This document shows positions 1-64,000 of a stretch of DNA of 64,000 nucleotides, piece by piece (within the stretch, counting starts at the first letter, position 1; the number at the start of each line of letters is the position of its first letter). The stretch spans positions 194,626-258,625 of the forward strand of contig VXYL01000068.1 of the NCBI GenBank assembly GCA_009846005.1, given 5' to 3'. Source of the DNA: Gammaproteobacteria bacterium (lineage in GTDB: Bacteria; Pseudomonadota; Gammaproteobacteria; Pseudomonadales; Azotimanducaceae). The notes beneath the pieces were generated by a model that was not told where the DNA came from, made no database searches, and worked only from the letters and a program-made list of their open reading frames with translations. Position numbers and translations under genes: made by a program.

Positions 1-409
1 CGTGGAACTCCCGGGATCCCCATGGCTTATCGTTGGGTGCCTCCCGGATGGTGACGCTGGCCTCGACGTAGGCCTTGTAGACGTTGTCGGCGTTGTTCAC
101 GTCATAGAACACCCAGGTCGGCTTGATCGGTGCGGGTGTCTCGGCGAGGAAGATGGACACTTCGCCGTTCGTGACGGAACCGAAGGTCTTGTCTTCGCTG
201 TCGTCCGGCCAGTCCCAGTTCTCGGTGAACCCGAGCTTCGTCGTGTAGTGCTCGATGCTGTCCTCGACGCTCTTCACGTCGAGGATCGGCGTTGCATGCT
301 TGAACGAGAGATCGTTTGGATCGGCTTCCTCGTCGGAATGGGAATGGACCAGGACCGCGGCACCGAGTGCGGCGAGGACGAGGAGAAAGGGGGCAACGGC
401 GTGTTTCAT
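1..409 (-). CDS. Secreted VOC-superfamily (glyoxalase/bleomycin-resistance-like) protein, C-terminus outside window
   Basis: The reading frame opens at an ATG (407-409) and is still open at base 1, so the C-terminus is missing. The first 21 or so residues form a hydrophobic signal peptide (MKHAVAPFLLVLAALGAAVLV). A vicinal-oxygen-chelate module follows, with the opening strand motif ATPILDVKSVEDSIEHYTTKLGF, shown here only in part as PILDVKSVEDSIEHY, and the late motif VTIREAPNDKPWGSRE, which resembles the PWG-REF signature of bleomycin-resistance/glyoxalase proteins. Export to the periplasm is inferred from the leader. The substrate cannot be deduced, because VOC proteins include lyases, dioxygenases and binding proteins. 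It is divergent from the DUF35 gene that starts at 555. Confidence 0.75.
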   Translation of the reverse strand, partial: MKHAVAPFLLVLAALGAAVLVHSHSDEEADPNDLSFKHATPILDVKSVEDSIEHYTTKLGFTENWDWPDDSEDKTFGSVTNGEVSIFLAETPAPIKPTWVFYDVNNADNVYKAYVEASVTIREAPNDKPWGSREFH

Positions 410-554
410 CGGGGATCGTCTTCTTCCTAGTGGTAGGGACCGGAACCATAGCCGATGCCGATGCCCTTTGCCCGCACGCTCTGCGGCTGCGGTTGACCCC
501 ACCATCGTGGTCGCTTTCAATGCGTCGTTTCGTCTCAAGGCAACGGGGAAGGGG

Positions 555-971
555 ATGAAGCAGGGGGTTGATCCCGACGAACTTACGCGTCCGTTCTGGG
601 CAGCCGCCAACGAGAATCGGCTCGTCGTGCAGAACTGCACCACCTGCGATCGCTTGCAGCACCCGCCGGGACCGAGGTGCCACCAATGCGGTGCCGGCGA
701 CTCCCTGGAGTGGAAGGAGATGAGCGGCCGGGGCCGCATCTACAACTATGGCGTCGTTCACGACTGTCCGATTCGCCTACTCCAGGAAGACCAGCCGTTC
801 AACGTCGCGGTGATCATGTTGGACGACGATCCCGGAATCCAGATGTACTCGCACCTGCCGGGCACGCCTGTGGACGATGTCCCGGTCGGCGCCGAAGTCG
901 AGGTGGTGTTCGAGGCCACGGCGAACGGCCAGAAGGTTCCCGAGTGGCGCGTCGTGGCGGAGGCACGGTGA
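555..971 (+). CDS. DUF35 zinc-ribbon/OB-fold protein paired with a thiolase-like enzyme
   Basis: This 138-residue protein has a rubredoxin-like zinc ribbon (CTTCDRLQHPP then CHQC, about residues 28-48) and then the OB-fold typical of DUF35 proteins (GRGRIYNYGVVH and the later VGAEVEVVFE). The ATG at 555 was chosen because it sits just after a purine-rich GGGGAAGGGG stretch and because family members begin about here. The stop overlaps the start of the next gene by 4 bases (GTGA), which implies translational coupling. DUF35 proteins form complexes with thiolase-like or lipid-transfer enzymes, such as the steroid side-chain retro-aldolase Ltp2-ChsH2. The same partnership is inferred here, and the acyl-CoA substrate is unknown. 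Confidence 0.85.
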   Translation: MKQGVDPDELTRPFWAAANENRLVVQNCTTCDRLQHPPGPRCHQCGAGDSLEWKEMSGRGRIYNYGVVHDCPIRLLQEDQPFNVAVIMLDDDPGIQMYSHLPGTPVDDVPVGAEVEVVFEATANGQKVPEWRVVAEAR

Positions 972-2290
972 GTACGTCGCCTGCGCCTGCGTCCGTATAC
1001 CGCACCAAGGAGGGTCTTGGCCTCTGGGAGCATCGCGGCAAGGTGGCGGCGGCGGGAATCGGCCACTCGCCGACGTTCCGCCGATGGGACGGGACGCCGG
1101 AGAACTCGGTCGGCGGCATCAGCCTCCTGGCGCTCCGGCGTGCGATCGCCGATGCCGGCGTGAACCCGGCCGACATAGACGGTCTGGTCATGGACCCCAG
1201 CACGACCACCGGTGCCTTCTGGCCCCGGGGCAAACCGCTGCCTTGGGAGGCGATCAACGCCTACAACCGAACCGACGATCCGCTGGACGGCATCACGGGC
1301 CTTAGCGCCGCCTGGATCCTGGCCAACCTGCCGGAACTCACGGGAATCGAGTTCACGAACTACGGCGTTGGCTGCATGTCGAACGCCATCTGCGTCGCGG
1401 CCCAGGCCATCGGCGATGGGCGTGCACACACCTGCCTAGTGCTCAAGAGTTGGCACAACCTGGAAGGGCGCTACTACCAGGGCGGCGCCAACGCTGGCAA
1501 TGCGATTCCGGGATCGAGCGCCATCCGTTCGCTGTGGGGTACGCCGGCGTGTTTCGGCACCGCGGTGCAGTTTGCCGAGTACTGCCGCAAGTACGGCAAG
1601 AACCACGACATGATGGCGCCGTTCATCGAGAACTCGCGCCAGAACGGGCTCAAGTTCCCGGAAGGCTACTGGGCGCAACATCGGCCGGAGGAGATCACGC
1701 CCGAGGACTACCAGGCGGCGCGCTGGATCGCGAAGCCCGCCAACTTGTTCGACAACGACCTGCCGATCATGGTCTCGGCCGCCTACCTGTTCACCACTGC
1801 CGAACGCGCACGCCACCTCAAGCAGAAGCCGGTGTACATCCTCAACCACGCGACGAGCCGGACCCGGCCGCGCAGCCTGACGCCCACGCTCGACGAAGTG
1901 GAGGCGGACACCGCCCGCACCGCACGGAAGATCTACGAGGGGGCGGGCATCACCGCGGACGATCTATCCTTCGAGAACATGTACGACGGCTTTGCCCTGT
2001 TCCATCAATTCCACATCGAAGGACTCGGCTACCGGGGCCTCAAGTTCGGAGAAGCGCTCGACTTCTACCAGACCGACATCAGCATCAGCGGGCCGAACCC
2101 CGTATCGCCCAGCGGCGGCAACATCGGTTGCGGTCGCAGCCGGTTCTGGATGCACACGGACTGCATCCAGCAGATCCAGCAACGCGCCGGCGCCCGCCAG
2201 GTGACCGGTGTCAAACCCGAAATCGCCGTGTCGGGCGGGCCCATGCCCGTGGGCGGCAACTACATGGTTTGGAGCGCCACGCCGGATTGA
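968..2290 (+). CDS. Thiolase-like / lipid-transfer-protein (SCP-x/Ltp2 type) enzyme
   Basis: This 440-residue protein starts at a GTG that overlaps the DUF35 stop codon. It has the two-domain thiolase fold: an early KVAAAGIGHSPTFRR strand, the nucleophile-loop region NYGVGCMSNAICVAAQA (Cys in GCMS, about residue 140), and a glycine-rich C-terminal segment (NPVSPSGGNIGCGRS). Thiolase-like proteins coupled to DUF35 are usually not classical biosynthetic thiolases. Several cleave the 17-side chain of steroids by retro-aldol chemistry, and others are uncharacterised acyl-CoA enzymes. Which applies here cannot be settled from sequence alone. A cytoplasmic complex with the preceding gene product is the safest inference. 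Confidence 0.82.
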   Translation: MSTSPAPASVYRTKEGLGLWEHRGKVAAAGIGHSPTFRRWDGTPENSVGGISLLALRRAIADAGVNPADIDGLVMDPSTTTGAFWPRGKPLPWEAINAYNRTDDPLDGITGLSAAWILANLPELTGIEFTNYGVGCMSNAICVAAQAIGDGRAHTCLVLKSWHNLEGRYYQGGANAGNAIPGSSAIRSLWGTPACFGTAVQFAEYCRKYGKNHDMMAPFIENSRQNGLKFPEGYWAQHRPEEITPEDYQAARWIAKPANLFDNDLPIMVSAAYLFTTAERARHLKQKPVYILNHATSRTRPRSLTPTLDEVEADTARTARKIYEGAGITADDLSFENMYDGFALFHQFHIEGLGYRGLKFGEALDFYQTDISISGPNPVSPSGGNIGCGRSRFWMHTDCIQQIQQRAGARQVTGVKPEIAVSGGPMPVGGNYMVWSATPD

Positions 2291-2308
2291 GTTCTAGCAT
2301 GGATAACG

Positions 2309-2389
2309 CCGTAGGGGCGACGCTTGTCGTCGCCCGCGCAGGTTCTGCGGCTTGCTCGACACGGGACGGGACAAGCCCGTCCCCTACGG
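2309..2389. repeat. GTAGGGG-type palindromic intergenic repeat, copy 1
   Basis: The element begins CCGTAGGGGCGACG and ends CGTCCCCTACGG, so its termini are inverted repeats of each other. The interior holds two smaller hairpins (GGGCGACGCTTGTCGTCGCCC and GGGACGGGACAAGCCCGTCCC; each just at or under the motif length quoted). It fills the space between the thiolase gene and the HAD gene. Related copies occur near 7.9, 12.8, 19.9, 35.0, 44.7 and 50.7 kb. The organisation resembles REP/BIME elements. No transposase for it is seen in the window. Confidence 0.8.
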
Positions 2390-2424
2390 CGCTTTGCGCC
2401 GACGCCTAGAGTTAGTTTCTTCCA

Positions 2425-2787
2425 ATGCAGATGATCCTGATCAGTTTCGACATCGACGGAACGCTCGAAGAGGGCGACCCACCGGGCATTCTGACCATCG
2501 ACTTCGTGCGCGAGGCGAAGAAGGACGGCTACCTCGTGGGCAGTTGTTCCGACCGCCCGATCAGCGCCCAGCGCGCCATGTGGGCGCGACACGGCATCGA
2601 AGTAGACTTCGCGGTGTCGAAACACATGCTTCCCGAGGTCAAGTCGCGCTTCACGGCGGACGTGTACTACCACATCGGGGACCGGGAAGACTTGGACAAG
2701 CGCCCCGCCGAGCAGGCCGGCTTCGAGTTCCTTTGGCCCGATGAAGCACTGGCGAAGCCGTGGGCTAGAACCTCGGTCAGACGTTGA
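2425..2787 (+). CDS. Small HAD-superfamily protein
   Basis: This 120-residue protein opens with the HAD motif I signature ILISFDIDGTLEEGD (DxDGT, about residues 9-13), as in phosphatases that use the first Asp as nucleophile. Motif II-like serine residues (VGSCSDRP) and a GDREDLDKRPAEQAGFEF segment near the C-terminus follow, the latter resembling the motif IV Asp and the usual HAD ending. There is no room for a large cap domain. The 3' end overlaps the convergent molybdopterin-subunit gene by 11 bases. It could be a small phosphatase or polynucleotide-kinase-like HAD, and the substrate is unknown. Confidence 0.7.
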   Translation: MQMILISFDIDGTLEEGDPPGILTIDFVREAKKDGYLVGSCSDRPISAQRAMWARHGIEVDFAVSKHMLPEVKSRFTADVYYHIGDREDLDKRPAEQAGFEFLWPDEALAKPWARTSVRR

Positions 2788-5005
2788 GGTCGTGCTTGGA
2801 GATCGGCAACTCCCGAATCCGTACCCCGATTTCGTTGTGGATGGCGTTGGCGAGTGCCGGCGCGACCGGTGGCGTACCGGGTTCGCCGGCACCGCCCAGG
2901 GGACCGCCGGAGTTGACGATGACGGTCTCGATCTCGGGCATTTCGTCGATGCGCAGCATGGGGTAGTCGTGGAAGTTGCTCTGTTTGACCCGTCCCTTCT
3001 CGAGGCTGATCTCGCCGTATAGCGCGGCCGTCAGGCCGTAGACGATGCCGCTCTCCATCTGCGCGGCCAGGCCGTCCGGGTTTACCGCGTAGCCGGCGTC
3101 GATGGCGCAGACCACGCGTTCCACGCGCACGTTCCCGGCATCCACCCTGGCATCCACGACCTCGGCGACGATGCTGCCAAAGGACTCGTGGAGCGCGATG
3201 CCCCGGCCGCGACCCGGTCCCGACGCAACGCCCCATCCGGCCGCTTCGGCGGCCGCATCGAGCACTTTCCGGTGCCGGGGTTTGTGAACGAGCAAGTCGT
3301 GCCGAAATCGGTAGGGGTCCGCGTTGGCCAGCACCGCCAGTTCGTCGATGAAGGACTCGGTGAAGAAAGCATGCTGGGAGTGGTCGACGGCTCGCCAGAC
3401 GCCGAACGGCACGTGGGTGGGACTCGGCATCGAGGCGATGCGCTGGTTGTCGATGGCGTAGGGAATCCGGGGCGCTTCAGCAGGTTCGTGCTTGTCGACG
3501 TAGAGGTTTGTCCAGACGACGGGACGCCCCCTGTCGTCAAGGCCGGCGCGGAAGCGGCTGGTGACGGCAGGCCGGTACCTGTCCTGGGCGATGTCTTCTT
3601 CCCGGGACCAGATTAGCTTCGTGGGTGCGTTGGCGGCCTTGGCGACGCGTACGGCCTGCACGACGTAGTCATGCACCGACCGGCGTCCGAACGCGCCGCC
3701 CAGATATGCGTTGTGAACGATGACATTGTCCGGTTCGAAGCCGATGGCGTCTGCTGCGGCTGTCCGCGCCCCGAGTGGATTCTGGGTTCCGGTCCAGATC
3801 TCGCATACGCCGTCGTGAAGCCAGGCGGTGCAGTTCATCGGCTCCATGGCGGCGTGGGCTAGGTAGGGGACGCGGTATTCGGCCTCGAGTCGTCTTGAAG
3901 CGCCGGCGAGGGCCGCTTCGCAATCGCCTTGGTCGACCTCCACGTCGCCGGCATCGTCGATTTCCGCCTGGGCAAGCGCACGGTCGAACTGCGTGAATAC
4001 ACCGGCCTGGTCGAGGGCATCACGCCCGTTGGTGGACCATTCGATTGCCAAGGCGGCCAAGCCCCGATTGGCGTGCCAGTAGCCGTCGGCGACGACGGCG
4101 ATGGCATCGCCCAGGTTGACGACGCGTTCGACACCGGGAAGTCTCAACACCGCCGACTCGTCGACGGCTGCGACCCGCCCGCCGAATACCGGGCAACTGC
4201 GCACGGTGGCGGTCTTGAGATCCGGGAGCTGGGCATCGATCCCGAACGCCGCGCTGCCATCGACCTTGGCGGGAACGTCCTGGCGCTTGACGGATGTTCC
4301 GATCAGCGAGAACGCCTTCGAGTCCTTGAGCCTTGGTTTCGAGGACGGAGGGATTTGCGCGGCCGCCGCCGCGAATTCCGCATAGGTTGCCGTTCGTCCG
4401 CTCGCCTCGTGGCGGATATGGCTGTTCCTGAGTACAAGCTCGCGTTCCGGCACCTCCCAGGCTGTCGCTGCTGCCTTGGCCAGCATTTGCCGAGCCGCGG
4501 CGCCGGCGACCCGCATCCCGTGCAGCCCTGTGGCGCGGACGCTTAGGCTCCCGCCGGTGATCTGCAGGTCCATCGCCTGGGTCAGTTTCAGAACCACACC
4601 GTCCACCGTGCCCACGAGGGCGCGCGGAATCTCGGCATCCCCGAACAGGAAACCCTTCGCCAGGTTGTGGTTGGCGTATTCCGCGTGCGCCGGAGCCTCC
4701 TCAACGTCGACCAGGTTCCAGTCGGCGTCGAGTTCGTCGGCGAGCATCTGGGCGAGAGCGGTGTGGACGCCCTGGCCCATTTCGGCGTGCGGAACGATTG
4801 CCGTGGCGCGGTTGTCCGGTCCGATCTTCACCCACAGGTTTAGCAGCGCTTCGCCGGGATCGGCAACGACATCGCGTAGCCCGGGGGCGCGATGCCCCGG
4901 TCGAATGGCGATGCCGACGACCAACGTTCCGCCTGCAAGGACGCCGGCGGTGATGAGACCGCGTCGCGTCCACTTGCCGAGGCGTGGCTTCTTGGACTTA
5001 GCCAT
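2777..5005 (-). CDS. Molybdopterin-binding subunit of an isoquinoline 1-oxidoreductase-type (xanthine-dehydrogenase-family) hydroxylase
   Basis: This 742-residue subunit has a twin-arginine leader ([16 protein letters not shown]), so Tat export to the periplasm or membrane face is likely. That leader is typical of the IorB branch rather than cytosolic xanthine dehydrogenase. Cofactor motifs include [20 protein letters not shown] (about residue 430) and [20 protein letters not shown] near the C-terminus, whose Glu matches the catalytic Glu region. The start at 5005 follows an AGGAGCAGTCCG ribosome-binding site and overlaps the 2Fe-2S subunit gene by 8 bases. Family members hydroxylate N-heterocycles or aldehydes, passing electrons through the small subunit. 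The substrate here is unknown. Confidence 0.88.
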
Positions 5006-5465
5006 CGGACTGCTCCTGACCTGCTGCACGCTTTACGGCGCGGCGAATGCGCGCGTACGTTCCGCAGCGGCAGATGTTGCCGCGCATGGCGGCATCGATG
5101 TCGGCGTCGGTGGGCGCGGGTTTGGTGGCCAGTAGGGCGGCGGCGGACATGATCTGCCCGGACTGGCAATAACCGCACTGGGGAACCTGCTCAGCGATCC
5201 ATGCCTGCTGTACCGGGTGGAGCCCATCGCTCGTAGCCAGTCCCTCGATCGTGGTAACGGAGCGCCCGGCGGCGACGCGCAGCGGTATAGTGCAGGAACG
5301 GACTGCGGCCCCGTCCAGGTGAACCGTGCAGGCACCGCACTGGGCGATGCCGCAGCCGAACTTGGTCCCCGTGAGGCCGAGTTCCTCGCGGATCGCCCAG
5401 AGCAGCGGCATGTCGGGATCCGCTGCGAGCTGCCGGGCGACACCGTTAATCGTTACTTCAGTCAT
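4998..5465 (-). CDS. 2Fe-2S subunit (IorA-like) of the molybdenum hydroxylase
   Basis: This 155-residue protein has both expected iron-sulfur clusters: the plant-ferredoxin-type motif [15 protein letters not shown] and the C-terminal helical-domain pair [11 protein letters not shown] and [15 protein letters not shown]. Length and motif order match small subunits of xanthine-dehydrogenase-family enzymes. I chose the ATG at 5463-5465 (MTEVTINGV) because it follows GGCGGAGCCA and matches the usual family N-terminus. It relays electrons from the molybdopterin subunit encoded immediately downstream with overlapping ends. A FAD subunit is absent, as in isoquinoline oxidoreductase. Confidence 0.9.
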
Positions 5466-5489
5466 TGGCTCCGCCCCCGTTCGGATCAA

Positions 5490-6314
5490 TCAGTCGCGTT
5501 TGAGAATCGCGCGCAGCACCGTGTCGACGTCGGCACCGCCGGGTATGTCCTTGAACTTGGCCATGCGGCCGTAGAGTTCGGCGGCGGCTTGGTGGAAGCC
5601 GCACGGCAGGTTCGCGGCCGAGAACGTCGAGGCGATCTCGTGCATTTCGCCGACGAAACGCCACGCCTTGAGGCTGGTGGCCGTGGCGCCGGTCTCGCTG
5701 CGTCGCACCAATCCCGGTTGGGAAATGTCCCACTCGTCGAGCAACGCGTTGCCGACGCCGTTGCTCTCGGCCAAGGCGCGAACCCCCAATATGAGCGCAA
5801 TGGAGCCCTTGGCGTAGGCGGCGTAGCACATCTTGAGCGCGGACGCCGCACCGGGCCCGCCGTCGACGACACGGGCGTCGACGAGGGTGTTATCAAACAA
5901 CGACGCAACCCGGTCCGCGCAGTTCCCGGACAGGTAGAACCGGGTGGTGCCTTCGCGCCATGCCGGCGGTCCCACGATGCCGCCGTCGACGTACCGGTCA
6001 CCGACAAGACGTTCGACCTTGGCGGCCGTGTCGGGCGATACCGCATTGCCGTCCACGTAGACACCGGCGAAACCGCGTTCGGTAACCGATTGGGCGAGGG
6101 CCACCGCGGCGTCCGGCGGACACACCGAAATCACGATTTCGGCATCGAGGGCCTCGTCGAGGGACGCCACCGCCCGAAGTCCGGCCCGGTACGCCCGATC
6201 GCGGGTGGCAGCGCTGCGGTTCGCAGACACCCAGGTGACGCCATGGCCGTTGCCGAGAAGGGCGGCGCCAACGGAAGCGCCCATGGCACCCGGATGGAGG
6301 AGGAGGATGTTCAT
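5490..6314 (-). CDS. NAD(P)-binding dehydrogenase with DUF1932 C-terminal domain
   Basis: This 274-residue protein begins with a Rossmann motif of the beta-hydroxyacid/6-phosphogluconate dehydrogenase type (ILLLHPGAMGASVGAALLGNGH). The cofactor-loop motif VDGNAVSPDTAA and the IVGPPAW segment follow. The C-terminal half (GPGAASALKMCYAAYAKGS) is the all-helical DUF1932 domain that carries the catalytic-lysine region. Its start overlaps the stop of the upstream M20 gene by 4 bases (ATGA), and 24 bases separate it from the downstream 2Fe-2S subunit, so all four genes appear to form one operon. The substrate is unknown and may be a product of the neighbouring hydrolase or hydroxylase. Confidence 0.85.
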   Translation of the reverse strand: MNILLLHPGAMGASVGAALLGNGHGVTWVSANRSAATRDRAYRAGLRAVASLDEALDAEIVISVCPPDAAVALAQSVTERGFAGVYVDGNAVSPDTAAKVERLVGDRYVDGGIVGPPAWREGTTRFYLSGNCADRVASLFDNTLVDARVVDGGPGAASALKMCYAAYAKGSIALILGVRALAESNGVGNALLDEWDISQPGLVRRSETGATATSLKAWRFVGEMHEIASTFSAANLPCGFHQAAAELYGRMAKFKDIPGGADVDTVLRAILKRD

Positions 6315-7750
6315 CGGCGGTAGTCCAGTGGGGGATCCCGGTCGCCAAGCAGCGGTCGGTAGACGAAATCGGCGCCGCGGCGCTGTTCGAACTCGGTTCG
6401 TGCCGCGGCCACGAGTTTCGGATTGACATAGAGTTCCCGGGCCGTGGCCGCGAGTACCTCGGCGGCCAGCATCATGCCCTTGTGGCCGATGCTCATGCCG
6501 CCCGCCGCGACGGCCTGCCAACTGTGGGCAGCTGTTCCGGGAACCCAGGTCGCGGCACCGAATCCTGCCGTCGGCACGTTCCAACTGACATCGCCGACGT
6601 CCGTGGATCCCGTCTTCTGGCGAAACTCGAACGGTGCGACTTCCCCCGCGGTGGAAAGCGGCAGTCGGTTGCCGAACAGCGATTTGCGGATCGCCTGGGC
6701 GAATTCGAGTTCGGCCTCGTCGTAGCTGACGCCGCCGAGTTTCAGCATTTCGGAATAGATCGCCTTGGCGAGAACCTCGTTGGGGAGCAACGGGTAGTTG
6801 CCATGCATGACCTCGTAGGCCATGCGGGTGCCGGTTCCCATTGCGGCGCCCTCCGCGGCGGCGACCACGCGGTCGAACAGCACTTCGACCTCGTCGCGCT
6901 CCGGATGGCGGACGTAGTAGTAGACCTGGGCACGCTCCGGTACGACGTTCGGCGCATCGCCGCCGTGCGTGATGATGTAGTGGATGCGGGCCCTCGACGG
7001 CATGTGCTCGCGGATCAGGTTGGCCATGTAGTTCATCGCCTCGACACCGTCCAAGGCCGATCGTCCCCGGTGCGGCGAAGCGGCTGCATGGGCGGCGATG
7101 CCGCGGAACGTGAAGCGCGCCGACTTGTTGCCGTTGCTGCTCTCGGGAACGGCGACGTTGCGGTCGTTGGGATGCCAATGCAGGGCGATGTCCACGTCGT
7201 CGAACAGCCCCGCGCGGGTCATGTAGACCTTGCCGGAACCGCCTTCCTCGGCGGGTGTTCCATAGACACGCACGGTCCCGGTGGTGCCCGAGGCGGACAG
7301 CCACTCGGCAATGGCGATGCCTGCGGTCGCCGAGGCGCTGCCGAACAGGTGGTGACCGCAGGCATGGCCCGGGCCCTGCTCGACAACCGGTTGCCGGCGG
7401 GGGACGGCGGCCTGGGAAAGGCTCGGCAGGGCGTCGAACTCGGCGAGGATGGCGATCACCGGCTTTCCCGAACCCCGGGATGCGATGAAGGAAGTGGGCA
7501 TGGCTGCGACGCCCTTGGTGATGGTGAACCCGTGTTCGTCGAGATAGGTCGCCAGCCGTGTCGAACTCTTCACCTCCTGGTAGCCGAGTTCGGCGTAGTC
7601 GAACAGGTCCGAGGCGATGGCAATGGCCTCGCTACGGCGTTGTTCGACCAGGTCGCCGATTTCCGCGCCCCACACGGGCAGCGCTGCTAGCCCGAGTGTC
7701 AGCAGCGCCAGGTGGGCGGGACGCGAGTTGTCACCTGAGGTTGGTCGCAT
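6311..7750 (-). CDS. Exported M20-family amidohydrolase (AbgB-like)
   Basis: This 479-residue protein has a signal peptide (HLALLTLGLAALPVWGAE). The M20D hydrolase body carries the metal-site motifs AILAEFDALPSL and GHACGHHLFG, the TPAEEGGSGKVYM segment, and the dimerisation-domain motif AHAAASPHRGRSALDG. The family resembles p-aminobenzoyl-glutamate hydrolase subunit B and other aminoacyl-amide hydrolases. It is the first gene of the minus-strand operon leading to the DUF1932 dehydrogenase and the molybdenum hydroxylase. An amide-bond cleavage step before oxidation is plausible but inferred. The ATG at 7748-7750 is the only start that keeps the leader. Confidence 0.88.
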   Translation of the reverse strand: MRPTSGDNSRPAHLALLTLGLAALPVWGAEIGDLVEQRRSEAIAIASDLFDYAELGYQEVKSSTRLATYLDEHGFTITKGVAAMPTSFIASRGSGKPVIAILAEFDALPSLSQAAVPRRQPVVEQGPGHACGHHLFGSASATAGIAIAEWLSASGTTGTVRVYGTPAEEGGSGKVYMTRAGLFDDVDIALHWHPNDRNVAVPESSNGNKSARFTFRGIAAHAAASPHRGRSALDGVEAMNYMANLIREHMPSRARIHYIITHGGDAPNVVPERAQVYYYVRHPERDEVEVLFDRVVAAAEGAAMGTGTRMAYEVMHGNYPLLPNEVLAKAIYSEMLKLGGVSYDEAELEFAQAIRKSLFGNRLPLSTAGEVAPFEFRQKTGSTDVGDVSWNVPTAGFGAATWVPGTAAHSWQAVAAGGMSIGHKGMMLAAEVLAATARELYVNPKLVAAARTEFEQRRGADFVYRPLLGDRDPPLDYRR

Positions 7751-7860
7751 GGAGGCCCTACGCTTGTTCGATGTGCAAACTTCGCGGCCGCAAAGTTCCG
7801 TTCGGCAACATACGGAAGGCTGCGAGCCAATTCAAATAGCCGATGTTGACGAGACCGCTT

Positions 7861-7980
7861 CGTAGGACGGGCTCGTCCCGTCCCGCTGCCTAGGCATCTG
7901 TATTCGGCGCACACCCATCTTGCCGCGCCCTATAATCCTGCCCCTTCAAAGGCGGGCTACCACAAGGGTAGCCCCTACGA
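7861..7980. repeat. Decayed GTAGGGG-type repeat, copy 2, in a gene-free interval
   Basis: The left end reads CGTAGGACGGGCTCGTCCCG and the right end reads GGGTAGCCCCTACG, a diverged version of the inverted termini seen in the other copies. It lies in the 413-base interval 7751-8163 between two minus-strand genes. No open reading frame of convincing quality was found there. The remainder of the interval holds the hairpin described at 8015-8085. Confidence 0.6.
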
Positions 7981-8014
7981 CGAGCGTCGGCGGTTCCATG
8001 CAGAATAGGATTGC

Positions 8015-8085
8015 GAGTGGAATCAAGGTTGCCGACTGCTCGTCGCGTACCGCCTGTTCGCGACGGCAACAACCCGATTCCACTC
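8015..8085. other. Long imperfect intergenic hairpin
   Basis: The arms GAGTGGAATC (8015-8024) and GATTCCACTC (8076-8085) are perfect inverted repeats. Inside them, GTTGCC (8028-8033) pairs with GGCAAC (8065-8070), and GTCGCG (8042-8047) pairs with CGCGAC (8059-8064), leaving an 11-base loop. That makes about 22 paired bases in 71. It has no T-run, so it is not a standard intrinsic terminator. It could be a small structured RNA or a mobile repeat remnant. Confidence 0.45.
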
Positions 8086-8163
8086 ACCTACATGGACAAT
8101 CGATTTGGGCGCAGGTTGCCAACTCGCGGGTGCATCAGTTTGAAATTTGGCGTCGATCTCGGA

Positions 8164-9327
8164 CTAGCGCGCACCGAGCGCGGCCACGCGTTTCGAGATG
8201 CTCAACCCGCGTCGGCCAAGGCGCATTGGATTGCGGTCGTGTCCATTGGTGCAATAGCCGATGGAAATCCCCGTGACCGGGTCGCCCCAGGCGATCTGCC
8301 CGCCGGCCCCGCCATGACCGAAGGCGAACGGCGAACTGTCCCGGGCGAACCCCCGGAAGTTCCGATACTCGTCGCCGGCGACGACGATTCCGAGACCCCG
8401 GTTCACCGGAACGCCGGACATGGGGTCGCGTAGGTCCCCGGAACGTACCGTGCGTGCCATCTCCAGGGTGCTTTTTCGCCAGATTCGACGACCGTCGACG
8501 CTGCCGCCGTGGATGAGTCCCTGGTAGAACAGGGCCAGCTCGGCAGCCGACATGATGCCGCCGCCACCGGGTACGCCCACTGCGCGAATCTCGGCGCGGT
8601 TGAAGCTCAGGATGGCCTCTTCCGTGACCTCCGTCACGGGGGGTTCCGGAATGCCGAGTCGTTCATAGTCCGCGCTGGTCATCGGATCGCCGCAATGCGT
8701 AAGTTCGGTCACGCGGGGGTTCTCCGGCCCGGGCAGTCCGACGTACAGGTCCTTGAGTCCCAGGGGGTCGGCGACTTCGGTGCGCGTGAACTCGGTGAAA
8801 TCGCGACCGGTGCGCCGTTCTATGATCTCCGCGACAACCCACATGCTGGACGAGGGGTGGTATTCGAACCGGGTTCCGGGTTCCCAGTTCAGTCGCCATT
8901 GGGCGAAGCGCGCAAGCCGCCGGTCCCGGTCCAGCCAATCCGTGGGCCGGAACGGCGCGTTGGGAAAACCGGCTGTGTGCAGGAAGAGCTGCTCGACGGT
9001 GACGACTTCCTTGCCGTTGGTTGCGAACTCGGGAACGATGTCCGCGACCACCTCGTCGACGGACAGTTCGCCGGCTTCGATGAGAAGCCAAGCCGCAGCC
9101 GATGTGATTGCCTTGGTGGCGGAGAACACGCAGTACAAACTGTCGTTGGTCGCGTCGCCGAACGTCTCGAACAGGACCAATCGTCCTTCCTTCGCCACGG
9201 CGATCTGCGCGGACGGCAAAAGCCCGTCGTCGACCTCTCGACGGACGCGCTGGACCACCTCGGTGAGCTTGCCGGAGTCGATGCCGACCGACTCTGGGGA
9301 CTCGGCGTAGAACTTCGGGTTTGGCAC
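8164..9327 (-). CDS. Beta-lactamase-fold serine hydrolase (class C / esterase-like)
   Basis: This 387-residue protein has the three active-site motifs of the serine beta-lactamase-like family: SATK (SxxK, in VFSATKAITSAAA, about residue 70), YHPS as the Tyr motif (FEYHPSSSMWV) and HGGAGGQIAWG (HxG-type, about residue 350). The GTG start at 9325-9327 is supported by the strong AAGGAGAGG site upstream. There is no signal peptide, which argues for a cytoplasmic esterase or amidase of the EstB/LovD type rather than an antibiotic-resistance enzyme. It is a single gene flanked by intergenic spaces on both sides. Confidence 0.85.
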   Translation of the reverse strand: MPNPKFYAESPESVGIDSGKLTEVVQRVRREVDDGLLPSAQIAVAKEGRLVLFETFGDATNDSLYCVFSATKAITSAAAWLLIEAGELSVDEVVADIVPEFATNGKEVVTVEQLFLHTAGFPNAPFRPTDWLDRDRRLARFAQWRLNWEPGTRFEYHPSSSMWVVAEIIERRTGRDFTEFTRTEVADPLGLKDLYVGLPGPENPRVTELTHCGDPMTSADYERLGIPEPPVTEVTEEAILSFNRAEIRAVGVPGGGGIMSAAELALFYQGLIHGGSVDGRRIWRKSTLEMARTVRSGDLRDPMSGVPVNRGLGIVVAGDEYRNFRGFARDSSPFAFGHGGAGGQIAWGDPVTGISIGYCTNGHDRNPMRLGRRGLSISKRVAALGAR

Positions 9328-9562
9328 GCGCCTCTCCTTAGGACAAACAGCAGATTATCGCGCGCTGGAGCCGCCGATTGTCCAGCACAGCGGATTCTCG
9401 AACCCTCGGGGCGACCGCGTCACCGTTGCGCCGATATAACCACGAGTTGCCCGCATAGTCCCGTGCGGGTACTTGCCGCCTAGCTGCCGAGTGGACAAAC
9501 TCACGTCCCTGCGCCGCCCGCCGACGTGCGACTGAATCAGACAATCTGGGACACGACTGGTG

Positions 9563-10540
9563 ATGGACACAACCGCTGACTTCGCCGCCGCCGTCGGCAA
9601 TACCCCATTGATCCGTTTGAACCGGCTTTCCGAAGAGACCGGCTGTGAGATTCTCGGCAAGGCGGAGTTCCTGAATCCGGGCGGTTCGGTCAAGGATCGG
9701 GCCGCGTTGTGGATCATTCGCGAACACGAGAAGAGCGGGGCGCTCGGGCCGGGCGGCACGGTCGTGGAAGGCACCGCCGGCAACACCGGCATCGGCCTTG
9801 CTCACATCTGCAACGCGCGGGGGTATCCGTGCGTGATCTACATCCCCGAGGATCAGTCGCCGGAGAAGATCGACCTGTTGCGAACCCTCGGCGCCGAGGT
9901 GCGCGCCGTTCCCAAGGCGCCCTACGCGGACGAGATGAACTACCAGAAGCAAGCGGGGCGGTACGCGGCTGGTCTGTCCAACGGCGTTTGGGCCAACCAG
10001 TTCGACAACACCGCCAATCGCCTTGCGCACTACGAGTCAACCGGGCCCGAGATATGGAATCAGACCGCTGGCAAGGTGGATGCCTTCGTGTCCTCGGTCG
10101 GAACGGGCGGGACCCTGGGCGGCGTTGCGACCTTCCTGAAGGAACGCAATTCCGCCGTCCGCACGGTGCTCGCCGACTGCATGGGCAGCGCTCTCTACAG
10201 CTACGTCACGACCGGCGAACCAACCATGAGCGAAGGCCCGTCGATCACGGAGGGCATCGGCAGCAGCCGTGCCACGGACAACCTTCAGGGCACGCCGGTG
10301 GATGACGCGGTCCAAATCCCGGACCAGGAGATGGTGACGCTGATCTACAGGCTGTTGCGCGAAGAGGGCTGGTTCTTCGGGTCCAGCACCGGCATCAACC
10401 TGTGCGGCGCCGCCAAGGTGGCGCAGGACTTGGGACCGGGGCATGTCATCGTTACCATGCTGTGCGATAGTGGGGCCAAGTACCAGTCCCGCCTGTTCAA
10501 CCGGACATGGCTGGCGGAGCAGGGTTTGTCGCCCGATTGA
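9563..10540 (+). CDS. cysK: Cysteine synthase-like PLP enzyme
   Basis: This 325-residue enzyme is of the O-acetylserine sulfhydrylase family, which forms L-cysteine from O-acetylserine and sulfide. It shows the PLP lysine in NPGGSVKDRAALW (about residue 43), the substrate loop EGTAGNTGIGLAH, the phosphate-binding glycine loop SSVGTGGTLGGVA, and the C-terminal SSTGINL. The GTAGNTG loop, instead of TSGNTG, marks a CysK subgroup common in Alpha- and Gammaproteobacteria. The ATG at 9563 directly follows an in-frame GTG that could also serve. Cystathionine beta-synthase-like activity cannot be excluded. Confidence 0.82.
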   Translation: MDTTADFAAAVGNTPLIRLNRLSEETGCEILGKAEFLNPGGSVKDRAALWIIREHEKSGALGPGGTVVEGTAGNTGIGLAHICNARGYPCVIYIPEDQSPEKIDLLRTLGAEVRAVPKAPYADEMNYQKQAGRYAAGLSNGVWANQFDNTANRLAHYESTGPEIWNQTAGKVDAFVSSVGTGGTLGGVATFLKERNSAVRTVLADCMGSALYSYVTTGEPTMSEGPSITEGIGSSRATDNLQGTPVDDAVQIPDQEMVTLIYRLLREEGWFFGSSTGINLCGAAKVAQDLGPGHVIVTMLCDSGAKYQSRLFNRTWLAEQGLSPD

Positions 10541-10553
10541 GCGGGAGGATGCC

Positions 10554-11984
10554 GTGCAATCGAAATTGAGAGTCGCCGTTGCGCTGGCCTTGGCGGGGGG
10601 TGTTCTCGTCTTGGCCGACAACGGCGGCGATGCAACGACTCCCGAGGTCCGCGTTGTCGAACTCGAGGGCGCCATCGGACCTGCGTCCGCCGACTACTTC
10701 ATGCGCGCCTTGGCGCAGGGTGGCGAAGACGGCATCGACCTCCTGGTCCTGCGTCTAGACACGCCCGGCGGGCTCGACAAGTCCATGCGGGACATGATCA
10801 AGGCAATACTCGCCTCGCCAGTGCCAGTGGCGACCTACGTGGCCCCCAACGGATCACGCGCGGCCAGTGCCGGAACCTACATCATGTACGCGAGCCACAT
10901 CGCCGCCATGGCGCCGGCGACCAATATCGGATCCTCGACGCCGGTCAATCTGGGCGGCGAAGGCTCGCCGCTACCCATCCCGACGGCGCCGCAGCCGCCG
11001 ACGGACGAGGGAGATCCGGGGGGCGACGGGTCGGGCGGCAAAGACGAGCCGGACGCAGAGCCGAAGGACAAGCCGGCGTCGGGGTCGGCCATGAGCCGCA
11101 AGGTGGTCAACGACGCCGTGTCATACATCAAGGGACTCGCCGAGTTGCGCGGGCGCAATGCCGACTGGGCCGAGGCGACGGTGCGCGACGCGGCCAACCT
11201 GACCGCCTCGGAAGCACTTGAGATGAACGTCATCGACCTTGTCGCCGAGAGCCTGACGGCGCTTCTCGAGGCCGTGGATGGACGCACCGTCAACGCGGGC
11301 GGGGTCGACGTCACCATCTCGTCGAAGAACGCCCACATCGAATTCATCGCGCCGGACTGGCGCTATGAACTGCTGGGCATCCTCACGGACCCCAACGTCG
11401 CCTTGATCCTGCTGATGATCGGGTTCTACGGACTCGTGCTCGAGTTCTACAGCCCGGGCATCGGGGTGGGTGCCGTCACCGGCATCATCTGCCTGCTGCT
11501 CGGTGCCTTCGCCCTGCAGATGCTGCCCATAAACTACGCCGGCTTGGCGCTCATCATCGTCGGCATAGCCCTGCTCGTTACGGAGGCGTTCTCACCGAGT
11601 TTCGGGGTGTTCGGCGTCGGCGGCGTCATCGCCTTCGTGGTGGGCGCCATCATTCTCATGGACACGGACCTGCCCGCCTACCAGATCTCGAAACCCGTCA
11701 TTGCCGGGGTAGCCGCCGTTTCGGTGGGCATCATGGTGTTTGTCCTAGGCGCCGCCGTGCGCGCCCGGCGCGCCAAGTCCGCTTCGGGTAAGGAGAGCAT
11801 GCTCGGCGGACGGGCGGAGGTCGTCGAGGACTTCCAGGGCAAGGGCCGGGTGCGGGCGTTCGGCGAAGTCTGGCAAGCCGAAGGCGACCCGGGCGTGGAG
11901 TTCGAGAAGGACAGCCGGGTCACGATCACCGAGTTCGACGGCCTGACCGTACGCGTTGAAGCCAATCAGTCGGAAGGGGACTGA
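10554..11984 (+). CDS. NfeD1-type membrane serine protease (ClpP-like domain plus NfeD OB-fold)
   Basis: This 476-residue protein starts at a GTG 5 bases after GGGAGG. Order of parts: signal peptide ([15 protein letters not shown]); ClpP-like protease domain with the nucleophile in [13 protein letters not shown] and the conserved MSRKVVNDA lysine region; an inserted Pro/Gly/Asp-rich linker (about residues 140-180); four or so transmembrane helices (about 265-400); and a C-terminal OB-fold ([10 protein letters not shown] through [13 protein letters not shown]). NfeD long forms pair with slipin/stomatin, which is encoded 2 bases downstream. In archaeal homologues the protease cleaves the hydrophobic C-terminus of its slipin partner. 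A role in membrane quality control is inferred. Confidence 0.9.
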
Positions 11985-11986
11985 CC

Positions 11987-12790
11987 ATGATTACCAATAC
12001 GATATTCCTAGTCATAATAGTCGGGGCGATTGTCGCCATTCTCGCGAGCGCGTTCCGCGTGCTGCGCGAGTACGAACGGGCTGTGGTGTTCCTGCTCGGC
12101 CGCTTCCAGCGCGTCAAGGGGCCGGGCCTCATCATCATCATTCCGGTCTTGCAGTCGATGGTGCGCGTCGATCTGCGCACCATCGTCATGGACGTGCCGT
12201 CCCAGGATCTGATCACCCGAGACAACGTCTCCGTCAAGGTCAACGCCGTCCTCTACTTCAAGGTGCTCGACCCCGACCACGCCGTGCTCAACGTCGAGAA
12301 CTACATCGAGGCCGTCGGCCAACTGGCCCAGACCACGTTGCGCTCGGTACTCGGCCAGCACGAACTCGACGAACTGCTCGCCGAACGGGAGCGGCTGAAC
12401 CAGAACATCCAGACCATCCTCGACCAGCAGACCGACCAGTGGGGCATCAAGGTGGCGAGCGTCGAGATCAAGCACGTCGACATCGACGAGAGCATGATCC
12501 GCGCCATCGCCAAGCAGGCCGAAGCCGAGCGCGAGCGGCGCGCCAAGGTTATCCACGCCGACGGCGAGTTCGAAGCCGCCGAGCGCCTGACGGCGGCGGC
12601 GGCGCAGTTGGCCAGCGAGTCGGGATCGATGCAGTTGCGCTACCTGCAGACGCTCACCGAGATCGCGGGCGAGAAGTCATCGACCATCGTGTTTCCGCTG
12701 CCGGTCAACCTGATGGAGACCATGAACCGGCTGTTGGGGGACCAGGGCCGTGATGACGGCGGCGACACCCAGGCCGCCGCGTCGGCGTAG
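11987..12790 (+). CDS. Slipin (SPFH/band 7 stomatin-like protein)
   Basis: This 267-residue protein has an N-terminal membrane anchor ([17 protein letters not shown]) and a band-7 domain ([20 protein letters not shown] and [15 protein letters not shown]). A coiled-coil segment rich in Glu and Ala follows (about residues 170-210). It starts 2 bases after the NfeD stop codon, so the two are co-transcribed, as expected for the NfeD-slipin pair. Slipins form oligomeric membrane scaffolds. The TAG stop codon lies within the terminal GTAGGGG of the following repeat, so the repeat boundary sets the end of this protein. Confidence 0.93.
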
Positions 12791-12947
12791 GGGCGACCCT
12801 AGCGCGCCCGGAGGGTGCGAGGTTGCCTGTCCTAGGGCAGCGCTGCTAGGGCAGCGCGAGGCGTCAGCCGGTTGTCACGAGAATCCGCGAGCATTCTCGA
12901 CACGCGCCCGAAGGGCGCGCCGGGACGGGACAAGCCCGTCCCCTACG
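12787..12947. repeat. GTAGGGG-type palindromic repeat, copy 3, supplying stop codons to both flanking genes
   Basis: It begins GTAGGGGCGACCC and ends GCCCGTCCCCTACG, with internal inverted segments such as GCGCCCGAAGGGCGCG. It fills the gap between the convergent slipin and SMP-30 genes. The slipin TAG (12788-12790) and the SMP-30 TAG (12943-12945, minus strand) both come from the repeat ends. A short duplicated CTAGGGCAGCGCGC-like segment lies in the middle. Confidence 0.8.
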
Positions 12948-13794
12948 AGTTCAGCGGTACGCGGGCGACGGGGACTCTCAAGCCTGCAACGGTCAGCCGT
13001 TCGCGGTAGATGGAACCTTCGCGGTCGCCTTCGACGCCATCGGATCCCGTGACGATGTAGAGGTCGGTTAAGTCCTCACCGCCGAAACAGACGCTGGTGC
13101 ACATGGGCATGGGGACCGCGATGCGCTGTCGCACGCGGCCATCGGGCTCGAACACCGCGACGCAGCTACCGCCGGCGACGGCGACCCAGACAGCGCCGTC
13201 CACAGACACCGCCAACCCGTCGGGTGCACCTTCGTCGAGCGTGGTGAAGGTCCGTTTCGGGCCGAGGTCGCCGTTTCCGACGACGTCGTAGCAGTGCACC
13301 GTCTGCCGCCGCGAATCCGAGTGGTACAGCGTCTTGCCATCCGGCGAGAATCCGAGGCCGTTGGTCAGCAGCACCTCCTCCGCAACGATGTGTGCGGAGC
13401 CGTCGAGGTCGATGACGTAGAGGCTACCGGGTAGTTGCTCGCCCTCTTCGAATACCGGGCTGCCAAGCGAGCCGACGTAGATGCGTCCCGCCGCGTCGGT
13501 GGTCAGGTCGTTGAACCCGACATTGCCGTGTTCGGGATCCCGGTCGAGGATGACGACGGTGTCGCCGCCGTCGAAGCACTTGTAGGCGATGTTGCGGCCG
13601 CCGACGGCAAGACCGTTGTCGGCGTGCAAGGCCATGCCGCCGATCCCTCGCCGGTGCGGGAACACCGTCGTGACCGCGCCGTCTGCGGACAGGCAGTAGA
13701 CGCCGCCGCCAAGCACGTCACTGAACATCAGACCGCGGCCAGGAACCCACACCGGTCCCTCGACGAGCCCGTAGCCGTGGGCAAGTCTCTCCAT
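12943..13794 (-). CDS. SMP-30/gluconolactonase-like beta-propeller protein
   Basis: This 283-residue protein has the six-bladed propeller signatures of the SMP-30/LRE family. They are the metal-site Glu in GLVEGPVWV, Asn in GFNDLTTDAAGRIYVGSLG, Asn in LLTNGLGFSPDGKTLY and Asp in APDGLAVSVDGAVWV. The family hydrolyses sugar lactones or related esters in a Ca/Zn-dependent way. No signal peptide is visible, so it is probably cytoplasmic. The stop codon lies in the adjoining repeat, and the last few residues (RVPLNS) are therefore partly repeat-derived. The natural lactone is unknown. Confidence 0.88.
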   Translation of the reverse strand: MERLAHGYGLVEGPVWVPGRGLMFSDVLGGGVYCLSADGAVTTVFPHRRGIGGMALHADNGLAVGGRNIAYKCFDGGDTVVILDRDPEHGNVGFNDLTTDAAGRIYVGSLGSPVFEEGEQLPGSLYVIDLDGSAHIVAEEVLLTNGLGFSPDGKTLYHSDSRRQTVHCYDVVGNGDLGPKRTFTTLDEGAPDGLAVSVDGAVWVAVAGGSCVAVFEPDGRVRQRIAVPMPMCTSVCFGGEDLTDLYIVTGSDGVEGDREGSIYRERLTVAGLRVPVARVPLNS

Positions 13795-13938
13795 GCGTTG
13801 TCCGTTGAGACGAGTTCCCGTTCAGACTACGCGGTGCATGTAGAAAGCGCGACCTTCGAAGAAATCGCCTTGTCCGTGGCGGTGTGATGGTTTACAACGC
13901 GCCCTCGACTGGAAAAGGGGCAACGTGAGGATTTCACC

Positions 13939-14451
13939 ATGGCAACTCGCAGAGACTTAGTCGTCGGGCTGGCAATCGCGCCGACGATCCCATTCTTGGC
14001 GCGCTCGGCGTTCGCGGAGGAGGCCGAGGCGACGCCAACAGACAAGCTCGAAACGTCTCAGCTTGTGTACATCACGCCGATCAAGAGCAACGGCGAGGAG
14101 AGCCGCTGAAAGGCGGAGATCTGGTTCAGCCACCACGACGGCGACGTATTCGTCGTGACGCCGCCGGAAACCTGGCGGGCGCAGGCGGTTGGCAAGGGAC
14201 TGACCAAGGCGCGGCTGTGGGTCGGCGAGTTCGGCGTGTGGACGCAGTCCGACGGCGCGTTCCGGGACGCGCCCGAGTTGATGGCGACGGCCTCCATCGC
14301 GACCGAGGCGGACGTGCATGCCAAGGTCTTGTCGGCGATGGGCGAGAAGTACGCCCAGAGCGGCTGGGGCCGTTGGGGCCAGCGGTTCAAGGACGGCCTC
14401 GTGGACGGTTCCCGGGTGATGATCCGCTACACGATCGACAATAACCCATGA
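13939..14451 (+). pseudogene. Tat-signal split-barrel-like protein interrupted by one in-frame TGA (codon 57)
   Basis: From the ATG at 13939 (GTGAGG site 8 bases upstream) the frame encodes a twin-arginine leader (MATRRDLVVGLAIAP). It then reads SQLVYITPIKSNGEESR, meets TGA at 14107-14109, and continues without further interruption as KAEIWFSHHDGDVFVVTPP to a stop at 14449-14451. The pattern suggests a pyridoxamine-phosphate-oxidase-like split barrel. That assignment is tentative. The 114 codons after the TGA keep coding character, and the final ATGA overlaps the next gene, so the interruption is either recent, a sequence error, or recoded. A CGACG-TATT-CGTCG hairpin lies at 14142-14155. A single-base change from a TGC/TGT Cys or TGG Trp codon is the simplest explanation. 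Confidence 0.6.
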
Positions 14452-15365
14452 GGGCTAGATGCGCCCTGGCGACCTATGGCGTCGTCTGCGCGATCTCGGT
14501 TGGTGCGGCTGACGCCGTGCGAATCATCGCTCGCCTCGAGCACGAAGCGCTCGACGAAGTGAGCGGCATCGAGAAGTCGGCATTGGGCGATTTCTACTGG
14601 GTGCACAACGACAGCGGCGACGAGGCGCGCCTGTTCGCCATCGATGCGGACTCGGCCGTGCTGAGGCCACCGTATATCCCCGTGTCCGCGGCGGATTGGC
14701 CGGGCCATGCGATCGACGGTGCCTGGAACTTCGACTGGGAGGACATCGCGCTCGCGGATGGCGTTCTCTACATCGCCGACGTCGGCAACAACGGCAACGC
14801 GCGCCGCGACCTTGGTGTCTACGTCGTCAACGAGCCGGATCCCTTGGCGATTCCCAAGATGCGCACGCTCAAGTTCTTGCCAATCCGATATCCGGACCAG
14901 CAGCACTATCCCGCGAAGCTGTGGCACTTCGACTGCGAAGCGGTGTTCGTCGCCGACGAGATGCTCTACTTCATCACGAAGCATCGTCGGCCGGGCGAGA
15001 TCGGCGGCTTCGAAGCCGGTGCCAAGCTCTACCGCTTGGACACGTTGTTCACCGACAGGGAGAATGTGCTGACCTTGGTAGGGACGCACGACGGCATCTT
15101 CCTGGCAACCGGCGCCGACTTGTCGCCGGACGGTTCGAGACTGGCCGTGTCGACCTACGATGCGCTGTGGATCTTCGATAGGCCAGCGGATGGCGACGAC
15201 TGGTTGTCGGGCACGGCGTGGCGGCTCGACCTCGATCGCGATGTCGTCCAACAGTTGGAGGCAGTGACCTGGGACGATGCCGTGACGCTACGGCTCGTGA
15301 ACGAGGATCGCGACGTGATGCTGGCGGACGTGACGGCGTTCTCACCTGTCGCGGAGCCGCACTAG
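14448..15365 (+). CDS. Secreted beta-propeller-like protein of unknown function
   Basis: This 305-residue protein starts with a signal peptide (MRARCALATYGVVCAISVGAADA). Its repeated short strands and aromatic-Asp turns suggest a propeller: DFYWVHNDSGDEARLFAID, DWEDIALADGVLYIADVGNN, FDCEAVFVADEMLYFITK and GADLSPDGSRLAVSTYDALW. These resemble phytase-like or esterase-like propellers, but I recognise no catalytic motif. Its start overlaps the stop of the TGA-interrupted gene (ATGA), so the two are translationally coupled. Periplasmic or extracellular location is inferred from the leader. Confidence 0.8.
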   Translation: MRARCALATYGVVCAISVGAADAVRIIARLEHEALDEVSGIEKSALGDFYWVHNDSGDEARLFAIDADSAVLRPPYIPVSAADWPGHAIDGAWNFDWEDIALADGVLYIADVGNNGNARRDLGVYVVNEPDPLAIPKMRTLKFLPIRYPDQQHYPAKLWHFDCEAVFVADEMLYFITKHRRPGEIGGFEAGAKLYRLDTLFTDRENVLTLVGTHDGIFLATGADLSPDGSRLAVSTYDALWIFDRPADGDDWLSGTAWRLDLDRDVVQQLEAVTWDDAVTLRLVNEDRDVMLADVTAFSPVAEPH

Positions 15366-15390
15366 GATCGCCCACGTATGGCGCAGCCCG

Positions 15391-15789
15391 TCAGGCAACA
15401 ACCCCTATTGCCTGCAGGAGCGCCATGACACCAAGCGCGACTGTACTCAGCGATGTCCCTGCGGCACCGATCAGGCGCAGCGGCGTCTGGACTCGATCAT
15501 GGTGCAGGCCCAGCGGGTGCGCGATGCGGCAGATGACCAGCACGACGCCGATCACATGCAGGAATAGAGAGTTGCCGCCGTTGAGCTCAACAATGGCCAT
15601 CAGGACGATGAGCAGCGGCACATGTTCTGCGAAGTTCCCGTGTCGACGGATCTCCACCGCGAGATGCGTGTTTCCACCGTCGAGGATGGAAATGCCCGTC
15701 TTGGCCCGCAACAATCCGATCCGGGTCGTCAGGCAGACAAGAACCGCGACCAGTAGCGCGGCATACAAAGCTGTGATGGGGACGATCAT
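15391..15789 (-). CDS. MAPEG-family membrane protein
   Basis: This 132-residue protein has four hydrophobic helices: ITALYAALLVAVLVCLTTRIG, given here as ALYAALLVAVLVCL; VPLLIVLMAIVELNG; LHVIGVVLVICRIAH; and TALGVMALL-like near the end. It also has the characteristic RRHGNFAEHVPL segment after helix 1. MAPEG proteins include microsomal glutathione transferases and related small membrane enzymes. Bacterial members such as this are often annotated only by fold. The ATG at 15787-15789 was chosen because upstream in-frame sequence lacks membrane character. It faces the secreted propeller gene convergently and is divergent from the Rieske oxygenase gene. Confidence 0.87.
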   Translation of the reverse strand: MIVPITALYAALLVAVLVCLTTRIGLLRAKTGISILDGGNTHLAVEIRRHGNFAEHVPLLIVLMAIVELNGGNSLFLHVIGVVLVICRIAHPLGLHHDRVQTPLRLIGAAGTSLSTVALGVMALLQAIGVVA

Positions 15790-16007
15790 GGTCAGTGCTC
15801 CGCAAGCGCAACGTTGGTGTTGTTGCAATCCGCCGCTCTTCGAGCGGTGGACCGCACCGGACATCTTAGCGGGGCATGGATTGGCGACGGGGTTGTCGGA
15901 TCGGCTAGTCCGTAGCGCTGGTGCGTCGTTCGCCAGCCTGTCCGGCTTGTGCGGCTCCATGGGCTCTCTGGTACAGTCGCGGCGTTAGCTGCGGAGGGGA
16001 ACTCTGC

Positions 16008-17078
16008 TTGGTCAGCGCAGCGTCGACAGCACAGGATGATCGTCGCCCTACCTCGCCGTTTCCCGACGGCTGGTATTTCGTCGCGAGCCGGCATGCCCTC
16101 TGCGAGCAAACCCTGATCGAGCGGAAATGGCTCGGACAGGAAATCGTGGCATGGTGCGACGATGCGGGTTCGGTATGCGTTGCGGATGCGTACTGCCCGC
16201 ATCTGGGGTCGCACCTCGGCCCTGAAACGGGCGGCAAGGTGCGAAACGGACGGCTGGTCTGCCCGTTCCACGGTTTCGAGTACGACGCGACGGGCCAGTG
16301 CGTCGCTACGCCGAACGCACCGGCGCCGAGGAACGCCAAGCTGAAGCTGTTCGAGACGCAGGTAATCAACGGCTTGGTATTCGCCTGGTGGAGTTCCGTG
16401 GGCCAACCGCCTTATTTCAGACTACCGCTCGACAGGCGGGATGAAGACGGCTGGACCGCTGTGGGCCTGCGGACGTTCCGGCTGACGAGCCATCCCGAGC
16501 ACACGGCCGAGAATTCCGTCGATCTCGCCCACTTCTCGTACATCCACGGGTACTTCGACGTTCACCAGCACGGCTCCGTGACGGTCGATGGCGCGCATCT
16601 TCGTAGCGCTTTCGGCTTCAAGCGCGCACGACCCGTTCTGGGGGGCCGACTACTGTTCGACGTGTCTGTTGTTACCGACGTCTACGGCATGGGCTACTCC
16701 GCCGTCGACATAACCGAACATACGATTCCTTTTAAGTCCCGGTTTTGGGTTCTCGCCACGCCGTTGGACGGCACCTACATGGATCTGTTGTTGGCGAACC
16801 AGACGCAGGAGACCGATCGCGTCAGGCGGGCAATCGTGGGACTTGGTTTCCTTCCGAAACGCATTCGGGCGAAGTTGATGAACTACATCCTGCTGGAGGG
16901 GCAGGTGAAGGACGTTGAACAGGACGTTCCCATCTGGAATCGAAGGGTCTTTCGACCGAGGCCGGTGCTGAACAGCAAGGACGGGAAGATCATGCTGTTC
17001 CGACGCTATTGCAGTCAGTTCTATCCCGAGAACCAGAACACCGGCGGGCAGCCGCGCAGAATGCTCGCTTCGCTGTAG
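16008..17078 (+). CDS. Rieske non-heme iron oxygenase, sterol-oxygenase-like (KshA / DAF-36 / SdmA type)
   Basis: This 356-residue protein probably starts at the TTG at 16008, 7 bases after GGAGGGGA; no ATG fits. The Rieske cluster ligands are in DAYCPHLGSHLG and LVCPFHGFEYD (about residues 60-90). The mononuclear iron site is NSVDLAHFSYIHG (N-x2-D-x2-H-x4-H, about residues 170-182). The motifs around both sites, including FPDGWYFVA, resemble cholesterol 7-desaturase (Neverland/DAF-36), KshA and bacterial SdmA. Those act on sterol or steroid rings, but the exact reaction cannot be read from sequence. An electron-transfer reductase is not encoded nearby. It lies 52 bases upstream of the efflux genes and faces the methyltransferase operon. 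Confidence 0.85.
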   Translation: MVSAASTAQDDRRPTSPFPDGWYFVASRHALCEQTLIERKWLGQEIVAWCDDAGSVCVADAYCPHLGSHLGPETGGKVRNGRLVCPFHGFEYDATGQCVATPNAPAPRNAKLKLFETQVINGLVFAWWSSVGQPPYFRLPLDRRDEDGWTAVGLRTFRLTSHPEHTAENSVDLAHFSYIHGYFDVHQHGSVTVDGAHLRSAFGFKRARPVLGGRLLFDVSVVTDVYGMGYSAVDITEHTIPFKSRFWVLATPLDGTYMDLLLANQTQETDRVRRAIVGLGFLPKRIRAKLMNYILLEGQVKDVEQDVPIWNRRVFRPRPVLNSKDGKIMLFRRYCSQFYPENQNTGGQPRRMLASL

Positions 17079-17130
17079 CCTTTCGCCCGATGGCCGATGA
17101 ACCGACACTGAAGTCCGCCGGAGCGGGCTC

Positions 17131-18699
17131 GTGCTGAGGCCGCCCGGTATCGGCGTTGTCGTCTCGGCGGTGGTGGCGGCGGGTGCCATGGGAGTCCTAT
17201 CCGGATGTTCGGTGGTTTCGGCCCTGCCGTTGCTCGAATGGCCTGGGGGAGACCGGGATAACCCGGACGTACGCGAGGCGGCGGTGTTGGACGCTCCCCA
17301 CCCGTGGTGGGAGTCATTCGACGACCCCGTGCTGAATCGAGTCGTCGAGGCGGTGCTCGAGTCCAACTACGATCTTGCGACCGCGGTGGCGCGGGTGGAA
17401 CAGGCCAGGGCGAGGGCACGGATCGCCACTGCCGCGCGGTTGCCGCGGGTTCAGGCCTTGCTTGGCGCCGTGGAGTTCGACGCGCCGACCAACGTGGGCC
17501 TTGGCGCACAGTTGGAAGACCTGGGGTTGGGGAATGACGCGTTCGCCGCGTTCGGGTTCTCGTTGCCCGATCGGCTTGACCAGGCGACGTATTCCGCAGG
17601 CGCCGAGGTCGCCTACGAGGTCGACTTCTGGGGCCGCGACCGGAACGCCGCGCTGTCTGCGGGTGCGCAGCGCGAGGCGTCCGAGGCGGACTATCGGGCG
17701 GCCCGGATGGGGGTGGTCGTTCAGACGGTGGCAACCTACATCGAGATTGTCGATCTCAATCGTCAGCGTGGCTTCGCAGGTGAGACAGTCGAGATTCTCC
17801 GGGAGTGGGTGACACTCGCGGAGGATCGCTACGACCGGGGCATTGGCGACATCCGCGATGTCTACGCGCTGCGGCGGGGTCTCGCGGATGCCGAGGCGTC
17901 GTTGCCCGGAGTGAATGAGCGTCTGGCCGACGCCGAGGGAAGGCTCACGGTTGTGTTGGGAGGACAGGATCACGCGGGCCTCATGGGTACGCTACCCGAC
18001 AAGATGCCGGTCTCGACGATGGCGCCCGTCCCCACCGGTTTGCCGGCCGAAGCGCTGGCGCAGCGGCCCGATGTCGCGGCGGCACGGCAGCGATTGGCGG
18101 GTGCCCGTTTCGCCCTGGGTGCTCGTCGGGCCGCGTTGTTGCCCTCGTTGTCGCTTTCCGGATCAATCGCCCTGCAGAGTCCGGACACCGCCGCCTGGTT
18201 CGACCCTGACCAGTGGTTCCGGAACCTGAGTTCGAATCTGCTCGCCCCCGTGTTCCAGGGAGGCCGGCTACGCGCCGATGTGGCCCTTGCCGAAGCCGCG
18301 CTGGATGAAGCTACGGCGACGTACGGGCACGCCGTGGTGGCCGCCGCTGCGGAGGTCGAAGCGGCGTTGGGTGGGTTGGAGTCGAACCGGCAACGCCTGG
18401 CTCTGGTGTCCTCTTTCGCGGAGGAAGCGCGAGCGGAGGCAACGCTGCAGGAGCAGCGCTACGCGTCCGGGATCGGCGACTACAGGACGTTCCTCGCAGC
18501 ATCGCAGATGAACGTTGGTGCCAGGGCTGCGCGTGCCTCGGCGGAGCGCGACTTGGCGTATGCGCGGCTTGCACTGCACCGTGCCCTGGGCGGTGCTTGG
18601 TCGCCGAACGCCGTAGGAATGGGCGGCACCCACAGGGAGGTTGGCGAGCCTCCGGTGTTCGCAGGTGAACGCGCCGAAGAAGAGGCAGAAGGAGGGTAA
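17131..18699 (+). CDS. RND efflux outer-membrane lipoprotein (NodT/OprM family)
   Basis: This 522-residue channel component starts at a GTG. It has a lipoprotein signal with lipobox LSGC (about residue 26) and two OEP repeats. The first begins WWESFDDPVLNRVVEAVLESNYD and continues through long helices (VEQARARARIATAARLP). The second starts around LPAEALAQRPDVAAARQRLAGA. The repeated internal symmetry and length match TolC/OprM-type trimeric channels. The product sits in the outer membrane and docks with the adaptor encoded 2 bases downstream. The inner-membrane pump is not in this operon but is encoded on the opposite strand at 20999-24229, which links the two convergent operons. Confidence 0.93.
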   Translation: MLRPPGIGVVVSAVVAAGAMGVLSGCSVVSALPLLEWPGGDRDNPDVREAAVLDAPHPWWESFDDPVLNRVVEAVLESNYDLATAVARVEQARARARIATAARLPRVQALLGAVEFDAPTNVGLGAQLEDLGLGNDAFAAFGFSLPDRLDQATYSAGAEVAYEVDFWGRDRNAALSAGAQREASEADYRAARMGVVVQTVATYIEIVDLNRQRGFAGETVEILREWVTLAEDRYDRGIGDIRDVYALRRGLADAEASLPGVNERLADAEGRLTVVLGGQDHAGLMGTLPDKMPVSTMAPVPTGLPAEALAQRPDVAAARQRLAGARFALGARRAALLPSLSLSGSIALQSPDTAAWFDPDQWFRNLSSNLLAPVFQGGRLRADVALAEAALDEATATYGHAVVAAAAEVEAALGGLESNRQRLALVSSFAEEARAEATLQEQRYASGIGDYRTFLAASQMNVGARAARASAERDLAYARLALHRALGGAWSPNAVGMGGTHREVGEPPVFAGERAEEEAEGG

Positions 18700-18701
18700 G
18701 G

Positions 18702-19904
18702 GTGCGTAAGAGAACGGGCTATCTCGTCGGCATCGTCCTGGTTGCCGGGGCCGTGGGCGTGGCCACCGTGCTGGTGTCGCTTGCACCGCAGCCCGAGACG
18801 CATGAGCCGCCTTCGCTACTTCCGTACGTCAACACCGCCATCATCGTCGCGGGCACGGGGCCGATCCCGGTCCGTGGCGCGGGTACGGTGCGCCCGAGCG
18901 CGGAGGTCGACATCGCGCCGCAGGTGGGCGGAAGGGTGGTTTGGGTGGACGAGGGTTTCGTCAGCGGTCGGCACGTCGTTGCCGGGCAGACCCTGTTCCG
19001 TCTCGAGGAGGCGGACTACGAGCTCGGCGTGCGCCAGGCACAAGCCGCTTTGGCCGCCCGGGAGGTAGCGCTCCTCGAAGCTCGCGAAGACGCGGCAATC
19101 GCACAGGCCGAGTATGAGCGCTACGCGGCTAGACAAGGCGAGAACGCGTCGACCAAGCCGAATCCGTTAACTCTGCACATCCCCCAGTTGAAGGCGGCCC
19201 AGGCGGCCCTGGCGCGGGAAGAAGCTGCCTTGGCGCAGGCCGAACTGGCGTTGTCCCGCACCGGGGTTACGGCGCCGTTCGATGGCGTAGTACACGACGA
19301 GTCGGTGGACATCGGACAGCTGCTGGCGCCAGGCCAGTCGGTGGGTAGATTGTTCTCTTCGGACGCGGTGGAGGTGGTGGTGGCTCTCTCCGACGCGGAC
19401 GCCGCATTGATTCCCCGGCTTTGGCGCCTCGAAGGCGAACGCCAGGACATCGTCGCCGTCGTGTACGCCGAGTACGGCGACGTCGCATATGCCTGGCGGG
19501 GATACGTGGATCGGGCGGACGCCTCCCTCGATGCCGAGACCCGCACCATCGACGTGATTGTCCACGTACCGGACCCCTTTGCGCCGGGCGGTCCGGCTGG
19601 GTCGGGAGCGAGTGAGAACACGGCCCCGCCGCTCCTCGTGGGCAAATTCGTGGAAGTGGCCATCGAGGGGTTGGTGCCCGACGACTACTTCAGGGTGCGC
19701 CGTGCCGCATTGCAGGCGGACGATGAGATCTGGACGGTTCGCGACGGTACCGTGCGCGTTGTGCCGGTTCGAGTCCTGCAACTCATCGACGATGACGCCT
19801 ACGTCACGGGCGAACTCGAAGACGGCCAGTTGGCCGTCACGGGCGGCATCCGGTTCGCGACCCAGGGCATGAAGGTCCGTACGGGGGATTCCCGGGGACA
19901 ATAG
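18702..19904 (+). CDS. RND efflux periplasmic adaptor (membrane fusion protein)
   Basis: This 400-residue protein starts at a GTG preceded by GGAGG. It has an N-terminal membrane anchor (YLVGIVLVAGAVGVATVLVSL, residues 7-27) without a lipobox. The lipoyl/biotinyl half-motifs (AEVDIAPQVGGRVVWVDEGF and TGVTAPFDGVVHDESVDIG) flank a coiled-coil hairpin (about residues 105-190). Beta-barrel and membrane-proximal domains follow. The protein bridges the outer-membrane lipoprotein encoded immediately upstream and the RND pump on the opposite strand. Its gene ends about 90 bases before the end of the convergent methyltransferase gene, with a repeat between them. Confidence 0.92.
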   Translation: MRKRTGYLVGIVLVAGAVGVATVLVSLAPQPETHEPPSLLPYVNTAIIVAGTGPIPVRGAGTVRPSAEVDIAPQVGGRVVWVDEGFVSGRHVVAGQTLFRLEEADYELGVRQAQAALAAREVALLEAREDAAIAQAEYERYAARQGENASTKPNPLTLHIPQLKAAQAALAREEAALAQAELALSRTGVTAPFDGVVHDESVDIGQLLAPGQSVGRLFSSDAVEVVVALSDADAALIPRLWRLEGERQDIVAVVYAEYGDVAYAWRGYVDRADASLDAETRTIDVIVHVPDPFAPGGPAGSGASENTAPPLLVGKFVEVAIEGLVPDDYFRVRRAALQADDEIWTVRDGTVRVVPVRVLQLIDDDAYVTGELEDGQLAVTGGIRFATQGMKVRTGDSRGQ

Positions 19905-19910
19905 AAGGCG

Positions 19911-19998
19911 TCGTAGGGCGACCCCAACGCGCCCGTCAGGGCGCGCGGTCGCCCGCTGGATGCACGACCTCGGGCGGGGACAAGCCCCGCCCCTACGC
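19911..19998. repeat. GTAGGGG-type palindromic repeat, copy 4, between convergent operons
   Basis: The element runs from TCGTAGGGCGACCCC to GCCCCGCCCCTACGCG, with an internal inverted pair around GCGCCCGTCAGGGCGCG. It separates the 3' ends of the adaptor gene and the sterol methyltransferase gene. The methyltransferase TAG stop (19993-19995 on the minus strand) is part of the repeat terminus. Confidence 0.75.
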
Positions 19999-21009
19999 GG
20001 GTTTGCGGGCCAAGAAACAGTAAAGCGGCGTGAAAACTCCCGACTCGCCGCCAGCGACGTATGCATCGGCGGTTCGATCCATCAATTGCACAACCGCGGT
20101 CGAACCTTTCGGAAAATAGCGCAACGCCTCGGCCACCCTAAGTGCGCCGATCATCGCCTTGCGGCCCAAGGGCGTCCGGCGAAACGCGCTGCGCAATGTC
20201 CCGCGCCGTCCCTGCATCGGCTGGTACCACGGCGTGCTCGGCCCATCTTGTATGTCCCGATCAGCGGCCTCGATGACCTCGAATCCGACCGCTTCGAGCG
20301 CACGGTTTACTTCGGCGAACGTGGCGATGTCGTGCAAGGCGATCCCTAGCATCAGGTCTCTCTTGATGGCTTCGTGACGACTGTCGTCGGGATCGAAGTT
20401 GTCGGTCATGCACATTTCCTGGCCCCAGAACAACGCTCCCGGCTTTAGCACGCGGTAGATCTCCGCGAACGCTTGTCGCTTGTCCGGCGCATGGCAGGTC
20501 GACTCGATTGCGTACCCGCCATCGAAGGTGCAGGTGTCGATGGCGCTCATGTCCATGAAGTTGCACTTCATGTATTCGGCCATATGGTCGAGCCCCGCTT
20601 CGACGTTTTTTCGCTTGGCCTCGCCGAGTTGCTGTGCGTTGTTGTTGAGGCAGAAGACCTTCGCGCCGGACTCGCGCACCACGCGGCGCATCGGCCCCCC
20701 GACGCCACACCCGATGTCGATGATCGTCATGCCCTTGCGCAGTTGCAGCCGGTCGATCATCAGGCGCTGATGGCGGGTGATCGAGTCCTCCAGGCTCTCC
20801 CCGGGCGTGAGCGGCGCGAAATGCAGCGACTCGGTCCATCCGAACTGCATGAATTCGCTGCACAGGTCGTAGTAGTCGTTGACCGTCTCGGTGTGGTCGT
20901 AGTCGCCCCGCTTGTTCCTGTCGAACCAGGTACCGTAGCGAGCCACGCGGCCCTTGACGTTCGAACCGCGGTGCGCGCGCCACAGGTTTCTCGACAGGTT
21001 AGTCAGCAT
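19993..21009 (-). CDS. Sterol C-24 methyltransferase homologue (Erg6/SMT family)
   Basis: This 338-residue S-adenosylmethionine methyltransferase shows the hallmark SMT regions in order. They are YYDLCSEFMQFGWTESLHFA (sterol-binding region I), DIGCGVGGPMRRV (SAM motif), LNNNAQQ, YAIESTCHAPDK (region II/III of Erg6), IYRVLKPG, and STPWYQPMQG plus VAGGESGVFTP in the C-terminal SMT domain. These match fungal and plant Erg6/SMT better than generic cyclopropane or tocopherol methyltransferases. The likely reaction is methyl transfer to the C-24 side-chain double bond of a sterol. The ATG at 21009 overlaps the pump gene by 11 bases; starts at 21069 or 21078 are possible. Bacterial SMT homologues are known but rare. 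Substrate specificity is inferred. Confidence 0.85.
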   Translation of the reverse strand: MLTNLSRNLWRAHRGSNVKGRVARYGTWFDRNKRGDYDHTETVNDYYDLCSEFMQFGWTESLHFAPLTPGESLEDSITRHQRLMIDRLQLRKGMTIIDIGCGVGGPMRRVVRESGAKVFCLNNNAQQLGEAKRKNVEAGLDHMAEYMKCNFMDMSAIDTCTFDGGYAIESTCHAPDKRQAFAEIYRVLKPGALFWGQEMCMTDNFDPDDSRHEAIKRDLMLGIALHDIATFAEVNRALEAVGFEVIEAADRDIQDGPSTPWYQPMQGRRGTLRSAFRRTPLGRKAMIGALRVAEALRYFPKGSTAVVQLMDRTADAYVAGGESGVFTPLYCFLARKPA

Positions 21010-24000
21010 GCGGATAGTCGGAAGCGACCTGCGCGGAGGTCGTTGCCGCGGGCGCCGGGTTTTTATCATGGCCCCCAACCAAGCCTAGGCGTATCGAGTA
21101 CAGGGCTGGGATGAGTACGATCAGGATGGCGGTCGTGAACATGATGCCGAAACCGAGGGACGCGGCGAAGGGGCGCAGGTACTGTGCCTGAATGGCCTGT
21201 TCCAGAATGAGAGGCGTGAAGCCTAGGAAGGTAGTCACGGAGGTCAGCATGATCGGTCTGAAACGGCGCTTGGCGCCCTCGATGATCGCGGTTCGCACGG
21301 GTGTGCCTTCGCGTACGCGCTGATCGATGGCGTCGAGCATGACCAGCGAGTCGTTCACCACGACGCCGCTCAATCCCAGGATGCCCAGGATGGCCGTCGT
21401 CGTGAACGTAAGCCCCAGTATCAGGTGGCCCAGAATCACGCCGACGATGCCGAAGGGGATCGCCGCCATGACGATGAACGGCTTGGTGTAGGACCGAAGG
21501 GGAATCGCCAAAAGCGCGAAGATCACCAGCATGGCGACCGCGAACCCGCGATAGAGCGAATCGAGAGAATCAAGCTGCTGCTGCTGTTCACCGCCTAGCA
21601 TGTACGTCAGGTCCGGATTCGCGGCGGTGAGTTCCGGGAGGACTGAACCGACCAGCACCTCGTTGGCTTCCCCGCCGGTGATAACGGTCAGATCCACATC
21701 GGCGGTGACGGTGACCGCGCGCTGACCGTCCCTGCGACGGACGCTCGGCGCGGCGACACTCGTCTTAAGCGTAGCGACCTGGCGAAGCGGAACCTCGCCG
21801 CCTGAAGCGGTGCGAATGGGATACGCCTCGATGTCGGCGATGGCGTTGCGTTCGTCGTCGGGCAGACGCACGAACACGCCGACCTCGTCCCGGCCTCTCT
21901 GCACGCGCTCGACTTCCGCGCCGAAGAACGCGGCCCGCGCCTGCACCGCCAGTGCCTCCTGGGTGAGCCCGAGGGTCCGAGCTTCCGGCTTGAGCGCGAG
22001 CTGGATCTCCTTGACGCCGGGCGTGTGGTCCGAGCGCACGTCGAACACGCCGTCGATGCTTCGGAGGCTGTCAGCCAGACGACTCGCGATCGAGGGGAGA
22101 CGTTCGGAGTCCGGGTGCGAGAGAAGAACCTCCACGGGATTGCCGAAGTCGACGACCTCGCCGCTGAAGGTGATGCCCCGGACATAAGGCGGACTACCCA
22201 CTTCCTCGCGCCAAGCCTGAACGACTTCGCCGGTGGTGACCTGTCGCTGTTGCACGCCGACGAGCTTGAACTCGATGGCCGCAACGTTGGCCTGGGGATT
22301 CAACGTGGCTGCCGGCGTAAGTCCCCCGCCTTCCCGACGCGGTCCCTGGCCGACCGTCACCGTCACCCCGGTTACCACGGATGGCGCGTCCTCGGCCCGA
22401 TCCCGGGTTAGACGTTCGATCGCGTTGTAGCCGGCCGCCTCCAATTCCTTCGCCACCTCGTAGGTTCTGTTCGCGGGCGTCCCGTCCGGCATCTCGAGAC
22501 GGGCTGTTGCGAAATCGCCCTCCACGACGTCGGCGAAGGAGGAGGTGACGATGCCGGCGGGCAACAGGGAAACACTCAGGATAAAGAGCCCCAACGCGCC
22601 GGCGACCACGACGGCGGGCTGGTCGGTCGCGAAATTTAGCGCCCGGTCCAGGGGACCGTCGACGAACCGGGCCAGCTGGCGGTCGACATGGCCCTTGGTT
22701 CGCGCAAAAAACTCATCCACGCCATTGGTGGGCACCCATTCGGGACCGTGCAAGTGCGACAGGTGGTTGGGAAGTACGAACAGCGACTCGAACAAGGAGA
22801 TCAGCAGCATGGCGATGATCATGATGGGCAGGGCCAGCCAGGCGTCGCCGATGCCCCCGGGAATGAAGAAAACGGGGGTGAACGCCACGATCGACGTCAA
22901 CACGGCGAATGTCAGCGGCACCTTGATGCGTCGGGCGCCGCGAATCGCGGCGACAAGGCCTGGTATTCCGCGCTGGCGTTCGAGGTGGATGTTTTCGGCC
23001 ACGATGATCGCGTCGTCGACGATTATTCCGATCGCCAGAACGAACACGAACAGAGAGTGCAGGTCGAGCGCGACATCGAGGATCAGCATGACGGCCAGAA
23101 CGCCGACGAGCGACGTGGCCAGCCCGACGACAACCCACACCGCGAGGCGGATCTCCAGGAACAGAGCCAGCGCGACAAGGACCAGCATGAGGCCTAGGGC
23201 GCCGTTCTTGAGCAGGAGCTCGGCGCGTTCGGAGTAGGTCTGCGACTCGTCGTTCAGGATGTCTACCTGCACGCCCTCCGGTAGCGACGGCACGATCACG
23301 TTGGCGACATGCTCGTGCACGGCCGTCGCAACCTCCAGCACGTGCTCCCCTTCAACGCGGGAGACCTCGACGAACGCGGCCGGCTTGTCTTCGTGGCGGA
23401 CGATCAGGTCGACATCCTCGAAACCGTCCCGAACCTCCGCGATGTCGCCCAATCGGACCGTCGTGCCGTCGCTCAAGCTAAGCACCACGATCTCCTCGAA
23501 GTCCTGTTGAACGTAACGCTGCCCGAGGGAGCGAATCCTTACCTGCTCGTCCGCGGTGTCGATGCGCCCGGCGGACAGGTCGAGGGAGCTGCGGCGAACG
23601 GCGGCGGCGATGTCGTCGAGGGTTAGCCCCAGAGAGCGCAGTCGGTTCAACGGCACTTCGATGGAGATTTCGTAGTCCCGCAGGCCGCTGGTTTCGACCA
23701 GCGATACGGTTGGGAGCGATGCGAGTTCGTCTTCGATCTGGTAGGCAAGCTCCTTCAGCGAGCGCTCCGAAATGTCGCCGTAGACGACCAGTCGAATAAT
23801 GCTCTGTCGAGAAGTCATCTCGGTGATTTCGGGGCGCCGGGCGCCGAGGGGAAACGTCTGGATGCGGGAAACGGCCGACTCGACGTCGTCTATCGCCTTG
23901 GGAATATCCGTGCCGGATTTCACTTGGATCCTGACCGAGGCCACCCCCGGCGCAGCGGTCGACTTGACGGCGCGGACGCCGTCGAGCGAGCTGACCTGTT

Positions 24001-24229
24001 CCTCGACTTTGACGACGATCGACTCCTCCACCTCCTCGGGCGTCGCGCCGGGATAGGCGATGGAAACCTCGATGTGGTTGAAGGCCAACGTCGGCCAGGA
24101 TTGGCGCTCCAAGCCGGGGAGCGACACGAGACCGGCCGCCAGGATCGCGAACATGAGCAGGTTGGCGGCGACGCCGTTGCTCGCCATATAGGCGATGGGT
24201 CCGGCCGGCTCCCCCGAATGGTCGTTCAC
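20999..24229 (-). CDS. RND efflux pump, inner-membrane permease (HAE-1/AcrB superfamily)
   Basis: This 1,076-residue permease has the internal duplication of RND pumps: twelve predicted membrane helices and two large periplasmic loops. The signature GIIVDDAIIVAENIHLE in helix 4 carries the proton-relay aspartates. The second half has GLSGVVVNDSLVMLD and YTKPFIVMAAIPFGIVG. The start is a GTG 14 bases after the P450 stop, and the 3' end overlaps the methyltransferase gene, so it is the middle gene of a three-gene operon. Its adaptor and outer-membrane partners are the two plus-strand genes at 17131-19904. The BstA sterol transporter of methanotrophs is also RND-type, which makes a lipid or sterol cargo plausible, though drug efflux is possible. 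Confidence 0.93.
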   Translation of the reverse strand: MNDHSGEPAGPIAYMASNGVAANLLMFAILAAGLVSLPGLERQSWPTLAFNHIEVSIAYPGATPEEVEESIVVKVEEQVSSLDGVRAVKSTAAPGVASVRIQVKSGTDIPKAIDDVESAVSRIQTFPLGARRPEITEMTSRQSIIRLVVYGDISERSLKELAYQIEDELASLPTVSLVETSGLRDYEISIEVPLNRLRSLGLTLDDIAAAVRRSSLDLSAGRIDTADEQVRIRSLGQRYVQQDFEEIVVLSLSDGTTVRLGDIAEVRDGFEDVDLIVRHEDKPAAFVEVSRVEGEHVLEVATAVHEHVANVIVPSLPEGVQVDILNDESQTYSERAELLLKNGALGLMLVLVALALFLEIRLAVWVVVGLATSLVGVLAVMLILDVALDLHSLFVFVLAIGIIVDDAIIVAENIHLERQRGIPGLVAAIRGARRIKVPLTFAVLTSIVAFTPVFFIPGGIGDAWLALPIMIIAMLLISLFESLFVLPNHLSHLHGPEWVPTNGVDEFFARTKGHVDRQLARFVDGPLDRALNFATDQPAVVVAGALGLFILSVSLLPAGIVTSSFADVVEGDFATARLEMPDGTPANRTYEVAKELEAAGYNAIERLTRDRAEDAPSVVTGVTVTVGQGPRREGGGLTPAATLNPQANVAAIEFKLVGVQQRQVTTGEVVQAWREEVGSPPYVRGITFSGEVVDFGNPVEVLLSHPDSERLPSIASRLADSLRSIDGVFDVRSDHTPGVKEIQLALKPEARTLGLTQEALAVQARAAFFGAEVERVQRGRDEVGVFVRLPDDERNAIADIEAYPIRTASGGEVPLRQVATLKTSVAAPSVRRRDGQRAVTVTADVDLTVITGGEANEVLVGSVLPELTAANPDLTYMLGGEQQQQLDSLDSLYRGFAVAMLVIFALLAIPLRSYTKPFIVMAAIPFGIVGVILGHLILGLTFTTTAILGILGLSGVVVNDSLVMLDAIDQRVREGTPVRTAIIEGAKRRFRPIMLTSVTTFLGFTPLILEQAIQAQYLRPFAASLGFGIMFTTAILIVLIPALYSIRLGLVGGHDKNPAPAATTSAQVASDYPHAD

Positions 24230-24243
24230 GCGCGCCTAGGTTG

Positions 24244-26259
24244 TCAGACCGGGTTTCGAACCCTGGCAACGCGGAACTTCAGCTTCTTGCTCGGGGCCGC
24301 GGTCGGAAACGGATTTATGCGCATCTTGTAGTTGACGGGCAGCATCTCCAGTTCCAGGTGATGCGCGATCACTAGCAGGTTCACGACCATCTGCAGTTCC
24401 AGCCACCGATGTCCCAGGCAGGTGTGCGTGCCGAGACCGTACGGCACATAGGCGCCCGGGATCATGTCCTCCCGGCGTTCCGGTAGGTAGCGGTCGATGT
24501 CGAACTCGAGCGGATCCGTGAACAGGTCTTCGGAGTAGTGCGTCGCCGTGTGACAAATCAACAGCCGCGTCCTGGGCGGTAGTTCGAAGCCGTTGACCAC
24601 GCATTGGTTCATGACCGTCCGTAGCTGCCAGGGGATTACCGGATACATGCGTTCGGACTCCAGGAAGAGCCGATGCGTGACGTCGATATTGTCGAGGTTG
24701 CTGAAATCCTCGGGGCGTGGCTCGCGATTTCCGCCGAACAGCGAATCGGCTTCCTTGCGGATGCCGGCATGGAGGTTGGGGTCGTTGACCATGGCATACA
24801 CGGCGAAACCGAGCGCGCTGCCGAGATAGATGCTGGCGACCATGGCTGCGACGAAGGGAAACGTGATGTCCGTCTCCGGGAGGAACTGCGGGTCGTTCCG
24901 ATGTAGTTCGAGGATGGCATCGGCGACGTCGAGCGGCTTGCCCTTTCTCTGAGCAGGCGTGTGCGATGTGTGAATGGCGTCGAGCAGTTCGCGCACATAT
25001 TCTCTGGAACGCCTCATCTTCGGTGTCGACATCATGAACTTGGGCAGCGCGCCTTGAACGTGCGTAACGAGTGCGCGGTGCTCGTAGGCGAGCAGATCGT
25101 CGACGAAGTGGCTGCAGTCGACGCCCATGGTCAAATGCGAGACTTGGCTGCTCATGGTGTTCTGGAAGGTCTTCGTTGCGCCGAACACATCGCCCTCGTT
25201 CCACGCGCCGACCGACTCTTTGCAGAGCGAGATCAGCTCGGGCAAGCGTTGGGCGAGCGTTGCCCGGGAGTAGGCGGAGCGGAGTGACTTGCGCATCTTG
25301 TGATGCTCGGCGCCATCCATGCCCGGCAATGTTCGCGAAGCGCCGAAGACACCCTCGAGTCCTTGGATGTAGTCCTTGGATCGAAGGTAGAACCTGCCCT
25401 GCTTGTTTACCCAGTTGTTGCAGTCCGGCCCCATCAGCGCCACGACGGGTTGCCCGTTCATGCTGATGGGCACCTTCACCACCGGCCCGTGTTTCTCGAA
25501 GATGCGGCACGTCGCCTTGGGAATGTTGCCTGCGAGGAGATCAGGCTGTCGCAGGATGTCGACCACCGGCAGCTTCGGGATGGGCTTGGTGAGAAGAACG
25601 GGCCGGGTCTTCGGCTTGACCGTGCTGTCCTTCACGGCCCTCGCCACGGATCGTCCGACCAGGTCCATGCCGGCGACCGTCTCGATGCGCTCGAGTTTCT
25701 CCTCGTAGTCTTCTTCCGACAGAAGCGTTTTGAAGCCGTCGCAGGTGTGCATCAGTCCCACGAGGATGACATCCCTCGGGTCGGGGATGTCGTCGTTCAG
25801 CACGACGTTGAGGATGCGGGCTTTGGCTTCCCTTCGGATTGATCCGTCCGCGCTTGGGTACATGCCCGACCGGGAAACGGAGCGCGACAGCGTCCAGAAT
25901 CCACCCGACTCGTATTCGAGCACGCCCTTGTCGACCAGTCGTTGCAGCGTCAGGGTGACGATTTCTTCCGATCGGGCGCTATTCCGTTCGATCCAATACT
26001 GCGTATCCGAGCGGTCTTCGGCCTCGCTGATCTCCTCAAGCGTCGGATCGAGCAGCCTGTCGCCTGTTGGCCTGGCATCGAGGAGATATAACGACTGCAA
26101 ATCGGTGTCGATGCGGTCTTCCAACGCCAGGTCGGCGATGACCGCGCCTGCCATCACGCAGGAGAAGTCCCAACCCGGCACCATTTCGAGGTAGCCGCTC
26201 GACTCGTCGAGCATCAACAGGATCAGCTCTTCCGTCAGGCGTATTCGGAACTCGTCCAT
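24244..26259 (-). CDS. GPP34 (GOLPH3/Vps74-like) domain fused to a cytochrome P450
   Basis: This 671-residue protein appears to be a two-domain fusion. Residues about 1-215 look like GPP34: RIRLTEELILLMLDE and GYLEMVPGWD, then AVIADLALEDRIDTD, LQRLVDKGVLEYE and an all-helical end with ILVGLMHTCDGFKTLL. Residues about 225-671 are a P450, with ESERMYP (ExxR), FDIDRYLPERRE and the heme-thiolate motif YGLGTHTCLGH (Cys about 612). The I-helix region VAAMVASIYLGSALGFAV lacks the usual acidic-Thr pair. GPP34 binds phosphoinositides in eukaryotes; in bacteria its role is unclear, and here it may dock the enzyme on membrane lipids. It is the first gene of the operon with the RND pump and the sterol methyltransferase. 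Confidence 0.87.
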   Translation of the reverse strand: MDEFRIRLTEELILLMLDESSGYLEMVPGWDFSCVMAGAVIADLALEDRIDTDLQSLYLLDARPTGDRLLDPTLEEISEAEDRSDTQYWIERNSARSEEIVTLTLQRLVDKGVLEYESGGFWTLSRSVSRSGMYPSADGSIRREAKARILNVVLNDDIPDPRDVILVGLMHTCDGFKTLLSEEDYEEKLERIETVAGMDLVGRSVARAVKDSTVKPKTRPVLLTKPIPKLPVVDILRQPDLLAGNIPKATCRIFEKHGPVVKVPISMNGQPVVALMGPDCNNWVNKQGRFYLRSKDYIQGLEGVFGASRTLPGMDGAEHHKMRKSLRSAYSRATLAQRLPELISLCKESVGAWNEGDVFGATKTFQNTMSSQVSHLTMGVDCSHFVDDLLAYEHRALVTHVQGALPKFMMSTPKMRRSREYVRELLDAIHTSHTPAQRKGKPLDVADAILELHRNDPQFLPETDITFPFVAAMVASIYLGSALGFAVYAMVNDPNLHAGIRKEADSLFGGNREPRPEDFSNLDNIDVTHRLFLESERMYPVIPWQLRTVMNQCVVNGFELPPRTRLLICHTATHYSEDLFTDPLEFDIDRYLPERREDMIPGAYVPYGLGTHTCLGHRWLELQMVVNLLVIAHHLELEMLPVNYKMRINPFPTAAPSKKLKFRVARVRNPV

Positions 26260-26483
26260 GTCATCGCCTCGGGATCAGGCAGCGGAGAGGGCCGACGATT
26301 GTCAACAAGCCCCGTTGGAATTGTCTCGCAACAATGAACGATCCAATGGGGGTGGTCAAGGACTGGTCCACCGCTCAAATTGGCGAACGAATCGCGTAAA
26401 TGCCCGGAGCCACAGGTGTTGTATCAGTGTAGAACTGTGCAATACCCTGAACTGACGAACCTGGGTACTTGAAGCCAACGTCG

Positions 26484-27317
26484 ATGGCGTCTCCGCCGGT
26501 TTTGCTCGCCGCGTACGCGGGAGCGGTCTTCTTGGCGTCCGTGGCAGGAGGAAGGCTCTCCGAATACGGGGCAATGACGCACCGGCGTGCGCAAATCGTG
26601 ATGAGCTTCGTTGCGGGCTTCATCCTGGGGATCGCCGTGTTCCACCTTCTGCCCCACGGCTTGGAGCGGATTCCAGGACCCAACGACTTCGAGACCGCAG
26701 CGCTGTGGATCATGTTCGGGATGGTCGTAATGATCGTCCTGCTGCGGGTATTCGACTTCCATCAGCACGACTTCAGCGCCGAAGCCGAAGCGGTGCACGG
26801 ACACGAGAGAGTTCGCAAGGGCGGCTTGTTTGGCGTCGCCCTGGGCCTTGGCTTGCACACCGTGACGGAAGGCGCCGCACTCGGCGCGAGCGTACGCGTC
26901 GGCTTCGTGGAGGAAGGTGTGCTGCCAGGGCTCGGGGTGTGCCTCGCCATCCTGCTCCACAAGCCGCTGGACGCCTATTCGATCACCGGTATGATGAAGC
27001 ACGCGGGGCACACTCCGCGAGCGCGGCTGGCAGCAAACCTCGCCTACGCGCTGATCTGCCCTGTCGTGGCGGTCGGAAGCTACCTTGGCGCGGGCATGCT
27101 CGGCCCAATCGCCGAAGGTCCGACTATCGGTCGCGCCCTCGCCTTCGCGGTCGGCGCTTTCGTGTGCATTTCGCTCAGCGATCTCCTGCCGGAAATCCAT
27201 TTTCACCGTCACGATCGCGGCAAGCTGCTGGTTGCTCTTTCGGTGGGGATCAGCCTCGCGTACGCGCTGTACCTCGTAGAGGCGATGGCCATGCACGATG
27301 GGCACGGTGACCACTGA
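26484..27317 (+). CDS. ZIP-family divalent metal transporter
   Basis: This 277-residue membrane protein has about eight hydrophobic helices and the ZIP metal-site motifs HTVTEGAALGAS (helix 4) and LLHKPLDAYSITGMMKHAG (helix 5). A His/Asp/Glu-containing loop FDFHQHDFSAEAEAVHGHER precedes helix 4. Family members move Zn2+ or related ions into the cytoplasm. The ATG at 26484 was preferred over an in-frame TTG at 26469, though neither has a convincing ribosome-binding site. It lies about 1.2 kb before a ZnuD-like TonB receptor gene, so a zinc-uptake role is inferred from both family and context. Confidence 0.87.
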   Translation: MASPPVLLAAYAGAVFLASVAGGRLSEYGAMTHRRAQIVMSFVAGFILGIAVFHLLPHGLERIPGPNDFETAALWIMFGMVVMIVLLRVFDFHQHDFSAEAEAVHGHERVRKGGLFGVALGLGLHTVTEGAALGASVRVGFVEEGVLPGLGVCLAILLHKPLDAYSITGMMKHAGHTPRARLAANLAYALICPVVAVGSYLGAGMLGPIAEGPTIGRALAFAVGAFVCISLSDLLPEIHFHRHDRGKLLVALSVGISLAYALYLVEAMAMHDGHGDH

Positions 27318-27572
27318 GTTCGGAAGCCGATCACCGCCAAGGTGCCCTTCGCCTCCATTGGTGACGTTGGCGCTGTTGCTGTCCGTCCGAGACTGTCGTC
27401 TTGCCAGCGGCTGGCGAATTGGCCGCCCTCGTCCGCATTCCTCCCAGAGTCGCTGAGGACTTTGACAAGTCCTCTTGTTGTGAACAAGCTATATGTCCAG
27501 GCGGAGGTGAGGAATGCGGGCTAGACTTCTTGAGCGCCCTTGATGTTCTACACGCAGGCTGCAAATGGAAAA
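27318..27572. other. Intergenic stretch without a recognised gene
   Basis: Between the ZIP transporter and the monooxygenase-fold gene there are 307 bases. Apart from the 49-base hairpin repeat at the right end I see no reading frame with a credible start, no tRNA and no clear terminator. The composition is slightly less GC-rich than the flanks. Confidence 0.5.
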
Positions 27573-27621
27573 GCGCTTCGAACTACTCTTGGACGGCTCG
27601 CGTACTCGCGAGACGCGCTAG
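27573..27621. repeat. 49-base hairpin repeat, copy A
   Basis: The element contains CTCTTGGACGGCTCGCG, then TACT and CGAGACGCGCTAG, forming a nested inverted repeat: outer GCGC/GCGC and inner CTCGCG/CGCGAG. A copy of the same length at 50528-50576 differs at 6 of 49 positions. It lies directly upstream of the monooxygenase-fold gene start at 27625, so it forms that gene's immediate 5' leader. Confidence 0.7.
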
Positions 27622-27624
27622 GCC

Positions 27625-27960
27625 ATGATCATCGTCCACGGCATCATCCCCATCAAAGCGGCGCAGCGTGACAAGGCGCTGGATCTGGCGCGCGTGATGT
27701 CGGAGGCGACCCAGACCGAGGACGGCTGCATTTCCTACGAGTTCTACGTGGGCCTGCGCGATCCGAATACGCTGATCCTGCTCCAGGAGTGGGAGAACAT
27801 GGAGGCCCTCGCGGGTCACCTTCGTACCGACCACATGAGGGTGTTCCTCGACGAACTGCCTAACGTCTTGGCCGGACAGGTGATGACCCGGCGCTACGCG
27901 GTGCAGGCGGAGCCGGAACCGGCGAAAGAGACGGGATCGCCCCCGCCGATCATCCACTGA
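27625..27960 (+). CDS. Antibiotic-biosynthesis-monooxygenase (ABM) fold protein
   Basis: This 111-residue protein has the ferredoxin-like ABM fold: MIIVHGIIPIKAAQRDKALD, then TQTEDGCISYEFYVGLRDPN and LILLQEWENMEALAGHLRTDH. The GCISYEFY and EWENMEAL motifs match the quinol monooxygenase YgiN type, which works without cofactor. The C-terminal 20 residues (EPEPAKETGSPPPIIH) look disordered. It lies between the ZIP transporter and the small secreted gene, and nothing in the sequence ties it to zinc. The function is uncertain. Confidence 0.85.
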   Translation: MIIVHGIIPIKAAQRDKALDLARVMSEATQTEDGCISYEFYVGLRDPNTLILLQEWENMEALAGHLRTDHMRVFLDELPNVLAGQVMTRRYAVQAEPEPAKETGSPPPIIH

Positions 27961-28076
27961 CGCGGTCCGACAAACCCGTCCCCGGACGCGTCTGTGGCGC
28001 CGCTGTCGCGGGGGTCCGCTCCTGGGCCGCTGCTGTTCCGGGCACTTGCCCGCCGACTTCGCGCTGTGTACTGTCC

Positions 28077-28373
28077 GTGCCCCGCTTCGCATCCAAATGT
28101 GCCGTGCGCCCCCGACTCGCTCACATCGCCTTGCTGGGGTTGTTCGCCGCAGGCCTTGCACTGCAGTCGCTTCACTTGGGACACGACATTTTCGTCGAAG
28201 AACATGCCGAGTGCGAGTGCGTGGCCATCGATCGACAGGAAGGTGCCGCCCATCTGCTGTCGTCTGCTCCGAATGCACCGGGCATGGCTGTCGCCGCGGT
28301 GTCCGCGACGGTTGGGGGTCCCATCCGTGGACCCGACATCTACTACGGAGCGCGCGCGCCCCCGACCGCCTGA
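28077..28373 (+). CDS. Small secreted protein of unknown function upstream of a TonB receptor
   Basis: This 98-residue frame starts at a GTG. It has a basic N-terminus and a hydrophobic segment IALLGLFAAGLALQSLHLGHD (given here up to 20 residues as IALLGLFAAGLALQSLHLGH). A short stretch with paired His, Cys and Glu residues follows (EEHAECECVAIDRQEGAAHLL, quoted in part as EEHAECECVAID). Small leader-plus-histidine proteins of the DUF2946 kind often precede TonB receptors for metals, so this is a candidate member. I do not recognise a specific family. It lies 151 bases before the ZnuD-like gene. Start and existence are uncertain. Confidence 0.45.
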   Translation: MPRFASKCAVRPRLAHIALLGLFAAGLALQSLHLGHDIFVEEHAECECVAIDRQEGAAHLLSSAPNAPGMAVAAVSATVGGPIRGPDIYYGARAPPTA

Positions 28374-28502
28374 AGCGCAGCGTCGATCCTTGAGCGACGG
28401 CTGCGCCGTTCTTTGCGCCTGGGTCAACCCCCCTGTGATTTCGACATGTAAACGGTTGAGCCCTTGGCGGTGTTTCTTCAGGCGTCGACCCTGACGTCGC
28501 CG

Positions 28503-28516
28503 CCTATACGTATAGG
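28503..28516. promoter_or_regulatory. Perfect 14-base palindrome in the 5' leader of the ZnuD-like gene
   Basis: CCTATACGTATAGG is self-complementary and ends 8 bases before the ATG of the TonB receptor gene. It is AT-rich in a GC-rich background. A regulator site such as a Zur-type operator is possible from context, but the sequence is not a clear match to the gammaproteobacterial Zur consensus. It could also be a translational control element, because it lies just upstream of the ribosome-binding site. Confidence 0.35.
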
Positions 28517-28524
28517 ATGGAAAG

Positions 28525-30777
28525 ATGACTTACCCAACTCAGCGAGTCGGTGCTACAGGCGCGACTCGGGCTGCTCTCACTGCCGTGTTCGCTGTGCTGG
28601 TGCTTGTGTCGGCACGAACGGCGTTGTCGGAACAGTCCGATTGCGAGGCGGACGGCGCCGAACAGGATCAGCAGATCGACGAGGTGGTGGTTCACGGCCA
28701 CCCGCTCGGCGGTGCCGTCTCCCAGGCAACGGACATTCTCGACGGCGAGGAGCTCGACCACGCCGCGCGCCAGACGGTCGGCGAGACTCTCGCCCAGATA
28801 CCCGGGGTGCACTCGGCGTCCTTCGGCCCCGCCGTCGGCCAGCCCGTGATTCACGGCCTGACCGGCACCCGCGTGCTCGTTCTCGAAAACCACGTCTCGT
28901 CGATGGATGTCTCCTCGAGCGGGTCTGACCACAGCATCACGGTCGAGCCGTTCCTCGCGGACCGCATCGAGGTCGTCAAGGGCTCGGACACCCTGCTTTA
29001 CGGGTCGGGCGCCATGGGCGGCGCGGTGGACGTGCACACGCGCCGCATACCGGGCGAAGTACCGGAAGATGCGCTGTCGGGACGCTTGTTCATTCGCGGT
29101 GACAACGGCTCGGACGCCCGCCGTGCCGGTTTCCGCCTGAACGGCGGTGGCGGCGGATGGGCGTGGCACCTCGACGGCTATTCGGGCGAGAACGGGGATT
29201 TGGCCATTCCAGGCTATGCGGCTCTCGATCCCCACCACGACGAAGAGGAGGAGCACCACCACGAGGAAGAGGGCGAGGACCACCACGAAGAGGAAGAGCA
29301 TGAAGAGCCCGTAAAGGGTGTCTTGGAGAACAGTTTCGGCGATTACTCCGGCGGGGCTTTCGGCACCGCGTTCCACGGTGAATCCGGCCACTTCGGGGTT
29401 GCCGTTGCCGTTCGCGACTGGACCTACGGCATCGTGGGTACCCATGCCCACGGTGAAGAGGAACACCATGAGGAGGAGGAAGCTCACGAAGAACACGAAC
29501 ACGACGAAGACGAACACGACGAGCATGCCGAGGAACACCACGAGGAGACTCCCTGGATCGTCCTTGAGCAAACGAAGTTCATGTCCGATTTCGGGCTGCA
29601 CGAACCGCTTCCCGGGTTCGCCTCATTGGAGGGGAGCGTCGTGATCAGCGACTACCAGCACAACGAACTCGAGAGCGAAGGTGAAGTCGGCAGCTATTTC
29701 GGCAACGATGCATGGCAGGCGCGCGCCGTCTTGGAGGCAGAACCACGGGGTGACTGGGAGTCGGCCGTCGGCGTCCAGTTCGGTGCCAGCGACTTCGTGT
29801 TCGGGAGCGAAGGCGAATTCGAACCCGTCGATTCCAGCCACTGGGCGATTTTCGGGGTGGCCCATGGCGACATGGACAAATTCAAGCTGGAAACGGGTGC
29901 CCGGCTCGAGTCCGTCGAGCATGTCGACCACAGCGGCCAAAGTCTGGACTTCCTGGCGACGAGCGTATCCGTCGGCGTGGCGGTTCCGGTCGACGAGTGG
30001 GAGTTCACGGCACGCCTAGACCGGTCGATGCGGGCACCCGAAGGCGAGGAACTGTTTGCCGCCGGAGTCCATCTCGCAATCGGCGGATTTCAGATGGGTA
30101 GCGCGGACCTCGACGAGGAGCAGTCGTTGAACTTCTCGGTCGGCGCCGCGTACCGCAGGGAAGGACTGGAACTGAGATTCGAGGGCTACCGGTACGGTTT
30201 CGACAACTTTATATACCAGCGTGAGATCGACGAGCACCACGACGACCACGACGACCACGACGACCATGACGACCAGGACGACCACGACGATCACGAAGAC
30301 CACGACGAATTGCCCGTGTTCCAGTGGTCTCAGACCGAGGCGACGCTGCTCGGATTCGATGCCGAGGCGCGCGTCGCACTGCTCACAGAAGCGCAGGCAA
30401 CGGCGGACCTGGTGTTCGGATACGACTGGGTCAGTACCGACGTCGACGATCCGCACGAAAGCCATCTGCCGCGCATTCCACCGCAACGGCTGTCGATCGC
30501 CGTGGAGGCGGCTTGGAAGGATCTGTGGGGTCGCGTCGCCTATACGCACTATTCCGACCAGGACGAGGTGACCAGTCACGAAACGCCGACGGGCGGCTAC
30601 GGCAACCTGGATGTCGAAGGCGAGTATGCGACGAGGCTAGGCGAAGCCAATCTGGTGTTCTTCGTCGCTGGACGCAATCTCGGCGACGAGGAGCAACGCC
30701 AGCACTCGTCCTTCGTGAAGGACGAAGCGCCGCTGGCCGGTCGCCGTATCGAGGCGGGCGTTAGGATCTGGTTCTAG
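28525..30777 (+). CDS. TonB-dependent outer-membrane receptor, ZnuD-like, with His/acid-rich loops
   Basis: This 750-residue receptor has a leader (AALTAVFAVLVLVSARTALS), a TonB-box-like segment before VVVHGHPLGG, and a plug domain (ILDGEELDHAARQTVGETLA through GSGAMGGAVDVHTRR). A 22-strand beta-barrel follows, ending with the aromatic C-terminus GVRIWF. Three stretches (about residues 235-268, 312-345 and 570-592) are nearly all His, Asp and Glu, which fits capture of Zn2+ or another divalent metal as in ZnuD. It needs TonB and a periplasmic zinc-binding partner encoded elsewhere. The ZIP transporter at 26484 supports a zinc role. The GAC/CAC runs are coding and not a DNA repeat. Confidence 0.87.
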   Translation: MTYPTQRVGATGATRAALTAVFAVLVLVSARTALSEQSDCEADGAEQDQQIDEVVVHGHPLGGAVSQATDILDGEELDHAARQTVGETLAQIPGVHSASFGPAVGQPVIHGLTGTRVLVLENHVSSMDVSSSGSDHSITVEPFLADRIEVVKGSDTLLYGSGAMGGAVDVHTRRIPGEVPEDALSGRLFIRGDNGSDARRAGFRLNGGGGGWAWHLDGYSGENGDLAIPGYAALDPHHDEEEEHHHEEEGEDHHEEEEHEEPVKGVLENSFGDYSGGAFGTAFHGESGHFGVAVAVRDWTYGIVGTHAHGEEEHHEEEEAHEEHEHDEDEHDEHAEEHHEETPWIVLEQTKFMSDFGLHEPLPGFASLEGSVVISDYQHNELESEGEVGSYFGNDAWQARAVLEAEPRGDWESAVGVQFGASDFVFGSEGEFEPVDSSHWAIFGVAHGDMDKFKLETGARLESVEHVDHSGQSLDFLATSVSVGVAVPVDEWEFTARLDRSMRAPEGEELFAAGVHLAIGGFQMGSADLDEEQSLNFSVGAAYRREGLELRFEGYRYGFDNFIYQREIDEHHDDHDDHDDHDDQDDHDDHEDHDELPVFQWSQTEATLLGFDAEARVALLTEAQATADLVFGYDWVSTDVDDPHESHLPRIPPQRLSIAVEAAWKDLWGRVAYTHYSDQDEVTSHETPTGGYGNLDVEGEYATRLGEANLVFFVAGRNLGDEEQRQHSSFVKDEAPLAGRRIEAGVRIWF

Positions 30778-31114
30778 GAGACTGCGCCGCACAGGCGGCC
30801 GTAACGTTCTGGCATTGAAGTCACGAGGCGTCACCAAGCACCGTATCGCGGACAGTCCGGCCCGCAACTGGCCCGTCGCAGTGAACCGGTACGTCCTGCC
30901 GAAGATTGGCGGCATGGCTGTCGACCACCGGCACGGCAGCGGTGTCCGAGGCCGTTGCGCCCGGAGGCGCTCGCGGGCAAGCACGCGCCGGTGAAGACGG
31001 CGGGGGCGACGACCCGCTGGAAAGTGGCACCCGGTCATGCAGCAGTGGGCGGACCGCGTGTCGTATTGGGTCTGGGGTCCTACTGTCGGGCGGGCACGGT
31101 GGTTCAAACGCGGC
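30778..31114. other. Intergenic stretch without a recognised gene
   Basis: The 337 bases between the receptor and the lipoprotein gene contain a short GCCGC-ACAG-GCGGC hairpin just after the receptor stop (about 30785-30800) without a T-run. I see no convincing reading frame, tRNA or repeat family member. The base composition is high GC, unlike the lipoprotein gene that follows. Confidence 0.45.
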
Positions 31115-32908
31115 ATGTGTAGGCGTTCTGTAGACCCCGGGGGGGTCATTGCCTCTGCGTCATTGATTCTACTCGCCGTCGTAGGTTGCGGCGGTTCCGG
31201 TGGTGGATCCGCCTCTGTACGCGGCAATGAAGGTTCGGTTCAGCAATCACGAGGTTTCGCGTTTGTTGACGCCAACGCGGAAGACGCCCTCGCCGTCACG
31301 TTCGGATTGGTCGAAGGGACGGTGAGCGCAGGGGAGTCGATTGGATTGGGCCCATACAACCTGTCGCGACGGAATGGTGGGGAGTACCGATCATATTGTC
31401 CGAACAGTCCGTTTCTCGCCATGACATGGACGCACATCGACAACGACGAAGACAACCAGGTGTCCCAAGATGACCTGATCAGGTTCAGTCATAGCTGTAC
31501 CGGGGAATCCTTTGATGCGGAACTGGTTGTCGAACGAGTACAGACGGGATCTTTGATCGTATTCGAGATCGAGGGACCCGTCGAGTTTAGCGAGGAGCTT
31601 GCCGGGTCGGACGTGAACTGCGTGTTCGATTTCGAGCGTTCCGGGGGAAACGCGGAGTCATGGTCCTTCAACGACACTTCTTGCACCGAGTCCCATGACG
31701 ATGGCACGACAGACCGCATGTCGGCCAACAGTGTGGAAAAGGAGGTTGTCGATTTCCGTGACTATCCGATAGCGATAGACGGTAACCTCGAAAGCGGCAG
31801 CTTGGGTGGATCGTTTTCTTTTCAGACGACAGAGGAGTTTTCGGGCGTTCGGGGACGCTTTCCCAAAGGGGGTGCCCTTAAATTGGACGCGGTCACTTCG
31901 GCCGTGCGCGTCATGCCTTCCTCCGATCCGGCTCTGGTTCGCGAGCATGCCGAGTACCAAGTCGATCCAAACGGATCTGGGCAGTTCGGGTCGAAAACAA
32001 CCGTTCGTTGGAGATCGCTTATGGGTGGCGGGTTGGTGAATATGGCTCCGAATCGAGCGCATGAATTGACGAATGTCCGAATCCTCCCTGATGGTCCGGA
32101 CACCACGGCTGAGCTAAACATAGCGTACGAGGTTTCGAACCCGGACAACGATGAGTTGGTGACGACCATAGAGTGGCTTCGGAATGGCAGTCGGATCGAT
32201 GGCTACGATGACGAGTACCTGGCATCGGATCAGACCACGAAAGACGACGTCATCACGGTCAACTTGACCGTGTCCGACGGCATCGTAACGGCCAGGGGAT
32301 CAGCGTCCACGACAATTGTGGACGCACCGGTGGTGGTGGATGTTCCGTCGCCGCCGGATTCCGTCATGCATGGGACACGGCTAGCCTTCCGGGCGGTGGC
32401 TTCCGACCCCGACGGTGACCCCGTTGATGAACTCCGTTTTGAGATCGATCATGGTCCTGCCGGGATGACCGTGGATCCGGTATCCGGTGATGTCGCTTGG
32501 GAGGCGCGCGGTCCGATGTTCGGACGGACCATGGAAGTGAATTGGGGCATATCCATGATTGCAGGAATCGCCGTTGGCGACGTTGATGGCGACGCAGAGA
32601 TAGAGATCTTCCTCCTGGCAGACAGTGAAGTGCATCGCCTCGACACAGGCCTGCGGTTACAAGGCAAGTTCGATGTGCATCGAGACGCCACCACGATCCT
32701 GCTAGAGAAGTCGTCTGGCCGCCGCAAGAACCTAGTGATATACGCAGATGCGCAAATAGTGGTTCTGGATCCGAAATCTGGTGCTGAGGTCTGGCGCTCC
32801 CCGAATCTGATCGGCGACGTGTCGGTGAGTGGCGTGCAGTTCGTCGAAGTCAACGGGTCGGTGCGCATTGCTATCGGCACGGAATTTGGAATGTACCTCA
32901 CCCGGTAG
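31115..32908 (+). CDS. Lower-GC surface lipoprotein with Ig/cadherin-like and FG-GAP-like regions
   Basis: This 597-residue protein starts at an ATG and has a lipoprotein leader ending LLAVVGC. A Gly/Ser-rich spacer and a beta-rich region follow. About residues 300-420 contain PDNDELVTTIEWLRNGSRIDG and SDPDGDPVDELRFEID, which look like Ig or cadherin-type repeats. The end has VGDVDGDAEIEIFLLADS, resembling FG-GAP or PQQ-blade modules. The gene stops soon after these begin, so it may be a 3'-truncated member of a larger adhesin family. Its GC content is visibly lower than its neighbours, which suggests transfer. The protein is probably displayed on the outer membrane. No specific family was recognised. 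Confidence 0.7.
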   Translation: MCRRSVDPGGVIASASLILLAVVGCGGSGGGSASVRGNEGSVQQSRGFAFVDANAEDALAVTFGLVEGTVSAGESIGLGPYNLSRRNGGEYRSYCPNSPFLAMTWTHIDNDEDNQVSQDDLIRFSHSCTGESFDAELVVERVQTGSLIVFEIEGPVEFSEELAGSDVNCVFDFERSGGNAESWSFNDTSCTESHDDGTTDRMSANSVEKEVVDFRDYPIAIDGNLESGSLGGSFSFQTTEEFSGVRGRFPKGGALKLDAVTSAVRVMPSSDPALVREHAEYQVDPNGSGQFGSKTTVRWRSLMGGGLVNMAPNRAHELTNVRILPDGPDTTAELNIAYEVSNPDNDELVTTIEWLRNGSRIDGYDDEYLASDQTTKDDVITVNLTVSDGIVTARGSASTTIVDAPVVVDVPSPPDSVMHGTRLAFRAVASDPDGDPVDELRFEIDHGPAGMTVDPVSGDVAWEARGPMFGRTMEVNWGISMIAGIAVGDVDGDAEIEIFLLADSEVHRLDTGLRLQGKFDVHRDATTILLEKSSGRRKNLVIYADAQIVVLDPKSGAEVWRSPNLIGDVSVSGVQFVEVNGSVRIAIGTEFGMYLTR

Positions 32909-33180
32909 CAGGGTCATTGCGAGCTGGTCTTTGCTCGAACAGCCAATAGAGGATGATTGTCCACGAACGTTTCAAAAATGGCGTACGGGCTTCGAGCAGG
33001 CGTGAGGTGCCGCCGTAGCCGCGTCCCGTGCCTCGCCTAGAACGCTGCGCTGACGGGTTGGGGGGACGTTTGTCTTCGCCCTGCCGTTGCGTCCGATTCG
33101 CCGGGACGCGCCGCCGCCAGACGGCTCGTGCCTGGCCCTAAGGCGACCGCCCAGAACTCACCCTGCACCGGCATGGGGCC
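32909..33180. other. Intergenic stretch without a recognised gene
   Basis: The 272 bases between the lipoprotein gene and the 3' end of proS hold no recognisable gene or repeat. They return to high GC about 80 bases after the lipoprotein stop, which marks the likely right edge of the lower-GC segment. Confidence 0.4.
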
Positions 33181-34887
33181 CTACGGAGTCGACGCAACCG
33201 CATCGACCACAGCGTCCGGTGAGAGCCTTCGAACGCCGGACTCGCTGCGACGGCGGTATTCGACGATTCCTTGCTTCAGGCCCCGGTCGCCGACCGTGAC
33301 GCGATTCGGGATGCCGATGAGGTCCGCGTCGGCGAACTTCACGCCCGGGCGTTCGTCCCGGTCGTCGAACAGCACGGCCAAGCCGGCGGCCTGGAGGTCG
33401 CGGTGGAGGCGTTCCGCTACGGCCTGCACGTCGGCTGACTTGGTGTTGTTCAAGGCGACGACGTGCACGTCGAAAGGTGCCACCGCGTCGGGCCAGACGA
33501 TGCCGTCTCCGTCGTGGCACTGCTCGACGACGGCCGCGACCATCCGCGACACACCGAAGCCGTAGCACCCCATGATGGGGACGATATCGCGACCGGAGGC
33601 GTTCTGGACGGTGACGCCCATGGTTTCGCTGTACTTGGTGCCCAGCTTGAAGATGTGTCCCACCTCGATGCCGCGCAGGAAACTGAGGGGTCCGGAGCCG
33701 TCCGGGGCTGGATCGCCCTCCACGACGTTGCGAATGTCCGCGACGCGGACGTTGCTCGCCACGTCGCGCTGCCAGTTCGCCCCGACGTAGTGATAGTCAT
33801 CGGCGTTCGCGCCGCAGACGAAACCCGACATCGATGCGGCGGAGGAGTCCGCGATCATCGGCAACGCCAGTTCGACGGGACCGATGGAACCGATGCCAAC
33901 ACCGAGCGCCGCTTCGATCTCGGCCTGACCTGCAAACTCGAGCGGCCGTCGGACGCCGTCGATCCGCCCGGCCTTGGCCTCGTTCAACTGGTGGTCGCCG
34001 CGCAACACGAGGGCCACTAGACCCGGGTCATCCGAGTCCGCGTGGACGATCAACGTCTTCACGCAGCGCCTGGCATCGACGCCGAGAAACTCTGCCACCG
34101 CCTCGATGGTCTTGGCCCCCGGCGTGTGCACTTTCTGGATTGCCTCGACGGAACGGTCACCCGGCAACGCCACCGCTTGTGCTTTCTCGACGTTGGCGGC
34201 GTAGTCGCTCATCGGGCTATAGGCGATCTTGTCCTCGCCGCTCTCCGCGAGGACGTGGAATTCGTGGGATTCGCCGTCGCCGATCGATCCGGAATCGGCG
34301 TCGACGGCCCGGTAGTCGAGACCCATGCGGGTGAGGATTGCGGAGTAGCAGGCGTGCATCGCGGAATAGGTTGCTTCGAAGGATTCCTCGTCCAAGTGAA
34401 AGGAGTAGCCGTCCTTCATGATGAACTCGCGGGCGCGCATCAGGCCGAACCGGGGCCGGATCTCGTCGCGGAACTTGGTCTGGATGTGGTAGAGGTTGCA
34501 CGGCAACTGGCGATAGCTCGTGATCACCCGTCGAAACAGATCGGTCACGACCTCTTCCTGGGTAGGACTCACGCAGTACTCGCGGTCGTGGCGGTCGGTG
34601 AGACGCAGTAGTTCCGGCCCCATCACGTCCCAGCGCCCGCTCTCCCGCCAGAGTTCCGCGGGCTGCACGACGGGCATGAGGATCTCCTGGGCGCCGGCGC
34701 GCTCAAGTTCCTCGCGGACTATGCGTTCGATGTTCTTGAGCACGCGCAGCCCCAGCGGCAGCCAGTTGTACGAGCCCGACGCCAAGCGCCGGATGAAGCC
34801 GCCGCGCACGAGCAGGATGTGGCTCGCGACCTCCGCGTCCGCAGGTGCTTCACGCAACGTCGGGATGATCAGTTCGCTGAACTTCAT
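33181..34887 (-). CDS. proS: Prolyl-tRNA synthetase (bacterial type with editing domain)
   Basis: This 568-residue class II synthetase charges tRNA-Pro. Motif 1 lies around VLKNIERIVREELERAGAQE, and motif 2 is TKFRDEIRPRFGLMRAREF. The YbaK-like editing insertion runs from about residue 220 to 400 (AEFLGVDARRCVKTLIVHAD). Motif 3 is GCYGFGVSRMVAAVVEQ, and the anticodon-binding domain starts around FDVHVVALNN. Length matches the bacterial ProRS with insertion. The ATG at 34887 (MKFSELIIPTLREAP) fits the family N-terminus better than the longer upstream frame. It is divergent from the ruv/tol block direction and is preceded by a repeat copy. Confidence 0.97.
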   Translation of the reverse strand: MKFSELIIPTLREAPADAEVASHILLVRGGFIRRLASGSYNWLPLGLRVLKNIERIVREELERAGAQEILMPVVQPAELWRESGRWDVMGPELLRLTDRHDREYCVSPTQEEVVTDLFRRVITSYRQLPCNLYHIQTKFRDEIRPRFGLMRAREFIMKDGYSFHLDEESFEATYSAMHACYSAILTRMGLDYRAVDADSGSIGDGESHEFHVLAESGEDKIAYSPMSDYAANVEKAQAVALPGDRSVEAIQKVHTPGAKTIEAVAEFLGVDARRCVKTLIVHADSDDPGLVALVLRGDHQLNEAKAGRIDGVRRPLEFAGQAEIEAALGVGIGSIGPVELALPMIADSSAASMSGFVCGANADDYHYVGANWQRDVASNVRVADIRNVVEGDPAPDGSGPLSFLRGIEVGHIFKLGTKYSETMGVTVQNASGRDIVPIMGCYGFGVSRMVAAVVEQCHDGDGIVWPDAVAPFDVHVVALNNTKSADVQAVAERLHRDLQAAGLAVLFDDRDERPGVKFADADLIGIPNRVTVGDRGLKQGIVEYRRRSESGVRRLSPDAVVDAVASTP

Positions 34888-34968
34888 GGCTGCTCTTGCT
34901 TGATCGAGAGGTCGCCGCATCGGACCCCGAGGGTGTGCGTCGCCCCGTGGACCCGGAACGGCGTTGGG

Positions 34969-35007
34969 TCGTCACCACGGGCCGCCGCGAGGGCGGCCCC
35001 TACGACG
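34969..35007. repeat. GTAGGGG-type palindromic repeat, copy 5 (short)
   Basis: A short version of the family: GTCGTCACCACGGGCCGCC followed by GCGAGGGCGGCCCCTACGAC. The GGGCCGCC/GGCGGCCC arms pair. It lies between proS and the HU-like gene on the minus strand, ending at the HU-like stop. Confidence 0.65.
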
Positions 35008-35009
35008 GA

Positions 35010-35387
35010 TCAAACGACCATTTCCTTGAGCCGCTTGAGCGGTGTGACCCGCACCTTTGTGGTGGCCGGCTTCGCGGCGATCTCCACCGCTTCGCCGGTA
35101 GCCGGATTGCGCCCCATGCGCTTCTTGGTGGCGGGCCGTTTGACGGAACGGATCTTGAAGAGGCCTGGCAGGGCGAACGTGCCCACCGCGCGCTTCTTGA
35201 TGTGCCGTTCGATCAGTATCTCGAGTTCGTCGAGTACGGACGCGACCTGCATCCTGGTGAGACCGGTTTCCCCGGCAATGTGGGTGAGCATCGCGGACTT
35301 GTTCATCTTGGTCCGCATCGCGGGAGGCCGTTTGGGGGCTGGTGCTGCCTGGGTTCGAGAGCGCTTCGGAGCTGCTTTGCGTGCCAT
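35010..35387 (-). CDS. HU-family DNA-binding protein with basic N-terminal extension
   Basis: This 125-residue protein has an HU/IHF fold in the C-terminal 95 residues: MNKSAMLTHIAGETGLTRMQ, LFKIRSVKRPATKKRMGRNP, ATGEAVEIAAKPATTKVRV and LKRLKEMVV. The first 28 residues are an Ala/Pro/Lys/Arg-rich extension (MARKAAPKRSRTQAAPAPKRP), as in a subgroup of proteobacterial HU-like proteins with histone-H1-like tails. It binds and bends DNA as a dimer and helps organise the nucleoid. It is divergently placed from the FmdB-like gene at 35606. The initiator at 35387 is the only start that keeps the basic tail. Confidence 0.92.
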   Translation of the reverse strand: MARKAAPKRSRTQAAPAPKRPPAMRTKMNKSAMLTHIAGETGLTRMQVASVLDELEILIERHIKKRAVGTFALPGLFKIRSVKRPATKKRMGRNPATGEAVEIAAKPATTKVRVTPLKRLKEMVV

Positions 35388-35605
35388 CGACGAGTCCTTT
35401 TGCTAATGACATTCGTGCCTTGATCGCTCCGTTGCGCGACCGCCAGCACGCGCGCTTTATAGCGGATCGGACCGGGAAAGCCAAGCGACGATCCAACGGA
35501 AACGCTGAAAAACGCAATGAATCGGGTACGGCGACCGAGCGCCGGTGTATTCTGGGCGTGTTTTCTTTATGCTTCGCCGCTGTCCGGAGACACGGAGTCC
35601 GTTAC

Positions 35606-35980
35606 GTGCCCATCTACGAATACGCGTGCCGTTCGTGTGAGCACCAGTTCGAGACGATCCAGAAGGCCAGCGAGCCCGTGCTGACCGACTGCCCCGAGTG
35701 CGGCGAGGCAGCCCTTAAGAAACTCCTGTCCGCTCCGGTGTTTCGTTTGAAGGGCAACGGCTGGTACGAGACGGACTTCAAGACAGGAGACAAGAAAAAC
35801 GTCTCGGACAACGGCCAGTCGGACAAGACGGAGAGCACCGCAGCCGAGGGCAAGACCAAGGGTGCCGACTCTGCGGATGGAACCGCCAAGAAGGCTGGTG
35901 ATTCGACGACCAAGGACACCCAAACGACGGATTCCAAATCGTCGTCGAGTGCGACCAGCAACACCGCGAAAGCGGACTGA
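35606..35980 (+). CDS. FmdB-family zinc-ribbon protein
   Basis: This 124-residue protein has the FmdB/CxxC zinc ribbon at its N-terminus (PIYEYACRSCEHQFE then DCPECGEAALKKLLSAPVF), followed by a long Lys/Thr/Ser/Asp-rich, probably disordered tail. The GTG start at 35606 gives the family-typical IYEY opening. The family occurs just upstream of aspS in many Gammaproteobacteria, and here the stop lies 9 bases before the aspS ATG, so they are co-transcribed. The biochemical role is unknown; some relatives are called putative regulators. Confidence 0.9.
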   Translation: MPIYEYACRSCEHQFETIQKASEPVLTDCPECGEAALKKLLSAPVFRLKGNGWYETDFKTGDKKNVSDNGQSDKTESTAAEGKTKGADSADGTAKKAGDSTTKDTQTTDSKSSSSATSNTAKAD

Positions 35981-35989
35981 TTCCCGCGT

Positions 35990-37741
35990 ATGCGAACTCA
36001 TTACTGCGGCGATGTCGCGGCGTCGGATGTCGGCGCGAGGGTCTCGCTGACCGGCTGGGTGCATCGCCGCCGCGACCACGGCGGCGTGATCTTCCTCGAT
36101 GTGCGCGACAGGACCGGTGTCGTGCAGGTCGTGTACGACCCCGACACCCCGGGACCGTTCGGCATCGCCGAAGGCATTCGCAACGAGTACGTGCTCGGCA
36201 TCGAAGGACGCGTCCGTCCGCGTCCGGAAGGTACGGTCAATCCGGACATGAAGACCGGGGAGGTCGAGGTGCTCGGCGAGGGCCTCGAGATTCTCAATCG
36301 TTCCGAGACGCCACCGTTCGTGCTCGACGAGTACTCCGATGCCGGGGAGGAAGTGCGGTTGAAGCACCGTTTCCTGGATCTGCGCCGTCCGGAGATGCAG
36401 GAACGGCTCCGGTTGCGGGCCCGTGCGGTAAGCCACGTTCGGCGCGTCCTGGAAGGAGAGGGTTTCTGGGACATCGAGACGCCGACATTGACCAAGACCA
36501 CCCCGGAGGGCGCCCGCGACTACCTGGTGCCGAGCCGCACGCACCCCGGCGAGTTCTTCGCGCTGCCGCAGTCGCCGCAGATCTTCAAGCAACTGCTGAT
36601 GATGTCGGGATTCGACAAGTACTACCAGATCGCGCGCTGCTATCGGGACGAGGATCTGCGCGCCCACCGTCAACCGGAATTCACCCAGATCGACATCGAA
36701 GCATCCTTCATCGCCGAAGCGGACGTCATGGACTTGGCGGAACGGCTAATGAAGTCCCTGTTCCATGACGTGATCGGCGTCGAACTTCCGGACTTTCCCA
36801 TCATCAGCTACGCCGATGCGCTACGGCGGTTCGGCACCGACGCGCCGGACCTGCGCAACCCGCTGGAACTCGTCGACATCGCCGACCTGGTCCGTGATGC
36901 GGCGTTCAAGGTTTTCAGCACCCCGGCAAACAGCCCGGACGGGCGGGTCGTGGCGCTCAAGGGACCGGATGCGTCGAGCCGGCTGTCGCGCCGTGAACTC
37001 GACGAGTACGTCGGATTCGTGGGCCGCTACGGCGCCAAGGGTCTCGCCTATATCAAGGTGAACGACCGAGCGGGAGGGATGGACGGCCTGCAGTCGCCCA
37101 TCCTCAAGCATCTCGAGCCCGCCATCGTCGAGGCGGTGTTGGATCGTGTCGATGCCCGGACCGACGACATTGTCTTCTTCGGCGCCGACACCGCGAAGGT
37201 CGTCAACGACGCCATGGGCGCTTTCCGGGAGAAGCTGGCCGAAGCGCTGGATCTAGTCGAGGACCGCTGGGCGCCCTGCTGGATCACCGAGTTCCCGTTG
37301 TTCGAACCCGGCCGCGAGACGCTCAACCCGGCCCACCATCCTTTCACGCAACCGGCCTGTTCTATCGCCGAGCTTCGCGGCAACCCCCATGCTGCGCTGG
37401 CCCGGGCCTACGACTTCGTTCTCAACGGCACCGAGGTAGGCGGCGGCTCCATTCGGATCCACGACCCGGACATGCAGCGTGCGGTGTTCGAGGCGCTTGG
37501 CATGGCCCAGGAAGCGGAGACCAAGTTCGGTTTTCTGCTCGATGCGCTGGCCTTGGGCTGCCCTCCGCATGGCGGCATCGCCATCGGCTTCGACCGCTTG
37601 ATGATGTTCCTCGCCGGTACCGACAACATCCGCGACGTCATCGCGTTTCCGAAAACCCAGTCCGCGACCTGCCTGATGACCGCGGCGCCCAGCCCGGTTG
37701 ACGAACACCAGTTGCGCGAGCTTCATATCCGGATCCGTTGA
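35990..37741 (+). CDS. aspS: Aspartyl-tRNA synthetase, probably non-discriminating
   Basis: This 583-residue synthetase shows an N-terminal OB-fold ([21 protein letters not shown]), class II motif 2 ([20 protein letters not shown]), a GAD insertion (about residues 290-420) and motif 3 ([16 protein letters not shown]). In the anticodon-binding region, His after RRRD matches non-discriminating enzymes such as that of Pseudomonas aeruginosa, where Escherichia coli has Leu. That would imply charging of tRNA-Asn with Asp and repair by GatCAB. It begins 9 bases after the FmdB-like gene and precedes yebC. The length is normal for bacterial AspRS. Confidence 0.97.
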
Positions 37742-37770
37742 CTCGGCGCTGATCCGCAAAGGCGACAAGC

Positions 37771-38490
37771 ATGGCCGGACATTCCAAGTGGGCGAACATC
37801 AAGCACCGCAAGGCGCGCCAGGATGCCAAGCGGGCCAAGGTGTGGACCAAGGTGATCCGGGAACTGACGGTGGCGGCGCGGCTAGGCGGCGGCGACCCCA
37901 ACGACAACCCCCGGCTTCGCGTTGCCATCGACAACGCGCTCTCGGTCAACATGCCTCGCGACACCATGGACCGTGCCATTTCCCGCGGCGTGGGCGGGCT
38001 GGAGGGCGGCGATGTCGAGGAGCTTACCTACGAGGGCTATGGGCCGGGGGGAGTGGCGGTGCTGGTCGAGGTCATGACCGACAACCGCAACCGGACCGTG
38101 GCGGCGGTTCGGCATGCGTTCAGCAAGTACGGAGGAAAGCTAGGCACCGATGGGTCGGTGGCCTACCTGTTCACGAAGCAAGGCATCGTGAGTCTCCTTG
38201 GCGCAGACGAGGATGCCGTGATGGACCTGGCGATAGAAGCCGGTGCCGAGGACATCGAAAGCGAGGAGGACGGTGTCATTTCCGTGGTCACCCCGCCGGA
38301 GCGTTTCGCCGATGTGGTCAGTGCCCTGAAGAGCGGTGGGTTTGACCCGGAGCACGCCGAGGTGGCGATGGTGCCGACGACGACCAGTCCGTGCGACGAA
38401 GAGACCGCCGCCAAGGTGCTGCGGCTGATCGATGCCCTCGACGATGTCGACGACGTGCAGAACGTCTACTGCAACGCCGGGTTTCCGTAA
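37771..38490 (+). CDS. yebC: YebC/PmpR-family regulator or ribosome-associated factor
   Basis: This 239-residue protein carries the family opening [21 protein letters not shown] and the motif [11 protein letters not shown], plus [19 protein letters not shown] and the C-terminal [14 protein letters not shown] segment. YebC proteins act as transcriptional regulators in some species and help ribosomes through proline-rich stalls in others. It lies in the standard aspS-yebC-ruvC order, 30 bases after aspS. The length is typical. Confidence 0.96.
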
Positions 38491-38517
38491 CGGCACCCGA
38501 TTGAGAAAGAGGGTCGC

Positions 38518-39000
38518 ATGATCCGGGTGTTGGGTGTCGATCCCGGTTCACGGTTGACCGGCTACGGCGTGGTCGACGTCGATGGCAACGCGCTCGGCTA
38601 CGTGGCGAGCGGGTGCATACAGACTGTCACGGGCCCCTTCACCGGACGGCTCGCGGACATCTATCGAGGCGTGGAAGAGGTCATCGCGGCCCACGCACCC
38701 GACGAGTTCGTCGTGGAGGAGGTCTTCTTCGCGAGAAACCCCCAATCTGCGCTCAAACTCGGCCAGGCCCGGGGGGTCGCCATCGCCGCCGCGGTCGGGG
38801 CCGGTCTCCCGGTCAGCGAGTATGCTGCCCGAGCCGTGAAGCAGGCTGTGGTGGGAACCGGCAACGCAACGAAGGCCCAGGTGCAATACATGGTCCGCGC
38901 CCTGCTCTCGCTTTCGGCCGATCCGTCATCGGATGCCGCCGATGCGCTTGCAGTCGCGATCTGTCACGTCAATACTCGCATCCGGCAAAAGGAATGCTAA
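38518..39000 (+). CDS. ruvC: Holliday-junction resolvase RuvC
   Basis: This 160-residue endonuclease resolves Holliday junctions in recombination with RuvAB. The retroviral-integrase-like fold has the conserved first acid in [15 protein letters not shown] (Asp7) and the second acid in [23 protein letters not shown], where the second Glu of VEEVFF is the likely ligand. The final acids lie in [15 protein letters not shown] Gly-Asn-Ala-Thr-Lys segment ([14 protein letters not shown]) is typical. The ATG at 38518 follows GAGGGTCGC. It is part of the yebC-ruvCAB cluster. Confidence 0.97.
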
Positions 39001-39138
39001 GCGACGGGACCGCGTGAGCGACGTCGCAGTGTCGGTCGCGTGCCCTCGGCGGACACCGTCGCCGGAAGCGCGCGATCCAGGAGATTTGATGGACCCGCCA
39101 GGCTCTGGATCTTTGACGGCCCGCGGAGGACGCGTGTC

Positions 39139-39726
39139 GTGATCGGCCTGCTGCGCGGCAAACTCGTCGAACGCGACGGTCCGACGGCGCTCATCGAAGT
39201 CGGCGGCGTCGGCTACGAGGTCGAGGTGTCCGCCGCCGCGATCGAGATGCTCGCGGCGCATCCCGAGAAGGTGGTGATCTACACCCACCTGGTTGTTCGC
39301 GAAGACGCACAGACGCTCTACGGATTCGCGAACATATCGGAACGCGACCTGTTCCGGACGTTGATAAAGGTCACCGGTATCGGTCCCCGACTCGCCCTGT
39401 CGTTGTTGTCGAGCGTCGCCACCGACGTGTTCGCGAATGCCATAACCAGCGGCAATACGGCGGCGCTGGAGCGCGTTCCCGGAATCGGCAGGAAGACCGC
39501 CCAGCGACTCGTCGTGGAACTCAAGGACAAGGTCCGGGGGTTGTCCGCGATCACCAGCGTGGGCAGTACGCCCACAACGCGTGAAGCCGTGCTCGCTCTG
39601 ATCGCGCTGGGCTACCGCGAAGGCACGGCAGACCAGGTCGTCCGCAACGTCGCCGATGGCGGCGAGGTCGAGTGGAGTACCGAAGACCTCATCCAGGAAG
39701 CGCTCAGGCGTCTGGCGACGGAATGA
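39139..39726 (+). CDS. ruvA: Holliday-junction DNA helicase subunit RuvA
   Basis: This 195-residue protein has an OB-fold N-domain ([20 protein letters not shown], given to 20), tandem helix-hairpin-helix motifs ([15 protein letters not shown] and [19 protein letters not shown]) and the flexible C-terminal domain III ([12 protein letters not shown]). The GTG at 39139 was chosen as the start because RuvA proteins begin M-I-G-x-L-x-G. It binds four-way junctions as a tetramer and loads RuvB. Its TGA stop overlaps the ruvB ATG. Confidence 0.97.
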
Positions 39727-40790
39727 GCGTGCTGCCCGATCGAGTCACGTCCGGCGTCGTCGGCGACGAGGACCGCTCGTTCGACCGTGCCCTCCGACCG
39801 ACACGACTCGACGAATACGTCGGCCAGGGCAGGGTCAAGGAACAGATGGCGATCTTCATCGAAGCCGCTCGCCGCCGTGGCGACTGCCTGGATCACACGC
39901 TGATCTTCGGTCCGCCGGGTCTCGGCAAGACGACTCTCGCGCACATCGTCGCCAACGAGATGAGGGTTGCCTGCAAGGCGACTTCGGGACCCGTCTTGGA
40001 GAAACAAGGGGACCTTGCCGCCCAGTTGACCAACTTGGACGACGGCGACGTGCTGTTCATCGACGAGATCCACCGTCTCTCGCCGGTGGTGGAGGAGATC
40101 CTCTATCCGGCGATGGAGGACGGCAAGCTACCCATCCTGATCGGCGAGGGGCCGGCGGCGAAGTCCATCGTCCTGACCTTGAAACGCTTCACCCTAGTGG
40201 GCGCCACGACGCGCGCGGGGCTCCTGACATCGCCGCTGCGGGACCGCTTCGGCATCGTCGAGCGCCTCGAGTTCTACTCGCCGGACGAGCTGGCGGAAAT
40301 CGTCGCCGTATCCGCCGGAAAACTCGACATTCCCATCGAGGCTGCGGGAGCGAAGGAGATTGCCAGGCGTTCGCGCGGCACGCCGCGTGTTGCCAACCGG
40401 CTGCTCAGACGCGTGCGCGACTACGCCGAGGTCAAGAGCGGGGGCGCCGTGACCCGGGACACGGCGAATGCGGCCTTGAGCATGCTCGAGGTAGACGATC
40501 GGGGCCTCGACGGTATGGACCGGATCCTGCTCGAGGCCATTGCCGGAAAGTTCGGCGGCGGTCCTGTTGGCGTCGAGACGCTGTCGGCGGCGATCAGCGA
40601 GGAACGCGACACCATCGAGTACGTCATCGAGCCGTTCCTGGTCCAGGAAGGCTACATCATGCGCACCCCGCGTGGCCGGGTCGCCACGGATGCCGCCTAC
40701 CGGCACCTCGGGTTGGCTCCCGGGGGCCGTGCACGCGACGGGCAATTGGAGTTGGATTTGGCGGGGGCACCCCAGCCGGACGAGCGATGA
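39723..40790 (+). CDS. ruvB: Holliday-junction branch-migration ATPase RuvB
   Basis: This 355-residue AAA+ ATPase carries Walker [13 protein letters not shown], Walker [12 protein letters not shown], sensor 1 LVGATTRAG, arginine-finger region [10 protein letters not shown] and the winged-helix C-domain ([20 protein letters not shown]). It forms hexamers driving branch migration with RuvA. The start overlaps the ruvA stop (ATGA), giving translational coupling. The next gene is tolQ after 91 bases; the thioesterase gene ybgC often found there is absent. Confidence 0.98.
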
Positions 40791-40881
40791 TGACGATACG
40801 GCATCGAGACTTGAACCGAGCGGGAGCCTTGTTCCGGGTTCAACGAATGCACGGCTGCAACGATGCGACGGGGGAGGACAT

Positions 40882-41559
40882 ATGACCCAGCCCGCTTCAA
40901 TTCTGGAACTGATCGCCAATGCAAGCCCCCTCGTTCAGGCGGTCATGGTCATCCTGCTCCTGGCGTCGCTGGCGTCCTGGGTGCTGATCTTCCAGCGCTG
41001 GTTCGGGCTCAACCGGGTTCAGGGCGAAATCGACGACTTCGAGGACGAGTTCTGGAGCGGCGTCGACCTCGCCGAACTGAACAGCGAACTCGCCGAACGC
41101 GAAGACGACCTCACGGGAATCGAGACGGTCTTCGCCGCCGGTTTCGGCGAATACCAGCGACTGTCCGCGGCCGGGACCACGGATCCGGACGCCGTCATGC
41201 AGTTCGTGCAACGAGCGATGCGCGTGGCCTTGACCCACGAGGAGGAGCGCTTGGGACGCCACCTGCCGTTCCTCGCGACGGTCGGTTCAACTAGCGTCTA
41301 TGTCGGCCTGTTCGGTACGGTCTGGGGCATCATGAATGCGTTCCGCAACGTCGCCACGATGACCCAGGCGACGCTCGCGGCGGTGGCGCCGGGTATCTCG
41401 GAGGCGCTGATCGCCACCGCGATGGGGCTCTTCGCGGCAATTCCCGCGGTGATCGGCTACAACCGGTTCGCAGCGCGGGTGGAGGTGCTGATGAAGCGCT
41501 ACGAGGCGTTCGCGGACGAGTTGACATCCATCCTGCACCGCACCGTGGTTGCCGGATAG
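40882..41559 (+). CDS. tolQ: Tol-Pal system protein TolQ
   Basis: This 225-residue inner-membrane protein has three transmembrane helices: PLVQAVMVILLLASLASWVLIF (about residues 16-37), GSTSVYVGLFGTVWGIMNAF and EALIATAMGLFAAIPAVIGYN. The family motif GLFGTVWGIM is present, as is the cytoplasmic loop between helices 1 and 2. With TolR it forms the proton channel that energises TolA during outer-membrane invagination at division. The ATG follows GGGGAGGAC. It is the first gene of the tol-pal operon, which runs through queC with gaps of at most about 40 bases. Confidence 0.96.
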   Translation: MTQPASILELIANASPLVQAVMVILLLASLASWVLIFQRWFGLNRVQGEIDDFEDEFWSGVDLAELNSELAEREDDLTGIETVFAAGFGEYQRLSAAGTTDPDAVMQFVQRAMRVALTHEEERLGRHLPFLATVGSTSVYVGLFGTVWGIMNAFRNVATMTQATLAAVAPGISEALIATAMGLFAAIPAVIGYNRFAARVEVLMKRYEAFADELTSILHRTVVAG

Positions 41560-41595
41560 GCGGGATCCAACCGATGAATCGCTGGGTATAGCGCC

Positions 41596-42048
41596 ATGGC
41601 AGCCCGTCGCAAGCCGATGTCGGAAATCAATGTCGTGCCCTACATCGACGTGATGCTCGTGCTACTGGTGATCTTCATGGTCACGGCGCCGCTCACCAAC
41701 CAGGGCGTCAAGGTGGATTTGCCAAGCGCGGACTCGGAGCCGCTCACCAACGAGGAGGATCCGTTGGTGGTCACCGTTAACGCCAACGGCGAGATCTTTG
41801 TCAACACGGGCATGCCGCGGCCCGGTGCCGAAGGAACCCGGGCGACGATCTTTTCGCTGCTCGACCAGGCGGAGAAGATACTCGAGGTGCGGCCTGACCT
41901 GCCGGTATACGTGCGGGGCGACAGGGGCGTGCCGTACGGCGAGGTCGTTCGGGTGATGTCCGTGCTGCAACGCGCGGGTGCGGCTAGCGTGGGTCTTATC
42001 ACCGATCCCGTCGAGTCCCTGGAGATCGGTGGCGACGGCGAGACATGA
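41596..42048 (+). CDS. tolR: Tol-Pal system protein TolR
   Basis: This 150-residue protein of the ExbD/TolR family begins MAARRKPMSEINVVPYIDVM. It has one transmembrane helix (MLVLLVIFMVTAPL), in which the essential channel aspartate (Asp18) sits in YIDVML. The periplasmic domain ends with VVRVMSVLQRAGAASVGLIT, as is typical. It pairs with TolQ as stator. Its stop overlaps the tolA start by 4 bases (ATGA). Confidence 0.96.
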   Translation: MAARRKPMSEINVVPYIDVMLVLLVIFMVTAPLTNQGVKVDLPSADSEPLTNEEDPLVVTVNANGEIFVNTGMPRPGAEGTRATIFSLLDQAEKILEVRPDLPVYVRGDRGVPYGEVVRVMSVLQRAGAASVGLITDPVESLEIGGDGET

Positions 42049-42755
42049 GCAACGTCCGCGACTATGCCTTTCCGGTAGCGTTGGCGCTGTTGCTGCACTG
42101 CGGCGTGTTCGCCCTGCTGCTTCAGAACTGGCAGCCCGAGACTGACGACCTGCGTCTCTATGAGCCGCGGGTCATCGAGGCCAAGCTGATCGTCATGGAA
42201 AAGCCGGCGCCGCCCCCCGCGCCAAAAGCGGAACCGAAACCGGCACCGGCGCCCCAGGTCGCGCCAGCACCGAAGCCGCAGCCAAAACCCGCGCCGACGC
42301 CTGCCCCGCCGGTCGAGGAGCCGCCGAAACCCGATCCGGAGGAAACGCGTCGCGCCGAGGCGGAACGCAAGCGCCAGGATCGCCTGCAGGAACTGTCCGA
42401 ACAGTCGACGCAGTTGGCGCTGGCGGAGGAACTGGCCGATTTGCGCGATGCGGAGGCAGACGCTGAGACCATGTCCTATGCCGCGGCGATCCGCCAAGCG
42501 ATCGTCGAGGCGTGGTCGCGGCCGCCGAGTGCCCGTCTTGGCATGCAGGCCCGATTGCGGGTGGATCTCGTGCCTTCGGGCGACCTGCTGGCAGTGACCG
42601 TACTCGAGTCAAGCGGCAACCCCGCCTTCGACCGTTCCGCCGAGGTGGCGGTGCGCAAGGTGGGGCGTTTCGATGTGCCGAAGGAGAGCCGCCTGTTCGA
42701 GAAGAACTTCCGGCGCTTCACCCTGTTGTTCAAACCGGAGGATCTACTGCGATGA
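42045..42755 (+). CDS. tolA: Tol-Pal system protein TolA (short form)
   Basis: This 236-residue protein is short compared with Escherichia coli TolA (about 420). It has a TM anchor (VALALLLHCGVFALLL, about residues 10-25) and a Pro/Ala/Lys linker (PAPPPAPKAEPKPAPAPQVA). A charged helical stretch (ETRRAEAERKRQDRLQELSE) and a C-terminal TonB/TolA domain III (LRVDLVPSGDLLAVTVLESSG) follow. It spans the periplasm and contacts TolB and Pal. Start and stop each overlap the neighbouring genes, indicating tight coupling. Confidence 0.93.
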   Translation: MSNVRDYAFPVALALLLHCGVFALLLQNWQPETDDLRLYEPRVIEAKLIVMEKPAPPPAPKAEPKPAPAPQVAPAPKPQPKPAPTPAPPVEEPPKPDPEETRRAEAERKRQDRLQELSEQSTQLALAEELADLRDAEADAETMSYAAAIRQAIVEAWSRPPSARLGMQARLRVDLVPSGDLLAVTVLESSGNPAFDRSAEVAVRKVGRFDVPKESRLFEKNFRRFTLLFKPEDLLR

Positions 42756-44086
42756 ACGCGCGTGACCTAGTGAGAGCGCTGTTCGTGGCTGCCGTCGCCT
42801 TTACGGCACCCGTGGCGCAGGCCCTTGAAATCGTCATCCCCGAGGGCTGGGACAGTCCGACCAAGGTGGCCGTCGTGCCCTTTGGCAGTGCAATGGCGCC
42901 CGATGAACCAGATCCCATGGCGAGTGTCGACCTGGCGGGCATTGTCGCCTTCGACTTGACGCGCAGCGGTCAATTCTCGCTCCTGCAATCTGACAACATG
43001 CTCTCGTATCCGTCGGCGCCGGACCAGGTCTACTTTCGCGATTGGCGCATCCTCGACATGGACTACCTGGTCATCGGTCGCGCCTGGACGGAGGCATCCG
43101 GGGCGGTCTCGGTGGTCTACCACCTCTATGATGTGACCTCGGAACGCGAAATCGCCTCGTCGCGAATCACGGCTGCCCCGGAGAAGCTCCGCGACATCGC
43201 CCATCGCATCTCCGACGAAGTCTACGAACACATCACCGGCATCCGGGGCGCTTTCTCGACCAAGCTGCTCTACGTCCTGGTGGAGGACGCCGCGACCAAC
43301 TCGCCGACCTACCACCTGAAAGTTGCGGACGCGGACGGTGCCCGAGCGCGAACCGTGTTTCGATCCACCGAGCCGCTGCTGTCGCCGAACTGGGCGCCGG
43401 ACGCGCTTAGCATCGCCTACGTGTCCTTCGAGACCGGAAAGTCGACCATCGTGGTCCAAGACCTGGCGAGTGGCGAACGTGAACACATCGCGGCCTATCC
43501 CGGAATCAACGGCGCTCCGGAATTCTCGCCGGACGGCACCAAGCTCGCGATGTCGTTGTCCCGGGACGGCAATGCCGAGATCTACACGCTCGACCTCGCC
43601 AGCCGCGAGCTTCGGCGTATTACGCGCTGGCCGACCGCGATCGATACCGAGCCGAGTTGGACCGCCGATGGGATGAGCCTGATCTTCACCTCCGACCGGC
43701 CCGGCAAGCCCCAGATCTACCAGGTTGACCTTGACAAGCTGAATCCGGATCGCCTCACCTGGGAAGGGGACTACAACGCCCGCGCCAGGCTCCTGCCCAA
43801 CGGCCGCCACCTCGTCTACGTGCACCGGCGGGAGAGGGTCTACCACATCGCATGGCAAGATCTCGAGCGCGGCACAGTACGGGTGTTGACGCAAACCGCA
43901 CTGGACGAATCGCCGTCGTTGGCCCCCAACGGCACCATGATGATCTACGCCACCCAGGACCTTGGCAGGGGTATACTGGCCGTCGTTTCGATCGACAACG
44001 GGTTCAGGTACCTGTTGCCGGAAGCGGCGGGCGACGTACGCGAGCCGGCGTGGTCCCCTTTCATCGATGCGTTGCGGGGCCGCTGA
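42752..44086 (+). CDS. tolB: Tol-Pal system beta-propeller protein TolB
   Basis: This 444-residue periplasmic protein has a signal peptide (LVRALFVAAVAFTAPVAQA). The N-terminal domain (VAVVPFGSAMAPDEPDPMAS) and a C-terminal six-bladed propeller follow. The propeller has TolB repeats such as LLSPNWAPDALSIAYVSFE, APEFSPDGTKLAMSLSRDG and EPSWTADGMSLIFTSDRPG. It links TolA to the Pal lipoprotein during cell-envelope constriction. The ATG overlaps the tolA stop. The length is normal. Confidence 0.97.
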   Translation: MNARDLVRALFVAAVAFTAPVAQALEIVIPEGWDSPTKVAVVPFGSAMAPDEPDPMASVDLAGIVAFDLTRSGQFSLLQSDNMLSYPSAPDQVYFRDWRILDMDYLVIGRAWTEASGAVSVVYHLYDVTSEREIASSRITAAPEKLRDIAHRISDEVYEHITGIRGAFSTKLLYVLVEDAATNSPTYHLKVADADGARARTVFRSTEPLLSPNWAPDALSIAYVSFETGKSTIVVQDLASGEREHIAAYPGINGAPEFSPDGTKLAMSLSRDGNAEIYTLDLASRELRRITRWPTAIDTEPSWTADGMSLIFTSDRPGKPQIYQVDLDKLNPDRLTWEGDYNARARLLPNGRHLVYVHRRERVYHIAWQDLERGTVRVLTQTALDESPSLAPNGTMMIYATQDLGRGILAVVSIDNGFRYLLPEAAGDVREPAWSPFIDALRGR

Positions 44087-44118
44087 GGAACAACGGACAA
44101 GGACATATGGGAGGAGAC

Positions 44119-44649
44119 ATGATTCGTCAATTGTTCGGCGCATTGTCGGTGGTTCTGGCGGGTGTGTTGCTCAGCGCCTGTCAGAGCACCGAGCCAGAGC
44201 CGGAACCGGAGCCCGTGGTGCAAACGCCCGTCGTGAAACCCACGCCGCCGCCGAAGGAGCCCGAACCGGAACCTCCGTTCGACGAGAACCTGAATCCGCT
44301 GGACCCGGTTACGCGGAAGCCGCTCAACAGCACCTTCTACTTCGAATACGACCAGGCGAGACTGGCCCAGGGCGACATTCGCGTCTTGGCCGTGCACGCC
44401 CAGATACTGCGCGACTACCGCAACCGCAGCGTCAACATCGAAGGCCACTGCGACGAACGCGGCACCCGCGAATACAACCTCGCGCTCGGCGAGCGGCGGT
44501 CGGACGCGGTACGGCGCTACCTGATCTCGGCGGGCGTTCGTTCGACGCAGATAGAGACCGTCAGCTTCGGTGAGGAGCGGCCCGTCGATCCCGGCCATGA
44601 CGAGAGCGCCTGGGCGAAAAACCGTCGCGCGATGATGATCTACCGGTAG
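44119..44649 (+). CDS. pal: Peptidoglycan-associated lipoprotein Pal
   Basis: This 176-residue lipoprotein has a lipobox LSAC (Cys about 20), a Pro/Glu-rich spacer and an OmpA-type peptidoglycan-binding domain. The domain has FYFEYDQARLAQGDI, NIEGHCDERGTREYNLALGE and AWAKNRRAMMI. The ATG at 44119 lies 4-5 bases after GGGAGGAG. It anchors the outer membrane to peptidoglycan and is recruited by TolB. The gene lies 32 bases after tolB. Confidence 0.97.
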   Translation: MIRQLFGALSVVLAGVLLSACQSTEPEPEPEPVVQTPVVKPTPPPKEPEPEPPFDENLNPLDPVTRKPLNSTFYFEYDQARLAQGDIRVLAVHAQILRDYRNRSVNIEGHCDERGTREYNLALGERRSDAVRRYLISAGVRSTQIETVSFGEERPVDPGHDESAWAKNRRAMMIYR

Positions 44650-44682
44650 ACGTCCGCCGCGCGGCGCGCTTAAGGGAACAGC

Positions 44683-45528
44683 GTGGACGCACACCGTAGG
44701 AACGCTCGCCCCGTAGGGGCCGCCCTTGTGGCGGCCCGCGTCGGCTTACTCCCGATTTGCGCATTTGCCGCCGCGCATCTCGCGTTAGCCGCCAGTGCAT
44801 TGGCCGCCGCCGCGCCTGTACGTGAATCGGAGGGTCGCGAGATTCGGCGGAACCCGCAAGCACTGGCGAACGAGGATGTTGCCGAGTCGCCGTCCGACGT
44901 CAATACCCTGTACTACGATCTCCAATTCACGCAGGACGAAGTCCGCCGCCTGCATGGCCTTGTCGAGGAACTGAATCACCGCATAGACCGCCTCGAGAGC
45001 GAACAGCGCGAACGCTACATCGAGCTTGACCAACGGCTTTTGGAACTCCGCACGGGCGGCGGCGTGGTCCCGCCAGGCGAGGACGTCGCGTCGGATTCCA
45101 ATGCCGCCGCGGCGCCGGTACCTGTAACGGAGTATGAGGCCTACAACGTCGCCATCGAACTGGTGAACACCGCGCGGCCGCTGCCGGCGTCCGAGCAACG
45201 GCCCCAGTACCAGCGTGCCATGGGCCTTTTTCGCGAGATCATCAAGGACTATCCCAACGGCGAATACACCGCCAACGCGTTCTATTGGATCGGTCAACTC
45301 CATTTCGCATTGAAGGAATACGAAGACGCCCGGGCCATGTTTACCCAGGTCGAGGCGCTCTACGACGACCATCCGAAGGTTCCCGACGCGCTCTACAAGC
45401 TCGGCGAGACCTACAACGTGCTTGGCGACACCGCGCGTGCCCGGGAATATCTGAACCGCGTGATCAACGACTTTCCAGCTAGCACGGCGGCGGGCCTTGC
45501 CCGGAAGTATCTCGCCGAACTTCGTTGA
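44683..45528 (+). CDS. cpoB: Cell division coordinator CpoB / YbgF, with a repeat-derived leader
   Basis: This 281-residue protein starts at a GTG. The leader (about residues 1-40) includes PVGAALVAARVGLL, which is encoded by a copy of the GTAGGGG-type repeat at 44711-44740. The mature part has a coiled-coil (FTQDEVRRLHGLVEELNHRI through ERYIELDQRLLELR, each under 20 as quoted separately) and a TPR domain (YQRAMGLFREIIKDYPNGEY and YEDARAMFTQVEALYDDHP). CpoB coordinates peptidoglycan synthesis with outer-membrane constriction. Its stop codon overlaps the queE start by 3 bases (TTGA). Confidence 0.92.
   Translation: MDAHRRNARPVGAALVAARVGLLPICAFAAAHLALAASALAAAAPVRESEGREIRRNPQALANEDVAESPSDVNTLYYDLQFTQDEVRRLHGLVEELNHRIDRLESEQRERYIELDQRLLELRTGGGVVPPGEDVASDSNAAAAPVPVTEYEAYNVAIELVNTARPLPASEQRPQYQRAMGLFREIIKDYPNGEYTANAFYWIGQLHFALKEYEDARAMFTQVEALYDDHPKVPDALYKLGETYNVLGDTARAREYLNRVINDFPASTAAGLARKYLAELR
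44711..44740. repeat. GTAGGGG-type repeat copy 6, inside the cpoB leader region
   Basis: The sequence CCGTAGGGGCCGCCC, then TTGTG and GCGGCCC, is a half-element of the repeat family. It lies in frame within the signal-peptide codons of cpoB and encodes PVGAALVAAR. The repeat encodes uncharged residues, so export signalling is maintained. Confidence 0.7.
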
Positions 45529-46220
45529 ATAGCCTGCCGCATTCGATCCAGGTTTCAACGGACAAGCCTGCATCGAGAGATACGCTCCGGATCACCGAGA
45601 TATTCTTCTCGCTGCAAGGCGAGGCGAAGAGCGTTGGGCGTCCAACGACGTTTGTACGCCTAACCGGATGCCCGCTGCGCTGCCAATACTGCGACACCGC
45701 CTATGCCTTTACCGGGGGCACGACGATGTGTCTCGACGACATCTGCCAACGGGTCGCGGCGAATCCGACCCGCCATGTCACGGTAACGGGCGGCGAACCG
45801 TTGGCGCAGCCGGGTGTCCATGGCCTGATGGGGCGACTCGCCGACGCGGGCTACGCCGTGTCCCTGGAGACCAGCGGCGCACTCGACATCGCACAAGTCG
45901 ACGCGCGCGTTTCGCGGGTCGTCGACTTCAAGACGCCGGGTTCCGGCGAATCGCATCGTAACCGGTTCGAGAACGTTCGCCACTTGCGCGCGGCGGACCA
46001 GGTCAAGTTCGTGATCTGCGACGGCGACGACTACGAGTGGGCGAAGGCGTGCTGCGCGAAGCATGACCTGACGAACCGAGTGAGCGATGTGCTGTTTTCG
46101 CCGTCGGCGGGGGAGCTGGACCCGACCGAGTTGGCAGATTGGATTCTCGGCGACGGGCTCGACGTGCGTTTCCAGATCCAGCTCCACAAGGTGCTGTGGG
46201 GCGACGAACCGGGTCGATGA
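45525..46220 (+). CDS. queE: 7-carboxy-7-deazaguanine synthase QueE
   Basis: This 231-residue radical-SAM enzyme converts 6-carboxytetrahydropterin to 7-carboxy-7-deazaguanine in queuosine and 7-deazapurine synthesis. It has [14 protein letters not shown] (C-x3-C-x2-C, about residues 44-51), the substrate-binding GGEPLAQPG motif and the later [14 protein letters not shown]. The TTG start at 45525 overlaps the cpoB stop, and the stop overlaps the queC start (ATGA). The position directly after cpoB and before queC is typical of Pseudomonas-like genomes. The length is normal. Confidence 0.95.
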
Positions 46221-46903
46221 ACGACCGCGCTGTCGTCCTGGTCTCCGGCGGCCTCGACTCGGCGACAGTCCTCGCCATCGCCAGGCACGAGGGCTACGCC
46301 TGTCACGCCCTGTCGTTCGACTATGGGCAACGCCACGGTGTGGAACTCGTGGCGGCGGCACGCGTTGCACGCTTGGCGGGTGCCGTTGAGCACCGGGTCG
46401 TGAAAGTGGATCTGGCGGCCTTCGGTGGTTCGGCGTTGACGGACGTCACGCTAGCGATTCCCGAAACCAGTACCGACGGCATCCCGATCACCTACGTGCC
46501 GGCCCGCAACACGGTGTTCCTCGCGCTCGCCCTCGCGTGGGCGGAAACGCTCGAGGCACGGCACTTGTTCATCGGCGTCAACGCCGTCGACTACTCGGGC
46601 TATCCCGATTGCCGTCCTGCGTTCATAACAGCCTTCGAGCGACTCGCGAACCTTGCGACCAAGATCGGCGTGGAAGGTGGCGCGATCGAAATCCACGCCC
46701 CGCTCATCAACCTCACTAAGGCCGAGATCATCCGCCGGGGGACCGAACTCGGGGTGGACTATGCCGCGACCGTGTCCTGCTATCAGCCGAGCCGGAACGG
46801 CGAAGCCTGCGGATCTTGCGACAGTTGCCGCATCCGGCGCGCCGGGTTCCAAGTCGCAGGCGCGGTCGATCCCACGCGTTATTGTTGCCGCACGGGGCAA
46901 TAG
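46217..46903 (+). CDS. queC: 7-cyano-7-deazaguanine synthase QueC
   Basis: This 228-residue ATP-dependent enzyme makes preQ0 from 7-carboxy-7-deazaguanine and ammonia. It has the PP-loop [17 protein letters not shown], the conserved [17 protein letters not shown] segment and a zinc site [14 protein letters not shown] with an upstream Cys in [10 protein letters not shown]. It overlaps queE by 4 bases. The tRNA-Lys gene follows after about 210 bases that hold three short direct repeats and a likely promoter. Confidence 0.96.
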
Positions 46904-47012
46904 TGTCAGTGGTGATGGGCGGCTCGACCGTGGCTAGATCTCTCCGCCGGTCGACGGCGACTTCATGGCGGCCTGGGGTTGCTTGCGACCTCTGGTTGTC
47001 CCCCGCGTTCCG

Positions 47013-47051
47013 GCGATCCATTGCGATCCATTGCGACAAGTGCGATCCATT
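47013..47051 (+). repeat. Three direct copies of GCGATCCATT upstream of tRNA-Lys
   Basis: Exact copies lie at 47013-47022, 47023-47032 and 47042-47051. The first two abut. They end 6 bases before the -35 element of the tRNA-Lys promoter. Each contains a GATC site. The function is unknown; they could be an upstream activator or methylation-sensitive array, or a chance tandem. Confidence 0.55.
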
Positions 47052-47056
47052 GCGGC

Positions 47057-47085
47057 TTGTCGTTGAAAGTAACCGCACATACAAT
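47057..47085 (+). promoter_or_regulatory. Probable promoter of the tRNA-Lys gene
   Basis: TTGTCG (47057-47062) and TACAAT (47080-47085) are separated by exactly 17 bases, a good match to a housekeeping-sigma promoter. The tRNA starts 30 bases downstream of the -10 element. This implies that the tRNA can be transcribed separately from queC. Confidence 0.6.
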
Positions 47086-47114
47086 GCGCCGCGCTTTTCG
47101 CCGCGCACGGTCGT

Positions 47115-47190
47115 GGGTCGTTAGCTCAGTCGGTAGAGCACCGGGCTTTTAACCCGTTGGTCCTGGGTTCGAGCCCCAGACGGCCCACCA
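47115..47190 (+). tRNA. tRNA-Lys (anticodon TTT)
   Basis: The 76-base sequence folds as a standard cloverleaf. The acceptor stem is GGGTCGT with ACGGCCC, the D-arm contains TAGCTCAGTCGGTAGAGCA, the anticodon loop is CTTTTAA with anticodon TTT, and the T-arm has GGTTCGAGCC. The 3' CCA is encoded. A tRNA-Lys after queC is the usual neighbour in Pseudomonas-like chromosomes. Confidence 0.97.
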
Positions 47191-47203
47191 ATCCTCCCGT
47201 CAC

Positions 47204-48403
47204 CTAGCTGGCCAGGCCCTTGGCGATTGCGAAGGCGCGTTTCGCGTCCGCTTGCAGGCGAGCGTCCGCCAGGAAGTCGTAGGCCGTCATCGCCAAGGCC
47301 TTGGCGCCGTCCAACGCCGCCTTGTCTCCCATCTCGGAACCCGCGTACTTGGCGAACTCGGGGTTGTGGATGACCACGGCCGGGGGTGCGGCGGCGAGCA
47401 TCGGGTGGATGGACGGTACGCGATGGCTGACGTTGCCCATGTCGGTGCTGCCGGCGCCGGACAGGTTGCGTTCCTCGGCGGATGCGAACTTCCGACCGAG
47501 CCTCTCGGCATTGGCTTGGAAGGCAGCCGCCAGCGGCCAGTTGGTGTTGATGTCCAGGTAGTCGACGGCGCCCCAGTTCATCTCGACCTCGCAGCCGCTC
47601 GCCTTGGCCCCGGCCTCGAAACAGGCTTTGACCCGGGGCTTCAAGGCCTCGAGGTCCTCGGCGTTCTTGGCACGCACGTAGAACTCGCCGGCGGCGCGGT
47701 CGGGGACGATGTTGGGCGCCTGGCCGCCGTCGGTCACGATGCCGTGTATGCGCTCGGAGTGGCGGATGTGCTGGCGCAGGTTGGAGATGGCCTGGTAGGC
47801 CAGCAACAAGCCGTCGAGCGCGTTGCGACCCTTGTGCGGCATGGCGGAGGCGTGGGCCGAGCGCCCGTGGTACACAACGTCCACCTCCGCGACGCAGATG
47901 GACGCCATGGTGGCGAGATTGATGCCGGCGGGATGCATCATCATCGCCGCGTCAACGTTCTCGAACGCGCCCTTGCGGGCCATCAGTTCCTTGCCGCCAC
48001 CTTTTTCCTCGGCAGGTGTGCCGAGCAGCGTCACCCGGCCGGGCAACTCGTTGCCTAGGGACTTGAGAGCGAGTGCGGCGCCCAGCGCGGACGTGGCGAT
48101 CAGGTTGTGCCCGCAGGCGTGGCCGATCCCCGGCAACGCATCGTACTCCGCCAGGACAGCGACGTTCGTGTTGGGGCTTCCACCCTCGCCCCCGAATGTC
48201 GATTCGAAGGCGGTCGCGAGTCCGTAGCTTCCGGTCTCCACCTCGAGACCGTGTTCGCGAGCGGTGCCCACGAGGAGCGCGGCCGCGCGCGTCTCCTGAA
48301 ATGCGAGTTCGGGGTTGGCATGGATCTCCCGGGAAACTGCCAGCAGTTCCGGGGCCATGGCGTCGACGCTGGCGCAAAGCATCTGCTTGACGTGATCAGG
48401 CAT
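47204..48403 (-). CDS. M20-family amidohydrolase (aminoacylase/AbgA-like)
   Basis: This 399-residue hydrolase has VAVLAEYDALPGIGHACGHN (first metal-site segment), LGTPAEEKGGGKELMARKG, the dimerisation-domain motif YHGRSAHASAMPHKGRNALD and the late STDMGNVSHRVPSIHPM. It belongs to the M20D group that cleaves N-acyl or aminobenzoyl-glutamate amides. The ATG at 48401-48403 lies after CACGAGAAG. No signal peptide is evident, unlike the M20 protein encoded at 6311-7750. It ends 14 bases after the tRNA-Lys gene on the opposite strand and is divergent from the SDR gene. Confidence 0.88.
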   Translation of the reverse strand: MPDHVKQMLCASVDAMAPELLAVSREIHANPELAFQETRAAALLVGTAREHGLEVETGSYGLATAFESTFGGEGGSPNTNVAVLAEYDALPGIGHACGHNLIATSALGAALALKSLGNELPGRVTLLGTPAEEKGGGKELMARKGAFENVDAAMMMHPAGINLATMASICVAEVDVVYHGRSAHASAMPHKGRNALDGLLLAYQAISNLRQHIRHSERIHGIVTDGGQAPNIVPDRAAGEFYVRAKNAEDLEALKPRVKACFEAGAKASGCEVEMNWGAVDYLDINTNWPLAAAFQANAERLGRKFASAEERNLSGAGSTDMGNVSHRVPSIHPMLAAAPPAVVIHNPEFAKYAGSEMGDKAALDGAKALAMTAYDFLADARLQADAKRAFAIAKGLAS

Positions 48404-48505
48404 CTTCTCGTGACCGAGCCGAGGTGGAATGGGGCACGCTACGACGAGGGGACGGGCAACGTCAATGGCGCTATGGAGATCGGCTTCTGCGATAATCCGT
48501 TGAGC

Positions 48506-49282
48506 ATGAGACTGACCAAGCTCAGCCGCTCCATCGAAGGCAAGGTGGCCATCGTCACCGGCGCGGCCAGCGGCATGGGTCGGGCCACGGCCGCGCTGTT
48601 TGCGGACGAAGGCGCGAAGGTGGCAGCGCTCGACATCAACGCGGAACCCCTCGAGGCTGTGGTTCACGAGATCGCCGACGCGGGCTATCCGGTGAAGGGG
48701 TGGACGTTGAACGTCGCCGATCTCGACGCGATCAACCAAGTCATCCCGGAAGTGGCCGCTCACTTCGGCGGCATCGACATCGTCGTCAACAACGCCGGCA
48801 TCGGCGCCGGTGGGCCCGTGGACGGCGACGAATACGAGGCAACCTGGCGGCGAGCGTTCGACGTACTCCTCACCGCCCATGTGCGCATCGTCCGCGCGGC
48901 ATTGCCCTACCTTCGTCAGTCGTCTGGCGGGCGAATCGTCAATATCGCGTCCACCGAAGGCCTGGGCGCGACGAAACGATCCAGTCCGTACACCGCCGCC
49001 AAGCACGGCGTAATCGGTTTGACGCGGTCGCTGGCTGTCGAGTTCGGCACCGAGAACATCACGGTCAACTGCGTCTGTCCCGGGCCGGTCCATACGGGGT
49101 TGACGGAGTCCATTCCGGAAGCGGACAAGCGCGAGTTCGCCCGTCGGCGGGTCGCGCTCCGACGCTACGCGGATCCGGAAGAGGTCGCCCACGCGACCTT
49201 GAGCCTGGTGCTTCCCGCTGCGCAATACATCACGGGCGTGGCCTTGCCCGTGGATGGAGGTCTAACGATCAGGAACGCTTGA
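48506..49282 (+). CDS. Short-chain dehydrogenase/reductase (SDR)
   Basis: This 258-residue oxidoreductase shows the SDR cofactor motif VTGAASGMGRATAALFADEG (TGxxxGxG), the structural NNAGIGAGGP motif, the catalytic Ser in VNIASTEGLG and the Y-x3-K dyad in SPYTAAKHGVIG. The end has ITGVALPVDGGLT. Asp in AALDINAEPL suggests NAD preference. The substrate is unknown. It lies 24 bases upstream of the gamma-butyrobetaine hydroxylase-like gene and could share a transcript. A longer start 33 bases upstream is possible. Confidence 0.88.
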   Translation: MRLTKLSRSIEGKVAIVTGAASGMGRATAALFADEGAKVAALDINAEPLEAVVHEIADAGYPVKGWTLNVADLDAINQVIPEVAAHFGGIDIVVNNAGIGAGGPVDGDEYEATWRRAFDVLLTAHVRIVRAALPYLRQSSGGRIVNIASTEGLGATKRSSPYTAAKHGVIGLTRSLAVEFGTENITVNCVCPGPVHTGLTESIPEADKREFARRRVALRRYADPEEVAHATLSLVLPAAQYITGVALPVDGGLTIRNA

Positions 49283-49306
49283 GAGCGACTTTCGAGGGTG
49301 GTTGCG

Positions 49307-50479
49307 ATGTCCGAACCCAACAGGATGCCACGCGATTTGCCCCGTCTCGAGGCGGGGAGCGACAGCATCCATATCAACTGGCCCAATGGGCGGCAAAGTC
49401 GACATCTCTACTATTGGCTGCGCGAAAACTGCCATTGTTCGCATTGCACGCATCCCGATGCCTGGGAGCGGATGCTGGACTTCCTTGCCGTTCCGCTCAC
49501 CATCGCGCCGGCCTCGATTTCCTCCGACGAAGACGGCGTGCATATCCAGTGGCCGCCGCACGACGCCACCTGCCACGGCAGCCACTACAGTTGGACGTGG
49601 CTCGACTTGCACCGGGCCGAGGGTCCCGCCCGCTTGGACCGAAAACGCCGCGCACGGGCTTGGCCGACGAGCAAGCTGGACAAGGCGTCGCTGTCGGTGG
49701 ACTACGCCGAAGCCATGACCGGCGACGCGGGCTTGCTGCGGCTTCTTTCCCATGTCGACGACACGGGGATTGGCTTCGTCACCGGGATGCCCGTGGAGGA
49801 ACGCACGGTCATGGCGCTCGCCGAACGCATCGCCTTCATCGAGGAGTCGCACTTCGGCCGCTACTTCCGCGTCGAATCGAAGCCCAACGCCGAGAACCTC
49901 GCCTATACTCCGCGTGCGCTGCTCCCGCACAACGATCTCGGCAGCCGGCGGCACCCGCCGGGAATCCAGTTCCTTCACTGCCTCGTCAACGACGCGACCG
50001 GCGGCGAGAGCGTGCTGGTGGATTCCATCGCTTGTGCCGACGAACTACGCCGCGCCGACTGCGCTGCCTTCGAACTCCTGAGCAGGTGCCCGGTCACGTT
50101 CTCGTCGATCGCGGACGACTGGCACATCGTCAACCGGGCGACGGTGATCGACGTGGACGAGGACGGCGACATCCTAGGCACCCGCTGCCACCCGGCGTTG
50201 CTGGGTCCGGTCGACATCGAGCCTGAGCGGCAGATGGACTTCTACCGCGCCTTTCGCAAACTCCTCGAGATAGCGACCAGCCGGGAACTGCAGTTCCGGT
50301 TCCGGTTGGCCGCCGGCGAGTGCCAGGTATTCGACAACCACCGCATCATGCATGCCCGGAGTGCTTTCGACCCGGCGAGCGGCCACCGCCTTTTCGAGGG
50401 CTGCTACGTCTGTCGCGACGACTTCGTGAGCCGCCTGGAGGTGCTGCGACGGCGGGGGCGAGACTTCCGCGCCCGCTAG
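49307..50479 (+). CDS. Gamma-butyrobetaine hydroxylase-like Fe(II)/2-oxoglutarate dioxygenase
   Basis: This 390-residue enzyme has the N-terminal DUF971-type zinc domain (LRENCHCSHCTHPDAWER, with the Cys/His ligands) and a TauD/TfdA catalytic domain. The iron ligands are the H-x-D pair in LLPHNDLGSRRH and the distal His in FDNHRIMHAR; the following Arg should bind 2-oxoglutarate. This architecture matches gamma-butyrobetaine or trimethyllysine hydroxylases, so the reaction is likely a stereospecific hydroxylation in carnitine metabolism. No other carnitine genes are seen nearby. Its TAG stop lies within the CGCTAGCG of a following repeat cluster. Confidence 0.86.
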   Translation: MSEPNRMPRDLPRLEAGSDSIHINWPNGRQSRHLYYWLRENCHCSHCTHPDAWERMLDFLAVPLTIAPASISSDEDGVHIQWPPHDATCHGSHYSWTWLDLHRAEGPARLDRKRRARAWPTSKLDKASLSVDYAEAMTGDAGLLRLLSHVDDTGIGFVTGMPVEERTVMALAERIAFIEESHFGRYFRVESKPNAENLAYTPRALLPHNDLGSRRHPPGIQFLHCLVNDATGGESVLVDSIACADELRRADCAAFELLSRCPVTFSSIADDWHIVNRATVIDVDEDGDILGTRCHPALLGPVDIEPERQMDFYRAFRKLLEIATSRELQFRFRLAAGECQVFDNHRIMHARSAFDPASGHRLFEGCYVCRDDFVSRLEVLRRRGRDFRAR

Positions 50480-50620
50480 CGTTCTTGACGGGCGCCTGTC
50501 TGCACATTGAACCAAGTTTCATGCAAGGCGCTGCGAATCGCTCTTGGACGGCTCGCGCAATCGCGAGACGCGCTAGCGTTCTTGAGGCCGCGCCCTCTGC
50601 ACGGTTGAGCAAGGATACTC
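50474..50620. repeat. Repeat patchwork with duplicated CGCTAGCGTTCTTGA units and the 49-base hairpin copy B
   Basis: Two imperfect copies of a unit beginning CGCTAGCGTTCTTGA and continuing to CTGCAC and TTGA-CAAG lie at 50474-50516 and 50571-50613. Between them is the 49-base hairpin element (50528-50576), which matches 27573-27621 at 43 of 49 positions. The first unit supplies the stop codon of the preceding dioxygenase gene. The gap 50480-50780 contains no gene. Confidence 0.65.
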
Positions 50621-50647
50621 ACGAGGCGCCCGCGGGCGACGAAGGCC

Positions 50648-50755
50648 CCGTAGGGGCGAGGCTATCGCGCCCGTAGGGCGCGCCCTCGCCCGCGTTCGCG
50701 ACACAAAAAGCCTCGGTTCGAACGGGGCGGGACGGGACAAGCCCGTCCCCTACGG
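50648..50755. repeat. GTAGGGG-type palindromic repeat, copy 7
   Basis: It runs from CCGTAGGGGCGAGG to CCCGTCCCCTACGG, with internal pairs around CGCGCCCGTAGGGCGCG. A short CGGACGGCTCGCGAGACGCG stretch that abuts its right end resembles part of the 49-base hairpin repeat. It lies in the gap between the dioxygenase gene and the last paralogue of the array. Confidence 0.75.
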
Positions 50756-50780
50756 ACGGCTCGCGAGACGCGCTGAGGGG

Positions 50781-51631
50781 TCAATCGAGCGGTACCCAGC
50801 GGATCGCGTCCGCGATCACCATCTCGCCGTCGGTGCGGTTCGACACTTCGAGACGGACGTTGGTCGAGACGAATTCGAACTCGTCGATCTTGTTCCAGCC
50901 GACCTCCGCCGAGGTCCCGTCGTAGGCGATCTCCACTTCCAGATCGTCGGCGACCACGGTCATCGCCAGCGTGCCGAGGGCACCGTACGATGGACCCCAA
51001 AGGGCGAGCCCGTGCCGGTCGGGCACGTGGTAGTCCAGTCGCCATCGACCCGGTTCCGGCAGTTCGGCGGCGAAGATGGCGACGGCGGAACCGTCACCCG
51101 GGATGGAACCAGCCACGGTATGCCGGTACTTGCCCCAGCCCGTGGCGATGGCGGCCCGGCCCCACTCCCCGGCGCGCTGGGTGGCCATCGGCAATCCCTG
51201 GTCGTATTCGCGCTGCCGACCCAGCCCGATTAGCGCCGCCCCGATCCGGCGACCGGTGTCGTCGGCACGGTCCTCCACCGAGAACCCGGCATCGAGATCG
51301 TCGATCACGATACCCTCGGAAGCGGGGGTCCATGCGCTTGGCTGCGAGCCGACAAGCGGTTCTCTGGGAGAATCCTCGGACGGTTCGATTCGGTCGAATT
51401 CTATTCGCACAGGCAGTCTGTTCAACGCCAGGTAGGGTTCCAACCAAAGTCGGTCCGGGGGACGGGGCGTGACGATGCCCACTTCCACCGCTGCGTTGCC
51501 CGGAATGCGTATCGGATCGCTGGGCACCTGCCGGAAAAACTGATGATGGCTCACGCGAACGAGCCCTGGAACCGGCTCGCCGTTGCGGACGTGAAAACGG
51601 GTCTCGTAGCGCGGTCGACCTCCCCATCGTC
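50781..51631 (-). pseudogene. C-terminal, frameshifted part of array copy 4 (golvesin-like domain)
   Basis: This frame is displaced by one base from the frame at 51551-54193 and continues its homology: RPRYETRFHVRNGEPVPGLV, then YDQGLPMATQRAGEW, WGKYRHTVAGSIPGDGS and the golvesin/Xly-type end DGEMVIADAIRWVPLD. The paralogues carry these parts in one continuous frame. The switch point lies at a run of four Cs (plus strand 51622-51625), where one extra base would restore the frame. It could be a real frameshift, a sequence error or programmed slippage. On its own it lacks a clear start codon, so it is probably not a separate gene. Confidence 0.75.
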
Positions 51632-54193
51632 GGCTATGCGGACCACCCGGGCACGGGAGACCATGAACCCCGGCAGCGCGGTTTCGTTCAGCCAGTCGCC
51701 GATCAGACCCCCTAGATCGACGCCGACCGCGGATGCCGCCGCGTTGAAGTCCCGGGCGTCGAAAGTTCCGCCTGCATGGCGACGGCGCAACTCCGCGAGG
51801 AAGGCAGCCGATCGGCTTCTCCCCATTCCCTCGAAGAGCGACAGCACCGCAGCCCGGGCACGCAATCCGAAGGCGCGGATCGCCCGGCTTGGATTGCTCT
51901 CGAGGTCCAACTCGACAAGGGAGGTACTGGCGGCTCGTTCCCACATCGACGGCACCACGTACTGGTCCGTGACGAACCCTCGCCGGGTCTCGCGCTGGAA
52001 CTGGTTCCGCAAGCCGCGAACCATCTGCGTGACCGTCGAACCGAAGCTCGCATCGGCACTGAAATCATGCGCGGTGTAGATCGTTGGGTTGATGACCCGC
52101 GAACTCGTCGTGTTGAAGATTTCGATGCCAAGTCCCTCGCAGACGTAGTCGAGCGCCTGCGCACCCGGACCATCGGCCGTGGTCTGGAGACCCACTAGGT
52201 TTCGCGCCAAGGCGCGGGAGGCGCTGCCGGGATCGATGAACGTCCTGAACAGGGTCTCGAGCCGCTGGACCTTGAATGCCTCGGTGCCGCCGGGGATTCC
52301 CGTCGGGAGGGAGTCGAATCGCCCTAGGTCGGAATAGGGGAAGCCGTGTTCTCGGAGCAGCAGCATGCCGGGTAACGCCATGGCGGTGTCAAGGCGCGAA
52401 CCCCCGCCGTAGGTTCGAAGATAGGTGGGTATTTCGACGACGCTGAAGCCGTCGTAGGGATAGGGGATACCCATCTCGACCGCCTCCTCGAAGATCCTCT
52501 CAAGCCGCGATTCGATGCGATCGGCGACGTCCGCGAAGTGGCGAAGTCCGCGCTGATGGTCGGGATGGCGCAGCAGTTCGAGTTCCACGCCCGCGACGGC
52601 TATCGCATGGCGTTCGAAGCGCGACGCGAAGAGTCCGACTTCGGACACCGGCGTGGCCGGACGGAACCGATAGCTGCCATCGTCCTGACGGTGACGCCGG
52701 CCGGGGCCGGCGACCAGCCACCCGTCCGGCACCGTGACCGTGAGATCCACCGTCGGAAAGTGTCCTCGGGGAACCCCGTCGATACTCGGCCCGGGAACCG
52801 GTAGCCAGCGCAGCCCGGGCATGAGCGCCACGTAGCGTTTCCCGAAGATGCCGCCCGCGGTACCGAGCCAGAGGATTCCATTGCGGCTCGACTCGCGCCG
52901 CCAGTCGACGGCGCTGTCCAAGTAGGCGAAGTTCGCCTGGGGGATGCCGGATGCGACCAGGGCGAGCGTGGTTTTGGAGTCCTTCGTCAGGCCTTGGAGC
53001 GGTTCGACGACCAACAGGCCATTGCTATGCGTGAATGGCACTTCGGCGTTGCCGAGACGCACCTCCGCGACGGCAAGGCCCGGATTGAAGCTGAACACGA
53101 GCGCGGTCGGATCTGCCGGCGCCAAGAGCCGCATCTCGATGTCGAGTTCAAGAGTCGTCCCGGGGTCGATCACCACGTCGCCACGGATGTGCTCGACGCC
53201 AGGCCAGACCACCGATGGGATGTTCTCGTGGGAGGCGAGCCAACCCTCGCGGACCCGGATGTCCTCGACACACCGGAGCACCACGACCCCCATGCCGACG
53301 GCGCCCAACGTCGCCAATAGGGTGCCAAACAGCAAGCGCTTGCCGGACGAGCGACCGTCCGACCGCTCGTGCAGGGCTGCCGCCCAGACCACGAGCGCCC
53401 CGGCGACCAGCAATAGAGAACCGCGCTGCAGATAGTTCTCGGCAGCGGCGAACCGCGGCGCCAGGTCCGATGCCAGGTTGTCGTGGATGTGAATCAGTGA
53501 AACGGTCGGCAGAAGATACGCCGGGGTGAGCGCGAAGCTCCACATGTGCAGACCGAGCAGGGCCAGGGCGGCGACGGCGATGGTCAGCCGTTTGCGCAGT
53601 CCGACTGCGAGGAAGCCAACGATGGCACTCCACAGGATCAATGCCGGAATCGCGTCGACGAAGAAAAAGGTGAAGGTCGCCACCGGTTCGAGGGGATCGA
53701 CCGGCCAGCCCAGTTCGCGCCCGACGGTGCCGACCGTCTGAATGAGCAGTATCGCGCCGCCGAGGGCCATGGCCACCACGAGCACGATGGCGGCAAGGCG
53801 TCCGCCGATGACCGGGAGGTTCGAGACTGCGCGGGAGTCGAAGACCTCGCTGATGCGTTCCCGTTCGTCTCGGCTGCGCAGATCGAACGCCAGGAACACG
53901 ATGGCGGCCATGAAGAACCACAGCACGTAGCTTTTGAAATAGGCCGTTGCGAATCGGGGCAGGAGGTCGCCGGCGGACAGGAACCCGACCGACACCGAAC
54001 TGTGCAGGTAGGAGTAGTAACCGTAGGCGGTACCCATGACACCGAAGCCGATGCCGATGAACACCCACGTCCGTGCCAGCTGCCGCACCGACCTCAGTTC
54101 GGCGGCGGCGACCGCGAGCCAGTCGTTCAGGCTGCGCCGGAGTCCGGAATCAGCGACCGCCAGACGCATCGGGGGCAGTCGTGTCCGTGCCAT
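51551..54193 (-). CDS. Array copy 4: ABC-2-permease/M1-like fusion, truncated by frameshift
   Basis: This 880-residue frame has the permease part (TWVFIGIGFGVMGTAYGYYSY and the FFVDAIPALILWSAIVGFLA segment) and then the M1-like domain with GIPYPYDGFSVVEIPTYLRT. The usual HExxH region instead reads ALARNLVGLQTTADGPGAQA. Its last residues (RATRPVFTSATASRFQGSFA) differ from the paralogues because of the frame switch near 51625. The restored protein would be about 1,135 residues. Its start lies within the last 44 bases of copy 3, though an internal ATG at 54169 is possible. Transporter-like membrane location is inferred. Confidence 0.8.
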   Translation of the reverse strand: MARTRLPPMRLAVADSGLRRSLNDWLAVAAAELRSVRQLARTWVFIGIGFGVMGTAYGYYSYLHSSVSVGFLSAGDLLPRFATAYFKSYVLWFFMAAIVFLAFDLRSRDERERISEVFDSRAVSNLPVIGGRLAAIVLVVAMALGGAILLIQTVGTVGRELGWPVDPLEPVATFTFFFVDAIPALILWSAIVGFLAVGLRKRLTIAVAALALLGLHMWSFALTPAYLLPTVSLIHIHDNLASDLAPRFAAAENYLQRGSLLLVAGALVVWAAALHERSDGRSSGKRLLFGTLLATLGAVGMGVVVLRCVEDIRVREGWLASHENIPSVVWPGVEHIRGDVVIDPGTTLELDIEMRLLAPADPTALVFSFNPGLAVAEVRLGNAEVPFTHSNGLLVVEPLQGLTKDSKTTLALVASGIPQANFAYLDSAVDWRRESSRNGILWLGTAGGIFGKRYVALMPGLRWLPVPGPSIDGVPRGHFPTVDLTVTVPDGWLVAGPGRRHRQDDGSYRFRPATPVSEVGLFASRFERHAIAVAGVELELLRHPDHQRGLRHFADVADRIESRLERIFEEAVEMGIPYPYDGFSVVEIPTYLRTYGGGSRLDTAMALPGMLLLREHGFPYSDLGRFDSLPTGIPGGTEAFKVQRLETLFRTFIDPGSASRALARNLVGLQTTADGPGAQALDYVCEGLGIEIFNTTSSRVINPTIYTAHDFSADASFGSTVTQMVRGLRNQFQRETRRGFVTDQYVVPSMWERAASTSLVELDLESNPSRAIRAFGLRARAAVLSLFEGMGRSRSAAFLAELRRRHAGGTFDARDFNAAASAVGVDLGGLIGDWLNETALPGFMVSRARVVRIADDGEVDRATRPVFTSATASRFQGSFA

Positions 54194-57100
54194 CCAGCGG
54201 TACCCAGCGGATCGCGTCGGCGATCACCATCCCGCCGTCGGTCTGGCTGGAGATTTCGAGCCGTACCTGCGTGGTGGTGAACTCAAACTCGGCGACCTTG
54301 TTCCAGCCGGTCCTTGCAACCGCGCCGTCGAACGGTAGCGGTGTCGTCTTGCCGTCGGCGAGCAGTTTCATGTTGAAGGTGCCGAGAACCGCATAGGATC
54401 GGCTTCCCGGAGGCCATCCCCACCCTGGCGGTTGGGGATCGGGCAGGTAGAAATCCAGCCGCCAACGGCCCGAGGCGGGAAGATCCGCCGTGAACAGGGC
54501 CACTTGGCTGCCGTCGCCAGCCGGGGCCCCCGCCGCCGTATGCCGGTACCTGCCCCAACTGGTCGGATAGGAGACGCGGTACCACTCACCGGGCGTAGTG
54601 GAATGGCCTGGCAATCCCTGGTCGAGGTCCGCAGTGTTTCCGCCGAACGTCTGCCGGGACCCGTCCGCGACCGGGTGCTGCCCGCCACGGCGTTCGACCG
54701 CGAATCCGGAGTCAAGATCGTCGACGACAACACCCTCGACGGGCGGCAGCCAGACGCTCGGCCGCGCACCGGTCAGCGGCCTCGGAACCTGTGGGCTCGT
54801 TTCGTTGACGATGTCGATCCAGACCATGGCGCGGTTCAGCGCGAGGTATGGTTCCAGCCAAAGTTGGGCTGGTGCCGCGTCGGTGACCATCCCGAGTTCC
54901 ATGGTCGTGTTGCCCGGTATCTGGATGGGGTCGGTCACCGTGGCTGGATAGTCGCCCGTTGAAAGGCGCACAAGGCCGGGAACCCCTTCGCCGTTGTGGA
55001 CATGGACGAGCGTCTGGAAGCGCACGTTTCCTTCGCCGTCGGCGATCTCGGAAACTCGCGCGTGGGACGTCACGAATCCGGGCAGTGCGACCTCGCTGAT
55101 CCAGTCCCCGAGCAACGCCCCAAGGTCGATTCCGGCCTGGGCTGCGGCGTCGTCGAAGTCATCTGCGTCGAATGCCGCACCGGTGTGCCGGTTGCGTAGC
55201 GCCGCCAGGAATCTCGCCGTCGACTGGCGCCCAACGCTGTCGCCGATGGACCGAAACGCGGCCTCGACGCGCAACGAGCGTGCCTCGACGGCGGTCGCGG
55301 GTTCACGTCGCATATCGAGATCCGCAAGCGACGCCCCGAGCAGACGTTCCCACGTGTTGGGGCGGCCGGGGAAGGGCAAGGTCGAACCGAATCCCGGGAG
55401 ATAGGTTGGGGTCGATGCCGACAGAAAGCGAACCATGGGCATGAGGCGGATCCCGATGTCGTCTTCGACGTCGAACCAATACACGCTGTAGGCGCGCGAG
55501 AACGGGATGCTGTCGTCGTCTAGCAATGATGCGGCAAGTTCCTCGACGATCTCGTCGAGGGCACTGGCCCCGGGGCCCATGGCGTGGGTCAGGAACGTGG
55601 TGAGATTGCGGCCCAGGCTCTCGGCCGCGTTGGCACCTGGGTTCGGCGTGTGGAACCAGCCCTGGAGGATTTCCCACTTCAGTTGCGCCAAGGAGTCGGG
55701 ATCGCTGGGGAAGGCTGGGTTGTCGTCGAGCCTGAAGTTCGCGTACGGGAAGCCGTGCTCTCTCAGCAGCAGCACGCCCGGCAACTCCATCACCGAGTCG
55801 AGCGCCCGTCCCCCGCCGTACTCGCGCAGGTGGGACGGGACCTCGACAAGACTGAAACCGTCGTAGGGGTAGGGAATGCCAAGCTCCTCCGCCTCCCGGA
55901 GCAACTCCGTCAGCCGCGATTCGAGCTGTTCCCGGGTCTCCGTCAGGGTGGCCACGCTGTCCAAATGGTCGGGGTGGAACAGGAGTTCGAGATCGAGGCC
56001 GGCAATCCGGATTGCACGTCGTTCGAAATGTCCTGCGATGAACGCGATCTCCGGCACAGGCGGCCCGGGACGAAATCGAAAGCGGGCTTCCCCAACGGCT
56101 TCTCGACGGCCGGGTCCCGCGACCAGCCAGCCCTCGGGCACGGCCACGGCCAGGTCGATGGTCGGCAGGTTGCCGCGCGATCCTCCATCGAGATTGGGAC
56201 CGGGCACCGGCAGCCAGCGCAGTGCCGGCATGAGTGCGACGTAGCGCGAGGCGAAAACGCCCGCCGACGTGCCGAGCCGCAGGATCTGGTTGCGCACCGT
56301 CTTGACGCGCCAGTCGATGGTGCTGTCGAGGTAGGCGAAATCGGCATCGGGCAACCCTTCGGCCTGCACCGCCAAGGTCACCGGCGATCCTGCGGCGAGT
56401 GGCTCGGGCAGTTCGACGTTCAGCAGCCCGAGTTCGTGGGCATACGGCGTTGCCTCGTTGTCCACCCGCAATGCCTCGACTTTGAGCCCGGGGTTGAAGC
56501 TGAAGACGAGAGCGGGCAGGTCGATGTGGGGCGGTGCGGTGAGTTGCATTTCGAGGTCGAGACCGAGCTCCCGACCGGGATTGATGTGCACAACGCCGCT
56601 GACGTGCCGCACTAGCGGGATCGGGGAGTTCCGCATTTGTTCGTGAGCCGCCAGCCAGGTGGCTCGCAAGTCGAGGTCGTCGATGCACCGTAGCGCCACG
56701 GTGCCGATGCCGCCGAACCCGAGGACGACCAACAACGCGCCGAATAGCCCTCGAGTCGTTCGGGAAACGCCGTCGGGACGCCCATGCAATGCCGCCGTCC
56801 ATACCAGTAACCCGCCGCCAACCAGGATCAGCGAACCCCGGTGCAGATACGTTTGCGCGTCCGCGAACCGGGGCGCCAGGTCCGATGCCCAGTTGTCGTG
56901 GATGTGGAGTAGCGAGACGGCTGGCAACAGGTACACGGGAACGTGCGCCTCCGCCCACATGTGCAAGCCGAGCATTGCCAATGCGACGATGGCGACGACG
57001 AGCCGGTTGCCAAGGACGGCAACGAGCAGCAGTACCATGGCGCACCACGCCACCAAGGCCGGAATAGCATCCACAAGAAGGAAGGTGAGCATCGCCACGG

Positions 57101-57578
57101 GTTCGATGGGGTAGACGGCCCACCCGATTGCACCGCCGACGGTGGCGGCGACCTGGAGCAGGACCGACACGGCGAAGAGCGCCGCCAGGGTCGCCACCGC
57201 CACGCCGCAAAGCCGCCCGGCGAACAGGCCCAGATTCGACACCGGGCGCGAATCTAAGGCTTCGCGAATTCCGCTCTGCTCGTCCCGGTGACGGGTGTCG
57301 AACGCCAGGGATACAACGGCGGCCATGAACAACCAGAGCACGTAGTTGTTGATGTCGGCCCACGCAAACCGGGGCAGCAATTCGATCCGAGAGACGGACC
57401 CCGGGAAGCTGTGGTGGGAGTACGAGTGGAAGTAGAACGCCGATCCCACCAAGCCGGCGGCAAGCGCCACGATCACCCAGGTTCGAGCAAGGCGTCGGAT
57501 GGTTCGGAGTTCGGCCGACGCGATGGCGAGCCATTCGTTCAGACTTTGCCTTCGACCCAATTCGACGACGGACAACAT
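54150..57578 (-). CDS. Array copy 3: ABC-2-type permease / M1-aminopeptidase-like / golvesin-like fusion
   Basis: This 1,142-residue protein has about seven membrane helices in the first 300 residues (RTWVIVALAAGLVGSAFYFH, YVLWLFMAAVVSLAFD and LLVDAIPALVAWCAMVLLLV). An M1-like periplasmic part follows, with GIPYPYDGFSLVEVPSHLRE. The place where M1 enzymes have HExxH reads SLGRNLTTFLTHAMGPGASA. The C-terminus is a golvesin-like domain (WGRYRHTAAGAPAGDGS and MVIADAIRWVPLDG) with a unique 16-residue tail. The gene starts 9 bases after copy 2 and overlaps copy 4. An export or envelope function is inferred. A substrate is not predictable. Confidence 0.85.
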   Translation of the reverse strand: MLSVVELGRRQSLNEWLAIASAELRTIRRLARTWVIVALAAGLVGSAFYFHSYSHHSFPGSVSRIELLPRFAWADINNYVLWLFMAAVVSLAFDTRHRDEQSGIREALDSRPVSNLGLFAGRLCGVAVATLAALFAVSVLLQVAATVGGAIGWAVYPIEPVAMLTFLLVDAIPALVAWCAMVLLLVAVLGNRLVVAIVALAMLGLHMWAEAHVPVYLLPAVSLLHIHDNWASDLAPRFADAQTYLHRGSLILVGGGLLVWTAALHGRPDGVSRTTRGLFGALLVVLGFGGIGTVALRCIDDLDLRATWLAAHEQMRNSPIPLVRHVSGVVHINPGRELGLDLEMQLTAPPHIDLPALVFSFNPGLKVEALRVDNEATPYAHELGLLNVELPEPLAAGSPVTLAVQAEGLPDADFAYLDSTIDWRVKTVRNQILRLGTSAGVFASRYVALMPALRWLPVPGPNLDGGSRGNLPTIDLAVAVPEGWLVAGPGRREAVGEARFRFRPGPPVPEIAFIAGHFERRAIRIAGLDLELLFHPDHLDSVATLTETREQLESRLTELLREAEELGIPYPYDGFSLVEVPSHLREYGGGRALDSVMELPGVLLLREHGFPYANFRLDDNPAFPSDPDSLAQLKWEILQGWFHTPNPGANAAESLGRNLTTFLTHAMGPGASALDEIVEELAASLLDDDSIPFSRAYSVYWFDVEDDIGIRLMPMVRFLSASTPTYLPGFGSTLPFPGRPNTWERLLGASLADLDMRREPATAVEARSLRVEAAFRSIGDSVGRQSTARFLAALRNRHTGAAFDADDFDDAAAQAGIDLGALLGDWISEVALPGFVTSHARVSEIADGEGNVRFQTLVHVHNGEGVPGLVRLSTGDYPATVTDPIQIPGNTTMELGMVTDAAPAQLWLEPYLALNRAMVWIDIVNETSPQVPRPLTGARPSVWLPPVEGVVVDDLDSGFAVERRGGQHPVADGSRQTFGGNTADLDQGLPGHSTTPGEWYRVSYPTSWGRYRHTAAGAPAGDGSQVALFTADLPASGRWRLDFYLPDPQPPGWGWPPGSRSYAVLGTFNMKLLADGKTTPLPFDGAVARTGWNKVAEFEFTTTQVRLEISSQTDGGMVIADAIRWVPLDGTDTTAPDASGGR

Positions 57579-57587
57579 CTGAACCGG

Positions 57588-60500
57588 CTAGTCCAGCGGA
57601 ACCCAGCGAATTGCGTCGGCGATCACCATCTCGCCGTCGGTCCGGTTGGAAATCTCGAGACGCACCTCCGGCGCAGCGAGTTCGAACTCGCCGACCTTGT
57701 TCCACCCCGTGTCCGCCGCGGCGCCGTCGAAGTCGACACGCGTCGGCTTGCCATCCGCGACGAGTGTCATGTCGAAGGAGCCCAGCGTGCCGTACATGGT
57801 CGTCGTACCCCATCCCATGTGCGCTTCCCGTTTCGGCACATGGAAGTCCAGCCGCCATCGGCCGGGCGTCGGCAATCGGGCGCTGAAGGCCGCCACCTCG
57901 CTACCGTCGCCACTACGTGCCCCCGCCACCGTACGGCGATACTTGCCCCAGCCCGACAGGATACTGGCGCGGGTCCATTCGCCCGGTTCCCGATCCCACG
58001 CCGGTAGCCCTTGATCGAATTCGCGGGTGTCCGGTCCCGTCGATGCCGTTCCGCCGAGTCGCGTGTCCTCGCGACGGCGCTCTACGGAAAAACCGGGATC
58101 GAGGTCGTCGATCACGATCCCCACCGGTGTTGCGGGCAACCACGTGCTCGATCGTGCGCCGACGAAGGGCTCGCGGGTCGCGAGATCGTGCTCGTCGAAG
58201 GCTCCCAGGTCGATCAGGAGGGGGATGCGGTTCAGAGCGAGGTACGGCTCGAGCAGGACAGTCTGCGGCGATTCGGCGCTCAGTATGCCGATTTCAACGG
58301 TGGTGTTGCCATCGAGGCGGACCGGCTCGCTGCGAGGATTCTGCGGACCGATGCCCAAGGAAAGGCGAACGAGACCCGGTGTCGGCTCGTCGTTCCTGAC
58401 GTGCACGCGGATCTCGTATTGCGGTTGCGCATCGGCTGCCAGCGCGACGCGCTCAACTTCTGCGCCGGATACTACGAAACCGGGCAGCGCGGTGTCGTTC
58501 AGCCAGTCGCCGACCAACCGCTCGATGTCGGCACCCGCAGCCGCTACCGCTGCTGCGAAGGCCGCGGCGTCGTAGGTGCCATCACCGTGACCGCGCAGGG
58601 TCGCCAGCAGCGTGGCGGTGCGATCCCTTCCCAGCCCGTCGGCAATCGAATGCGCGACGGCTTTGGCGCGCAACGCGAACGCACCGATGGCCCGCCGGGT
58701 GTCGTTCGCAAAGTCCATCTCGGCGAGGGACGCGTCGAGTGCCCGCTCCCAAACCGACGATTGGGCAACGAAGGCCGGGCGGAATCCGGTCCAATCGCTG
58801 CTATCGCTCGCGAGTCCGTCGATCATCTGCACGACGGTGGCACCGAAACCGGCATCCGCGTTCGCCAAGTGCGCCGTGTACATCGATGGGTTGGCGAGCC
58901 TCAACGTGTTGGGGTTCCTGAAGAGTTCGCGAGCGAGTTCCTCGCCAACGTAGTCCAGCGCGTGTGCGCCGGGGCCGTCTGCTGCGCTGGCGAAACTCAC
59001 GAGATTTCGAGACCACGCGCGTAATGCGCTGCCGCTCGTGAAATCGTTCGAGAACATCCATTCGAGCCGCTGGATCTTCACCGCGTCCAATCCGCCGGGG
59101 TAGTTGGCGAACTGGCTTGGATCGTTGTAGAGCTGGACGTTGGCGTACGGGAAACCGTGTTCCTTGATGAGCAGGAGGCCGGGCAATGCCGATGTCGTGT
59201 CGAGCCAATGGCCGCCGCCGTATTCGCGCAGGTGGGCAGGGACCTCGACGACGCTGAAGCCCGTGTACGGATAGGGGATTCCAAACGCTTCTGCATCGCG
59301 GAAGATCTGTTCGAGGCGCGAGCGCAAACGCTCGGTCACGTTCGCGTAGTAGTCGAGGTTGCGCAGATGGGCCGGGTGGAGCAGGAGCTCGAGCTCGACG
59401 CCGTCCACCTCCATGGCGCGGCGTTCGAAGCGCGCCGCGAAGAGCCCCAGCTTCGGCACGCCCGCCCCCGGGCGGAATCGGTACCGGCCGGTACCGAGCG
59501 TTTCGCGCCGGCCGGGTGCCGCGACGAGCCATCCCCCGGGGACATCGACGGTCAGCTCGACCGTCGGAGCGTGCCCGCGGGATGCGTCGTCGAGGTTCGC
59601 GCCGGGGACGGGTAGCCAGCGTATTGCGGGCATCAGGGCAACGTAGTGGTTTTCGAAGATTCCGCCCGCGGTACCCAGCCAGAGAATCGCGTTGCGGCTC
59701 GACTCGCGACGCCAGTCGACGACGCTGTCCAGGTAGGCGAAGTCCGGGTCGGGGATGCCCGAGGCTTGCAGGGTCAACCTGACCTCGGTTCCCGACGCCA
59801 ACGGTGCGCCCGGTCGCACTCGGAGCACGCCGTGCTCGTGCTGGAACGGCGTCGCGATGTCGTCGAGGCGCAGATCGGCGACTTCGAGACCGGGGTTGAA
59901 GCTGAAGAGAAGTGCGGATAGATCCTCTGGTGCTTGCACCGACATCTCGAGATCGAGGCGCAGGTTTTGCCCCGGATCGATGGCGACGTTAGCCGCCAGG
60001 TGCTCGATTCGAGGCACGGGTTCGTTGGCTGCCGCTTGGTGGGCGGCGAGCCAAGCGTCGCGCAGGTGAATCCTGTCGATGCAGCCCAGTACGACAGTCC
60101 CGATGCCGAGTGCCCCCAGAGCCGCTGGCAGGACGCCGAGCAGCAACCGGGAGTTGCGCGAACGCCCGTCGGGTCGCGGGTACAGCGCGGCCGTCCATAT
60201 TGCCAAGCCAGCCGCGAGCGTGAGCATGGAAGCCCGGTGCAGAAAGGTCGCAAGGTCGGGCAGGCGAGGCGCCAAGTCCGAAGCCCAGTTGTCGTGGATA
60301 TAGAGGAGCGACACGGCGGGCAGCAGGTAGCCCGGCACTTGCGCGAAGGTCCACATGTGGGTGCCGATCAAGCCGAGCGCCGCCACGGCGACGACCAACC
60401 GATTGCGCAGACCGGCGGCGATTGCGAACACGATGCCGCACCAGAGGATCAACGCGGGTACGGCGTCCAGGAAGAAGAACACGAACGTCGCCACCGGTTC

Positions 60501-60962
60501 GATGGGATGGACCCCCCATCCAACCGCCCGCCCGATCGTTCCCACGGCCTGGGTCAGGAGCAAGACGCCAAAAAGAGGGAGACAGATGGCGAGCACGACG
60601 GCACAGAGCCGACCGGCGACAAGCGCCATGTTGGAGAGGGGGCGCGAGTCGACCGCCTCCGCGACCCGTTCGCGTTGGTCCCGGTGGCGTAGGTCGAAGG
60701 CGAGGAAGACCATTGCCGCCATGAAGAACCACAGCACGTAGCTGTTGAAATACGCGGTCGTGAATCGCGGCAGCGCGTTCCCGGCGTTCAAGGAGGAGAA
60801 CGACGACGTCGCGTGCAGATAGGAGTAGTACCAATAGGCCATGCCGACGACGACGATGCCGAGCGCCAGGAACAGCCACGTGCGCACGAGCCGGCGCAGA
60901 GTGCGCAGTTCGGCAAGGGCGACCGCGAGCCATTCGAACAATCCGCGCGGGAGTGAGCGCAT
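57588..60962 (-). CDS. Array copy 2: ABC-2-type permease / M1-aminopeptidase-like / golvesin-like fusion
   Basis: This 1,124-residue protein is the clearest representative. Helices lie at about residues 28-50, 74-91, 112-137, 155-184, 186-222, 243-261 and 272-295. Residues about 305-840 resemble the M1-aminopeptidase half of ABC-permease/M1 proteins, with GIPYPYTGFSVVEVPAHLRE at 561-580, but the expected zinc-site region (about 647-675) reads LRAWSRNLVSFASAADGPGA. No HExxH occurs in the protein. Residues about 980-1124 are golvesin-like (WGKYRRTVAGARSGDGS and MVIADAIRWVPLD). It begins 6 bases after copy 1. The combination suggests a transporter with an extracellular binding module, not an active peptidase. 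Confidence 0.87.
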   Translation of the reverse strand: MRSLPRGLFEWLAVALAELRTLRRLVRTWLFLALGIVVVGMAYWYYSYLHATSSFSSLNAGNALPRFTTAYFNSYVLWFFMAAMVFLAFDLRHRDQRERVAEAVDSRPLSNMALVAGRLCAVVLAICLPLFGVLLLTQAVGTIGRAVGWGVHPIEPVATFVFFFLDAVPALILWCGIVFAIAAGLRNRLVVAVAALGLIGTHMWTFAQVPGYLLPAVSLLYIHDNWASDLAPRLPDLATFLHRASMLTLAAGLAIWTAALYPRPDGRSRNSRLLLGVLPAALGALGIGTVVLGCIDRIHLRDAWLAAHQAAANEPVPRIEHLAANVAIDPGQNLRLDLEMSVQAPEDLSALLFSFNPGLEVADLRLDDIATPFQHEHGVLRVRPGAPLASGTEVRLTLQASGIPDPDFAYLDSVVDWRRESSRNAILWLGTAGGIFENHYVALMPAIRWLPVPGANLDDASRGHAPTVELTVDVPGGWLVAAPGRRETLGTGRYRFRPGAGVPKLGLFAARFERRAMEVDGVELELLLHPAHLRNLDYYANVTERLRSRLEQIFRDAEAFGIPYPYTGFSVVEVPAHLREYGGGHWLDTTSALPGLLLIKEHGFPYANVQLYNDPSQFANYPGGLDAVKIQRLEWMFSNDFTSGSALRAWSRNLVSFASAADGPGAHALDYVGEELARELFRNPNTLRLANPSMYTAHLANADAGFGATVVQMIDGLASDSSDWTGFRPAFVAQSSVWERALDASLAEMDFANDTRRAIGAFALRAKAVAHSIADGLGRDRTATLLATLRGHGDGTYDAAAFAAAVAAAGADIERLVGDWLNDTALPGFVVSGAEVERVALAADAQPQYEIRVHVRNDEPTPGLVRLSLGIGPQNPRSEPVRLDGNTTVEIGILSAESPQTVLLEPYLALNRIPLLIDLGAFDEHDLATREPFVGARSSTWLPATPVGIVIDDLDPGFSVERRREDTRLGGTASTGPDTREFDQGLPAWDREPGEWTRASILSGWGKYRRTVAGARSGDGSEVAAFSARLPTPGRWRLDFHVPKREAHMGWGTTTMYGTLGSFDMTLVADGKPTRVDFDGAAADTGWNKVGEFELAAPEVRLEISNRTDGEMVIADAIRWVPLD

Positions 60963-60968
60963 GGCCGA

Positions 60969-63900
60969 TCAGTCCAGCGGCGCCCAACGGATCGCATCCG
61001 CGATTACCATTTCGCCGTCGGTTCGGCTGGAGACCTCGAGTCGCACCGTAGTCGAGCTGAATTCGAACTCGCCGACCTTGTTCCAGCCTGGTTCAGCCGC
61101 CGCGCCGTCGAAGGCGATGGGAGTCCTCTTCCCATCCGCGACGAGTGTCATGCCGTAGGAACCGAGCGAGCCGTAGGCCCAGGGCACGCCTTGGATGTCG
61201 GGTGCCGGATTCGGCAGGTGGTAGCCCAGTTGCCAACGGCCCGGCCGGGGCAACTCGGCTGCGAATACCGCGACTTGAGATCCGTCGCCCGCGACGGCTC
61301 CAGCGACAGTGTGCCGGTACTTGCCCCAACTCGAACCGAGCGTGGTTCGACTCCACTCGCCCGGTGTGCGCGTATATGTCGGCAATCCCTGGTCGAGTTG
61401 CCGTTGATTGGGGCCTGCGTCAGCCGCATGCCAGGACTTGAGATTGGCTGGATCGCCGCGTGTCTCAACCGTGAATCCGCCGTCGAGGTCGTCTATGACG
61501 ATGCCCCGAAGGCGCTCGGGCATCCAGGAACTGGGCTCGACACCGACAAACGGTTCGCGATCCAACGGGTTTTCTTCGTCGATCCCGTCATCGAGTGCAA
61601 CCGGTACGCGCATACGGTTCCGCGATAGGTACGGTTCCACCCAAAGCCGAATCGGCGGTCTCTCGGTTACCACTCCGATGTCCACCGACGTGTTACCCGG
61701 GATACGGATTGGCTCGGTCGAACGCCCCGTGAAACGAGGCGTCACGCGGATCAACCCGGCGACCGGCTCGTCGTTGCGAACGCTGACACGCGTCTCGTAG
61801 CGGGGCGCGCCGTCGTCGTCGGCGACGCGAACCGTTTGGGCGGGAGACGCGATGAAGCCCGGCAGCGCGGCGTCGTTTAGCCAGTCGCCGAGCAGGAGGT
61901 CGGGGTCGGCGCCGACCTCGGCGAGCGCTGCCGCGAAATCGTCAGCGTCGTACGCGGCACCGGTGTGGCGGTGGCGCAGTGTGGCCAGCAGCATGGCGGT
62001 ACGCTCGTGGCCGAGACTGTCGAGGATGACGTTGGCCGCGGCATCGCCGCGCAGCGTGTGCGCCTCCATCGCCCGTCTCGGATCCCGTTCCATGTCCATA
62101 CCCGTAAGGGATGCTCCGATAACCCGTTGCCACACCAGTGGGTCTGAGTAGTCCAGCGAGTAGCGGAAGCCATTCCAGTCGGGTGACACGGGCGCGAGCA
62201 ACGTCTCCGCCATTCCGGTCACAGTGACACCGAACCCGGCTTCGATGTCCCGGACGTGCGCGGTGAAGCTGCCATCGATCGGCAGCACCAAGCTGGGATT
62301 GGCCAACAGCGCCTGGCCCAGTTTCTGGCAGACGTGGTCCAACGCAAGGGCGCCAGGGCCGGAAGCGGACGTCTGGAAGGAAACCAGATTCCGGGCGACC
62401 CCCCTGAGCACATGCGAGCTGTTTTCGTCCATGCTCAATCCCAATTCCACCATCATCGCCAGCATCTCCGGTGTACCTCGGTCACCGAACCGGGCGAAAT
62501 TCACGTAAGGAAAGCCCGGTTCCTTCAGCAACAGCATGCCGGGCAATTCCAAGACGGTATCGAGCCGCCATCCGCCACCGTACGCCTGCAGGTGCGCGGG
62601 CACCTCAACCACCGAGAAGCCGTCGTAGGGATAGGCGATGCCAAGATGGGCTGGCTCGTTGACGAGCGACGCGAGGCGGGACCGGAGCGGTTCCACGATG
62701 TCGGCCAACACCCGGAGGTTCTTCAAGTGTCCGGGATGGAGCAGAACCTCGAACTCGACGTCCTCGAGTTCGATCATGCGCCGCTCGAAACGTGCCGCCA
62801 GTAGGGCCACCTGGGACACGGGTGCCGGTGGACGGAAGCGAAACAGGCCGTCGGCGTTGGCCACACGCCGTCCCGGGCCCGCGACCAGCCACCCGTCCGG
62901 AACGTCAACCGTTAGATCGATGGTGGGAAAGTGGCCTTGGGATGCCCCGGTGAGATTCGGTCCGGGCGCGGGCAGCCACCGCAGACCCGGCATCAAGGCG
63001 ACATAGCGCCGCTCGAATATGCCGGCTGCCGTCCCGAGCCAGAGAATCTGGTTTCGAGCCACCTCGGCCCGCCAATCGACGGCGCTGTCGAGATAGGCGA
63101 AGTCCGGGTCGGGTATGCCGCCCGCACTCAGTTTCAGCGAGGCCGGTGATCCACTGGAGAGCGGCATGGTGGGCTCGACCGTCAACAGGCCCGACTCGTG
63201 CCGGAAGGGCGTCTCCCGGTCGTTCAGCCACACTGCCGCGACACGAAGACCGGGATTCAAGCTGAACAAGAGGACGTCGAGGTCTTGCTGCGACGGACAC
63301 TCGATCAGCAATTCGAGATCGAGGCGCAGTTCCCGGCCTGGATCGATGTCGACGTCCCCCGCGACGTGCCGCAGCAACGGAATCGCCTGGCCCGCTACCG
63401 CCTCGTGGGCAGCGAGCCAGGTACGGCGCGCCTGGAATTGGTCCACACAGCGTAAAACCACGGCGACGATACAGACAGCGCCAAGGACTGCGAACACGGT
63501 GCCTGCCAGCCAGCGCCGACGGCGCGAACCCCCGTCGGCGCGCGGGTACGACGCAGCCGCCCACGCCAAAAAACCAGCTGCCAGTAGGAGCATTGACGCG
63601 CGGTGCAACACCGTAAGCGCGTCGGGAAGTCGCGGCGCAAGGTCCGATGCCCAGTTGTCGTGGATATAGTGCAGCGAGACGGCGGGAAGCAGATATACCG
63701 GAACGAACGCGTAGCACCACATGTGCGCCACGAGCAACGCCAAGGCGGTTACGGCCACAACTAGGCGATTGGGCACCACGACGGCGAGGAACGCCACGAT
63801 GGCGCCCCACAGTGTCAACGCGGGGATGCTGTCGACCAACAGCAACATCACCGCCATCACGGGTTCGAGCGGGTGGCCGGCCCAACCCATCGCCCCGCCG

Positions 63901-64000
63901 ACGGTTGCAGAGATCTGGATCAGGAGCAGGGCGGCGCAGAGAACGACAAGGATGGCGGCCACCGTGGCGAACAATCGGCCGCCGAGCAGGACCAGGTTGG
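60969..64000 (-). CDS. Array copy 1: ABC-2-type permease / M1-like / golvesin-like fusion, N-terminus outside window
   Basis: The frame is open at the window end (NLVLLGGRLFATVAAILVVL), so the first 110 or so residues are missing. The visible 1,010 residues hold five or so membrane helices and the M1-like part with GIAYPYDGFSVVEVPAHLQA. The unusable zinc-site region reads RGVARNLVSFQTSASGPGAL. A golvesin-like end follows (WGKYRHTVAGAVAGDGS and MVIADAIRWAPLD). The copies are clearly diverged from one another, so the duplications are old. A gene for an ABC ATPase, if present, would be expected upstream, beyond base 64000. Confidence 0.85.
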   Translation of the reverse strand, partial: NLVLLGGRLFATVAAILVVLCAALLLIQISATVGGAMGWAGHPLEPVMAVMLLLVDSIPALTLWGAIVAFLAVVVPNRLVVAVTALALLVAHMWCYAFVPVYLLPAVSLHYIHDNWASDLAPRLPDALTVLHRASMLLLAAGFLAWAAASYPRADGGSRRRRWLAGTVFAVLGAVCIVAVVLRCVDQFQARRTWLAAHEAVAGQAIPLLRHVAGDVDIDPGRELRLDLELLIECPSQQDLDVLLFSLNPGLRVAAVWLNDRETPFRHESGLLTVEPTMPLSSGSPASLKLSAGGIPDPDFAYLDSAVDWRAEVARNQILWLGTAAGIFERRYVALMPGLRWLPAPGPNLTGASQGHFPTIDLTVDVPDGWLVAGPGRRVANADGLFRFRPPAPVSQVALLAARFERRMIELEDVEFEVLLHPGHLKNLRVLADIVEPLRSRLASLVNEPAHLGIAYPYDGFSVVEVPAHLQAYGGGWRLDTVLELPGMLLLKEPGFPYVNFARFGDRGTPEMLAMMVELGLSMDENSSHVLRGVARNLVSFQTSASGPGALALDHVCQKLGQALLANPSLVLPIDGSFTAHVRDIEAGFGVTVTGMAETLLAPVSPDWNGFRYSLDYSDPLVWQRVIGASLTGMDMERDPRRAMEAHTLRGDAAANVILDSLGHERTAMLLATLRHRHTGAAYDADDFAAALAEVGADPDLLLGDWLNDAALPGFIASPAQTVRVADDDGAPRYETRVSVRNDEPVAGLIRVTPRFTGRSTEPIRIPGNTSVDIGVVTERPPIRLWVEPYLSRNRMRVPVALDDGIDEENPLDREPFVGVEPSSWMPERLRGIVIDDLDGGFTVETRGDPANLKSWHAADAGPNQRQLDQGLPTYTRTPGEWSRTTLGSSWGKYRHTVAGAVAGDGSQVAVFAAELPRPGRWQLGYHLPNPAPDIQGVPWAYGSLGSYGMTLVADGKRTPIAFDGAAAEPGWNKVGEFEFSSTTVRLEVSSRTDGEMVIADAIRWAPLD

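Follow-up and report, generated by a model that had tools for sequence, protein, structure and literature searches.

Among the closest systems described, the clusters of steroid genes (CSGs) of Ircinia symbionts are synthesis clusters with ERG24, CYP51 and lanosterol synthase, found in sponge symbiont genomes of many phyla and often together with a sterol methyltransferase (SMT), and signs of horizontal transfer were reported for them (PMC9531527). Bacterial SMTs of sponge symbionts were shown to be active in vitro in a study that also describes the proteins behind other side chains of geological importance as still undiscovered and names the C-26 methyl directly afterwards (PMC10070321). The same study says that sponge sterols, such as the 24-isopropyl and 26-methyl forms, are used to trace the earliest animals in the fossil record, with the bacterial contribution disputed (PMC10070321). 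For transport, the BstA/BstB/BstC system of Methylococcus has an MMPL-family BstA, modelled on HpnN, with two partners from other transporter families (PMC10942540).

Here we analysed a window of 64,000 nucleotides (the whole stretch of DNA under study) with a six-gene locus that resembles each of these systems in part. With the CSGs it shares the sponge symbiont setting across phyla and the SMT, and in five of the loci collected here its GPP34-P450 fusion gene adjoins such a cluster; however, the window set has no cyclase, and it has another SMT class, the fusion, a KshA-like Rieske oxygenase and a tripartite pump. Its SMT is of the same enzyme family and host kind as the SMTs active in vitro, but its class is on average 37% identical to the cluster-type class, and the motif around FGW has diverged. 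Sterol-gene linkage and an RND-superfamily inner-membrane protein are common to the locus and to BstA/BstB/BstC, whereas the window pump is of the AcrB type with its own adaptor and outer-membrane channel. Within their main texts, PMC9531527 mentions neither RND nor Rieske and has P450 only once, in the reference list, and PMC10070321 mentions none of RND, transport, P450 and Rieske. Both bacterial SMTs and the sterol clusters found in sponge symbionts have already been published; what is new is that the SMT is of a distinct class, that the I-helix of the P450 is altered, and that a subfamily of pumps goes with these two enzymes, with an MMPL pump in its place in Chloroflexota. The suggestion in the original prediction that the locus may not have been described still stands, since the assembled set was not found described in the literature searched, among the matches listed.

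All six genes proposed for the locus were confirmed as open reading frames with Pfam and NCBIfam domains (Table 1), and the coordinates give exactly the minus-strand spacings first noted, with 14 bases between the fusion and RND genes and an 11-base overlap between the RND and SMT genes. The Rieske frame at its longest spans 15921-17078, the TTG at 16008 coming after a GGAGGGG stretch, and the ATG of the SMT at 21009 is internal to a longest frame of 19993-21078. Scans for promoters and terminators gave no excess over shuffled sequences. A binning artefact was excluded by the position of the locus in the interior of a 304-kb contig and by the presence of the fusion-RND-SMT-adaptor part in G062, a genome in a single contig of 4.3 Mb.

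Table 1. Genes of the six-gene locus, with positions in the window.
Feature	Position	Strand	Evidence
Rieske non-haem iron oxygenase, KshA type (Rieske + KshA_C)	16008-17078	+	Pfam
Outer-membrane factor lipoprotein (NodT/TolC family)	17131-18699	+	OEP; TIGR01845 256.6 bits; LSGC lipobox
RND periplasmic adaptor (membrane fusion protein)	18702-19904	+	RND_mfp TIGR01730 152 bits
Sterol methyltransferase (SMT), distinct class (class B)	19993-21009	-	Sterol_MT_C PF08498 7.4e-17
RND inner-membrane pump, AcrB type, GPP34-P450-linked subfamily	20999-24229	-	ACR_tran 1e-152
GPP34-P450 fusion protein	24244-26259	-	GPP34 1.7e-34 + p450 1.7e-31

The proposal had been open to refutation by a lack of conservation in relatives. 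In all, 94 fusion loci were collected, namely the window, 13 stretches from its family and 80 from a scan of genome contigs; seven further stretches were left out, since six of them duplicated contigs already included and the seventh was the second half of a split gene. The records fall under 10 phylum labels, and the gene set is kept in other phyla as well as in relatives: 83 loci have one or more partners (RND-family pump, SMT or Rieske) nearby and the remaining 11 have none. Some RND-family pump is found in 64 of the 94 loci and the window-type pump in 42, an SMT of either class also in 42, and a Rieske of the window kind in 51. Gene order takes 69 patterns, a number inflated by cut contigs, and all six genes occur together in other loci too, in some of them in a different order. 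The carriers span several phyla and many are sponge symbionts, the source being untraced for 44 of the 80 scan loci. In the fusion tree, phylum labels are strongly clustered (13 changes against a shuffled mean of 39.4), which indicates few transfers between phyla.

Co-occurrence was then counted genome by genome in a sample of 100 genomes of the window's family, 17 with the fusion and 83 without. The window pump subfamily is present in 11 of the 17 carriers, and the SMT and the Rieske in 14 each, while all three are absent from the 83 others (Fisher p from 9e-11 to 1.5e-14, values that overstate the association because the genomes are related). An ERG4/ERG24-type sterol reductase (ERG4_ERG24 over its cut-off) is found in 15/17 carriers versus 3/83 others, and frames of SE-OSC size (1125-1300 aa, with a cyclase match) in 6/17 versus 0/83. 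Three carriers lack the Rieske and three the SMT; the Rieske match is found outside the locus in five carriers (G006, G013, G045, G062 and G097) and the SMT in four (G040, G057, G081 and G092). The set is patchy within genera. Since it recurs, also reordered, and co-occurs genome by genome, the six-gene grouping is more than chance.

The Rieske domain, the KshA_C domain and the mononuclear iron motif of KshA-type enzymes are all met in the window Rieske, whose closest solved structures are KshA (4qdc, E 4.6e-24); each of the 47 rows with 330 aa or more, the window protein included, has the CxH..CxxH and DxxHx4H motifs. Of the earlier label "KshA/DAF-36/SdmA-like", the KshA-like part was upheld; the SdmA part was not, as identity with this 4beta-methylsterol monooxygenase was rejected at 31.1 bits against the NF052579 equivalog cut-off of 600. 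The cluster-type Rieske K13 reaches 412 bits on the SdmA model, likewise below that cut-off. The resemblance to the 3-ketosteroid 9alpha-hydroxylase KshA lies in domain architecture and nearest solved structure, but the window-type Rieske is linked to an SMT and a P450, with no ring-degradation setting among the neighbours checked. The window genome has a second Rieske copy (G000:C16), with no further set member in the surrounding stretch analysed, a VanA_C family query gave no match in that genome, and no electron-transfer partner for the Rieske or the P450 was identified within the gene set.

The window SMT, the only Sterol_MT_C copy found in its genome, matches both Methyltransf_11 (6.6e-15) and Sterol_MT_C over the cut-offs and falls on the class B side of the SMT tree. 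The cluster-type consensus is FYEFGWGxSFHFAPR and that of class B FMxFGWxESLHFAPL; the window protein has FMQFGWTESLHFAPL and does not meet the cluster-type motif. Judged by sequence, it is a diverged SMT of a separate class B, with methylation activity inferred. No PDB match at the threshold used was named as an SMT. At one locus, L120, the SMT near the fusion belongs to the other, cluster-type class.

In the fusion protein, GPP34 covers approximately residues 8-210 and the P450 approximately 230-652. Membership is met for GPP34, with a match to GOLPH3 (3kn1, 1.6e-6) and no phosphoinositide-binding data, and for the P450, in which E534 and R537 of ExxR and the haem ligand Cys614 are invariant in 20 aligned rows. 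The closest solved P450s are CYP51 (9e-19) and cholesterol 24-hydroxylase CYP46A1 (3e-17). Despite this likeness to the sterol 14alpha-demethylase, assignment as CYP51 was rejected: the fusion P450 is joined to GPP34 and lacks the AGQHTS and PxFGxGVxYD segments, which we take to be CYP51 signatures and which are kept in five cluster-type (CYP51-like) P450s from the same loci, used as internal control. The I-helix (approximately residues 470-488) is altered. The acid-alcohol pair of the P450 I-helix serves oxygen activation; in the window P450 these positions are Tyr-Leu, and in its clade the first is Tyr in every row with the segment and the second mostly Leu or Met, with Thr in five rows. Ordinary oxygenation is not assured, because the usual pair is lost in most rows. 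An AlphaFold2 model (mean pLDDT 85.7) matched P450s in general on fold comparison, with CYP51, CYP46A1 and CYP102 alike, so that the comparison did not discriminate among them.

The three parts of a tripartite RND exporter are all met (ACR_tran pump, RND_mfp adaptor and an outer-membrane factor with the LSGC lipobox at residues 23-26 of the translation); that they form one exporting machine is inferred from their linkage in many arrangements. In the PDB the pump comes closest to multidrug pumps such as MexK and MdtB. Placement in a multidrug-only clade would have told against the proposal; instead, the pump forms its own subfamily, 57-75% identical to pumps in loci of other phyla and at most 38% to other pumps of its own genome, and at 58% identity or more it occurs, among the 100 family genomes, only in fusion carriers. 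The two nearest RND paralogues in the window genome (C43 and C12) have only a distant own adaptor, 30-31% identical. As to the precedent invoked at the outset, RND-type BstA, the window pump is AcrB-type instead, and the BstA/HpnN type was rejected (the HpnN model gave 19.6 bits where 1100 are required, and BstA was not among the matches at E up to 0.001). We know of no AcrB-type tripartite machine dedicated to sterols, and no feature found proves a sterol ligand for this one, which remains an inference. In Chloroflexota the tripartite pump is found in none of 15 loci and an MMPL pump in 10, the latter scoring higher on HAE3 (200 bits) and HpnN (111) than on BstA (35).

In five loci (L073, L075, L078, L111 and L120) the fusion adjoins SE-OSC, CYP51-like, ERG24 and SdmA-like genes, four of these de novo sterol-cluster loci also having an SdmB-like gene; this does not point to the unrelated substrates that would have spoken against the proposal. 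The suggested check for an oxidosqualene cyclase in the source genome came out negative: a search for SQHop_cyclase_C (PF13243) gave no match in this 97.16% complete genome, which has one SMT, located in the locus, and one ERG4_ERG24. De novo sterol synthesis by the source organism was rejected on this ground, and the set more likely acts on sterols from outside. SE-OSC was not seen in 38 of 50 carrier genomes tested (the MAGs being incomplete), and oxidosqualene cyclase was undetected in 11 of the 17 family carriers. Five hopene-type cyclase matches of the family all lie in genomes without the fusion; squalene-hopene-type cyclases are present in some carrier genomes of other groups.

Taking into account that: (i) the gene set is conserved, (ii) the pump forms a subfamily of its own, (iii) the fusion adjoins sterol genes, and (iv) the domains and nearest solved relatives of the enzymes act on sterols (Sterol_MT_C, KshA_C, KshA, CYP51, CYP46A1); we consider it probable that the locus serves to tailor and export sterols, as a module recurring in several phyla, with many sponge symbionts among its carriers, although substrate, reactions, their order and the direction of transport are inferred. 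The tailoring and export proposed at the outset are supported to this extent; the best reading, inferred without biochemical or lipid data, is that the sterols are obtained from outside, and the evidence for export is pump type and gene linkage, with no assay. A defensive role, in which the sponge or its community is the source of steroid-like compounds, or of others active on membranes, that pump and enzymes detoxify and expel, modification only marking them for efflux, would suit the multidrug relatives of the pump and the patchiness within genera, as resistance loci can be patchy. We regard it as unlikely: a plain efflux locus does not need an SMT, would not be expected to track ERG4/ERG24 or to adjoin sterol synthesis genes, and Chloroflexota keep the enzymes but have another type of pump.

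The KshA_C domain and the KshA structures also allow for sterol or steroid catabolism, with the Rieske beginning ring opening and the other genes aiding uptake or side-chain removal; but an SMT adds carbon, which suits building rather than breakdown, and no degradation gene was prominent among the recurrent neighbours checked (some families only, not genome-wide), so that this appears very improbable. We give as little credence to a polycyclic terpenoid other than a sterol (hopanoid, triterpenoid or sponge-type terpenoid) as the substrate. In its favour, the substrate of an enzyme family can drift, the SMT class is diverged and some carriers of other groups have the squalene-hopene-type cyclases; however, the window genome has no such cyclase match, the hopene-type matches of the family avoid the fusion, and those neighbours by which a pathway can be recognised belong to sterol kinds (SE, SdmA/SdmB-like, CYP51-like, ERG24).

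With tailoring and export of outside sterols as the preferred reading, the supply could come from the host sponge or what it feeds on, or from a nearby symbiont that makes sterols. The SMT would C-methylate an unsaturated sterol, probably on the side chain, the KshA-like Rieske may hydroxylate or desaturate the ring system, and the GPP34-P450, perhaps kept at a lipid surface by GPP34, would also modify the sterol, with possible help from the ERG4/ERG24-type reductase encoded elsewhere in the genome. Pump, adaptor and outer-membrane channel would then take up the product from the periplasm or inner membrane and bring it into the outer membrane or across it. A bolder combination can be offered only as a doubtful speculation: that some unconventional sterols of sponges are made and exported by the module, with the class B SMT, and the GPP34-P450 through chemistry other than oxygenation of the usual kind, building side chains beyond those of canonical SMTs (e.g., a C-26 methyl) from host or symbiont sterols, that the pump is an AcrB-type machine dedicated to sterols, and that sterol metabolism is split across the sponge community, with products passed between cells.

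The gene set bears on the origin of unusual sponge sterols. A module under 10 phylum labels, mostly with no cyclase detected, suggests that sterols of other origin may be remodelled by symbionts, and with concrete candidates at hand (class B SMT, GPP34-P450, KshA-like Rieske and transporters) the bacterial contribution becomes directly testable. Also of use are the P450 group, whose active-site helix is unusual, and the pairing of three pump types with the same enzymes, which amounts to a natural comparison. A further recurrent neighbour, the FAD oxidoreductase K6, is present in 24 of the 94 loci and also adjoins an SE-OSC gene in L151, L152 and L155.

The sequence alone had suggested six linked genes for sterol tailoring and export. 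That locus lies where it was placed, its domains are confirmed by Pfam and NCBIfam, and the 14-base gap and 11-base overlap on the minus strand are as described. The gene of a MAPEG-family membrane protein adjoins the Rieske gene, as it does in the close relative L043. Past the locus come a ZIP transporter and a TonB receptor, with stretches very rich in His, Glu and Asp, that look like a zinc uptake pair.

Coordinates of the window locus and of related genes in the window genome (G000) and in stretches from other genomes (L numbers)
Feature	Stretch	Positions	Strand	Domain source
MAPEG-family membrane protein	window	15391-15960	minus	
Rieske oxygenase, outer-membrane lipoprotein, adaptor	window	16008-19904	plus	Pfam/NCBIfam
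GPP34-P450, RND pump, sterol methyltransferase (SMT)	window	26259-19993	minus	Pfam/NCBIfam
ZIP transporter	window	26469-27317		
TonB receptor	window	28525-30777		
MAPEG-family membrane protein	L043	20331-20780		
ERG4/ERG24-type gene	G000:C99 (L168:9198-10286)	88739-89782		
Squalene epoxidase and oxidosqualene cyclase domains, single frame	L073	19303-21993		
Flavin oxidoreductase K6	L097	8401-9789		
Flavin oxidoreductase K6	L102	7357-8712		
MMPL pump	L102	13289-15766		

The GPP34-P450 fusion was searched for in 100 genomes of the family Azotimanducaceae, and stretches of up to 20 kb around it were then compared; in other family loci the same partner genes stand beside it, in differing order. 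One scan of a named genome collection with an alignment of 20 fusions gave at least 338 relatives, of which the best 80 were kept. These, the window and 13 family stretches form a set of 94 loci, some of them near-copies or from one and the same genome; six stretches that repeat contigs already included (L022-L025, L027 and L029) were left out, as was L030, which carries the remaining half of a split gene. Partners were tallied by tblastn, at more than 45% identity for the window-type pump, more than 35% for the other two pump types, and E up to 1e-15 for SMT, Rieske and the FAD oxidoreductase K6. The window-type pump was found near the fusion in 42 of the 94 loci, a second RND type in 9 and an MMPL pump in 13, with any of the three in 64; an SMT of either class occurs in 42, a Rieske gene in 51, one or the other in 70, and K6 in 24. 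Conservation of the gene set elsewhere, which the original prediction had proposed as a check, is supported; 83 of 94 loci carry at least one of the pump, SMT and Rieske genes. The 11 loci with none of the three in this tally are L039 and L040, whose fusions are distant, L096, and eight stretches shorter than 18 kb, including L041, also a distant fusion. We counted 69 gene-order patterns, a number inflated by cut contigs. In L074-L078, runs of paralogous proteins of about 570 aa (K16) and 305 aa (K11) lie left of GPP34-P450; by eye, K16 starts like a lipoprotein and ends like a thioredoxin.

The association also holds by genome. The fusion is present in 17 of the 100 family genomes (G000, G006, G007, G013, G033, G040, G045, G057, G060, G062, G063, G067, G081, G092, G094, G096 and G097), counting G094, where it is split over two contigs, and G045, where the N-terminal domain is partial. 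The pump was found at 58% identity or more in 11 of the 17 carriers and none of the 83 others, the next-best match (E up to 1e-240) being 42% identical, in the non-carrier G035. The SMT domain Sterol_MT_C and the Rieske protein (E up to 1e-50) each occur in 14/17 carriers versus 0/83 non-carriers; in G040, G057, G081 and G092 Sterol_MT_C and a window-clade fusion are on different contigs, and in G006, G013, G045, G062 and G097 the Rieske gene is solely off-locus, at 38-53% identity. ERG4_ERG24 exceeded the cut-off in 15/17 versus 3/83 (16/17 versus 7/83 with weak matches), and frames of 1125-1300 residues with a cyclase match, as long as a squalene epoxidase-oxidosqualene cyclase (SE-OSC) fusion, were confined to carriers (6/17 versus 0/83); five non-carriers gave hopene-type cyclase matches, and the non-carrier G098 a cyclase fragment of undeterminable type. 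Fisher values for co-occurrence of pump, SMT and Rieske with the fusion were 9e-11 and 1.5e-14, but they ignore kinship and, the family genomes being related, are a guide only. Carriers stand beside non-carriers within genera (3/5 genomes each in g1 and g7, 3/4 in g34, 1/4 in g15), and pump and SMT track the fusion within g1, g7 and g34.

All 19 RND matches in the window genome, save the locus copy, are at most 38% identical to the window pump, and fusion-side pumps of other phyla share 57-75% identity with it. The 15 Chloroflexota loci have no window-type pump and ten have the MMPL pump; the remaining three MMPL-pump loci belong to unassigned bacteria. This protein of about 825 aa, found in L102 and 12 other loci, replaces the tripartite pump in Chloroflexota; the Chloroflexota of these loci presumably have no outer membrane, which would explain the absence. 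The one MMPL pump scanned matched sterol-sensing and Patched models, which is only suggestive, since MMPL proteins may match them generally. The third type, a distant RND pump, occurs in nine loci and its adaptor, K8, in seven. Because three pump types accompany the same enzymes, we argue that moving the product matters.

An SMT tree of 52 rows, made with a quick method after five repeats and a partial row had been removed (hits under 250 aa not taken, the long L028 row of unsure placement), is split by a branch of length 1.09 and support 100 into 39 SMTs (class B) and 13 (class A). Class B members share 61% identity on average and class A members 51%, against 37% between the classes, and the consensus is FYEFGWGxSFHF in class A versus FMxFGWxESLHF in class B. 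Class B holds 38 SMTs at most 7 kb from a fusion and one from L070. Six class A members are beside sterol synthesis clusters and are not labelled fusion-side SMTs, five neighbour neither fusion nor cluster, and two (L111, L120) are inside a cluster that adjoins a fusion.

Such a cluster, with an SE-cyclase fusion (domains SE and SQHop_cyclase checked in L073 only), ERG4/ERG24 reductase, SdmA-like Rieske and CYP51-like P450, adjoins the GPP34-P450 fusion in L073, L075, L078, L111 and L120. An SdmB-like dehydrogenase is present in all except the L111 stretch examined; the SdmA-like and SdmB-like proteins scored 412 and 305 bits, both below the cut-off of 600 (one representative per family scanned). 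A class B SMT lies between fusion and cluster in L073, L075 and L078; L111 has a class A and a class B SMT plus the KshA-like Rieske, and L120 only a class A SMT there. In L118 the fusion adjoins SdmA-like and SdmB-like genes. In L151, L152 and L155, K6 adjoins the SE-OSC gene and is 73-78% identical to the K6 of L097. This Amino_oxidase/NAD_binding_8 protein of about 462 aa, seen in L097, L102 and 22 further loci, is possibly a sterol reductase or desaturase.

For 50 of the 80 loci the carrier genome was tested: 26 gave some SQHop_cyclase_C match and 12 have the SE-OSC type, confirmed by tblastn in 11 stretches plus L073. Matches by tblastn to the SE-OSC type lie in L146-L155, L157 and L158, and in these genomes the gene belongs to synthesis clusters. 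Sterol_MT_C occurs in 41/51 carrier genomes (these and the window's) versus 0/14 controls, so the SMT is often kept where no oxidosqualene cyclase was found. The window genome is such a case: the cyclase that the original prediction would have sought there was not found by SQHop_cyclase_C domain search, despite a single ERG4/ERG24-type gene, and its single SMT is that of the locus. In G108, of the same genus, an SE-OSC-like gene (L157) lies close to a distant RND pump, which suggests that sterol synthesis varies within the genus.

Genes, linkage and co-occurrence are observed; substrate, reactions and transport direction are inferred. As the most likely mechanism, we propose that sterols from the host, from its food or from neighbours would enter the cell; there the GPP34-P450, SMT and Rieske enzymes, with an ERG4/ERG24-type reductase, would modify them, and the pump would move the product outward. 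The same genes might instead serve detoxifying efflux or catabolism, or act on another terpenoid. By sequence, the nearest solved relatives of the RND protein are MexK, MdtB and other multidrug pumps, that of the Rieske protein is KshA, and those of the P450 part are CYP51 and cholesterol 24-hydroxylase; the SMT has 19 PDB matches, none of them named as such an enzyme. Published work describes BstA, a sterol transporter of the MMPL family, together with its partners BstB and BstC (PMC10942540), sterol synthesis clusters with signs of horizontal transfer in Ircinia symbionts (PMC9531527), and active SMTs from sponge symbionts (PMC10070321). The last paper adds that the proteins behind further side chains of geological importance have yet to be discovered, and goes on to name C-26. 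No paper on GPP34-P450 or the assembled gene set was found among the titles and abstract beginnings listed, a search that did not cover most subscription papers, bioRxiv or supplements.

Across the 20 aligned fusions, the ExxR motif and haem cysteine are invariant. CYP51-like neighbours have AGQHTS in the I-helix, whereas window-clade fusions have ASIYLGSA, AGHYLGSA and similar, with Tyr in every row that has the segment, followed mostly by Leu/Met and in five rows by Thr. The residue pair altered here serves oxygen activation in P450s. The distant fusions L039-L041 retain AGLET or AGLDT; with this normal I-helix and no pump, SMT or Rieske genes within their stretches, they are a possible outgroup for the fusion's function. 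An AlphaFold2 model (mean pLDDT 85.7) matches P450s broadly in fold. The GPP34 part has detectable kinship with GOLPH3 and Vps74 and may, by inference, hold the enzyme at a lipid surface.

In a FastTree fusion tree of 95 rows, 10 phylum labels taken from record titles require 13 changes, against a minimum possible of 9 and a shuffled mean of 39.4, so labels are strongly clustered; Pseudomonadota, Acidobacteriota and Rhodothermota each change more than once. Some between-phylum transfers are likely, but frequent transfer is not shown. Host sources were traced for 36 of the 80 loci, leaving 44 untraced: four are named Aplysina aerophoba bins (PMC5649159), nine have jk18x names, as used in the Ircinia study (PMC9531527), and 23, with prefixes RHO, COS, CAR, IRC and APA, are inferred to come from the sponge species of PMC8163846. 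Among the best 80 of at least 338 relatives, the fusions closest to the window's are from COS, RHO and IRC bins (90-95% identity), from which we infer that the window organism likely has a sponge host.
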